IMG/VR virus record: IMGVR_UViG_3300036945_000258 | Location: 1 to 28,711 of that record | Source: a virus | Reading direction: 5' to 3' (one strand) | DNA length: 28,711 nt | Shown here: in pieces, positions 1 to 28,711 of the stretch | Numbering within the stretch: the stretch's first letter is position 1 | How the letters are laid out: every line of letters begins with the position of its first letter | Made by a program: the position numbers and the translations under genes | The notes under the pieces: model-generated | Seen by the model: the letters and a program-made list of their open reading frames with translations, nothing else | What the model was told of the DNA's origin: nothing | The model's database searches: none

Positions 1-1180
1 TAGGGACGACGTTACTGGACGCGGACACAAGCGTCTGCGCTTGGTAGTTCTGGAAGTACAACACGCGGCCAGAATAGCTAGCCGCCGCTGGTAACGTGAC
101 TGTGCAGGACGAACCAGACTTGTTGTTGATCAGCCAAGTCTCACCGACAGCAACCGAGAAGTTGGCCGTCTTAGTGACCGGCGGCCCGCCAATGGTTGTT
201 ATGACAGTTGACGCAGGAACGTTTTCCCACCGCAACTGCGCGCCGTCGTACTGGAGCAAATCGCCGTTTGCCAGCCCGCTGATTTCAACGTTGGAATCCG
301 TCGCGCCCAACGCCGAGCCAAACGTGGGGCGCACAAACAAAATACCGTTGGTGGCTGCGTGAACCACCGCAGCCATGATAACTTTGGGGTTAGGCGCAGC
401 GGGGACGTTCTTTGTCAACCCGCCAGCAACCGCCGGGTTGTAGTACAGAATCTGGCCGTCAACCCATGCTTCCGCGCCGCCTGTCGTGTTGATGCCTTTA
501 ACCTCGCCGAACCACGTTGCGTAGCCCCACGCATTCAAAGCGATGTTCTGCGTAGCGATGCCAAGAATGTACTCGCCTTGGTCTACGGCGAGGCCGGTCG
601 CTGGCGCGGCCAACAGACCCCCCAACGCGCCTACCGTGCCGGTGAACATCAACACCTGACCCTTGGTGATAGTGGCCGTGGCCTTGACGCGGTAGAACGT
701 CTCTTCACCGATGTCCTGAACGATCTCTCCGGTGTCTTCCATGACCACAGCAAGGGTCTTGGACCGGTCGTCGTCGTCCCAGTACAACGTACCCGTGACG
801 GTGTTGGGCACCGACTGCGGCGTGGTGTCAAACGCCACCCAAGGCAGGTTGTCCTGCTGTAGCGGCGCCATCGTGCCCAGCGACGGCTTTGGAAGCGTCT
901 GCACCTCCTGCTGCACGCTGTCAATCTGCGTCTGCAACGTTTCGACCAGACTAGTCGGCATCGACGCAAGCTGCGCCTGATCGTACAAATTGGTGAAGTC
1001 GCCGCTCAGGTCTTGCGTCGGGGGGCCTAAGTTCTGGCCGTCAAGCGCCGTGTTCGCTGATCGGAACAGCGACAGGAAGAACATGTACCATGCACGGTCG
1101 ATCAGCCCAGTCCGCTCGTCGATCAGCGGTACGCGAGGCGGCGTGATCGGCGTCGGGTTGGCGGTCGGCGACGTAGCCAT
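1..1180 (-). CDS. Virion tail-associated protein, partial (3' end beyond window)
   Basis: An open frame starts at an ATG at 1180 and runs about 393 codons to the left edge without a stop. The start overlaps the stop of the gp10-like gene (TAATG), so the two are translationally coupled. The N-terminus is proline- and threonine-rich, followed by an aromatic hydrophobic segment (AWYMFFLSLF, near residues 36-45) and a short heptad-like stretch (VETLQTQIDSVQQEVQTL). The rest is beta-rich, with glycine-heavy segments such as ITKGQVLMFTGTVGALGG. Proteins of this style are common in podovirus tail and fibre regions. In P22 the gene after gp10 encodes the tail needle gp26, so a tail-tip or fibre role is plausible from position, but I see no long trimeric coiled coil that would make it a needle. 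Function is inferred from context only. Confidence 0.75.
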   Translation of the reverse strand, partial: MATSPTANPTPITPPRVPLIDERTGLIDRAWYMFFLSLFRSANTALDGQNLGPPTQDLSGDFTNLYDQAQLASMPTSLVETLQTQIDSVQQEVQTLPKPSLGTMAPLQQDNLPWVAFDTTPQSVPNTVTGTLYWDDDDRSKTLAVVMEDTGEIVQDIGEETFYRVKATATITKGQVLMFTGTVGALGGLLAAPATGLAVDQGEYILGIATQNIALNAWGYATWFGEVKGINTTGGAEAWVDGQILYYNPAVAGGLTKNVPAAPNPKVIMAAVVHAATNGILFVRPTFGSALGATDSNVEISGLANGDLLQYDGAQLRWENVPASTVITTIGGPPVTKTANFSVAVGETWLINNKSGSSCTVTLPAAASYSGRVLYFQNYQAQTLVSASSNVVP

Positions 1181-2619
1181 TACGCTCCGGTCGGGCTAAG
1201 AATTAACTCCGCGCCCATGATGGCGATCTTGACCGGATCAGTGCCAGACAGTTCGTACACCCGGTCGCGCAGCTTGAGCGTCATCCCCAAGCGCCGCCAG
1301 AACACGCGGCGGTAATACTGCCCGATCTTGCCGATTTGCGCCCAGTGTTCGTTTGACCATGTGTGGCCGCCGTCGTCTGACCACCGCAGCATGACTTCAG
1401 GGTCGCTGCCTTGGCCCAAGTTAAGCCCCACGCCAGACTCGCAGTCAAGCTGGAGCGTGTGCTGCGCGGTACGCTTGAGGTTGTTCTGGCCGGTGGGCAG
1501 CGCCCGCCACGACCGCAACCATTTCTGAATCTGACCGTTGTCTGAGTAGTCCTCAAGATCAAAGGCGTATATGTTTGAGTTTTCATAGTCACCGACAATG
1601 ACGGTGCTATTGAAGAACATCTGACAGTTTGAACGGTGCCGCGTGAACTCGCCGTTGGTAAAGCCAGCGCGTTCGTGCCAGGCTTGGGTCGAGACATCGT
1701 AGACCCAAGTGGTATTGGCCGAAGGAAAGATCAGCACATAGAAGCTGTGGCCGTCCTGCTGGTAGGTGTAGCCAATGGCGTCAGCCATGTTGCCGTACTG
1801 CTGAATCTGCCATTCAACGGCGTGCGTGCTGATGCGCTGGCCGGTGTAGCCGTTGGCGCGGTAGACGATGCCGTGACCGCGAGCGTCAGAACCCAGCCAG
1901 AACAGTCCGTTGTCCATCTTGGCGATGGAGTACGGCGCAGCGCAGCCGATCTCGTTAAACGCGCCTTGGATGCGTTGCAGCGGGAAGTCCGACTGGCCGG
2001 AGTCGTACCAAACTTCTACAGTGCCGGTGCCGTACACCCAGACTTCGCGGTGGTCAACGATAATGCCGACCACGCCGTCGGGCGAGCCTTCCGCGCTGGC
2101 AAAGTCAAGTGGGTCAACGCTGGTGCCGTCAAGCAGGCTGGTAATCCACAGGCGCTGGCTGTTAGGCTCGTTGAAGACGAAGTAGCCGTCGAGGTATCCG
2201 ACCGTCACGGCGCCGGGGAAGTCCGGGTCCGTGATCTGCGAGAAGACGTTCGTTGTGTTGTTGTAGATGTAGCCGTTGGGATTGGCTGCGATGAACAACT
2301 GCGTGCCGTTGTCGGCCATGCTGACCGGGCCAGTGCCGCTGACGTTGCCTAGCTTGGTGGCAACGTAGGAGGTATTGATTGAGTACAACTCGCCGCCAGA
2401 GACAACAAACGCTTTCTGGCTATCGTTGGAAAACGCCCACAGTCCCCGGATGGGACCTGTGCCTATAGTTTGCAGGTTCCTGAGCCCCGGGGCGCGCTGC
2501 AAAAACGCGGGCTCTTTGCCGCCCTCGGGGATGATCTCGGGGAACAAATTGACCATGCGCGCATCCGCAGCGTTGACGCTGCGGGTGACGTAGGTTGACC
2601 CGAGGATCGGCGTCTTCAT
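1180..2619 (-). CDS. P22 gp10-like tail accessory / DNA-stabilisation protein
   Basis: The 479-residue product resembles the P22 gp10 family (packaged-DNA stabilisation protein), which forms part of the tail hub that closes the portal and anchors the tail. Recognisable points are the N-terminal NLFPE and PGLRN segments, the repeated short beta-propeller-like strands (VSGGELYSI, SMADNGTQLFIAANPNG), and the conserved C-terminal block with LRWSDDGGHTWSNE followed by RRVFWRRLG. Length is close to P22 gp10. It lies downstream of the gp4-like gene, as in P22, but 584 bp of DNA carrying an HNH gene on the other strand now separates the two. No strong Shine-Dalgarno sequence precedes its ATG, unlike most neighbours, perhaps because the insertion displaced the original leader. 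It is coupled to the next gene by TAATG. Confidence 0.87.
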   Translation of the reverse strand: MKTPILGSTYVTRSVNAADARMVNLFPEIIPEGGKEPAFLQRAPGLRNLQTIGTGPIRGLWAFSNDSQKAFVVSGGELYSINTSYVATKLGNVSGTGPVSMADNGTQLFIAANPNGYIYNNTTNVFSQITDPDFPGAVTVGYLDGYFVFNEPNSQRLWITSLLDGTSVDPLDFASAEGSPDGVVGIIVDHREVWVYGTGTVEVWYDSGQSDFPLQRIQGAFNEIGCAAPYSIAKMDNGLFWLGSDARGHGIVYRANGYTGQRISTHAVEWQIQQYGNMADAIGYTYQQDGHSFYVLIFPSANTTWVYDVSTQAWHERAGFTNGEFTRHRSNCQMFFNSTVIVGDYENSNIYAFDLEDYSDNGQIQKWLRSWRALPTGQNNLKRTAQHTLQLDCESGVGLNLGQGSDPEVMLRWSDDGGHTWSNEHWAQIGKIGQYYRRVFWRRLGMTLKLRDRVYELSGTDPVKIAIMGAELILSPTGA

Positions 2620-2654
2620 GCTACACTACCATTTATGTTGAACGGAGACTGAGC

Positions 2655-3197
2655 ATGGAAACGTGGAAACCAGTTCTTGGCTTTGAGGGTTTGTACGAGG
2701 TCAGCGACCACGGCAACGTGCGCCGCGTTGCGCGAAGCAAGACTGTAGACGCGGCCAAAGTGCCTCAAGCCAAAGAGATGTTTGCCGCTGGCGCTACGCT
2801 GAAAGAAGTTGCCGCGTTTCTTGGCGTCAGCATCTCCACGGCGCAATCTATCAAGTTGGGCAAAACGTGGGTTGGCGATCCCAGCCATCGGCTGTGCAAA
2901 ACGACTTTGTTGAAAGGGTACCTGCAAGTGTCGCTGTGCAAAAATGCAAAGTACACGCGGCGCGCCGTTCACCGATGCATGTGGGAATCGTTTAACGGAG
3001 TTATCCCCGGACGGCTTGAAGTCAACCACAAGAACCTTGACCGCGCTGACAACAAACTTGAGAACTTGGAGCTTGTGACGCATCAGCAAAACATCCGGCA
3101 CGCGATTGATGCTTACAAAAGCCAAGGGCTGTTGCGAGCGGTCAAAGGCGTCAAAGGGTTTATTGCTGGTCGGCATAGCAAGTACAACAACAATTAA
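2655..3197 (+). CDS. HNH homing endonuclease with NUMOD4 domain
   Basis: This 180-residue protein is a free-standing HNH endonuclease of the homing type. Residues 1-30 form a NUMOD4 DNA-binding motif (WKPVLGFEGLYEVSDHG). Residues 37-70 look like an inserted helix-turn-helix (LKEVAAFLGVSISTAQSI). Residues 106-150 form the HNH_3 nuclease core, with H106-R107, N124-H125-K126 and the trailing DNKLENLELV segment. I chose the ATG at 2655 over an in-frame start 60 bases upstream because GGAG lies about eight bases before it and the NUMOD4 motif begins at residue 3. The gene is on the strand opposite to all surrounding virion genes and fills the gap between the gp4-like and gp10-like genes, as expected of an invasive element. 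Its target site cannot be read from this sequence. Confidence 0.9.
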   Translation: METWKPVLGFEGLYEVSDHGNVRRVARSKTVDAAKVPQAKEMFAAGATLKEVAAFLGVSISTAQSIKLGKTWVGDPSHRLCKTTLLKGYLQVSLCKNAKYTRRAVHRCMWESFNGVIPGRLEVNHKNLDRADNKLENLELVTHQQNIRHAIDAYKSQGLLRAVKGVKGFIAGRHSKYNNN

Positions 3198-3203
3198 ACA
3201 TCT

Positions 3204-3920
3204 TTAATAGTTAGAGGCGTAGATGTTGAACCGCTGCCGGGTCGCCACGATGGCGTAGGGCATCGACATCACATCGTCAGGATTGTTGATGCGCTTCAGG
3301 TTGCGCTTGCTGGTCATAGCAATGCGCTGCACTTGAGGGCTGGGCTCGATGCCAAACTCAGGCGCGATTTCCATCGCTAGGTTGTAAGTAAAAGCGCGTA
3401 GATAGCCTGGCGGGAAGAACAGATCGGTCGCCAGCGTGGCGGGGTTGGACAGTTCTTGCACTGAGATGAAGTGCCACTCCAGGTCCCGCGTCGGGCGTGG
3501 GTAAATCAGCATCGTGATGTCCGGGAACGTGTTGTTCACAAAGATCACTTGCGGGTACGTCGAGGTGACGGTCTTGACCGCGATGCCGTCGTACTGCTGC
3601 TGATTGATGAACTTGATGCCGAACGACACGTTCGTGCCGGGGTCGCGGTAGTAGGTGGCGTCGTCCAGCAGCACTGGCCGCAGCCCCACAAACTGACCCG
3701 ATGGGCCAAGGGTGCGGCTGATCTCGCCCGCAGGCCAAGTAAAGACTTGATCTTGGGTGCTGAAGACGGACAAGCGTTCCGTGTTCCAGCTATCAATCAT
3801 CTGGTTGAGCGCCATCAGGCTGTCTTGCATGACAGCCGCCGACGACGTTTCCCCTTCGGCCAGTACACCAAGCAGCCGCAGCGCTCGATTGATTTGATCG
3901 CCAGCGGTGTATACGGCCAT
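3204..3920 (-). CDS. P22 gp4-like head completion / tail accessory protein
   Basis: The 238-residue product resembles the P22 gp4 tail accessory factor family, which docks under the portal and begins tail assembly. Diagnostic stretches are the N-terminal INRALRLLGVLAEGE and ALNQMIDSWN helices, the YPRPTRDLEWHF strand and the C-terminal FPPGYLRAFTYNLA helix followed by NLKRIN. AAGGAG lies about eight bases before the ATG. It sits just upstream of the gp10-like gene in transcription order, matching the P22 gp4-gp10 order, although an HNH gene now lies between them. P22 gp4 also has peptidoglycan hydrolase activity; I cannot identify such an active site here, so only the structural role is supported. 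Confidence 0.85.
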   Translation of the reverse strand: MAVYTAGDQINRALRLLGVLAEGETSSAAVMQDSLMALNQMIDSWNTERLSVFSTQDQVFTWPAGEISRTLGPSGQFVGLRPVLLDDATYYRDPGTNVSFGIKFINQQQYDGIAVKTVTSTYPQVIFVNNTFPDITMLIYPRPTRDLEWHFISVQELSNPATLATDLFFPPGYLRAFTYNLAMEIAPEFGIEPSPQVQRIAMTSKRNLKRINNPDDVMSMPYAIVATRQRFNIYASNY

Positions 3921-3922
3921 GC

Positions 3923-4108
3923 TCAGACTCCTTCGGCTACAGCCCTGCGAGTGTACTTACGCTTGGCTTCCAACTCATTGACAACCGCTACCACTTCAGT
4001 TTCGTCTGGATTGTACTTCGACCAGCCGTTGCGTTCGTCGTACTCCGCTTCCAAGTCGCAAATAGCCACCTTGGTGCCGTGGGTGGGGTGTTTGAGGTAG
4101 ATGTGCAT
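3923..4108 (-). CDS. Small basic hypothetical protein
   Basis: The product is 61 residues, starting MHIYLKHPTHGTKVAI. I chose the ATG at 4108 because the longer frame from 4141 would run through the GC hairpin at 4118-4135. The first half has beta-strand character (KVAICDLEAEYD), the middle holds WSKYNPDE, and the end is a charged helix (ELEAKRKYTRRAVAEG). It lies two bases upstream of the gp4-like gene in transcription order. No family is recognised. Similar short proteins near phage head-tail genes are usually annotated as hypothetical. Confidence 0.65.
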   Translation of the reverse strand: MHIYLKHPTHGTKVAICDLEAEYDERNGWSKYNPDETEVVAVVNELEAKRKYTRRAVAEGV

Positions 4109-4117
4109 GGGGTGAAA

Positions 4118-4135
4118 CGGGGGCCGAAGCCCCCG
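4118..4135 (-). terminator. GC hairpin, probable weak terminator
   Basis: Reading leftward, CGGGGGC pairs with GCCCCCG around a TTCG loop, a stable tetraloop. The tail is GTTTCAC, so the U-run is poor. It follows the stop of the small gene at 4141. It belongs to the same hairpin type found at 4377, 4863 and 24828. Confidence 0.55.
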
Positions 4136-4140
4136 GTACA

Positions 4141-4359
4141 TTAGGCAGTGATGCCGATGTTTTTCAACGCGACACGAAGCGCATTAATGGCGGTTGCCAA
4201 CTCAGTACCAGAAGCGGTATTGGTGACAGCCGTGATAGCAGCAGCTTGGACAATCGGCGTAGTGCCGTAAAAGCCAGCGGTGCCGCCAGCCTTGCCCATG
4301 ATTGCGCCATTAAGTTGCGGGTCTTCAAACGCGACGCCGACAGCTATGGTATTAGGCAT
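4141..4359 (-). CDS. Small virion-associated protein candidate
   Basis: The product is 72 residues, starting MPNTIAVGVAFEDPQL. The ATG at 4359 is preceded by AAAGGAATCATC, a strong Shine-Dalgarno leader like those of the coat and 4830 genes; a longer frame to 4395 would cross a terminator hairpin and is rejected. The C-terminal half (GFYGTTPIVQAAAITAV, then ATAINALRVALKNIGIT) is a motif often seen at the ends of small phage head-fibre or decoration-like proteins: an FYG turn, an alanine-rich linker and an amphipathic helix ending in GIT. It is flanked by GC hairpins on both sides. A virion role is inferred from this motif and from its place after the coat gene. Confidence 0.7.
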   Translation of the reverse strand: MPNTIAVGVAFEDPQLNGAIMGKAGGTAGFYGTTPIVQAAAITAVTNTASGTELATAINALRVALKNIGITA

Positions 4360-4371
4360 GATGATTCCTTT

Positions 4372-4394
4372 AAAAATGGGGGCCGTAGCCCCCA
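4372..4394 (-). terminator. Intrinsic terminator after the 4402-4830 gene
   Basis: Reading leftward, TGGGGGC pairs with GCCCCCA around a four-base TACG loop (4377-4394), followed by five Ts (4372-4376). It lies between two virion genes and would lower expression of those downstream relative to coat. Confidence 0.72.
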
Positions 4395-4401
4395 TCTAGG
4401 T

Positions 4402-4830
4402 TTAGGCCACGCGATAGATTGAATACGCTGCGTCGCCGGTTTTGCGGAAACGGAACGTGCCCGACGTATTGTTGGTCTTGGTCAGCGCATCTTGGATAAT
4501 GTCGTTACCAACCAAGGTGTTGCCCGCGCCAGCGGTAAACGTCACATCGTTGCCTGCGTCGTCACCAAGGTTGATGAATGAGCAGTCAAACGTCGAGCCG
4601 ACCTTCAAGCTAGGAAACGCCGCGTCAATCAGTGCGCCCGTCGGGAACACATAGGTGCCGGCGCTGGTGCTGCCTGCGTCCATCGTGCAGACGCCCGCAG
4701 CCAAGTTGGCCGCAGTGATAGTGACAGACGCGCCAGTCAAGGCGACGGGAGTGCTAGTGTTGGAAAAACTGATTTCGCCAAGATTGCCGTCACCAACTTG
4801 GTAACCGCCAGCGCCATTAGGGAGTGCCAT
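4402..4830 (-). CDS. Capsid decoration-like protein candidate
   Basis: The product is 142 residues, rich in Gly, Ala, Thr and Ser, and predicted all-beta (GVCTMDAGSTSAGTYVFPTG, FDCSFINLGDDAG, GTFRFRKTGDAAYSIYRVA). It lies directly downstream of the coat gene behind a terminator and starts after AAAGGAAATCT. This size, composition and position are typical of decoration or minor capsid proteins, and similar beta-rich sequences follow coat genes in many aquatic phages. I do not recognise a defined family, so the role is inferred from context. Confidence 0.72.
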   Translation of the reverse strand: MALPNGAGGYQVGDGNLGEISFSNTSTPVALTGASVTITAANLAAGVCTMDAGSTSAGTYVFPTGALIDAAFPSLKVGSTFDCSFINLGDDAGNDVTFTAGAGNTLVGNDIIQDALTKTNNTSGTFRFRKTGDAAYSIYRVA

Positions 4831-4857
4831 GATAGATTTCCTTTAAGAATGAAGTTC

Positions 4858-4878
4858 AAAAAGGGGGCCGTAGCCCCC
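4858..4878 (-). terminator. Intrinsic terminator after the coat gene
   Basis: Reading leftward, GGGGGC pairs with GCCCCC around a TACG loop (4863-4878), followed by five Ts (4858-4862). It begins nine bases after the coat stop codon. It is the cleanest copy of the recurring hairpin and would separate coat expression from the genes that follow. Confidence 0.8.
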
Positions 4879-4886
4879 GTTTCGGT

Positions 4887-6098
4887 TTAGCCCCAGAGAC
4901 GGCAAGCCATCTGCGGACGAATCGCGCTGTAGCCGTACAGAACGTCGATCCGGCAAGGCATCCGGTCGTTGTTGATGTCGTACTGGCGGACCACGCGCAG
5001 GCTGATACCGTTGTGAACGGCGCGGGCGGCCATATCGACGCCTTGCGGCAGCAACAGGTCGGCAGTGGCGAACGTGATGGCGTCCTTGTGGTAGATCAGG
5101 TTCTGAGCGTACTGGCTGGAAGCCGCACCCAGGAAGGTGACAGTTTTGCCGGTCACCGGCAGAGCAGTCATCGTCGCAAGGGCATGGCTGGCCGAGTACA
5201 TCGGAGCCACGGTCACGGTCCAAGTGCCAGACACAGCGGTGGCATCAGCCAGCGCCACGAACTGGAACAGCGAGCCGGTGGACTCTCGGGTCTGCGGGTT
5301 GACAGCGAACGAGTCAGCGATGGTGAACACATCGCCGGCCTTGATCGTGGTCGTCACAGAGCCCTGCTCCAGCAGAATCGACGAAGCGCCTTCGCTGGTC
5401 ACGCCCGGGGTCTTCACCAGCGTGCTGGCCGAAGCGTCACGCGAGCCCGTGGTGTGCTGCTTGATCGACTGAGACATGTTGATCTCGTCGAAGCCCAGCA
5501 CGCCCGTGCCCATCATGCCGTTCTTGAACTGCTTGCTGATGGTGTCGGTCGGGTTGAACAGACCCTTCATGCCTTCGACCAGCCCAGCGTTAGCGGCGGG
5601 GTTGACGGTGGCGTAACGGGGGCTCATGACAGCCGCGTTCTCGTTCAGCTTCTGTTGCGCTTGCAGCAGAACCAGCGAGGTGGACGGGGTGGTGCCGGGG
5701 CTACCAACGCTGTTGCCGATGAACTTGTACGCATTGGCAACGTCAGCGTCGATGCTGGAGGCAAGCTGGCTGATACGCGGCTTAAGCACACGCTCGGCGA
5801 AGTCGTCAAGCTGCATGGTCAGTTCAGCCGACGTGAAGTTCACGCCGATGTGCTTCTGATTGGCAACCGACAGCGTGGTGAACTGCTCGTTGTCGTCCTG
5901 GACTTGCAGGGCGGCACCGTCAGTCACCAGAGCGCGGTCGGGCAGACGAATACGCAGGGTGGAACCAATCTTGGCGCCTTCGACAGCGAAGCTGTCGTCG
6001 TACTGACGGTTCACGTTGCGGGTAAGGACGAGGTTGTTCTCCAGGATCTCCAGGGCCTTCCTGGTGATCATGTCGATGGTAAGGATCGAATTGCTCAT
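4887..6098 (-). CDS. Major capsid (coat) protein, P22 gp5-like
   Basis: The 403-residue product forms the capsid shell. It resembles the P22 coat family (gp5): an N-terminal segment with strands such as GSTLRIRLPDRALV, then a helix-rich region (LDDFAERVLKPRISQLASSIDADVA in two overlapping helices), a long insertion-like beta domain in the middle, and a conserved C-terminal end in which LYGYSAIRP parallels the P22 WYGVNATRP. Length is close to the P22 protein. The ATG at 6098 follows AGGAAATCATC. The gene comes after the scaffold gene and before a strong terminator, the usual P22-type order. Confidence 0.9.
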   Translation of the reverse strand: MSNSILTIDMITRKALEILENNLVLTRNVNRQYDDSFAVEGAKIGSTLRIRLPDRALVTDGAALQVQDDNEQFTTLSVANQKHIGVNFTSAELTMQLDDFAERVLKPRISQLASSIDADVANAYKFIGNSVGSPGTTPSTSLVLLQAQQKLNENAAVMSPRYATVNPAANAGLVEGMKGLFNPTDTISKQFKNGMMGTGVLGFDEINMSQSIKQHTTGSRDASASTLVKTPGVTSEGASSILLEQGSVTTTIKAGDVFTIADSFAVNPQTRESTGSLFQFVALADATAVSGTWTVTVAPMYSASHALATMTALPVTGKTVTFLGAASSQYAQNLIYHKDAITFATADLLLPQGVDMAARAVHNGISLRVVRQYDINNDRMPCRIDVLYGYSAIRPQMACRLWG

Positions 6099-6116
6099 GA
6101 TGATTTCCTAAAAAAG

Positions 6117-6917
6117 TTAGCGAATGCGTTGTGCCTCTAGCTTCTTCATCTGCCGCACCCTGTCAGCTTCAATCCACTGCGAGGCCGTCATGGTCTTGAT
6201 AGACCGTGGGTCCGTAGTATCGATGGCTGGCGAACCAGAGGTCCGGGCGGTTACAGGCGAAATAGGCGTTGGCGCTGAAGTTGATCGTTTGACCGGCGGT
6301 TCCGCAGCCAGCTTGGCTTCGATTTTACCGATCTCTTTTGCCTGCGCAAGCGGCGCCATGCGTGAGATACGCTCCGCGTCCTTGGGGTTGGAACCGAGAT
6401 AATAAGCCAACTCGGGGCCAATGTCCGAAGACTGGATTGTTTCTGCCATCACGTTCGTGATTGACAGCTTGGGGTTGTAGGCGACTTGCTCAAAGTCGTC
6501 GTACTTGTCCCGCGCTGCTTCCTCAAGTTCTTGATAGCTTTCGAGAACCTGCGACTGCTGCTTGGCGGCTTCGCGTTTAGCGAGCAGTTCTTCTGCCTTC
6601 TGGTAAGCCAGCGCTTCCGCGTAGGCTTCAGGAGACTCAAACTGATCAACGCTGGCCGTCGGGGCAGACTTGACAATCTGCGTTTCCGCAGACCGTTGCG
6701 CTTGCGCTTGCTCTCGTTCCCACTTACGTTGCTCTCTTGCGAGGCGTTTGCTGATCATCGCGTCGATGTCGGCCTGGGTGAATTTCTTCTCCTCGGGCGT
6801 CTGCTCGGCTTGACTCTCAACTACTTCCGGCGCGTTTTGCGCATCTTCCGGGACAGCCGTTGTCTCGGGCGCTGACGCGGATTCAACTTCCGCTAAGGCT
6901 TGAACTTCTTCAGTCAT
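6117..6917 (-). CDS. Scaffolding protein
   Basis: The 266-residue product is highly charged and mostly helical. The first 45 residues are acidic and rich in Glu, Ala and Pro. A basic and glutamine-rich coiled-coil stretch follows (AMISKRLAREQRKWEREQAQ and on). A long helix runs through AEALAYQKAEELLAKREAAK, then a serine/threonine/proline-rich linker (about residues 210-235) and a short basic C-terminal helix (RQMKKLEAQRIR). This acidic start, long coil and basic C-terminal hook match phage scaffolds, in which the C-terminal helix binds coat protein. It lies directly upstream of the coat gene, 18 bases apart. Sequence identity with known scaffolds is expected to be low, so the call rests on architecture and position. 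Confidence 0.83.
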   Translation of the reverse strand: MTEEVQALAEVESASAPETTAVPEDAQNAPEVVESQAEQTPEEKKFTQADIDAMISKRLAREQRKWEREQAQAQRSAETQIVKSAPTASVDQFESPEAYAEALAYQKAEELLAKREAAKQQSQVLESYQELEEAARDKYDDFEQVAYNPKLSITNVMAETIQSSDIGPELAYYLGSNPKDAERISRMAPLAQAKEIGKIEAKLAAEPPVKRSTSAPTPISPVTARTSGSPAIDTTDPRSIKTMTASQWIEADRVRQMKKLEAQRIR

Positions 6918-6987
6918 GATTGCTCAGGTTGAGCCCCGGTCTACTGGGCCGGTACAGTTCCTAGATTATGCGCTAAGAAGGCGCTTG

Positions 6988-8817
6988 CTAACCTATAAAC
7001 GCAACAGTAGCAACATAGCTGGCGCCCAATCGATTTTTTACGTTCAATTTGCCGCCGGTGTACCACATGTTAAATTTTCCGTCAACATCTGGATTTGTAC
7101 CAGCAGTTGATACTTCAAAAAGACTACCCGCAGGCGCAGCAATTGAATATATCGCGTTGCCTCCCGTAACAAACACTGCTTGGGTGGTGTAGTCATAGTT
7201 GATGCTAGCAATAAATAGCCCTCGGGCCGTGTTGTAAAACCTAGCGTCAAAAGCATACGTTGCGTCGTCGGCCAAGGCAGTTGACTGAACCGACGCGCCG
7301 CCGCCAGCGCTCCCCAACTGGTCTGCCAATGCTGCGCCGGCTAACAGCGGGCCTTTGTTTGTGCTGCTGCTGTTTGCGTATGCTGCGGTGAAACCTTGAT
7401 TTAACGCGCCCGACAGCATCCCCGCGTACACAACCGATGTACCAGTGCTGGTAGTGACAAACGGTTTTATGTTAGCCGGAGTGCTAACGCCGTCTATGTT
7501 AACAACATTAGTCGCAATAATGTCAAAGTTTGTATCCGTTCCGTTGGTGGATATTGCGGAGTATGTTAGCGAAGGGACAACAATGTTATCTAGCCGCATA
7601 GTTCCATAAGTAGTACCGGCGTATCCCGTGCTAATAATCCAATCAACTGGATTTTTATTTACGGACACATTACTAACTGACACCAACGGCCGCGTAGGCG
7701 TAGCAACACCAGCGCCTGCTGTTGCGCTAACAATCTGAGTTATGTTATTGCCTATGCCTGCGCTAATAGAATTTAGCACTTGAAGGCCGTTGACTATGGC
7801 GCTGCCAGTGTCTTCGCCGTAATCGCTACCCTGAAAAAAACCCACCAGCGACAAAGTAGTTTGAAGGGGGGAAGTTGCACCTGAATTGTAGGGGCGGTAA
7901 ATAAATTGGCAGTTGGACACCATGCCTACGCCGTACTGAAAATTTATTTCCGTACTGCCACCATAATTTGTGTACCCGTCATCGCGAATAATAGTTTCGT
8001 CGCGTACCGAACCAATAGCTTGAATCTTTAGCGCCCGCCCGCGGCAATTGCGGTATACATTACCATAAGACACGAGAGTTGATTGTGCATACTGACCTGA
8101 TGCAACAGAAGGATTAGGTGAAAAAAACTTAAATCCGTCGTAATCAACATTGTTGACGGATCCAACTAAATCATCACCGTACACGCCTGAGTATTGGTTG
8201 CCATAGTGCATACACTCGCGAATATATTGCGTGTCGCTATATTGAGCCACCTCAATACCAGCAGTTCCTTGACTGCCGGGGACGCCAGTTCCTGCTGCGC
8301 GCGTAATCAAACGCACTCGATTATTAGCAATGGTTACAAGTTGAAAAGACCCTGATACATATACGGCTTGATTCCATATACCAGCTACATTCATCCGAAA
8401 ACGAATAAATTGATTGTTAGAGATATCGCAATTTGGAAGCGTATTAGCACTTGGCGATGCCGTGTTGTAAACGCGAATGCCCGCAGCAATTTTGTCGTCG
8501 CCATCAAAAGACAATCCGTCAATTGTTAAGGAGTTGTTGCCTGTTTCAATTGCGATCAAATTGGCCGTGTTACTGGTCGCGCCTGTGTAGATAATTGTGC
8601 CGTGACCGTAAAACGTCACATCTGTGGCGATGGTTGCGGAAATGTTGCTTGTCATTGCGTAAGTGCCGGGGGGCACATACACAAACTGAGCGCCGGACTG
8701 AAGCGCGTTAAGAATAGCTGTCGAGCAATTTGTAACCCCATCGGCGACCGCACCAAAATCAGTGATGTTAGCGGGCGCCCCGCTAATCATCGAGTAGGTT
8801 ACTTTGGTAAGGCTCAT
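6988..8817 (-). CDS. Tailspike with pectate-lyase-like right-handed beta-helix
   Basis: The 609-residue product is a likely receptor-binding tailspike. The N-terminus (MSLTKVTYSMISGAPANI) resembles phage spike head-binding linkers. Residues 18-50 carry the pectate-lyase superfamily start (DFGAVADGVTNCSTAI and VYVPPGTYAM), followed by repeated beta-helix coils (LTIDGLSFDGDD, CDISNNQFIRF, VTIANNRVRL). A beta-rich C-terminal domain follows from about residue 500. The ATG at 8817 follows AAAGGAATTGTC and is preferred to 8835. The gene is much poorer in GC than its neighbours (23 of 60 bases GC at 8341-8400), which suggests separate acquisition of the receptor-binding region. Depolymerase activity is possible but no catalytic residues can be assigned. 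Confidence 0.83.
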   Translation of the reverse strand: MSLTKVTYSMISGAPANITDFGAVADGVTNCSTAILNALQSGAQFVYVPPGTYAMTSNISATIATDVTFYGHGTIIYTGATSNTANLIAIETGNNSLTIDGLSFDGDDKIAAGIRVYNTASPSANTLPNCDISNNQFIRFRMNVAGIWNQAVYVSGSFQLVTIANNRVRLITRAAGTGVPGSQGTAGIEVAQYSDTQYIRECMHYGNQYSGVYGDDLVGSVNNVDYDGFKFFSPNPSVASGQYAQSTLVSYGNVYRNCRGRALKIQAIGSVRDETIIRDDGYTNYGGSTEINFQYGVGMVSNCQFIYRPYNSGATSPLQTTLSLVGFFQGSDYGEDTGSAIVNGLQVLNSISAGIGNNITQIVSATAGAGVATPTRPLVSVSNVSVNKNPVDWIISTGYAGTTYGTMRLDNIVVPSLTYSAISTNGTDTNFDIIATNVVNIDGVSTPANIKPFVTTSTGTSVVYAGMLSGALNQGFTAAYANSSSTNKGPLLAGAALADQLGSAGGGASVQSTALADDATYAFDARFYNTARGLFIASINYDYTTQAVFVTGGNAIYSIAAPAGSLFEVSTAGTNPDVDGKFNMWYTGGKLNVKNRLGASYVATVAFIG

Positions 8818-8831
8818 GACAATTCCTTTGG

Positions 8832-9518
8832 TCAAACGAAGTAGGTGGCGGTAATGATTAGCCCCGTCGCCGCAGTAGTCGCAGACGAGCTATATAGCCG
8901 GTCCAAATACGCCGAGGCGCTGCTGCTTTGCGTCAGCGCGTTTGTAGTAAGACTACCAACTGACGCGCCTGAAACCGAAAAAGGCAGCCCCGCACAAGCT
9001 ATGCCGCCCGCAGATGCCGTAACGGACGTCGTGGCGTTTAAGTTTGCAATTACCGTTACTTGTCTGCCAATTCGGGTATATGTGCCGGATGAGCTAAATG
9101 TTCCGACAACAGTAAGGCCAAAGCCTTGAGTAGGCGTCCAAGTCCCCTGCTCATACCAGTTCAGCAACTGGCTCGTCATCCCCGTTGCGGGAGTGTTGGC
9201 GGTGAAGTTGACGCCTTTGGCTGCGGTGCCTTGAATTAGGTTGCCGGTGCTAAGAGTTTGATCGCCGGTAAAACTGTTAGCTGCGTCAGTCCTGGCGGCT
9301 GTAAAGTTTGCATCCGGCGTAGTCATTACTCTAGTTGCGGCAGCAGTCGGGCCAGCAACTTGCAACACGCCCGAGGTCGCATTAGATTGAATTTGCTTTG
9401 GCCGCAAATCATTGTTTGCAACTTTTACCGTTACGCCACTTTGTACAATAGGTAAAACCTCAGTACCCGCCAGCGGCGTTGTAGCTGCTGTTAACGCAGA
9501 AACTTTTGCATTAGCCAT
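8832..9518 (-). CDS. Tail-fibre-like virion protein
   Basis: The product is 228 residues. Its N-terminus (KVSALTAATTPLAGTEVLPI, then VQSGVTVKVANNDL) is a block shared by many phage fibre and adhesin-like proteins, usually before variable domains. The middle contains FTGDQTLSTGNLIQGTAAKG, a typical fibre repeat segment. The C-terminal half (WYEQGTWTPTQGFGLTVVG, then GTYTRIGRQVTVIANL) resembles the beta-sandwich tips of phage side fibres. It overlaps the upstream gene by TAATG and lies 14 bases before the tailspike gene. It is probably a fibre or spike-adaptor component. Confidence 0.75.
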   Translation of the reverse strand: MANAKVSALTAATTPLAGTEVLPIVQSGVTVKVANNDLRPKQIQSNATSGVLQVAGPTAAATRVMTTPDANFTAARTDAANSFTGDQTLSTGNLIQGTAAKGVNFTANTPATGMTSQLLNWYEQGTWTPTQGFGLTVVGTFSSSGTYTRIGRQVTVIANLNATTSVTASAGGIACAGLPFSVSGASVGSLTTNALTQSSSASAYLDRLYSSSATTAATGLIITATYFV

Positions 9519-10015
9519 TAGTTGTATAGCACTTCAATAGATGAAGTATTTGGGGGCGCTTGAGAAAACGTCAGCGAAGTACCCACTACGGTGTATGTGT
9601 TCTTTTGCTGATAAACACCGTTAATATATACGTTAGTTGAATTTTCGCTATACGGAGCAGCCGACAACGTAAACACTGTTTGATCGCCAGTGCCGGTAAA
9701 ATTTTGGGGTATGCTTTCGTTTGCCCCGTTACCGCGGATGTTGTCGTAAGTTGCGATCAGCACGTCGGCGCTGGTGTACAACGAAAATTTGTACGAGGCA
9801 AACGTCAGCCAAATTTCGCCCCCCGGCACTCGCCCTGCCGAGTTCAGCACAATAGGATTTGTGTGCGCTACATTGCCCGCGCTGGTAGTGTAGGTAGCTT
9901 GCGGAGTGGTTGTTCCAGCCGCGTAGCTGTACAGCTTGCCGCCGGCCAATGGCACGCCGTTGTTGTCAAAAAACTGCCAGCCAGCGCCGCCAATGGGGGA
10001 AAGATAGACGGCCAT
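9518..10015 (-). CDS. Tailspike / fibre head-binding domain protein (stand-alone)
   Basis: The product is 165 residues. The N-terminus (MAVYLSPIGGAGWQFFDNNG, then GGKLYSYAAGTTTPQATYT and GEIWLTFASYKFSLYT) is a widespread phage spike head-binding domain that attaches receptor-binding proteins to the tail. The last 50 residues (VFTLSAAPYSENSTNVYING and GVYQQKNTYTVVG) are a small beta module often found as a spacer after this domain. In many phages the same domain is fused to a depolymerase; here it ends by itself, and the receptor-binding region appears two genes downstream. GAGGTAA precedes the ATG. It may serve as an adaptor onto which the downstream spike docks. Confidence 0.8.
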   Translation of the reverse strand: MAVYLSPIGGAGWQFFDNNGVPLAGGKLYSYAAGTTTPQATYTTSAGNVAHTNPIVLNSAGRVPGGEIWLTFASYKFSLYTSADVLIATYDNIRGNGANESIPQNFTGTGDQTVFTLSAAPYSENSTNVYINGVYQQKNTYTVVGTSLTFSQAPPNTSSIEVLYN

Positions 10016-10023
10016 GTATTACC

Positions 10024-10521
10024 TCACGCGCTGAGAGCAGCAACTTTGGCTTGGAAGGTCTTGACTCGCTCATCCAGAGATGCTCGATCTGCGTTCAGCG
10101 CGGCCAGTTTCATGGCGTACTCGTCTTGGGCCGCTGCAACATTCCGCTCACGAACGTCTAGCTGTTGCGCCTGGTTCTTCATCTCTTGCGCCTTAGCCGC
10201 AGACTCAGCAGCAAAAGCCTTCTGGGCTTGCGCCAGCGCGGTGGTCTTAACGTCAACATCGGCCTGCTTGGCCTGCGCGGCAAGCGCTTCGGCCTGCGCG
10301 TCAGCCAGCATACCGGACGCCTTGGCTTCGGCGTCGGCTAGCGTTGCAGCAGCTTTCTCGCGGTCTTTGTTGGCTTTATCGACCGCCGACAACGCGCCTT
10401 GGCGCTTGGCAAGCTCGTCCCTAGCCTCAATCAGCCGTTTGAACTCACCCGGAAATTCCTTGGTGATGTACTCAATCAGCTTGGTGGAGTCAACAACGCC
10501 GGTTTGATCAAAGACGTACAT
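10024..10521 (-). CDS. Alanine-rich coiled-coil protein
   Basis: The product is 165 residues. The first 40 or so form a folded start (TKLIEYITKEFPGEFKRLIE). From about residue 35 almost to the end it is a continuous alanine-, lysine- and glutamine-rich helix with heptad character (DKANKDREKAAATLADAEAK, KQADVDVKTTALAQAQKAFA). No family is recognised. It sits inside the fibre and adhesin block, nine bases upstream of the head-binding gene, and AAGGG precedes the start. Possible roles are a trimeric stalk, a fibre chaperone or an internal virion protein; the sequence does not decide between them. Confidence 0.72.
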   Translation of the reverse strand: MYVFDQTGVVDSTKLIEYITKEFPGEFKRLIEARDELAKRQGALSAVDKANKDREKAAATLADAEAKASGMLADAQAEALAAQAKQADVDVKTTALAQAQKAFAAESAAKAQEMKNQAQQLDVRERNVAAAQDEYAMKLAALNADRASLDERVKTFQAKVAALSA

Positions 10522-10530
10522 GATCGGCCC

Positions 10531-10836
10531 TTATGCGTAGTAGGTGACGTTGATCTTAGCGCTGCCCGTCTGTTCAATGAACTGAATCGTAGCCAGATCG
10601 CCGTCGTATTGAAGCGTAGCCCCCGCAGCGAGCGGCATACCGACGCTGGCAGTAGGCGCAATGCCGTCGTCGCGCCACCGAACGGCTTGCGTTTCGACCG
10701 TGATGATGGCGATGGACGGTTTGCACGCCAGCCCGTTCAGATCCTTTTGCGGGACGGTGAGATAGGTGGCCCCCGACAAAGAGGTGATCTGCTGGTAGCC
10801 CAGCCGGGTGGTGATAGCTTTGAGTGTGAGTGCCAT
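10531..10836 (-). CDS. Small beta-rich virion-type protein
   Basis: The product is 101 residues and predicted all-beta. The C-terminal half (VRWRDDGIAPTASVGMPLAA, LQYDGDLATIQFIEQTGSAK, then INVTYYA) matches a pattern I know from many small phage proteins next to fibre genes: an RWRDDG start, a P-T-A-S-V-G-M-P-L segment, a YxGDL turn and an FIEQ strand. GAAAGAAG precedes the ATG. The gene lies two bases after the repeat-protein gene. The biochemical role is unknown; a tail or fibre accessory role is inferred from context. Confidence 0.75.
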   Translation of the reverse strand: MALTLKAITTRLGYQQITSLSGATYLTVPQKDLNGLACKPSIAIITVETQAVRWRDDGIAPTASVGMPLAAGATLQYDGDLATIQFIEQTGSAKINVTYYA

Positions 10837-10837
10837 G

Positions 10838-11740
10838 TCAGCTTCTTTCCGTAAATGACCGCAGCCTGATTATTGTCGCACCGTTACCTACGGTCAAGGT
10901 GCCGGTGTAAATGCCACTTGGGCCGTATTGTACGCCTGCGGTTACTTCAGACGGGTCAGGGTATAGCGAGATGCGGGCTGCGGTGCCCGCAACAGCCGCG
11001 CTGTCAACCACCAATGCGCCGTTAGTGATGTGAGTAGTGGTTTGGGCCGCGCTGCCAACAATAATGGCCCCCGGCCCTGCCAGCACACCGGCAGCGTCGT
11101 GCGCCCGGGTGCGGGCTGCGCTGCCCACTAGAGTAGTGCTTGACCCGGTAAGCGTGCCTGTAGTGGCGTGCGGGGCGTTGTGCCTAGCCGTACCGGCAAC
11201 CGTTGAGCCGGGGCCGGTCAGAACGCCGCTAGTAGCGAAGGCTCTAAAGCGTGCCGATGACCCGGCGACCGTAGTGCCAGGGCCTGCTAGTGCGCCCGTA
11301 GTGGCGTGAGTAACTACGCCGGTTACCCGCGCTGCGCTGCCGGTAACAGTAGCACCTTGGCCGGTCAGCGTGCCGCTGGTGGCAAACGCCCGGAAGCGTG
11401 CGGCAAAGCCAGAGGCTGTCGAGCCCGGCCCGGTCAGCGCGCCAGTGGTTGCGTGCTGTCGTGTTCTGGCTGCGCTGCCCGCTACGCTGGCCGTAAGGCC
11501 CGCCAAGGCCCCGGTCGTGGCGTGCGTAACCGCGCCCGCTGACCTAACCGCGCTACCGACAATGACGGCGCCGTCGCCAGCCAGTACGCCAGTGGTTGCG
11601 TGAGCGCGAAAACGCGCAGCGCCGCCGATGACATTTGAGCCTTGGCCTGTCAGTGCGCCGGTGGTAGCGTGGGTGGTTGCCCCTCCACCTACCTCAAACG
11701 CGCCCCCGTCGAATGCGCCTGAATCAAACGCTTGGGCCAC
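10838..11740 (-). CDS. Repeat protein with ten 23-26-residue glycine/alanine repeats
   Basis: The product is 300 residues from a GTG start at 11740, three bases after the stop of the upstream 45-codon gene. After a short start (FDSGAFDGGAF) residues 24-259 consist of ten tandem units, eight of 23 residues and two of 26, with consensus HATTGALTGPGSTVAGSAAR. Residues 260-300 form a cap (DPSEVTAGVQYGPSGIYTGT, then LTVGNGATIIRLRSF) of a kind seen at the ends of other phage proteins. Alternating small hydrophobic, Gly and Thr residues with a fixed period suggest a beta-solenoid or a chain of short beta-hairpins. It lies within the fibre block, so a spacer, fibre shaft or surface-binding role is plausible. 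It has no assigned function. Confidence 0.8.
   Translation of the reverse strand: MAQAFDSGAFDGGAFEVGGGATTHATTGALTGQGSNVIGGAARFRAHATTGVLAGDGAVIVGSAVRSAGAVTHATTGALAGLTASVAGSAARTRQHATTGALTGPGSTASGFAARFRAFATSGTLTGQGATVTGSAARVTGVVTHATTGALAGPGTTVAGSSARFRAFATSGVLTGPGSTVAGTARHNAPHATTGTLTGSSTTLVGSAARTRAHDAAGVLAGPGAIIVGSAAQTTTHITNGALVVDSAAVAGTAARISLYPDPSEVTAGVQYGPSGIYTGTLTVGNGATIIRLRSFTERS
10964..11671 (-). repeat. Degenerate 69-78 bp tandem repeats within the repeat protein gene
   Basis: The ten protein repeats are visible at DNA level as units of 69 bp (eight) and 78 bp (two), diverged mostly at third positions. The two longer units, second and fifth, carry the same three-codon extension type (SAGAVT and VTGVVT), which suggests duplication of a multi-unit block followed by drift. 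Confidence 0.75.
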
Positions 11741-11743
11741 GGA

Positions 11744-11881
11744 TCACCCCAGCGAGGCCATGTACTCTAGATATTCCGGGTTTGCAGTAACGGCAACAAT
11801 CGCCCACCCATCAGGGACCGGGTCGCCGGTCGGGATGAGCTGAAGATTCCCGTCAGCGTCCTGGAGTACGTCCCAGGTCAT
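11744..11881 (-). CDS. 45-residue hypothetical protein
   Basis: A short frame encodes MTWDVLQDADGNLQLIPTGD and continues PVPDGWAIVAVTANPEYLEY to end MASLG. The ATG at 11881 overlaps the stop of the upstream gene as ATGA, and GGAG lies eight bases before it, so it is very likely translated. The pattern of a tryptophan and acidic start, a PDGW turn and a short helix is that of a small folded domain. No family is recognised. It lies between two putative adhesin genes. Confidence 0.7.
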   Translation of the reverse strand: MTWDVLQDADGNLQLIPTGDPVPDGWAIVAVTANPEYLEYMASLG

Positions 11882-12813
11882 AGGTCTTGCTCCAAATACA
11901 TCTTGTTGAGCGCAAGCAACTTGGCCGTGGTGCCCGTGACCGACTGAACTTGGGCGTTCATGTATAAGAATGTAGTGTTGACGGGCAGGTTGTTGGTAAG
12001 CGCTACATCGTCCATGAAAATGGTGCCCGTCACTGCATCGGTCAGGCGCACATAGATAGTACCGGCGTTGTTGGGGGCTGCAAAGATGTAGAGGTCAAGA
12101 ATCTGGCCCGCTGTGACCGTGCAGCCGCTGGCGGTTTTGGTCAGCGTCGTCGCGTTGCGCATCGCAAACTGCCACGTACTATCCGCACTATCTTTAACCA
12201 GCGCACAAGTATTCGCCAACAAAGAAGGGTCACCAGCCAATGCTGCGATGTTGGCAGACAACCCCACAATCACTCTTATGTCAGCGGCCGTGGTCTCCAT
12301 CCCAAACCGGGCATTGAAGAAAAACCCACCCAGACCCGCTGCATTGCCTCGCCAAGCGGCGGGCGACGTGGACACAGTCCCGCTACTACCCGTGGCCGTT
12401 GTGCCGGTGCCAAACGTAGCCCTTGAAAGGCTCGTCATCGCATTGGTGGTCGCTCGGGTGGGCGTTGCCTGAGCAGCGGCAGTACCCGCGTTACGGGCGG
12501 TATAGGCTGTGCCAATGGCCGTTTGAGCGGCTGCTGTGCTGGGCAGCCACAACATCAGCGTGTTGCCAAAAATCGCGGGCTGGTAAGCAACGTCCAGCCC
12601 GGTGGGGCCGATGCTGTTCAGGGTGGCGCGGTTTGCCCGGTTCTTGGCAAAAACCCGCATGGTGCCTGCGGATGGAGCAGCGGGCGTGGCTACATCGGGA
12701 AGGTCCAGATACTGGTCAACAACGTGTTCAGCGTTCCAATTGCTCGGTTGCACCAGCGTCGCATCCGTGCCGTCGCTTTTGGCGCTGCTGAATGCGTGCT
12801 TGATGTTGGGCAT
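11878..12813 (-). CDS. Virion adhesin / fibre-like protein
   Basis: The product is 311 residues. The N-terminus (MPNIKHAFSSAKSDGTDATL, then VQPSNWNAEHV) is a block I know from many phage and prophage structural proteins, normally before a variable C-terminal domain. Residues from about 80 on are beta-rich, with LMLWLPSTAAAQTAIGTAY, FGMETTAADIRVIVGLS, LDLYIFAAPNNAGTIYVRL and TFLYMNAQVQSVTGTTAKLL. The second half looks like a jelly-roll or carbohydrate-binding-like sandwich, though no family can be named. It is coupled to the downstream small gene by ATGA. A tail-fibre or surface-binding role is inferred. Confidence 0.7.
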   Translation of the reverse strand: MPNIKHAFSSAKSDGTDATLVQPSNWNAEHVVDQYLDLPDVATPAAPSAGTMRVFAKNRANRATLNSIGPTGLDVAYQPAIFGNTLMLWLPSTAAAQTAIGTAYTARNAGTAAAQATPTRATTNAMTSLSRATFGTGTTATGSSGTVSTSPAAWRGNAAGLGGFFFNARFGMETTAADIRVIVGLSANIAALAGDPSLLANTCALVKDSADSTWQFAMRNATTLTKTASGCTVTAGQILDLYIFAAPNNAGTIYVRLTDAVTGTIFMDDVALTNNLPVNTTFLYMNAQVQSVTGTTAKLLALNKMYLEQDL

Positions 12814-12815
12814 TT

Positions 12816-13205
12816 TTAGGCGCTCAGGGCGGTGTAGGTTAGGCTAGAGCAAGACACCGTATCGCCAGCGGCGACCGTGAGACCGTTGGTCATGTTGATG
12901 TCGCTGGCGCTCGCGGCCACCGCGCATTGGAGCACCACCACGCCCGCGCTGGTTTGCAGCGTGGCCGTGGCGACCGGGCTGGCGTTGCCGGTTGCGTTGG
13001 TGTCACTGGTGATGGCGTTAGCCGTGGCGGTGCCCGTCACTGCTGCCGGGAACGCAGTGGCGCTCAGTGACAGCGTAGCTACCGTGGTGCCTGGAGCGGC
13101 AACCGTGCCGCTGAGGCGAAAGGCGAGTTTGCCGCTGGCGCCGATCAGCGCCGTTACCGCGTCAGTCGCAGCGTTCCGTGCTGCCGTCGAGTGAGTCACA
13201 GCCAA
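12816..13205 (-). CDS. Small virion-type protein with TTG start
   Basis: The product is 129 residues (MAVTHSTAARNAATDAVTAL, then IGASGKLAFRLSG). An N-terminal helix of the form HSTAARNA-A-D-A-V is followed by an all-beta body, a pattern repeated in many phage genomes near fibre genes. The start is a TTG at 13205; AAAGGAGC lies seven bases before it, and no ATG is close, so the TTG is well supported. The first 44 bases overlap the end of the upstream 57-codon gene in another frame. The function is unknown; the context is structural. Confidence 0.77.
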   Translation of the reverse strand: MAVTHSTAARNAATDAVTALIGASGKLAFRLSGTVAAPGTTVATLSLSATAFPAAVTGTATANAITSDTNATGNASPVATATLQTSAGVVVLQCAVAASASDINMTNGLTVAAGDTVSCSSLTYTALSA

Positions 13206-13335
13206 TTTGAAGCTCCTTTAGCTTGTCTTCGTCAAGATAGCCGACCAATTCGACTTCTTCAACTTTACCTGTTGCTTTGCGAGTGATTTGCACCGTAAAC
13301 CGCAACTCGCCCGTTTGTCCGCTTAAGTTACTCAT
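13162..13335 (-). CDS. 57-residue hypothetical protein
   Basis: A short frame encodes MSNLSGQTGELRFTVQITRK, then ATGKVEEVELVGYLDEDKLK and a short end. The ATG overlaps the stop of the 13694 gene as ATGA, which argues for coupled translation. The fold looks like three beta-strands and a helix, with a pattern (GELRFTVQITRKATGKVE) seen in other small phage proteins between portal and tail genes. Its last 15 codons overlap the TTG-started gene downstream and contain that gene's Shine-Dalgarno sequence. The function is unknown. Confidence 0.68.
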   Translation of the reverse strand: MSNLSGQTGELRFTVQITRKATGKVEEVELVGYLDEDKLKELQIGCDSLDGSTERCD

Positions 13336-13694
13336 GCCAGAAACTTCAACTTGTACAGCGTTGACAGATACTGCCCGATAATCTCATCGATGATGTTTTG
13401 AATCGGGGTGTCAGTCTTGTCGCAGACCTCGTACCGGCACTTTTCCAGCTCATCCATCGAGGATTGCAAAAACTCGGTGATGTTGTTGGTCTTGGTGGCG
13501 CTCATCAGAGTGATGGGGCCAATTAGACCATGCCTGCCCTGATACGCCTCAGCAAACTTGTCCGCCAAGTCCACTATGTTGTCGTAGAACTCGTTAAGCG
13601 CCGAGTGCTTAGAGAAACTGCGGGTGTTCAAGTGTACTGAATGCGCTACGTCCCTAGCGAGAAACAGCGTCCCTACAAAATCTGCGGGCTTCAT
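13332..13694 (-). CDS. DUF5856-like helical protein
   Basis: The product is 120 residues and nearly all helical: MKPADFVGTLFLARDVAHSV, HLNTRSFSKHSALNEFYDNI, VDLADKFAEAYQG, and a C-terminal helix IIDEIIGQYLSTLYKLKFLA. The spacing of H, N, E and D residues (H22, H30, E35, D49, E50-type positions) resembles the DUF5856 phage family, whose members recall the four-helix ferritin/Dps fold. It follows the portal gene with an ATGA overlap. A DNA-protecting or structural role has been suggested by fold resemblance only; none is shown here. Confidence 0.7.
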   Translation of the reverse strand: MKPADFVGTLFLARDVAHSVHLNTRSFSKHSALNEFYDNIVDLADKFAEAYQGRHGLIGPITLMSATKTNNITEFLQSSMDELEKCRYEVCDKTDTPIQNIIDEIIGQYLSTLYKLKFLA

Positions 13695-15823
13695 TGTGGC
13701 ATCTCCGTCTGTTCGCGCATCTCAGGGATGCCGCCTTGTTCCATCGCAGCCGCGACCACACCCATAGCAATGTCTTGGATCTGCTGCTCGGTCATGCCGG
13801 CCTGCACTGCGCTAATGCGCTGCGTTTCAGCTTGGTACGCCTTGATCTCAGCTTCGTAGTCCTTGCGGCGCTGCTCTTGCACCTCAATCGACTTGCCGAC
13901 GTTCTGGATCATCTGGTGCATCTGCTCCATCTCTTGACCCATCGCCTCCATCTGCTGCTGCGCGGCCTGCAAGGCAGGGTTTTCATCTGCATCCGACATA
14001 AACTTAGGATCGATGGTCTTGGCAAACCGCTTGGCCATCTCCTGAGCGCCAGGCCAGTCCATGTTCTTGACGAACAGGTCGCCTGCTACCGCCCAGAGTT
14101 GCGGGTTGCCTTGCAGCAGTTGCGCCATCGCCTCAAGGGCTTCTTGGCGCTTGGTGGCGTAGCCGGGGCCAGTGGTAGCCACTACGTCGTACTTACCGAC
14201 GCCGGGGTTGTAGATCTTCTCCACCACGATGCCTTGCTCGTCAACAATCCTGTTGACGGGCTGCTGCTGGTCAGGGTTGATCTTGACCATCTTGGTTTCG
14301 CCGTCTTCACCAATGATCCGGGCGATGCGCTGCGTGTCGTAAATCTTCGGGATAAGGTCCACCAGTTGACGGGCAACGTGCCGTACGCCGCGAGCCAAGT
14401 TGTCACCATAGTGATAGGTGCCAACGTCGCCCTCGCGCTGGCGGGCGAGGATGGCTTTGCCTGACCGCTCGTTAGAACCCATGCCCAACGAGGCGTTGTA
14501 CTGCCCCGTGGTGGACTTGATGTCCTCAGACGCCCCCGCCTTGGCCTGTAGAAGGCCGCTGGAGGCCATCGGGGGCTGTGCCCGCTGGGGCAGTGGCAGA
14601 ACGGCACCTTGGCCGTCTGTAACGTCTGGGTTGACCTCCAAATACGGCCAGTTTTGCGTATTGGCGGTCTTCCACTTATCTTCGTAGCCCTCAAACTGGC
14701 CGCCATAGCCAATAAATGGTGCTTTTGGGGCCAAAGCCAGCATTTCGGCCTCTTGGCTGACCCAATAGTTGTACATCCGCTGTGCATCCTTGGCGTTTCG
14801 CACCAAGCCCGACACATACAGGCGCCCATCGACCTCAAATTCGTTGCCGACGATGCGAATTACGGGAATCCACTTGCCCGCCCATTCGCGTTCCTCAAGG
14901 ATTTCGTACCCGTTGATCTTGCAATACTTCACCCGTGGGCGATCAGCCTCTCGACTGCGTTTCGGCTTACCATAAATCGCACGAAGTTGCTTATCTTCGG
15001 GCGTGCCCTCAAACGCGGTGGCGTTTCCGGGGTACAGGTTCAGCGTAGTCCGGTCATAGTCAATATAGTAATAGTCCGCAATGCGGATCGTATCTTCATT
15101 GAGCCAGTTCGAGATCGACTGATCGCCCACTCCCAACGACTGTAGGGTCGTAATGGGGGCGGCATCGGGGTACAGGCGGGTGTATTCCGCTCTAGTCAGG
15201 TCTTCAGTAACAAAACACCACTTGGCATCCGCGCCCGTCGGGTCTTGGATGGTCGGGTCCATGTACACGCTAAAGCTGTTACGGACTCGACCAATCTTGA
15301 TGTCTTGGTCGAACGTAGCTTCGTCGCAATACTCAGTCAGCAGGCGGATGTAGCCCTCACCGTAGCTCACTTGGTTCTCGCAGGCGGTGTCGTAGGCGAC
15401 GTCGGCGTCCGAGATGTACTCGATGTGCCGGATCATGCCGTTGAAAATCTCAGCGACCTGAACGTCGGCCTTGTCATCGACCGGGATGACCTTTGCGCCT
15501 GGCCGGTTCTGCCGCTGGTCGTTCGTGACTTGACGGACGTGTTGCGGCAGCTTGTTGATCGTCAGGCAGGGCCGAGCGTTGATCGTTTGGCCCTGCACCG
15601 CGCCACGGGTTGCCAGCACATCCGCCGGCCATTGCCAGTGGTTGTCAGGGCTACCGCCGTAAAACTTCAGGTCGTCGATCTCGTCTTCGCGGCTCTCAGA
15701 GTAGCAAGAAACAGCCATGTCAAGCCTGGCGCGGGCGGTTGCCAGAACGTCAGAGTCGCTTTTTTTGGGCTTACCACCCACAGCGACAGCAGCGGCTGCG
15801 ACGATCCCGGTAACGTCAACCAT
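13691..15823 (-). CDS. Portal protein, P22 gp1-like
   Basis: The 710-residue product forms the dodecameric ring through which DNA enters and leaves the head. It resembles the P22 portal family in length and in signature segments: an early helix and turn (DDLKFYGGSPDNHWQWPAD), RPCLTINKLPQHVRQVTNDQ, the YGEGYIRLLTEY strand, DPTIQDPTGADAKWCF, the stem region ending ALAPKAPFIGYGGQFEGYED, and IKSTTGQYNASLGMGSNERS. Residues from about 610 form a long glutamine- and methionine-rich coiled coil (QQQMEAMGQEMEQMHQMIQN), parallel to the barrel helix of P22 gp1. It sits between the small basic gene and the DUF5856-like gene in the virion operon. Confidence 0.93.
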   Translation of the reverse strand: MVDVTGIVAAAAVAVGGKPKKSDSDVLATARARLDMAVSCYSESREDEIDDLKFYGGSPDNHWQWPADVLATRGAVQGQTINARPCLTINKLPQHVRQVTNDQRQNRPGAKVIPVDDKADVQVAEIFNGMIRHIEYISDADVAYDTACENQVSYGEGYIRLLTEYCDEATFDQDIKIGRVRNSFSVYMDPTIQDPTGADAKWCFVTEDLTRAEYTRLYPDAAPITTLQSLGVGDQSISNWLNEDTIRIADYYYIDYDRTTLNLYPGNATAFEGTPEDKQLRAIYGKPKRSREADRPRVKYCKINGYEILEEREWAGKWIPVIRIVGNEFEVDGRLYVSGLVRNAKDAQRMYNYWVSQEAEMLALAPKAPFIGYGGQFEGYEDKWKTANTQNWPYLEVNPDVTDGQGAVLPLPQRAQPPMASSGLLQAKAGASEDIKSTTGQYNASLGMGSNERSGKAILARQREGDVGTYHYGDNLARGVRHVARQLVDLIPKIYDTQRIARIIGEDGETKMVKINPDQQQPVNRIVDEQGIVVEKIYNPGVGKYDVVATTGPGYATKRQEALEAMAQLLQGNPQLWAVAGDLFVKNMDWPGAQEMAKRFAKTIDPKFMSDADENPALQAAQQQMEAMGQEMEQMHQMIQNVGKSIEVQEQRRKDYEAEIKAYQAETQRISAVQAGMTEQQIQDIAMGVVAAAMEQGGIPEMREQTEMPQ

Positions 15824-15824
15824 G

Positions 15825-15977
15825 TTATTTCTTCTTAGCCGTCTTGGCCGAGTCTTTGAAGTCTTTGGCCGTAGGCGCGTTCTTGCTGCTAGGCTTGTTC
15901 ATCTTTTCACCAGAACCCGCTTTGATGCGAGCCTGTTTAGCGTTGATATTAGCGTACAGACCGGGTTTGGTAGCCAT
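15825..15977 (-). CDS. Small basic phage protein (DUF6321-like)
   Basis: The product is 50 residues (MATKPGLYANINAKQARIKA, then GSGEKMNKPSSKNAPTAKDF). The LYANIxAKxxRIxAGSGEKM pattern followed by a lysine-rich KDFKDSAKTAKKK tail is common in phage genomes close to terminase and portal genes and corresponds to what is labelled DUF6321. The ATG at 15977 comes one base after the terminase gene stop, and the portal ATG follows one base after its own stop. High positive charge suggests nucleic-acid contact, but no role has been established. Confidence 0.78.
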   Translation of the reverse strand: MATKPGLYANINAKQARIKAGSGEKMNKPSSKNAPTAKDFKDSAKTAKKK

Positions 15978-15978
15978 T

Positions 15979-17508
15979 CTATGATCCCATCCAAGATGTA
16001 CTGCCCGTAAAGTCCGAATAGACCTTGCGGGTAGGGGTTCGTGAATTGTACTCGCCTCGGCTGGCAACAGGAAACGCAAACGTCACCGCCAGCGCGTCGG
16101 CTGCGTCTGGAGAGGCCAGTCCACGGGATTTCATATCCTTCTTGCTCTCTAGATAGATCGTGCCCGTGCTGTCAGGTTTGGTCTTGGGGCCTGTCAGGTC
16201 GTTCTTAAGCTGCCGGTCCTCTTGGACTGCGGCAGTTTTAAGCCACTCCCGCATTGCGCCCCAGATTTCCGCTCGCTTATTACCCCACATAATCGGGTTC
16301 TTCGCTTTCCAGCCAAAGTTCACCCCACGCACTTTATACCTCTGCTCCGTCAGCCGGTCAAGGATGCCGTACCCGAGCCCGCCTTCGTCCAGCACCACCA
16401 GCGCCGGCTTGAAGTCCTCGATGGCCTCGATGACGTGCCCGACCACCGTCATGGTGTCGTCGCCCTTGTACCGCCTGATCTCCAACAGGTCGCGCCCTTG
16501 CCGCGCTACAATGACGGTCGAATCCGACCCGCTACGCGCTGGGTCCACGCCGATCACGATGGGCGCCTGCGGGTCTTTGTACTTAGGCCGCTTGAACGCC
16601 TCGTCTACGATACGCGGAGGAATAAACTGCTCATCTCCAGTAGACGGAAACTCCCCGTACACCTCAATCCGCGCCTGCGGCGAGTCCTCGCCATACTCGT
16701 CAATAATCTGCTGATATACCGCCTTGTCCGTGTCCTCGACCGTGCGGGCGTCAATCTGCCGGATGTTCCAGAACGCTCGCTTGGCGTTGAAGCACTCATA
16801 GAAGTACCCCTGGTTACGTCGCGGGTTGCTGAACGCGCACCAGAACCTGTGCGGCGTGTTCTCCGTAAAGAAGCCCTGCGCAACGTCCCAGATCTTGTCT
16901 GGAATACCCGACGCCTCGTCGAAGATCAGCATCACGCCGTCTGAGTTGTGCAGACCCGCGTAGGCGTCCGGGTTCTCCTCCGACCACAGCCTGCCCTCCG
17001 CGCCCCAGTACCGCGTGCCCTTGCGCAGGTCGCGCTCGACGATCTCCGCTAGCCACTTGGCCGGCGTGATCCGTGTCGCCGAGATTTCCCACCAGTGGCT
17101 GTTCATCAGCATCGCCAGCCACTTGGTTATCTCCGCCCATGTGATGGAGCGTAGCTGCGCCTCTGAGTTGGCCGACACGATGACCGACGCGCCGATGCGG
17201 GTCGTCAGCATCCACAGCACCAGCCAAGACACTAAGGCTGATTTACCGATACCGCGCCCTGACGCCGTGGCCATGCGCAACACCTTGTACATGTCCACAT
17301 CGCCGTTGTCCGCGATGTGGTTCTTGATGTCGCGCAGCACCTGACGCTGCCAGGTGCGGGGGCCTTTGTACCGTTCTAGCGGTGTGCCCGGCTCCCCCCA
17401 AGGGAACGCGAACAAGACGAACTTCTCAGGGTCGTTGACTATCTGCGGCGACCAGAGTCGGGTCATTAGCCCCTGCTCTTGTTCCGCCGAGAATTTGGGC
17501 TCTTGCAT
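15979..17508 (-). CDS. terL: Terminase large subunit
   Basis: The 509-residue product is the packaging motor ATPase and nuclease. The ATPase half shows an adenine-binding-like start (RTWQRQVLRD), a Walker A of the form GRGIGKS at residues 84-90, and a Walker B VMLIFDE with D197 and E198. The nuclease half (RNase H fold) shows GVDPARSGSD with D322, VVLDEGGLG with D374 and E375, and SPDAADAL with D468 and D471, the expected acidic metal-binding residues. GAGGTG lies five bases before the ATG. It overlaps the small terminase gene by 80 bases. The strategy (headful or cohesive ends) cannot be told from this sequence alone. Confidence 0.95.
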   Translation of the reverse strand: MQEPKFSAEQEQGLMTRLWSPQIVNDPEKFVLFAFPWGEPGTPLERYKGPRTWQRQVLRDIKNHIADNGDVDMYKVLRMATASGRGIGKSALVSWLVLWMLTTRIGASVIVSANSEAQLRSITWAEITKWLAMLMNSHWWEISATRITPAKWLAEIVERDLRKGTRYWGAEGRLWSEENPDAYAGLHNSDGVMLIFDEASGIPDKIWDVAQGFFTENTPHRFWCAFSNPRRNQGYFYECFNAKRAFWNIRQIDARTVEDTDKAVYQQIIDEYGEDSPQARIEVYGEFPSTGDEQFIPPRIVDEAFKRPKYKDPQAPIVIGVDPARSGSDSTVIVARQGRDLLEIRRYKGDDTMTVVGHVIEAIEDFKPALVVLDEGGLGYGILDRLTEQRYKVRGVNFGWKAKNPIMWGNKRAEIWGAMREWLKTAAVQEDRQLKNDLTGPKTKPDSTGTIYLESKKDMKSRGLASPDAADALAVTFAFPVASRGEYNSRTPTRKVYSDFTGSTSWMGS

Positions 17509-17905
17509 TCGGCACCTCTTCGACCATCTCTACCACGCGCCGCTGCGCGGCCTCCAGCGCAGCCGTGATACTGATCTGCTGCGCTACGTCGATTTGCACC
17601 TGTTGCTTAGCAACCCAGCCGTAAGCGTGCTTCAGTATCTCCAGCGCCGCCTTGGAGTCGCCCGCCTCGGCTGCTTCGTGCAGCTTGTTAGACATACTGA
17701 GTTCGCCGTCGGCGCGGCCTTTTAGTTCAGCCAACTCCGCGATGGGGTCCAACTCACGCAAGCGCCGGTACTCGGTGGGCAGCAGCCCTGCGGCTAGCGC
17801 CAGTGTGTCGCCCTTTAGGCCGCGCTTCGCTGCGTCGTATACGCGGTTTAGTACGGCCTCGGTAGCACGCACTTCCCTGACAGATAGGGGCAGACTTTTG
17901 AACAT
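17426..17905 (-). CDS. terS: Terminase small subunit
   Basis: The 159-residue product would recognise phage DNA and load the large terminase. The N-terminal half is helical with a helix-turn-helix-like segment (VYDAAKRGLKGDTLALAAGL, then LPTEYRRLRELD); the centre is a helix pair (ADGELSMSNKLHEAAEAGDS, KAALEILKHAYGWV) typical of small terminases in which the oligomer core follows the DNA-binding domain; a C-terminal amphipathic helix (ALEAAQRRVVEMVEEV) precedes a tail that overlaps terL. I chose the ATG at 17905; a TTG at 17923 is also in frame, but the promoter -10 lies between them, so a transcript from it could not include the TTG. There is no clear Shine-Dalgarno sequence. Confidence 0.82.
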   Translation of the reverse strand: MFKSLPLSVREVRATEAVLNRVYDAAKRGLKGDTLALAAGLLPTEYRRLRELDPIAELAELKGRADGELSMSNKLHEAAEAGDSKAALEILKHAYGWVAKQQVQIDVAQQISITAALEAAQRRVVEMVEEVPNARAQILGGTRAGANDPTLVAADSQRP

Positions 17906-17913
17906 GCTTTGAG

Positions 17914-17945
17914 TGTATAGCAAAAAATATTAAAAAAATTACCAA
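17914..17945 (-). promoter_or_regulatory. Leftward promoter for the packaging/virion operon
   Basis: Reading leftward there is an extended -10 (TGC then TATACA, 17914-17922) behind a long A/T tract (17921-17940). A weak -35 candidate TTGGTA lies at 17940-17945 with a 20-base spacer, so recognition may depend on the extended -10 and the A/T tract. The predicted start is near 17907, only a few bases before the terS ATG, giving a nearly leaderless mRNA. Confidence 0.55.
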
Positions 17946-18040
17946 AATTCTTGTGGCCCCTACGTAGCCGTTGGCCCTGTCGCGTCGGCCCTACCCGGGG
18001 GGTAGTGTGCGCTCACCTACATGCACTAGGCAGGCAGGCG

Positions 18041-18330
18041 TGGGTGGTTGTCGCCGTGTCCACGCACACCGCACCCAGCATGTGGGCGGTTGTCGCCACG
18101 TCCACACACATCGCATCGGCTATCTGATGTGTGGGCGGTTGTCGCCGTGTCCACACACAGTTGATGTGCTGTCTGCGGGGTGTTTGACGCCCCTCCACGC
18201 GGTAGCCAAAATGTGGGCGGTTGTAGCGCCACCCACCAGCATCGCTGGCCGTACGTGCTACTGTGTATATATACAGTTATTTTCTTTTTCTCAAGGGTCT
18301 AATAAACAACCAACGACAACCGCCCACCCA
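18041..18330. repeat. Iteron-like repeat array
   Basis: The core TGGGYGGTTGTCG occurs directly at 18041-18053, 18083-18095 and 18132-18144, with one mismatch at 18214-18226, and inverted at 18314-18326. The first three copies extend to about 28 similar bases ending in CCACRCACA. Inside each of these GGYG and CGCC can pair around a five-base loop (with one G-T pair in the first copy), and TGTG-type and CACA-type ends can extend the stem; the third copy has the longest outer arms (18128-18133 with 18152-18157). Unit spacing is 42, 49 and 82 bases. Iterated sites of this kind bind replication initiators, terminases or repressors in other systems; the binder here is unknown. Confidence 0.82.
18264..18275. 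promoter_or_regulatory. 12-bp A/T palindrome TGTATATATACA
   Basis: A perfect palindrome sits between the fourth direct and the inverted repeat copy, in the most A/T-rich part of the region and followed by a pyrimidine run (18278-18291). It could be a melting site of an origin or an operator half-site pair. Confidence 0.5.
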
Positions 18331-18379
18331 TAGGAGGGCGACCGCGCCACATCGCGCACACAATCCGCACACAAACCAC

Positions 18380-18408
18380 TTGACAGCTGTACGGCATTGC
18401 CTTACAGT
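18380..18408 (+). promoter_or_regulatory. Rightward sigma70-type promoter
   Basis: A consensus -35 TTGACA (18380-18385), a 17-base spacer and a -10 TACAGT (18403-18408) predict a start near 18415. The transcript would carry AGGAG (18424-18428) ahead of the ATG at 18435. It lies 54 bases after the inverted repeat copy, so a protein bound to the array could affect it. Confidence 0.75.
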
Positions 18409-18434
18409 GCTCTCACACCAACTAGGAGCCCGAC

Positions 18435-18608
18435 ATGTTCGAACCCCGCATCATTAGCCAGTACGTCTACCGCGTCACCGAATGCCGGTCCAACCCTATC
18501 GACGCGCTCGCCGACTCGGCGCTGTACTGGGGCGTCAACATCTTTGCCCTTGCTCAGTTCTTGCGCGCTATTGACGCCCCCGGCGCTACGCGCCTCACCC
18601 TCATCTAA
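18435..18608 (+). CDS. 57-residue hypothetical protein, first gene of micro-operon
   Basis: The product reads MFEPRIISQYVYRVTECRSN and on to end in ATRLTLI. The ATG follows AGGAG by six bases and lies just downstream of a strong promoter. The central part has helical character with hydrophobic and aromatic residues (ALADSALYWGVNIFALAQFL), possibly amphipathic and not clearly membrane-spanning. No family is recognised. The same leader ACTAGGAGCCCG stands before this gene and the next one, which indicates duplicated or standardised leaders. Confidence 0.65.
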   Translation: MFEPRIISQYVYRVTECRSNPIDALADSALYWGVNIFALAQFLRAIDAPGATRLTLI

Positions 18609-18623
18609 CTAGGAGCCCGCATC

Positions 18624-18716
18624 ATGACCGACCACTTGAAAGATCTTCTCACCGCAGTGACGCTCGCCGCAGCGCTCTTCGTCTTGCTCAGCTACGGCAT
18701 GGGGGTGTTACTGTGA
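18624..18716 (+). CDS. 30-residue single-span membrane peptide
   Basis: The frame encodes MTDHLKDLLTAVTLAAALFV, then LLSYGMGVLL. It is a short charged start followed by one hydrophobic span of about 22 residues. The ATG is preceded by AGGAGCCCGCATC, the leader motif also seen at 18423. The stop TGA overlaps the GTG start of the next gene (GTGA). This arrangement supports translation. Tiny phage membrane peptides include lysis regulators, superinfection-exclusion proteins and toxins; none can be chosen here. Confidence 0.65.
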   Translation: MTDHLKDLLTAVTLAAALFVLLSYGMGVLL

Positions 18717-18919
18717 ACTGCCACTACACCTACCAGAACCGCGCGGGCGACGTCTACCATGTTCTTACCGAGAACGTCGCGTCATGGGCGGACGAGCCCT
18801 ACCCGCCCGGCGGGTTCCTGCGCGTCATGCGCGACGCGGGCGGGCGGATCCTCGCAGGCCCGCACGTTGATGAACTGATTAGCTGGGCCTGCCACTACAC
18901 CACCACCAAGGGAGACTGA
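18713..18919 (+). CDS. 68-residue hypothetical protein
   Basis: The product starts with a GTG (MNCHYTYQNRAGDVYHVLTE) that overlaps the stop of the membrane peptide. The sequence continues with ASWADEPYPPGGFLRVMRDA, GGRILAGPHVDELISWACHY and TTTKGD. A run of short beta-strands and a proline-glycine turn suggest a small compact domain; two Cys-His pairs (C3/H4 and C61/H62) could bind metal, although the spacing is not that of a known finger. No family is recognised. Confidence 0.62.
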   Translation: MNCHYTYQNRAGDVYHVLTENVASWADEPYPPGGFLRVMRDAGGRILAGPHVDELISWACHYTTTKGD

Positions 18920-18922
18920 ACC

Positions 18923-19213
18923 ATGCCCACCATTACCCGCCAGCCTGACGGCACGCTGTCCACCTACACCGTCACGAACCCAGCAACATGGGCGGCGCTG
19001 CAAAGCCTCAAGCCCATGAAAAAGCCGCGTGCCAAAGCCGACAAGCGCCAGTTCCCACAGTGGCGCGCCGGCATGAGCACGGCCGACTACGTTCGGGGCT
19101 ACTGGCGGCTTAACTTCGTCGATGGTACGGGGCCGTCCGCGTTCTTTCAACCGCTCCCCACCACGCCCGCAGCATGGGCGCCGGATACGGTCGAGATCGA
19201 GACCATAGAATGA
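18923..19213 (+). CDS. 96-residue hypothetical protein
   Basis: The product reads MPTITRQPDGTLSTYTVTNP, then ATWAALQSLKPMKKPRAKAD, and has a tryptophan-rich second half (MSTADYVRGYWRLNFVDG, FFQPLPTTPAAWAPDTVEIE). The middle is strongly basic, so nucleic-acid binding is possible. GGGAG lies before the ATG. The stop overlaps the ATG of the next gene (ATGA). No family is recognised. Confidence 0.65.
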   Translation: MPTITRQPDGTLSTYTVTNPATWAALQSLKPMKKPRAKADKRQFPQWRAGMSTADYVRGYWRLNFVDGTGPSAFFQPLPTTPAAWAPDTVEIETIE

Positions 19214-19272
19214 TCTGGGCCGCACTAGCCGCTCTCGCGGCCCTTGTCCTAATCACCCTCCTCGACCTATAA
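19210..19272 (+). CDS. 20-residue hydrophobic peptide
   Basis: An ATG overlapping the upstream stop as ATGA opens a frame of 20 codons (MIWAALAALAALVLITLLDL). It is almost entirely hydrophobic and long enough for one membrane span. The frame ends 18 bases before the terminator stem, so it is the last cistron. Coupling by ATGA is the main support; a peptide this short could also arise by chance. Confidence 0.5.
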   Translation: MIWAALAALAALVLITLLDL

Positions 19273-19290
19273 TCGAGCCCTCCCTTGATC

Positions 19291-19318
19291 GCCCCCATTC
19301 GTGGGGGCTTTTTTTTTT
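19291..19318 (+). terminator. Strong intrinsic terminator of the micro-gene operon
   Basis: GCCCCCA pairs with TGGGGGC (19291-19297 with 19302-19308) around a TTCG loop, followed by ten Ts (19309-19318). The T-run reaches the stop codon of the convergent primase-helicase gene. Confidence 0.92.
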
Positions 19319-21617
19319 ACCCTCGCACGCGGGCGATAATCTCAGCGGCAGAGGGTGCGGGTAGGTCAACGACCCGGCGAGCGTCAGACTTAGACCCGAC
19401 GAAATCAGGCGCGGCGTAGCAGTGCCTTTTCGTTCTGGCCTCCCGGGCGTGACACAGGCCGAGGTCATGCCAGCCGGCCTCGCGGAAGGCGTGTAGCAGG
19501 GCCTGAACGTGCAGCCGCACGGCGGCGGGGGCGCTGGGTTGCAGTTCCTCGACCACCGACTGCCACGGAGCACCAACCACGCCACGCGCAAACGGACCGG
19601 CACGGTCGTTCAACTGGGTCATCAGCCACGATTCGGCCGGCGACATACCCGCGCCCAGCATGATCAGCTTAGCCTCGGTCATCAGCGGGGGCGCACCGGG
19701 GTTCCACTGGGTCACATCACGGGCGTGCAGCCAGGCGGCCACCGCCGCCAGGCCACCGGCCCCGTACCAATCCCACAATGCTTTGGCCTCAGCGGGCGGC
19801 ATGATGGAGGCCTCGCTCCAGAGGACGAGCCAGCGACGGTCGTCGGAGGGCAAGGTGATCGCGGCGCGCTCGTTCGAGAACGCCAAAACGAGGAGCTTAT
19901 TGGCGGCATCGTAGGGGTGCAGGCCCTTGCGCTGGATCGAGATCAGATCAGGAGGCGCGGCCAGCAAGGGCTTGAGTCGGTTCTCAAGGGCCCGGCGGTC
20001 GCTGGCCTCAGTCTGGCGAAGCTCGTTCAAGACCAGCACCTCGCTCTCAAAGGCGTAACCCCATTGGGAATGGATCTCTTCGTTGCGGACGGTCGCCACG
20101 TTCGTGCGACCTTCGCCACCGATGGCCCACAGGAACGGGGTCCAAAGACTATCCTTACCCGCGCCAGGCTTGCCAGCGTGCAGGACACCGTGATTAATCT
20201 TGACACCGGGGTGCTGCACCTTCCAAGCCATGATGTTAAATACATGCTCACGCTCGGCATGGTCGGGGATCATCTTCTCGGCGTGGGCCAGCCACAGGGA
20301 CACGTCGCCGCCAGTAGGGCGGGGGCGACCGTCCTGCCACTTGTTGCCGTACACGCCACCGGAGCGGGCGACGAGGACCGACTCGCCGGGGGCGTAGGCG
20401 ATACCGTCCAACACCCGTCCCCCTTTATCTTGCCGGTGCTCGTCGTAGCAGACCGACGCTTCAATCTTGGGGTTCTTGCCGTGGATGGACCGGCACGACA
20501 CATGCCGGAACAAGGCGTTAAAGTTGCTCCGCGTGAACTGGCGGCGCTCGCGCATGTCAAAAAACGCATCGTCCGACACGACGTAGGCGAAACGAGCCCA
20601 CCAATCGGCCTTCTCAGTACGGGCGGCCTCGGCACGGTCAACCTCCGCGACCACCAAAGCAACAGCGCCGGCCAGCGCAGGAGGAGGCGTCAGGCGGCCA
20701 ATCGTGGCGGCCATAGCTTGCTGGAGCAACTCGTCCCGCAGGCCAGGCGTGTGACGGGGGCCACCCTCAGAGGCGACCCACTCAAGGAACCAAGACGAGC
20801 CCAGATCGACGCAGTGCGAGTGCAGGCAGCAGTACGCCCGCCCGCTGGGCAGGTAACGGCCCTCGGGGTTGCCGTCAGTGTGCGAGGCGGCGTTGGGGCA
20901 CTGTACACCCATCCAGCCCTCGGGGTTAGGACGGGACAGCACCAGCCCGCGCTCCGACAACCACGCGGCGACATCATCAGCGCCATCGTCGGACAGGCGC
21001 ACGGGGCGGGGGCCAAGCGACTCGACCACCTCGGGGGTGACGCCGAGACTGTCACAGATCTGGGACAGAGTGTAATCACGGTCGGGGTGGAACTCGACCA
21101 GCCGAGCGGCGAAGCCGTCCCGGCCAGGCTTCAGGTTGACGCTACCCGGCAGGCGGAAGTTGCGGACGGGGTTTGTTGCGCCGGGGTCGGTGTAGCCCGC
21201 CGCCGCGATGGCCTTGATCGCGCCAGCGAACTCCAGCTTGGTCGGCTGTTCGCTGAACGCATAGCCCCACTGATAATTGTCCGGCGAGGTCTCCATGATC
21301 CAGGTCGGCGGCAAGGCGGGCGTCTTGCTCTTGGTGCCAACGTCGTCCAGCATCATCACCAGGACGTACTCGCAACACGCGGCGCTGGCGCTGGGGCGCC
21401 CCGCATCGAAACGGTCGATGATGAAGCTGGCAGTGTTGCCGAACCACGCCTCGCCGTCCTTGACGCCCCGCGTCGGCAGGAACGCCGGCCAAGTCGCCTT
21501 GACCGCGCCGTCGGCATGCAGTTGCAACTCACCATCGACGCGCTTAGGCGTCTGACGGACGATCAGTGCTGTCTCACCCTCGGGGGCCAGACCGGCCAGG
21601 TATTCGATGAAATTCAT
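19317..21617 (-). CDS. Primase-helicase (RepB/AEP-like primase plus SF3-type helicase)
   Basis: The 766-residue product joins a primase and a helicase. Residues 80-185 resemble the archaeo-eukaryotic primase fold of RepB-type proteins (VLVMMLDDVGTKSK, TWIMETSPDNYQWGYAF, then VRNFRLPGSVNLKPG). Residues 240-269 hold clustered Cys and His (CPNAASH and CCLHSHC), likely a zinc-binding linker. The helicase half (DUF5906-like) has Walker A GKPGAGKDS at 482-490, a Walker B-like VLVLNE ending at 532, and FSNE near 580. AGGAAT precedes the ATG. It would unwind and prime phage DNA, working with the PolA two genes upstream. It is last in the replication operon, and no separate initiator gene is seen here, so it may bind the origin itself. 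Confidence 0.85.
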   Translation of the reverse strand: MNFIEYLAGLAPEGETALIVRQTPKRVDGELQLHADGAVKATWPAFLPTRGVKDGEAWFGNTASFIIDRFDAGRPSASAACCEYVLVMMLDDVGTKSKTPALPPTWIMETSPDNYQWGYAFSEQPTKLEFAGAIKAIAAAGYTDPGATNPVRNFRLPGSVNLKPGRDGFAARLVEFHPDRDYTLSQICDSLGVTPEVVESLGPRPVRLSDDGADDVAAWLSERGLVLSRPNPEGWMGVQCPNAASHTDGNPEGRYLPSGRAYCCLHSHCVDLGSSWFLEWVASEGGPRHTPGLRDELLQQAMAATIGRLTPPPALAGAVALVVAEVDRAEAARTEKADWWARFAYVVSDDAFFDMRERRQFTRSNFNALFRHVSCRSIHGKNPKIEASVCYDEHRQDKGGRVLDGIAYAPGESVLVARSGGVYGNKWQDGRPRPTGGDVSLWLAHAEKMIPDHAEREHVFNIMAWKVQHPGVKINHGVLHAGKPGAGKDSLWTPFLWAIGGEGRTNVATVRNEEIHSQWGYAFESEVLVLNELRQTEASDRRALENRLKPLLAAPPDLISIQRKGLHPYDAANKLLVLAFSNERAAITLPSDDRRWLVLWSEASIMPPAEAKALWDWYGAGGLAAVAAWLHARDVTQWNPGAPPLMTEAKLIMLGAGMSPAESWLMTQLNDRAGPFARGVVGAPWQSVVEELQPSAPAAVRLHVQALLHAFREAGWHDLGLCHAREARTKRHCYAAPDFVGSKSDARRVVDLPAPSAAEIIARVRG

Positions 21618-21626
21618 GCTCTATTC

Positions 21627-22328
21627 CTACAGTGAGCAGACGCGGCAAGCTGCGCCCTTTTTGTATTCGCGCAGCTTCCGCCCACTGGCGAATTCCGCAC
21701 CTAAGGATTCCAGATCCGCAGGCCATGTGTCGCGACCGGGACTGCGGAACGTGGCGCCTATTTGTTTTTCCAGCGCAACGCCCCGCGCCCAATGAACGGG
21801 ATAGTTGTTGTATAGATCACGCCATTCGCCCAGTCGTTGGTACGGGCACAGGGCGCAATCAGTGCGCTTAGGTATGGCGACGCCGCGCTGGCTAAGGTAC
21901 GCCCACACATCGGCCTCTTTCCAGCCCCACTCACGCATCGGGAATCGTATCGCCATGTCCTCGCCGTAAATCCCTTTACGCTCTTCTTCGTCGGCGCGCA
22001 GGCCAACGTACAGCACTGACCCCGGCGGCAGTTCAGCCATGTAATCAATGGTCGGCTCGATCTTTAGCACGCGGGTACACCACCGCGCAAACACGCTGGG
22101 CAGCATGTTCATCTGCTCAATGGTGCCTTCTAGGTCTTTGTCGTAGCGCACGCGGATGATCGGCTTGCCAAGCATCTGCTCCAGTTTGGCCCAATGCGCC
22201 ACCATTTCTGGCAGTTCGTTGCCGGTTTCATTGCAGATATATTCGTATTCACGCGGCTCAATTTCGGCCAACCGCAACGCCAACGCGGTTGAATCTTTGC
22301 CGCCGGACAGGCCAACAATATGTTTCAT
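21627..22328 (-). CDS. PAPS-reductase-like PP-loop protein
   Basis: The 233-residue product belongs to the PAPS reductase / adenine-nucleotide alpha-hydrolase-like group. The PP-loop SGGKDS is at residues 8-13, followed by NETGNELP, a RWCTRVLK segment, GLRADEEER and RFPMREWGWKEADVWAYL, all characteristic. Six cysteines stand out: C32, C84, C158 and C161 (CALC), and C228 and C231 (CRVC), which could carry an iron-sulfur cluster. The ATG overlaps the polymerase stop (ATGA). Family members act on sulfate, thiolate tRNA, or make DNA phosphorothioates (DndC). Lack of dnd partners and the replication context leave the substrate open. Confidence 0.88.
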   Translation of the reverse strand: MKHIVGLSGGKDSTALALRLAEIEPREYEYICNETGNELPEMVAHWAKLEQMLGKPIIRVRYDKDLEGTIEQMNMLPSVFARWCTRVLKIEPTIDYMAELPPGSVLYVGLRADEEERKGIYGEDMAIRFPMREWGWKEADVWAYLSQRGVAIPKRTDCALCPYQRLGEWRDLYNNYPVHWARGVALEKQIGATFRSPGRDTWPADLESLGAEFASGRKLREYKKGAACRVCSL

Positions 22329-24307
22329 TTCCCGTATCTTTCCATTGTTTTAATTTCAATACCAAGCGGCAAGCCAGCCGCCCAGCTAGGCGGCGTGGTC
22401 ATCACGCGCTGCATTAGCTCAGTCGTGCCCTCGGGGTCGTCCGTCTCGCAGACCACTTCGTCGTGAACGTGCAGGACAGCCTCGGGCAGCGCCCGCAGCG
22501 CCTCACGCAGCAGGTCATGCGCCGTGGCTTGGACGACGTTCTCGCAGGCCAGCCCCGGCCACAGACGGGCGCGGGGCCATTCTTTGGCGTCAGCAGCAGG
22601 CTTCCAGCTAGCCTTGGCGTAGCTGATACCATCGGCGTCGAGTCTTGCATGGGGGTAGCAGAGGATACGCCCACTCGGGAGCGAATACCATAGGTGGGCG
22701 CTGTCAAAGAAGTAGGACACGCGGCCCGCCTTGAACTCCACGCCTTTCTTGCGCATCGCGGCGGTGTAGGCCCGCTCTAGGTCCGACCAGAAGGTGACGG
22801 CCCACGGGTTAGCCCGCCGCCAGGCGTGGACCATCCGCTTGGCCTCGGGCTCCGGCATCGCCAAGCCGTAGATGCGGCCCATAGCGGCGAAGGCGCCAAC
22901 GCCACCCGCGAAGCCGCAGGCGAGTTCTTGCACCTTCCCGATCTGGCGTTGCCCCGCCGCAACAGCGTCCTCGGCCTCGTAGCCGGCCAGGATGGCATCG
23001 TAGGGGCGCCCGAACGTGGCGCTGGCGTTGACGATGTAGGCGTCCAGCCCAGCAGCGAACGCGGCCAGCTTGGTCTTGCCAGTAGGCGTACCGGCCAGCC
23101 ACGGGTTTACCCGGCCCTCGATGGCGGACCAGTCGGCCACCACGAACTGCTTACCCGGCGCTGGGATCAGTGCGGGGCGCAGCATCCCCTTCAGAACGTC
23201 GGTGACGCGCTTGCCGAACTCAGGAACGATCTGATGCCCCCGGACCATTGCATGCCGCGCTGCTTGTGGATTCTTGGCGGTCTTGCGGGCGAAATTATGA
23301 ACTTGCAGCCCGTATGAACTGGCCCGACCCGTTGCAGCGCCACCAGAGAAAACGAACGCCCCGCGCACACGGTGATCTTCGACATCCGCAAGGTCGGCCA
23401 TACGGACGAACTTGGCGACCGAACTTGCCCAAAGGTCGTCAGCGCACTGGATGACTGTCGCCGCAGCATAGGGTACTTCATCAGGGTTTTCCTCAGACAG
23501 GATCAGTAGTGCGGCACGAACGGACTTGTCGATGGACTGCTTGCCCTCGTCGGTAGTCATCAGACGACGCGCCTCGGGGCCTACGCGGTCCCAGACCCAC
23601 TCACGCATTTTGGGCGAACGTACTGAGGTGATCTCGCCCTCGGTCACCTCGACCACCTCGGCCTCGATAGCGGCCAGTTCCTGCGCGGCGTAAGCCTGCG
23701 CGGCCTTGGCGAGGTCTACGTCCACCAGCACGCCCCTTGCGTTTATCCTGGCATTAACGTGGTAGTCGGCCAGTTCTTGCTCAGACAACGGGCGCATGGC
23801 CTGCGACACAGCCCGCATGGCGCGAACGTCTTGCATCGCGTATTCGCCGAGTTCGGCCAGCACTTTAAGATCTTTACTGAACGGGGGCATACAGCACAGC
23901 CGAATCAACTGCTTACCGCGATGATCCTTGCGCATGTTTGCGCCAGCGAACCGGCCAACGTCTTCTAAGCCGCCGGGTCCGCAGTTAGCCCGAGCCTGCG
24001 CAGCGGTGCAATACCAGCGCTCCAGAGCAGGCTCGGCTAGCCCGTAGTCTGGGCACACCACATACCAAGTAAGCAGCCGATCAAACTCTTCATTGTGAGC
24101 GCGTATCTGGCCGCCGTTTTTGAAATAGTCTGCTAGCCGCTGAGGCACAGGCTCATGCGCCCACCATAGTTGAACGTCTTCATCGTCAAACGCATACGCC
24201 GCGCACAGCATCTTGGTGCTGGGATGCTGCGCGTATTGATACGCGCCATGTTTGACCAGATCACACTCGCTCTGAGACTCGTAGTCCAGCCAAAGGGTGT
24301 CAGACAT
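22325..24307 (-). CDS. Family A DNA polymerase with 3'-5' exonuclease domain
   Basis: The 660-residue product replicates phage DNA. The exonuclease domain shows LWLDYES (D8 and E10), AHNEEFDRL (N72 and D76) and EYAMQDVRAM (Y156 and D160). The polymerase domain shows motif A VVADWSAIEGR (D392), motif B RQIGKVQELACGFAGG (R454, K458) and motif C HVHDEVV (H615, D616, E617). The residue at K+4, equivalent to E. coli Phe762, is leucine (L462), and K+8, equivalent to Tyr766, is phenylalanine (F466). There is no 5'-3' nuclease domain. It overlaps the HNH gene by eight bases upstream and the PP-loop gene by four downstream. Confidence 0.95.
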   Translation of the reverse strand: MSDTLWLDYESQSECDLVKHGAYQYAQHPSTKMLCAAYAFDDEDVQLWWAHEPVPQRLADYFKNGGQIRAHNEEFDRLLTWYVVCPDYGLAEPALERWYCTAAQARANCGPGGLEDVGRFAGANMRKDHRGKQLIRLCCMPPFSKDLKVLAELGEYAMQDVRAMRAVSQAMRPLSEQELADYHVNARINARGVLVDVDLAKAAQAYAAQELAAIEAEVVEVTEGEITSVRSPKMREWVWDRVGPEARRLMTTDEGKQSIDKSVRAALLILSEENPDEVPYAAATVIQCADDLWASSVAKFVRMADLADVEDHRVRGAFVFSGGAATGRASSYGLQVHNFARKTAKNPQAARHAMVRGHQIVPEFGKRVTDVLKGMLRPALIPAPGKQFVVADWSAIEGRVNPWLAGTPTGKTKLAAFAAGLDAYIVNASATFGRPYDAILAGYEAEDAVAAGQRQIGKVQELACGFAGGVGAFAAMGRIYGLAMPEPEAKRMVHAWRRANPWAVTFWSDLERAYTAAMRKKGVEFKAGRVSYFFDSAHLWYSLPSGRILCYPHARLDADGISYAKASWKPAADAKEWPRARLWPGLACENVVQATAHDLLREALRALPEAVLHVHDEVVCETDDPEGTTELMQRVMTTPPSWAAGLPLGIEIKTMERYGK

Positions 24308-24686
24308 GGGCCAAATCCTTACGTTTTGTGTGCCAATGTCTTTGCTCGTAAGTGTGAATGTGGTGACAGTTTGAACAAAGCACTTCGCATTTAGCGATTT
24401 CTGCCATCAGTTTCTGCCATGCTTTTTTTGAGTCTTGACTCACACAAAAAAGTTTTTCGCCGTGAATGTGGTTGAACTCAAGCGCCGCAGGATGAGCGTT
24501 AAATCCGCAATTAGAACAACCACGATCGGTTTTTATTTTGTTGAGTAAATCTTTACGCTTTTTTTGATACGCGCGAGTGAGTATTTTTTTGCTCGGTGAC
24601 GAACTTCTACACTTTGACCCGCAATAAATTTGCCAAGGCAAAGTAAACGTAAAACCCGCGCCGCAAGTTTTGCACAGCTTCTGCAT
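24300..24686 (-). CDS. HNH endonuclease with zinc-ribbon start
   Basis: The 128-residue product starts with a zinc-ribbon-like motif (C5-x2-C8 and C22-x3-C26). A basic linker follows, then an HNH core: C57-x2-C60, LEFNHIHGEK (N72, H73), and LCSNCHHIHT (C104-x2-C107 with N106, H108 and H109). The gene is A/T-rich against its neighbours (23 of 60 bases GC at 24541-24600), with long A and T runs, and overlaps the polymerase start, so it looks like an invasive gene placed between the replication genes. GGGGTG before the ATG is a weak Shine-Dalgarno. A stand-alone homing role is likely; a role in packaging or resolving DNA is possible. Confidence 0.85.
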   Translation of the reverse strand: MQKLCKTCGAGFTFTLPWQIYCGSKCRSSSPSKKILTRAYQKKRKDLLNKIKTDRGCSNCGFNAHPAALEFNHIHGEKLFCVSQDSKKAWQKLMAEIAKCEVLCSNCHHIHTYEQRHWHTKRKDLAHV

Positions 24687-24704
24687 GTGAACACCCCAAA
24701 CAAA

Positions 24705-24781
24705 AAGCCCTGTTCTGCACTCTCACCCAAAGCGGGCGTTGGCGGACCTGCAAGGTGCAGGCAGAGTGCAGAACAGGGCTT
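24705..24781 (-). repeat. 19-bp perfect inverted repeat with nested hairpin
   Basis: AAGCCCTGTTCTGCACTCT at 24705-24723 is exactly complementary to 24763-24781. The 39-base loop holds a second hairpin, CCTGCA with TGCAGG (24747-24761). Leftward transcripts end the stem in CTTTTTG, so it can act as a terminator 18 bases before the HNH start codon. A 19-bp stem with a branched loop is far longer than a usual terminator, so it may be a structured RNA, a protein-binding cruciform or an insertion scar. Confidence 0.85.
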
Positions 24782-24820
24782 ACCTTGAATGCGCCGCCAA
24801 GCGCAGGTGTAGTGTAGGAC

Positions 24821-24845
24821 ATAAAAACGGGGGCCGTAGCCCCCG
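24821..24845 (-). terminator. Intrinsic terminator inside the replication operon
   Basis: Reading leftward, CGGGGGC pairs with GCCCCCG around TACG (24828-24845), then GTTTTTAT. It follows the stop of the 24856 gene by 11 bases and precedes the long inverted repeat, so transcription into HNH and polymerase must pass two potential terminators. Confidence 0.78.
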
Positions 24846-24855
24846 CCCCTCTCAG

Positions 24856-25497
24856 TTAGACCGCAACGCGGCGACGGCGTGCGGGCGCGGCTTCCACCTC
24901 CACCTCGGGCTCGTCACCACCCATACCGACCCACGACTGAACGTCGAAGACCGGCGTGTAGACGCGCCCGTAGCTCTTGTGGGCGTAATGGTCCTTTGCC
25001 AGCTTGACCACCGGCACGGGCGCCGTCTGGTCCTTATCGACTTGGGTGGCAATCGCCACCGCCAGCGCCTGCACGGCCCGCTTGCCGCCCACCGAGGTAG
25101 TGGAGTAGCGCGCTTCCATGCCGGCGTCAGCGCCGCTGGTGCACTTGAGCGAGAACCCGACTTGCGGCTCCCACCCACGCTTCGCGCCGGGAGGCGCCGC
25201 GTCAACCTCGGGCAGAGGCTGGGTCACTGGACCCATCTTCTCACCGAGAACGTCGCCCTCGCCCCATGCGATGAAGCCATGCACGAAGGAGAACGGGTTG
25301 ACGGCCCAGAGGCTGCCGTCTTCGACTTCTTCTTGCTCGGCCCCGTAGACCCAGTGGCCCGTCTTGTCCATTTTGATGATGACGGTCGTGGAACCGACAT
25401 CAGGCGCGATGGCGCGAAGGGCCGTGGTCAGGGACGCAACTGCCGGCAGGCCGGCTTGAGAGAACACAGTCATAGAGGACACGATTGAACCTTTCAT
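24856..25497 (-). CDS. Unrecognised replication-operon protein
   Basis: The product is 213 residues. It is beta-rich in the first half (STTVIIKMDKTGHWVYGAEQ, then VNPFSFVHGFIAWGEGDVLG) and ends with a short acidic then arginine-rich tail (DEPEVEVEAAPARRRRVAV). A conserved-looking pattern near residues 170-195 is LAKDHYAHKSYGRVYTPVFD. In related phage clusters the gene next to DUF2800 is often DUF2815, an ssDNA-binding-type protein. This sequence does not show the DUF2815 start and I cannot assign it. A single-strand-binding or nuclease-partner role is inferred from position and the coupled ATGA start. The function is unknown. Confidence 0.72.
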   Translation of the reverse strand: MKGSIVSSMTVFSQAGLPAVASLTTALRAIAPDVGSTTVIIKMDKTGHWVYGAEQEEVEDGSLWAVNPFSFVHGFIAWGEGDVLGEKMGPVTQPLPEVDAAPPGAKRGWEPQVGFSLKCTSGADAGMEARYSTTSVGGKRAVQALAVAIATQVDKDQTAPVPVVKLAKDHYAHKSYGRVYTPVFDVQSWVGMGGDEPEVEVEAAPARRRRVAV

Positions 25498-26612
25498 TGG
25501 AGTTTAGAGAGGGCCGCAGTCAACTGCTGCCCGATGAGAACCACCGCTGACCGGGGATCACTCTCCGGGGCGATGGTGTTGCCACTGCTAACCGCCACCA
25601 CCTGATCGGTGGGGAAGTCAACCTTGGCCTTCTTTGCCACCTTCTCGGCTTGAGCAGGTGACAGAAGTTCCTTCTTGAAGATGTCGTCAGCGCCAAGGCC
25701 AACGGCCATCAGCGCCTGCTCGGCCTTGGCCTCATCGACCCACTGGCGCGTCGCACGCTTCGATACTAATTTATACCCCGGCACAGGGATACTTTTCTCA
25801 AGCCGCTGCATTGCCAGCGCCCGAGCGTCGCCGATAAAGCCTTCCAGCTTCTCGGCCAGCGCCAGCGCACGGCCCAAGTCCTCGTCGCTGATGCCGGTCA
25901 GGGCCGTTTGGATAGCGCGGTCGATGGCGCCGGTCATCTTAGGGCAGACGGGCTTCGCCGTACACCAGCGGCACCAATCGCCGATTTCGAGAGGCGCGTC
26001 GGGCTTGGCTGACAGCTTAACCGCATTGACGAGGTCACGCTCAAACTGGTCTACCCGCGCCCAAGTGGTCACCCAGCGGCGGATGACGGGGAACTGCACG
26101 ATGATGATCTCGACCTCGCGGGTGTCCTGAGCGGCCCACTGAACGCTGCTGGTCTTCTTAGCCGCCGCAGCGTAGAACAGACCCTGCTCGTTTTCTTCAG
26201 CGCCGACTACCACGCCGTCACCGAACTTCCAGTCGAGGATGACGCAACGGTCACCGATTTTGCCGACCAGATCCACGTTGCCGAACACGCCTTCCAGCGC
26301 GGCCACGCCCTCAAACTCGACCTGAACCTCCTGCGCGAAGTTCATCTCGCCCTTGGGGTCGATCTGGTCCAGGGCGTTAACGCAGAACGTCAGCTTCTCG
26401 ACCTGCGCCTCTGTCAGGCTGACGTCAGCGCGAATAGCGCCCATCACGTCCTCGGTCCCGAGCAGGCGGTCCATGCAGTTGTGCAGCATGGTGCCCTCGG
26501 CGGCGTACTTGCTCTCGATCTGCGGCGGCATACGCCGCACCAGCGCCACGCTGCCAGGGCAGTTGATGACCCGCTTGGCGGTTGACCCGCCGACTACTTT
26601 ACTGTGCTGCAT
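25494..26612 (-). CDS. RecB/Cas4-like PD-(D/E)XK nuclease (DUF2800)
   Basis: The 372-residue product matches DUF2800, a RecB-family nuclease group. Visible motifs are EGTMLH (G40, H44), GNVDLVG (D114), ILDWKFGDG (D127 and K129) and QGLFY (Q143 and Y147). Four cysteines, C18 and the C-terminal C214-x2-C217-x5-C223, match the spacing of the iron-sulfur cluster found in Cas4 and AddB. The ATG follows AAAGGAGAG and a strong leftward promoter, so this gene leads the replication operon. It probably acts on DNA ends in replication or recombination. It is coupled to the next gene by ATGA. Confidence 0.88.
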   Translation of the reverse strand: MQHSKVVGGSTAKRVINCPGSVALVRRMPPQIESKYAAEGTMLHNCMDRLLGTEDVMGAIRADVSLTEAQVEKLTFCVNALDQIDPKGEMNFAQEVQVEFEGVAALEGVFGNVDLVGKIGDRCVILDWKFGDGVVVGAEENEQGLFYAAAAKKTSSVQWAAQDTREVEIIIVQFPVIRRWVTTWARVDQFERDLVNAVKLSAKPDAPLEIGDWCRWCTAKPVCPKMTGAIDRAIQTALTGISDEDLGRALALAEKLEGFIGDARALAMQRLEKSIPVPGYKLVSKRATRQWVDEAKAEQALMAVGLGADDIFKKELLSPAQAEKVAKKAKVDFPTDQVVAVSSGNTIAPESDPRSAVVLIGQQLTAALSKLQ

Positions 26613-26640
26613 AGGACTCTCCTTTACCGTTGAGGCCTCC

Positions 26641-26668
26641 AGTGTAGCCGCAAGAAAAGTCTTGTCAA
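26641..26668 (-). promoter_or_regulatory. Leftward promoter of the replication operon
   Basis: Reading leftward, TTGACA (26663-26668), a 16-base spacer and TACACT (26641-26646) precede the DUF2800 gene and its AAAGGAGAG. It overlaps the rightward promoter at the -35 boxes, so the two operons may compete for polymerase. Confidence 0.72.
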
Positions 26669-26690
26669 CAACTTTCTGTTAGTGTAAAGT
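26662..26690 (+). promoter_or_regulatory. Rightward promoter of the VRR-NUC/helicase operon
   Basis: TTGTCA (26662-26667), a 17-base spacer and TAAAGT (26685-26690) predict a start about seven bases on, at or next to the ATG at 26698. No Shine-Dalgarno precedes that ATG, in line with a leaderless mRNA. It shares its -35 sequence with the leftward promoter. Confidence 0.6.
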
Positions 26691-26697
26691 TCTGGAC

Positions 26698-27000
26698 ATG
26701 GAGAAACAGAAATTTTTGGAGCGCGACATCGAGGCGTACTTGGTGCGCCGTGTTAAGGAGCGCGGCGGCAAGGCGTACAAGTTCGTGAGCCCCACGAACC
26801 GGGGCGTGGCTGACCGGCTGGTCGTGCTGCCAAGCGGGCAAGTCTGGTTCGTTGAGGTCAAGACCGAAGGCGGGCGCGTGTCGCCGCTACAGCGCATCTT
26901 CGCGGAAGAGGTCAAGGTGCTAGGGTGCAACTACGCACTGGTGTGGTCTAAGGAGGACATCGATGCTTTCGTTGCGCCCAGTTCAAGAAACGGCTGCTGA
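26698..27000 (+). CDS. VRR-NUC domain nuclease
   Basis: The 100-residue product is a stand-alone VRR-NUC, a PD-(D/E)XK nuclease fold. The core motifs are present: IEAYLVRRVKERGGKAYKFV, GVADRLVVLPSG with D39, WFVEVKTEGGRVSPLQ with E53-x-K55 and Q65. Stand-alone phage VRR-NUC proteins are thought to cut DNA junctions or flaps. It is first in the rightward operon and overlaps the helicase gene by 38 bases. This pairing with a SNF2 helicase is frequent in phages. No Shine-Dalgarno is seen; the promoter placement favours leaderless translation. Confidence 0.92.
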   Translation: MEKQKFLERDIEAYLVRRVKERGGKAYKFVSPTNRGVADRLVVLPSGQVWFVEVKTEGGRVSPLQRIFAEEVKVLGCNYALVWSKEDIDAFVAPSSRNGC

Positions 27001-28234
27001 CTTCCTGTACGAGCGTGACCGTGCGCTGATGCTGGCGCCGGTCGGCTCAGGCAAGACGGCGATCACGCTCACGGCGTTGCGCCCGTTGCTGCTGCACGGC
27101 ATCGCCCGCCGCGCCTTGGTACTGGCACCGCTGCGGGTGGCTGCGCACGTTTGGCCCGAGGAGGTGCAGAAGTGGGCGCCTCAGTTGCGGCTGGCCGCCG
27201 CCGTCGGCACGCCCGCGCAGCGCCAGGCGGCGCTCGGCAGCGACGCCCATGTCATCGTCAGCAACTACGACAACATCCAGTGGCTGGTCACGCAGCCTTG
27301 CGACTTTGATGTTGTCATCTTCGACGAGCTAACGCGGCTGAAAGACCCGAGCGGCAAGCGGTTCAAGGCGCTAGAGAAGTGGATCAAGGACGTACCCATC
27401 CGGTGGGGCCTGACGGGTAGCTTCACCAGCAACGGCCTTGAGGATGTGTTTGGCCAGTGCAAGATCGTTGACCAGTCGCTGTTGGGTCGCGCTAAGGGCG
27501 CGTTCCTGCAACAGCACTTCTACTGCATGAGCCGCGACTTCAACGACTGGGAGCCGCGCCCCGGCGCTCTAGAGGCGATCATGCAGCGCATCAAGCCGGC
27601 CACGTTCCTGCTGGAGGGCGCGTCCACCAACCGGGCGCTCAACATCGTACCGATGGCCTGCGAGATGGACCTGACCGACTACGAAACGATGAAGAAGGAC
27701 TTCGTACTGGAGCTAAACGACGCGACAGCCATCGCGGCGTCAGCGGGCGTTGTAACGCAGAAGCTACAGCAGATGGCGTCCGGGTTCCTGTACACGCCAG
27801 AGCCGCGCTGGCTGTCGCACCACAAGTTCGACCTGCTGGACGACATCCTGTCCGAGAACCAAGGCGCCAACACCATCGTCTTCTACAACTACATCGAGGA
27901 GCGCGAGGAGTTGCTGCGGCGATACCCGCACGCCCGAGGCCCCGAGGCGCTGGACGATTGGAACGCCGGCCGCGTGCGGCTGCTGGCGCTGCACCCCAAG
28001 AGCGCCGGCCACGGTTTGAACCTTCAGTCGGGCGGCCATCACATCATCTTCCTGTCGCTGCCGTGGTCGTTGGAACTGTACGAGCAGGCCATCGGGCGGC
28101 TGCACCGCAGCGGCCAGCAGCACGATGTCTGGGTCTATGTCCTACAGACAAAGGGAACCATTGACGAGCGGATTCTTACCGCGCTCAAGGAAAAGAAGTC
28201 GTTATCGCAAATCGCTGTGGAGGCATTGAAATGA
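26963..28234 (+). CDS. SNF2-like superfamily 2 helicase
   Basis: The 423-residue product has all main SF2 motifs: Walker A APVGSGKT (25-32), motif Ia LVLAPLRV, the DEAH-box equivalent DELT (121-124), motif III LTGS (150-153), and motif VI QAIGRLHRSGQ in the second RecA-like domain near residue 375. The layout and RLHRSGQ form fit compact phage SNF2 ATPases that remodel or unwind DNA in replication and recombination. AAGGAGG lies six bases before the ATG, inside the VRR-NUC gene. Its stop overlaps the next start as ATGA. Confidence 0.93.
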   Translation: MLSLRPVQETAADFLYERDRALMLAPVGSGKTAITLTALRPLLLHGIARRALVLAPLRVAAHVWPEEVQKWAPQLRLAAAVGTPAQRQAALGSDAHVIVSNYDNIQWLVTQPCDFDVVIFDELTRLKDPSGKRFKALEKWIKDVPIRWGLTGSFTSNGLEDVFGQCKIVDQSLLGRAKGAFLQQHFYCMSRDFNDWEPRPGALEAIMQRIKPATFLLEGASTNRALNIVPMACEMDLTDYETMKKDFVLELNDATAIAASAGVVTQKLQQMASGFLYTPEPRWLSHHKFDLLDDILSENQGANTIVFYNYIEEREELLRRYPHARGPEALDDWNAGRVRLLALHPKSAGHGLNLQSGGHHIIFLSLPWSLELYEQAIGRLHRSGQQHDVWVYVLQTKGTIDERILTALKEKKSLSQIAVEALK

Positions 28235-28371
28235 CCAAGTGGGCCGAGAGGCTGAAGGTGGCACAAGTCGAGCTGCGCATCGCGCAGAAGTTCTTTAACC
28301 AGGCGCAGCGACGGGTCTACCGTCTTGAAGCCTTAATCGCTGCGCTAGAGAAGCGCCTGGAGCAGAAATGA
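28231..28371 (+). CDS. 46-residue helical hypothetical protein
   Basis: The frame encodes MTKWAERLKVAQVELRIAQK, then FFNQAQRRVYRLEALIAALE and KRLEQK, nearly a single charged helix with heptad character. The ATG overlaps the helicase stop as ATGA, and its own stop overlaps the next ATG. Coupling makes translation likely. A small coiled-coil partner of the helicase or nuclease is possible; no function is known. Confidence 0.68.
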   Translation: MTKWAERLKVAQVELRIAQKFFNQAQRRVYRLEALIAALEKRLEQK

Positions 28372-28556
28372 GACATTCGTGGCGTTGGCTCAATGAGAAC
28401 CTTTCGGCAATACCGGAGGATGAGGTACTGGCGATGCTGAACGAGGAGCGGGCCGTGCATAAGCGCGTGACGTTCTTGGAGCGGCTGCACCAGCGCTACT
28501 GTGCCCTGCGTGACGCCCGCGAGCGCGTCGAGATCCTAAAGGAGGCCGTGAAATGA
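28368..28556 (+). CDS. 62-residue helical hypothetical protein
   Basis: The product reads MRHSWRWLNENLSAIPEDEV, then LAMLNEERAVHKRVTFLERL and HQRYCALRDARERVEILKEA. It is strongly charged and helical, with a proline-containing turn near residue 16. It is linked by ATGA overlaps on both sides. AGGATGAG-like sequences lie inside it, but the preceding gene overlap is the main start evidence. No family is recognised. Confidence 0.68.
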   Translation: MRHSWRWLNENLSAIPEDEVLAMLNEERAVHKRVTFLERLHQRYCALRDARERVEILKEAVK

Positions 28557-28711
28557 CACCTTACGACACAGGCAAAGTAAAGATCGGGTCCATGTATCAC
28601 CCGCGCCCGGTGTATCCGATGAGCGACTTCGAGCAACGCCTGCAAGAGTCCCTGCTACAGCGTGAGCGCCGCGCCGTCGCGGGCGTTGACTTGCTGTGCT
28701 GGGTCATCGCC
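28553..28711 (+). CDS. Hypothetical protein, partial (3' end beyond window)
   Basis: The frame begins MTPYDTGKVKIGSMYHPRPV, then YPMSDFEQRLQESLLQRERR and continues past the right edge after 53 codons. AAAGGAGG lies before the ATG, which overlaps the previous stop (ATGA). The visible part has an extended start followed by a charged helix. No family can be assigned from the fragment. Confidence 0.65.
   Translation, partial: MTPYDTGKVKIGSMYHPRPVYPMSDFEQRLQESLLQRERRAVAGVDLLCWVIA

Follow-up and report, generated by a model that had tools for sequence, protein, structure and literature searches.

The repeat array upstream of the putative small terminase gene (terS) of a probable freshwater phage is likely, at a probability of roughly 75%, to be an iteron-type replication origin that an NrS-1/SaPI-like primase-helicase recognises. 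The analysis started from a viral record of 28,711 nucleotides (IMG/VR IMGVR_UViG_3300036945_000258, hereafter the window) and was extended to its relatives. Three features of iteron origins come together here: short repeats clustered in a single non-coding stretch close to the candidate initiator gene, an A/T-rich region between the repeats that is weaker in the window itself, and an encoded SF3/AAA+ helicase that carries a primase and a predicted C-terminal winged helix. Two points are new, namely a LexA/SOS-type box within the putative origin core and pairs of initiator wing and iterons that appear to be exchangeable. The coordinates of all features are given in Table 1.

Table 1. Features of the terS-proximal array and its neighbouring genes in the window
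Feature	Position	Strand	Remarks
Iteron unit 1	18040..18067	+	exact TGGGYGGTTGTCG core 18041-18053
Iteron unit 2	18082..18109	+	exact TGGGYGGTTGTCG core 18083-18095; inverted half-core GTCCACA 18100-18106
Iteron unit 3	18131..18158	+	exact TGGGYGGTTGTCG core 18132-18144; inverted half-core 18149-18155
Iteron 4	18214..18226	+	one mismatch
Iteron 5, inverted arm	18314..18326	-	exact TGGGYGGTTGTCG
Core between converging arms	18227..18313	n/a	87 bp
LexA/SOS-box-like palindrome TACTGTGTATATATACAGTT	18259..18278	n/a	2 mismatches to TACTGTATATATATACAGTA
Possible leftward promoter TTGAGA-17-TATATA	18266..18294	-	by eye only; overlaps SOS box
Promoter-like TTGACA-17-TACAGT	18380..18408	+	promoter scanner; precedes rightward small ORFs
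First rightward small ORF	18436..18609	+	no Pfam; unmatched among ORFs read in closest relative
30-aa membrane-like ORF	18624-18716	+	90% identical in G001
Primase-helicase, proposed initiator	19317..21617	-	766 aa; Pfam RepB_primase N-terminus, DUF5906 SF3 helicase
C-terminal winged-helix domain, proposed iteron-binding	19320..19670	-	residues 650-766; predicted fold
Beta-hairpin/wing	19392..19469	-	residues 717-742; amino-acid changes concentrate here between relatives with different repeats
terL	15979..17508	-	Pfam Terminase_6N
Putative small terminase gene terS	17426..17905	-	159 aa; adjoins terL; same-place gene of OR003940 annotated 'terminase small subunit'; product without Pfam or PHROG match

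Four direct copies of TGGGYGGTTGTCG, one of them mismatched, and one inverted copy had been described in an earlier note on this DNA, and exact and mismatch searches recover all five; at zero or one mismatch the whole window holds these copies only. At up to two mismatches it holds eight, whereas 100 shuffles average 2.08 and reach 6 at most. Three copies extend, as the note had it, to the 28-base unit GTGGGYGGTTGTCGCCRYGTCCACRCAC, which was read off the copies and can alternatively be described as a TGTGGGC core opposed by a TGTGGAC in inverted orientation, with the inverted cores at 18100 and 18149. The small hairpin attributed to this unit can be drawn, but its folding z-scores are weak (DNA, + strand: -0.39, -1.05 and -1.98 for the three units, with -0.55 for the fourth copy). 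The core between the arms has an A+T content of 56%, reaching 73% over 18259-18310 (52 bp), compared with 41% for the window. The surrounding gap is gene-free as proposed, the ORFs listed inside it being short, mutually overlapping and unsupported. The promoters said to face both ways are half supported: the promoter scanner places two sites rightward, the one in Table 1 and a weaker one at 18184-18212, and none leftward in the array region, where a site can be drawn by eye only. On the minus strand, iteron 4 belongs to a terminator-like stem (18236-18213) followed by ATTTT, a sequence kept in the relative G001; the possible leftward promoter lies just upstream of the stem, where a leftward transcript might end. 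An Rfam gathering search of 17800-18700 gave no match, no nucleotide relatives of 17400-19300 were found among phage records, and an open-access literature search found no paper describing the terS-proximal array.

A pattern scan of viral contigs returned 53 stretches, one of which (L118) carries three copies at the spacing seen in the window. It belongs to G001, a 37,213-bp record whose primase is 96% identical to that of the window. Conservation of the core in close relatives had been suggested as a check, and in G001, the closest relative found, all five copies, four direct and one inverted, are kept together with the palindrome, which is an exact TACTGTATATATATACAGTA; elsewhere in that record there are no array words and no box. 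The first rightward ORF differs between G001 and the window, though the array is the same.

The wider family was sampled by a TerL search (best 80 of 594 loci used) and a primase search (72 loci, 40 with a TerS match and 39 of these used). These comparisons cover 89 terS-upstream regions, or 63 non-redundant ones once 25 near-duplicates and one region that was too short are dropped; an EM motif finder was set aside as too permissive, and only its de-duplication was kept. The regions are related to each other, and counts across them are not independent. A 12-mer occurs in 6-10 copies at up to two mismatches, above all ten of the region's own shuffles (first-order Markov resamples, as for the LexA box below), in 37 of the 89 regions (27 of the 63). 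Two of the 37, L006 and L033, are plain 15-16 bp tandem repeats. The remaining regions, several relatives resembling L005 included, have a weaker array or none by the 12-mer test, and L005 itself contains scattered TTAGGTCAT-like units. A common plan emerges from the eleven regions that were read, in which 9-bp units (TGTGGGCAA, TGTGGGCTA, TTTGGGTCA, TGTAGGCAA and TGTTAGTCA), often in tandem pairs, are oriented towards an A/T-rich core. This converging order fits 108 of 122 site clusters from 20 regions with at least four clusters each; the divergent order fits 79, and random orientation gives a mean of 91.7 and a maximum of 105 in 5000 trials. Where the box described below is absent, in 11 regions with at least six sites, the innermost units lie 80-122 bp apart and enclose a 40-bp stretch of 82-90% A+T.

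Each genome has one main location for these repeats. The strongest repeat window is the terS-proximal array in 10 of 12 whole or near-whole genomes, including OR003940 (DSL-LC05) and MW202483; it lies elsewhere in G003 and G025, and one of the ten, G018, has its array placed by the primase, which it follows at the end of the contig. The word TGTGGGCAATGT, with one mismatch allowed, occurs in 8 of the 12 genomes, and 36 of its 41 distinct matches are in the array; the other five, mapped by hand, are in G015, G016, G019, G021 and G022. DSL-LC05 has its array at the same place, yet its primase does not match that of the window significantly, and the accessible portion of the paper on this phage (PMC10611076) contains no mention of 'repeat' or 'origin of replication'. 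L069, L053 and L059 carry three to four TGTTGCATCTACGCAACA-like units 600-880 bp before terS and no TGTGGGC arrays; in L069 and L053, the helicase match begins only at about residue 322-337, and these units are possibly the origin repeats of relatives of that type. By eye, L011 and L012 have HNH homing endonuclease-like ORFs directly upstream of terS, displacing the array, and the gene upstream of terS in MW202483 (27644-28090) is annotated 'homing endonuclease'. Base-composition skews were uninformative as origin marks. The GC-skew extreme speaks, if anything, against the origin reading, coming within 2 kb of the array in just one of 11 genomes, and third-position skew flips inconsistently. 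The keto-skew maximum is no more than 2.6 kb from the array in 10 of the 11, but it was not used because structural and replication genes meet there as well and third-position composition flips inconsistently.

The A/T palindrome of the earlier note is present in the core, and its match to a LexA operator, like the converging arms of the family, adds to what had been described. It conforms to the LexA type of beta- and gammaproteobacteria, with CTGT-N8-ACAG inside taCTGTatatatatACAGta. Scored against the E. coli consensus, the box reaches 18/20 in the window and 20/20 in G001; the 20-base consensus TACTGTATATATATACAGTA is taken from the accessible text of PMC7556043 and PMC5101192. A tenable minority reading is that the palindrome acts as a melting element or hairpin only, since its place is in the A/T core, CTGT-N8-ACAG is missing from 44 of the 63 non-redundant regions, and L166 has the same kind of repeats with no LexA-type box. 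Against this, the pattern is found in the other 19 regions, where 60 shuffled sets average 0.68 and reach 3 at most; five of the 63 carry the exact 20-base consensus; and the centre of the box varies (ATATATAT, ATATCCAT, ATGTTTAT, ATAGCTAT) between an invariant CTGT and an invariant ACAG. Matches to CTGT-N8-ACAG also occur outside the array, at 3820 in the window, 8293 in G013, 27921 in G016 and 33948 in G003.

A LexA operator at this position would allow host LexA to modulate transcription through the origin, because it overlaps the possible leftward promoter. The likely hosts are hinted at by a TerL scan of genome contigs, which gave five loci: four, at 66-73% identity, lie on metagenome-assembled (MAG) contigs binned with Rhodoferax, a betaproteobacterium, a gammaproteobacterium and an unplaced proteobacterium, which hints at hosts among the beta- and gammaproteobacteria, and the fifth is from Paenibacillus at 32% identity. 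Lysogeny was searched for through two families: 15 relatives and the 28.7-kb window record, some of them possibly fragments, gave no match to the PF00589 integrase or the PF00717 repressor; an S24 control was positive in 10 of 14 genomes. The window phage and its relatives therefore look virulent, and probably are, as far as two family searches on possibly fragmentary records indicate; the annotation of DSL-LC05 includes a 'repressor protein C' and a 'putative transcriptional regulator'. Because no integrase or repressor of these families was found, an SOS box within the putative origin core is the unusual part of the arrangement. In the temperate phage GIL01, host LexA acts on phage promoters, one of them for early replication genes, and needs the cofactor gp7, according to the available text of PMC6182141 and PMC4551915. 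The LexA role proposed here is read from sequence, and the window family differs from GIL01 in having a single box inside a putative origin, in phages with no PF00589 or PF00717 match.

The candidate initiator has a helicase core homologous to NrS-1-like primase-polymerases. A profile of 27 family sequences matches the NrS-1 primase structures (7e-12) and nothing else up to an E-value of 1. The full-length AlphaFold2 model (mean pLDDT 84, pTM 0.50) retrieves in Foldseek the structures of the NrS-1 C-terminal region (1e-17) and the SaPI5 primase-helicase (3.6e-8), and it also matches the ASFV PrimPol and mpox E5. Modelled alone, the C-terminal domain folds as a winged helix, with pLDDT values of 91-96 per block over residues 21-110. 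Its fold matches are to generic winged helices only (best Z 6.3, rmsd 3.7 over 91 residues), the P4 origin-binding domain is not among the matches listed, and Foldseek returns no match for the isolated domain at E<=0.001. DNA binding by this predicted winged helix is a proposal, put forward from the model and from the comparisons that follow.

Comparing relatives with like and unlike repeats points to the C-terminal winged-helix domain of the primase-helicase, and not to TerS, as the best reading of what recognises the array. The window and G001 share their repeats, and their primases are 100% identical over residues 650-766 and 92-97% elsewhere; L005 has different repeats, and its primase is 61% identical to the window's at the C-terminus and 80-87% in other parts. 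This comparison alone leaves TerS in play, because TerS is also closer in G001 (126/149 residues) than in L005 (125/159), with 107 and 96 identities, respectively, in the first 110 residues. A clade spanning L179-L196 separates the two proteins. Its repeats are GGCAATATTG-like in L183, L184, L186 and L196, TGTTAGTCA/TAGTCA in L185 and L188, and TGTAGGCAA in L187; L181, where no array was seen, stands outside these classes. The primase C-terminus is 98-100% identical within classes and 81-90% between them, and residues 200-320 are identical throughout except in L179. TerS behaves differently: it is identical (133/133 residues) in L186 and L187, which have different repeats, and this disfavours TerS as the reader. 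Its first 117 residues are common to six clade members spanning all three classes, and L196, with three changes in that stretch, has repeats like those of L183.

A finer view comes from L084 and L065, between which the step of paired units changes, by eye, from 9 to 10 bp. Over 115 C-terminal codons, all nine amino-acid changes fall within the 26 codons of the predicted wing, and the other 89 codons contain none of them and 27 of the 36 silent changes (Fisher 5e-5). Counting against the C-terminal reading, motif similarity across 20 non-redundant regions (of 39) follows the helicase most closely (Spearman 0.66), then the C-terminus (0.46), TerS (0.33) and the N-terminus (0.16); the partial correlations are 0.15 for the C-terminus given the helicase and 0.55 for the helicase given the C-terminus.

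The repeats could also have changed by linked exchange, in which recombination swaps the whole block from primase to terS and another gene of the block encodes the true binder. Such an exchange is possible because the repeat classes of the L179-L196 clade also differ in the ORFs that separate primase and array. We consider it unlikely: besides the primase tail, only a membrane-like ORF of 40-55 aa was found in all six genomes compared, and the amino-acid changes between L084 and L065 are confined to the wing while the silent changes are spread. In three of these six genomes (L183, L186 and L196), a 198-aa ORF that looks like a DnaN-like sliding clamp lies between primase and array. The tiny membrane-like ORF, of 30 aa in the window and G001 and of 40-55 aa in the L183-L196 clade, stays between primase and array as its neighbours vary.

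An operator array, through which a phage transcription regulator would control the divergent promoters of terS and the small ORFs, accounts for the divergent genes, the promoter-like site beside the array and the LexA-type box in its middle, and regulators are annotated in DSL-LC05. It is nonetheless quite improbable, as the one ORF common to the six primase-terS blocks is a small membrane-like peptide, most sites are confined to one region per genome, and primase, array and terS are all on one strand in NrS-1. The packaging half of the earlier proposal, a pac or cos site bound by the small terminase, is very improbable: the array adjoins terS, end overlaps of 114-127 bp in 6 of 12 contigs suggest circular maps compatible with headful packaging, and TerS is somewhat closer in G001 than in L005, but TerS and site do not change together in L186 and L187 (an indirect test) nor in the six relatives that share its first 117 residues, and the sole TerS altered in that stretch keeps the repeats of L183. 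Comparative evidence instead favours the other half of that proposal, an origin served by the primase-helicase.

The most independent support found comes from NrS-1, a phage of an epsilonproteobacterium, in which the array follows the primase and precedes terS, so that the gene order is common to both groups. In its genome (AB746912), the strongest repeat window lies between the primase end at 17051 and the terS start at 17459; all 11 genome copies of AGTGTAAC are in this gap, and the next best region has 4 repeats. The eight-base sequence TTTGGTTA is given as the NrS-1 recognition site and start template in the accessible text of PMC8718748, and the genome is said to hold two copies in that of PMC7102993; in the text available, these sites are described only as possible origins. 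One exact TTTGGTTA was found in AB746912, on the minus strand, compared with the two copies stated in the available part of PMC7102993. Its complement, TAACCAAA, lies at 17198 and overlaps one AGTGTAAC. NrS-1 resembles the window family in joining a primase-polymerase to an SF3 helicase from the same family, in the repeat array between primase and terS, and in annotated genes for a helicase, a RecB protein and an ssDNA-binding protein, which the window module has too. It differs in the repeat itself, in an array that directly follows the primase gene with primase, array and terS all on one strand, and in an annotated integrase and a CI-like gene. An annotated hypothetical gene, NRS1_29 (17055-17456), coincides with the NrS-1 repeat array and may not be a real gene.

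In the satellite phage P4, the alpha protein is a primase-helicase whose C-terminal origin-binding domain reads iterons; organism and repeats are other than those described here. SaPI Rep and Cch2 use their C-terminal domains to recognise iterons that lie downstream of their own genes, according to the accessible text of PMC7581432. SaPI Rep, SaPI5 and SCCmec Cch2 thus share with the proposed origin an initiator helicase, a C-terminal DNA-binding domain and iterons downstream of the initiator gene; they belong to staphylococcal islands and cassettes with other repeats, and the available part of PMC7581432 mentions no SOS box.

Taken as an origin, the array would be bound by several copies of the NrS-1-like primase-helicase through their C-terminal winged-helix domains, which would assemble on the two converging arms and melt the A/T-rich core between them. 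The helicase would then load at the melted core, unwind and prime, and host LexA might modulate transcription through the origin via the operator in the core. A wider proposal, possible rather than likely, is that widespread, apparently virulent freshwater podoviruses keep an SOS operator in the melting core of their origin, that transcription or opening of the origin is gated by LexA, through which the phage senses host DNA damage, and that the origin is a fast-switching module in which wing and iterons are exchanged together. The array indicates where a large group of uncultivated phages, and the NrS-1 family, may start replication. The matched wings and DNA repeats form a natural series from which a recognition code of the initiator could be read, and the box raises the question of why probably virulent phages retain a host SOS operator in the origin. 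Elsewhere in the window, the minus-strand gene at 13332-13694, which adjoins the portal gene, matches PHROG 858, 'starvation-inducible transcriptional regulator'.

Follow-up and report, generated by a model that had tools for sequence, protein, structure and literature searches.

SspD is the sulfurtransferase of SspABCD, a bacterial system for single-strand DNA phosphorothioation, and brings sulfur to the DNA backbone. It is the sulfur acceptor in the SspA-SspD complex, in which it is bound by SspA (PMC7188994). Modification by the Ssp system is reported to need nicking by SspB as an essential step (PMC8092258). DndA can be replaced by IscS (PMC8569181), and a PAPS-reductase subunit is fed by a desulfurase and then passes the sulfur to DNA (PMC12839542). 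Such proteins occur in phosphorothioation systems, and their phage homologues have been said, in a general remark, to deserve study (PMC11437467). Many virome papers count phage "PAPS reductase" or "cysH" genes as auxiliary sulfur-assimilation genes.

We found that one such phage gene encodes a protein whose placement beside SspD, and not among the sulfate-assimilation enzymes, is well supported by sequence comparison. The gene lies in a 28,711-base IMG/VR virus record (the whole stretch of DNA analysed, called the window below). The gene and its motifs are:

21627..22328, minus strand: orphan SspD-like PP-loop sulfurtransferase, 233 aa, as assigned from the ORF reading, Pfam, PHROGs, PADLOC SspD, the tree and an AlphaFold2 model
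22290..22307, minus strand: PP-loop SGGKDS (residues 8-13), the ATP/pyrophosphatase motif, read directly
22233..22235, minus strand: C32, kept within the phage clade and absent as a conserved site from SspD
22077..22079, minus strand: C84 of RWCTxxLKI, predicted to be the first ligand of an Fe-S cluster and found without exception in phage and bacterial relatives
21846..21857, minus strand: CALC (C158 and C161), predicted to supply the other Fe-S ligands and likewise invariant in those relatives
21636..21647, minus strand: C-terminal CRVC (C228 and C231), predicted sulfur-carrying tail, positioned as the terminal CxxC-x-L of SspD

Several observations confirmed that the ORF is real and far beyond chance. 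In phages the gene is annotated as PAPS reductase, phrog_424. Its product matched Pfam PF01507 (E = 4e-11) and PHROGs phrog_424 (E = 6e-41; category, host takeover), and the two matches concur in indicating a protein of the PAPS-reductase/PP-loop kind. IMG/VR contained 62 relatives with 71-93% identity. The ratio dN/dS was approximately 0.02-0.12, indicating that the protein is under selection.

A first-pass annotation of this DNA had described an SGGKDS PP-loop, CALC and CRVC pairs, two more cysteines, and an ATGA overlap with the DNA polymerase gene polA. All of the motifs were read directly on the minus strand at 21627-22328, the two further cysteines being C32 and C84, and the TGA stop of polA and the ATG of the SspD-like gene share the ATGA at 22325..22328. 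The protein has six cysteines in total (C32, C84, C158, C161, C228 and C231). C84, C158 and C161 were invariant in 40/40 aligned sequences, and C32, C228 and C231 were present in 38-39 of the 40. Over 47 phage and bacterial relatives, only C84, C158 and C161 were invariant cysteines; in the SGGKDS loop of these sequences, S8, G9, G10, D12 and S13 were invariant and K11 nearly so. The three invariant cysteines match the predicted Fe-S cluster site of the family, and a cluster is predicted there.

Profile searches placed the protein closest to SspD. In a scan with the PADLOC defence models, it scored 152.8 bits with SspD (E = 3.8e-45), 38 with BrxP and 20.6 with DndC. The SspD model is specific: the controls scored low (E. 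coli CysH, 14.3 bits; a DndC, 28.1 bits) or, for E. coli TtcA, were absent from the matches to this model. In an NCBIfam scan, no curated CysH model matched the protein, and the DndC model TIGR03183 failed (17.5 bits versus a cut-off of 290.4). Profile-profile comparison of the phage family (hhalign) gave scores of 346 with SspD (E = 9e-53), 112 with DndC, 93 with PptA, a protein of Vibrio phage vB_VhaP_VH-5 (E = 1.8e-13), and 42 with CysH.

The first-pass annotation had also called for a phylogeny with DndC and the PAPS reductases. A maximum-likelihood tree built from 61 proteins united the phage proteins with SspD in one clade (support 95/88) without DndC, CysH, CysD, TtcA or PptA, and the phage proteins were sister to SspD. 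Grouping of the phage clade with CysH was rejected by the AU test (p-AU = 0.0014). Grouping with DndC was not rejected (p = 0.179; long branch). Under the SspD and DndC groupings alike, the nearest relatives by sequence are DNA-phosphorothioation enzymes. In addition, the catalytic ECGLH of CysH is missing from the phage protein, whose tail reads AACRVCSL; in the reference CysH sequences, the C-terminal residues are ECGLH or ECGIH. We rejected a role as a CysH of sulfate assimilation on the basis of the missing curated match, the AU test and the hhalign score. The annotation's suggestion of nucleotide or DNA modification rather than sulfate assimilation was right in direction, given the kinship to SspD and the rejection of CysH; DNA modification itself is a probable role suggested by that kinship.

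Relatives encoded in bacterial genomes fell into two sets. Seventy matched SspD better than the window protein, and in the same stretch of DNA these had neighbours that were SspC-like (64/70), SspB-like (52/70) and SspA-like (19/70). The other ten (L147-L156) matched the phage protein better than SspD and, with a protein of Dunaliella virus SI2, were the nearest outside group to the phage clade in the tree. Of the 69 bacterial SspD-like ORFs whose C-terminus was complete, 63 ended in CxxC followed by 0-4 residues (for example CLICHL), so we regard the C-terminal cysteine pair as an SspD feature. The phage protein ends in CRVCSL. No such tail was found in the four DndC sequences compared. Separately, SspD-like proteins from Gastranaerophilales (L170, L174, L193, L194, L204 and L221) lacked the terminal CxxC, and some had a shorter SspC-like neighbour. 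These are possibly a separate Ssp variant.

The AlphaFold2 model of the protein had a mean pLDDT of 90, with residues 223-233, including the CRVC tail, unreliable. The modelled fold was the PP-loop fold found in PAPS/APS reductases, LarE, TtuA and NcsA, and entries of the last three with [4Fe-4S] clusters were among the structure matches. A common fold alone shows no function. No SspD or DndC entry was among the matches in this comparison, which has no bearing on family membership.

The gene lies in a DNA replication module. Its neighbours in the window are:

22325..24307, minus strand: family A DNA polymerase, polA (PF00476, E = 3.5e-9; phrog_17, E = 8e-90)
19317..21617, minus strand: primase/helicase (RepB-primase and DUF5906; Pfam, PHROGs), beginning 9 bp downstream of the SspD-like gene
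24300..24686, minus strand: HNH endonuclease, upstream of polA (phrog_2255, E = 3.5e-24)
25494..26612, minus strand: DUF2800 / PD-(D/E)XK exonuclease, in the same replication module (Pfam, PHROGs)
26698..27000, plus strand: VRR-NUC endonuclease (Pfam, PHROGs)
26963..28234, plus strand: SNF2-type helicase (Pfam, PHROGs)

We compared 69 distinct loci containing a gene of the window type. The gene was directly after polA in 34 and directly before it in 25; polA was more than 400 bp away in 6, and in 4 no polA was seen. The 4-bp overlap was exact in all 34 loci with the gene after polA. A quick tree needed ten changes in the position of the gene relative to polA. In a sample of 80 loci centred on polA, only 6 carried a gene of this type, indicating that the gene is accessory, and we rejected the idea that it is a core replication gene of these phages. 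The gene was more conserved than polA, but the loci had been chosen by similarity to the SspD-like gene, so this is not evidence of stronger selection.

HNH genes and DNA methyltransferases, including C5 enzymes, occupied the slots flanking polA in sister phages, as did PAPS-like genes of four subfamilies (window type, PptA type, L080 type and SGGRTSAY type). The HNH slot upstream of polA likewise takes methyltransferases and PAPS-like genes. In other lineages, the neighbours were a DNA methyltransferase (L147, L149), a helicase (L033, L035, L298) or a distant family A polymerase (L155). Based on these slot-mates and neighbours, the context of the gene is DNA replication and modification. The earlier argument that tight coupling to polA points to DNA modification was borne out only in part: the gene is accessory (6/80), sits on either side of polA or elsewhere, and shares its slots with HNH and methyltransferase genes. 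An insertion hotspot maintained by HNH genes may account for the adjacency to polA, which is no proof of physical coupling; any physical link to the polymerase is putative.

Other arrangements were seen in and around these loci. In L064 (3167-5746), a single contig, a small deletion has joined polA to the SspD-like gene in one reading frame and taken away the start of the PP-loop. We rejected a polA-PAPS fusion as a natural form; L064 was the only case, and damage to this copy or misassembly is the likelier explanation. Some phages carry two PAPS-like genes, as a second one (SGGRTSAY) comes between the window-type and primase genes (L054:10702-11538, L019:2930-3769, L052 and L056). The family A DNA polymerase of L155 (5030-7969; 979 aa) matches, at residues 490-802, the phrog_93 endonuclease family, which is that of the VRR-NUC protein in the window. 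A protein with a DnaA C-terminal DNA-binding domain (L102:1386-2090) lies amid the replication genes of PptA-type phages. The window itself contains a 49-nt repeat in four imperfect copies at 18039-18260 (core GTGGGCGGTTGTCGCC). The repeats lie upstream of the packaging genes, and an inverted copy is present at 18314-18331; the site might serve replication or regulation. It also encodes a 300-aa protein built of repeats of ATTGALTGxGSTVxGSAAR (10838-11740, minus strand), perhaps part of a virion fibre.

We looked for Ssp partners in 17 virus records (the window and 16 relatives), which are possibly incomplete. No match to SspB (DUF4007) or SspC was found in these records, and bacterial controls were found in the same runs. 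No SspA was found in the 17 records. Cysteine desulfurase (PF00266) was likewise absent from them, and all 14 control genomes were positive. Neither DndD nor DndE appeared among the ten proteins scanned with Pfam. We therefore rejected the idea that the phage conceals an Ssp operon, given the lack of DUF4007, SspC and cysteine desulfurase matches in these records, and because SspB and SspC are absent from the records, the locus is not an Ssp system by definition.

Use of a host cysteine desulfurase is plausible, since PDB entry 21fy holds PptA, a distant phage relative, together with E. coli IscS. The 242 PptA residues of the printed alignment were 100% identical to the protein of Vibrio phage vB_VhaP_VH-5, and 21fy also turned up under the E. 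coli IscS sequence. We infer binding of IscS by PptA from this shared entry. The structure shows that another group is at work on a related protein. Our literature search found no paper on PptA, its name or function, nor on SspD-like phage proteins.

Based on these results, we think it rather probable that the gene product is an orphan sulfurtransferase of the SspD type, which modifies phage DNA with sulfur, probably on the backbone, so that these phages may use host-derived sulfur as a mark on their own DNA. The host desulfurase IscS would pass sulfur to the protein, most likely with the C-terminal cysteine pair and the Fe-S cluster as its route. With ATP, the PP-loop would activate an acceptor on DNA, and sulfur would take the place of oxygen. 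The most likely acceptor is the DNA backbone, giving a phosphorothioate as SspD does in SspABCD, because the nearest characterised relatives modify the backbone. Phage replication enzymes, a source of nicks and single strands, could stand in for the absent SspB nickase and SspC ATPase, and this could account for the persistence of the gene in the replication module. The phage would probably benefit by having its DNA shielded from host nucleases. The product and partner enzymes named here are those that we infer. The absence of SspB from the records speaks against this mechanism, as its nicking is reported to be essential in SspABCD (PMC8092258). More tentatively, and with the balance somewhat against it, phosphorothioation might need only this one phage gene: sulfur would come from host IscS, the phage DNA would be marked during replication, the polymerase, primase-helicase and nucleases would replace SspB and SspC, and coupling to the polymerase would be translational or physical.

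Our results might also indicate that the protein acts on a phosphorothioation defence of the host, completing or poisoning SspABC so that phage DNA gains the self mark or host marking fails. The protein is nearest to SspD and comes without partners, the gene is accessory and mobile between phages, as an anti-defence gene would be, and it is common for Ssp systems to have no known restriction partner (PMC8092258). We nevertheless consider this rather unlikely. Four PAPS-like subfamilies occupy one slot and two of them are far from SspD, a pattern better explained by a common chemistry than by mimicry of a single host protein, and retention of the PP-loop and all of the cysteines, with the low dN/dS (~0.02-0.12), argues for an active enzyme rather than a simple decoy. 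Thiolation of RNA (a tRNA or a phage transcript), as by TtcA, TtuA or NcsA and with host IscS as sulfur donor, is improbable in our estimate: the PP-loop and predicted three-cysteine Fe-S layout are the same, and TtuA, NcsA and LarE are among the structure matches, but the sequence is near SspD and far from TtcA, and in the phage lineages examined the gene is found with genes for the replication or methylation of DNA.

The PHROGs category of host takeover and the PDB entry shared by a distant phage relative and IscS would also suit a protein that binds IscS and diverts its sulfur or the Fe-S supply, with no modification of nucleic acid. A role in binding only has no need of a conserved, intact SGGKDS loop, and we give this reading a slim chance. 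Least of all do we expect an auxiliary PAPS or APS reductase of sulfate assimilation. The Pfam and PHROGs names and the overall PAPS reductase fold speak for such an enzyme; against it are the lack of ECGLH and of a curated CysH match, the rejected CysH grouping (p = 0.0014) and the hhalign score of 42.

PAPS-like phage genes are already well known; new here are the SspD placement of the phage clade, the common tail, and the pattern of slots beside polA. One subfamily of the phage "PAPS reductase / cysH" genes, and possibly several, belongs with the DNA-phosphorothioation enzymes instead. If our proposal is true, one gene plus host IscS would provide a compact backbone modification and a new resistance to host nucleases, and would test which Ssp components are indispensable.

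Of the known systems, SspD is the most similar. It shares with the phage protein the best profile, the best profile-profile score and a sister clade, as well as SGGKDS, RWCTxxLKI, the CxxC pair and the terminal CxxC. SspD is longer (~275 versus 233 aa), and the phage protein has an extra conserved C32 and a TFRS-x-x-RD-x-W stretch past the core. Unlike SspABCD, the phage gene sits in a DNA replication module, without SspA, SspB or SspC in the phage. A cysteine desulfurase of its own is optional for SspABCD, as IscS can serve, and none (PF00266) was in the 17 phage records.

PptA of VH-5 is also a lone phage PAPS-like protein. It has the same order of CT-x-x-L/M-K, CxxC and C-terminal cysteine pair (a five-cysteine layout), and genes of its type fill the same slot between polA and primase in sister phages. 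However, it is only ~20% identical to the phage protein, lies in a separate clade of the tree, and has S-x-GAxSAV in place of the SGGKDS loop, and in VH-5 its gene adjoins an RNA polymerase gene. Rhizobium phage RHph_N65 has a lone gene of the PptA type beside its replication genes. DndC shares the PP-loop, the RWCT motif, its nature as an Fe-S protein and feeding by a desulfurase, but is longer, with another cysteine layout and no terminal CxxC, and the phage protein fell short of the TIGR03183 cut-off (17.5 bits). In BrxP of type 4 BREX, a PAPS-reductase domain serves DNA phosphorothioation (PMC12839542); its model scored 38 bits with the phage protein but spans 779 positions, and BrxP has additional domains and partners. 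CysH is alike in overall fold and differs in its ECGLH, its curated model and its grouping in the tree.
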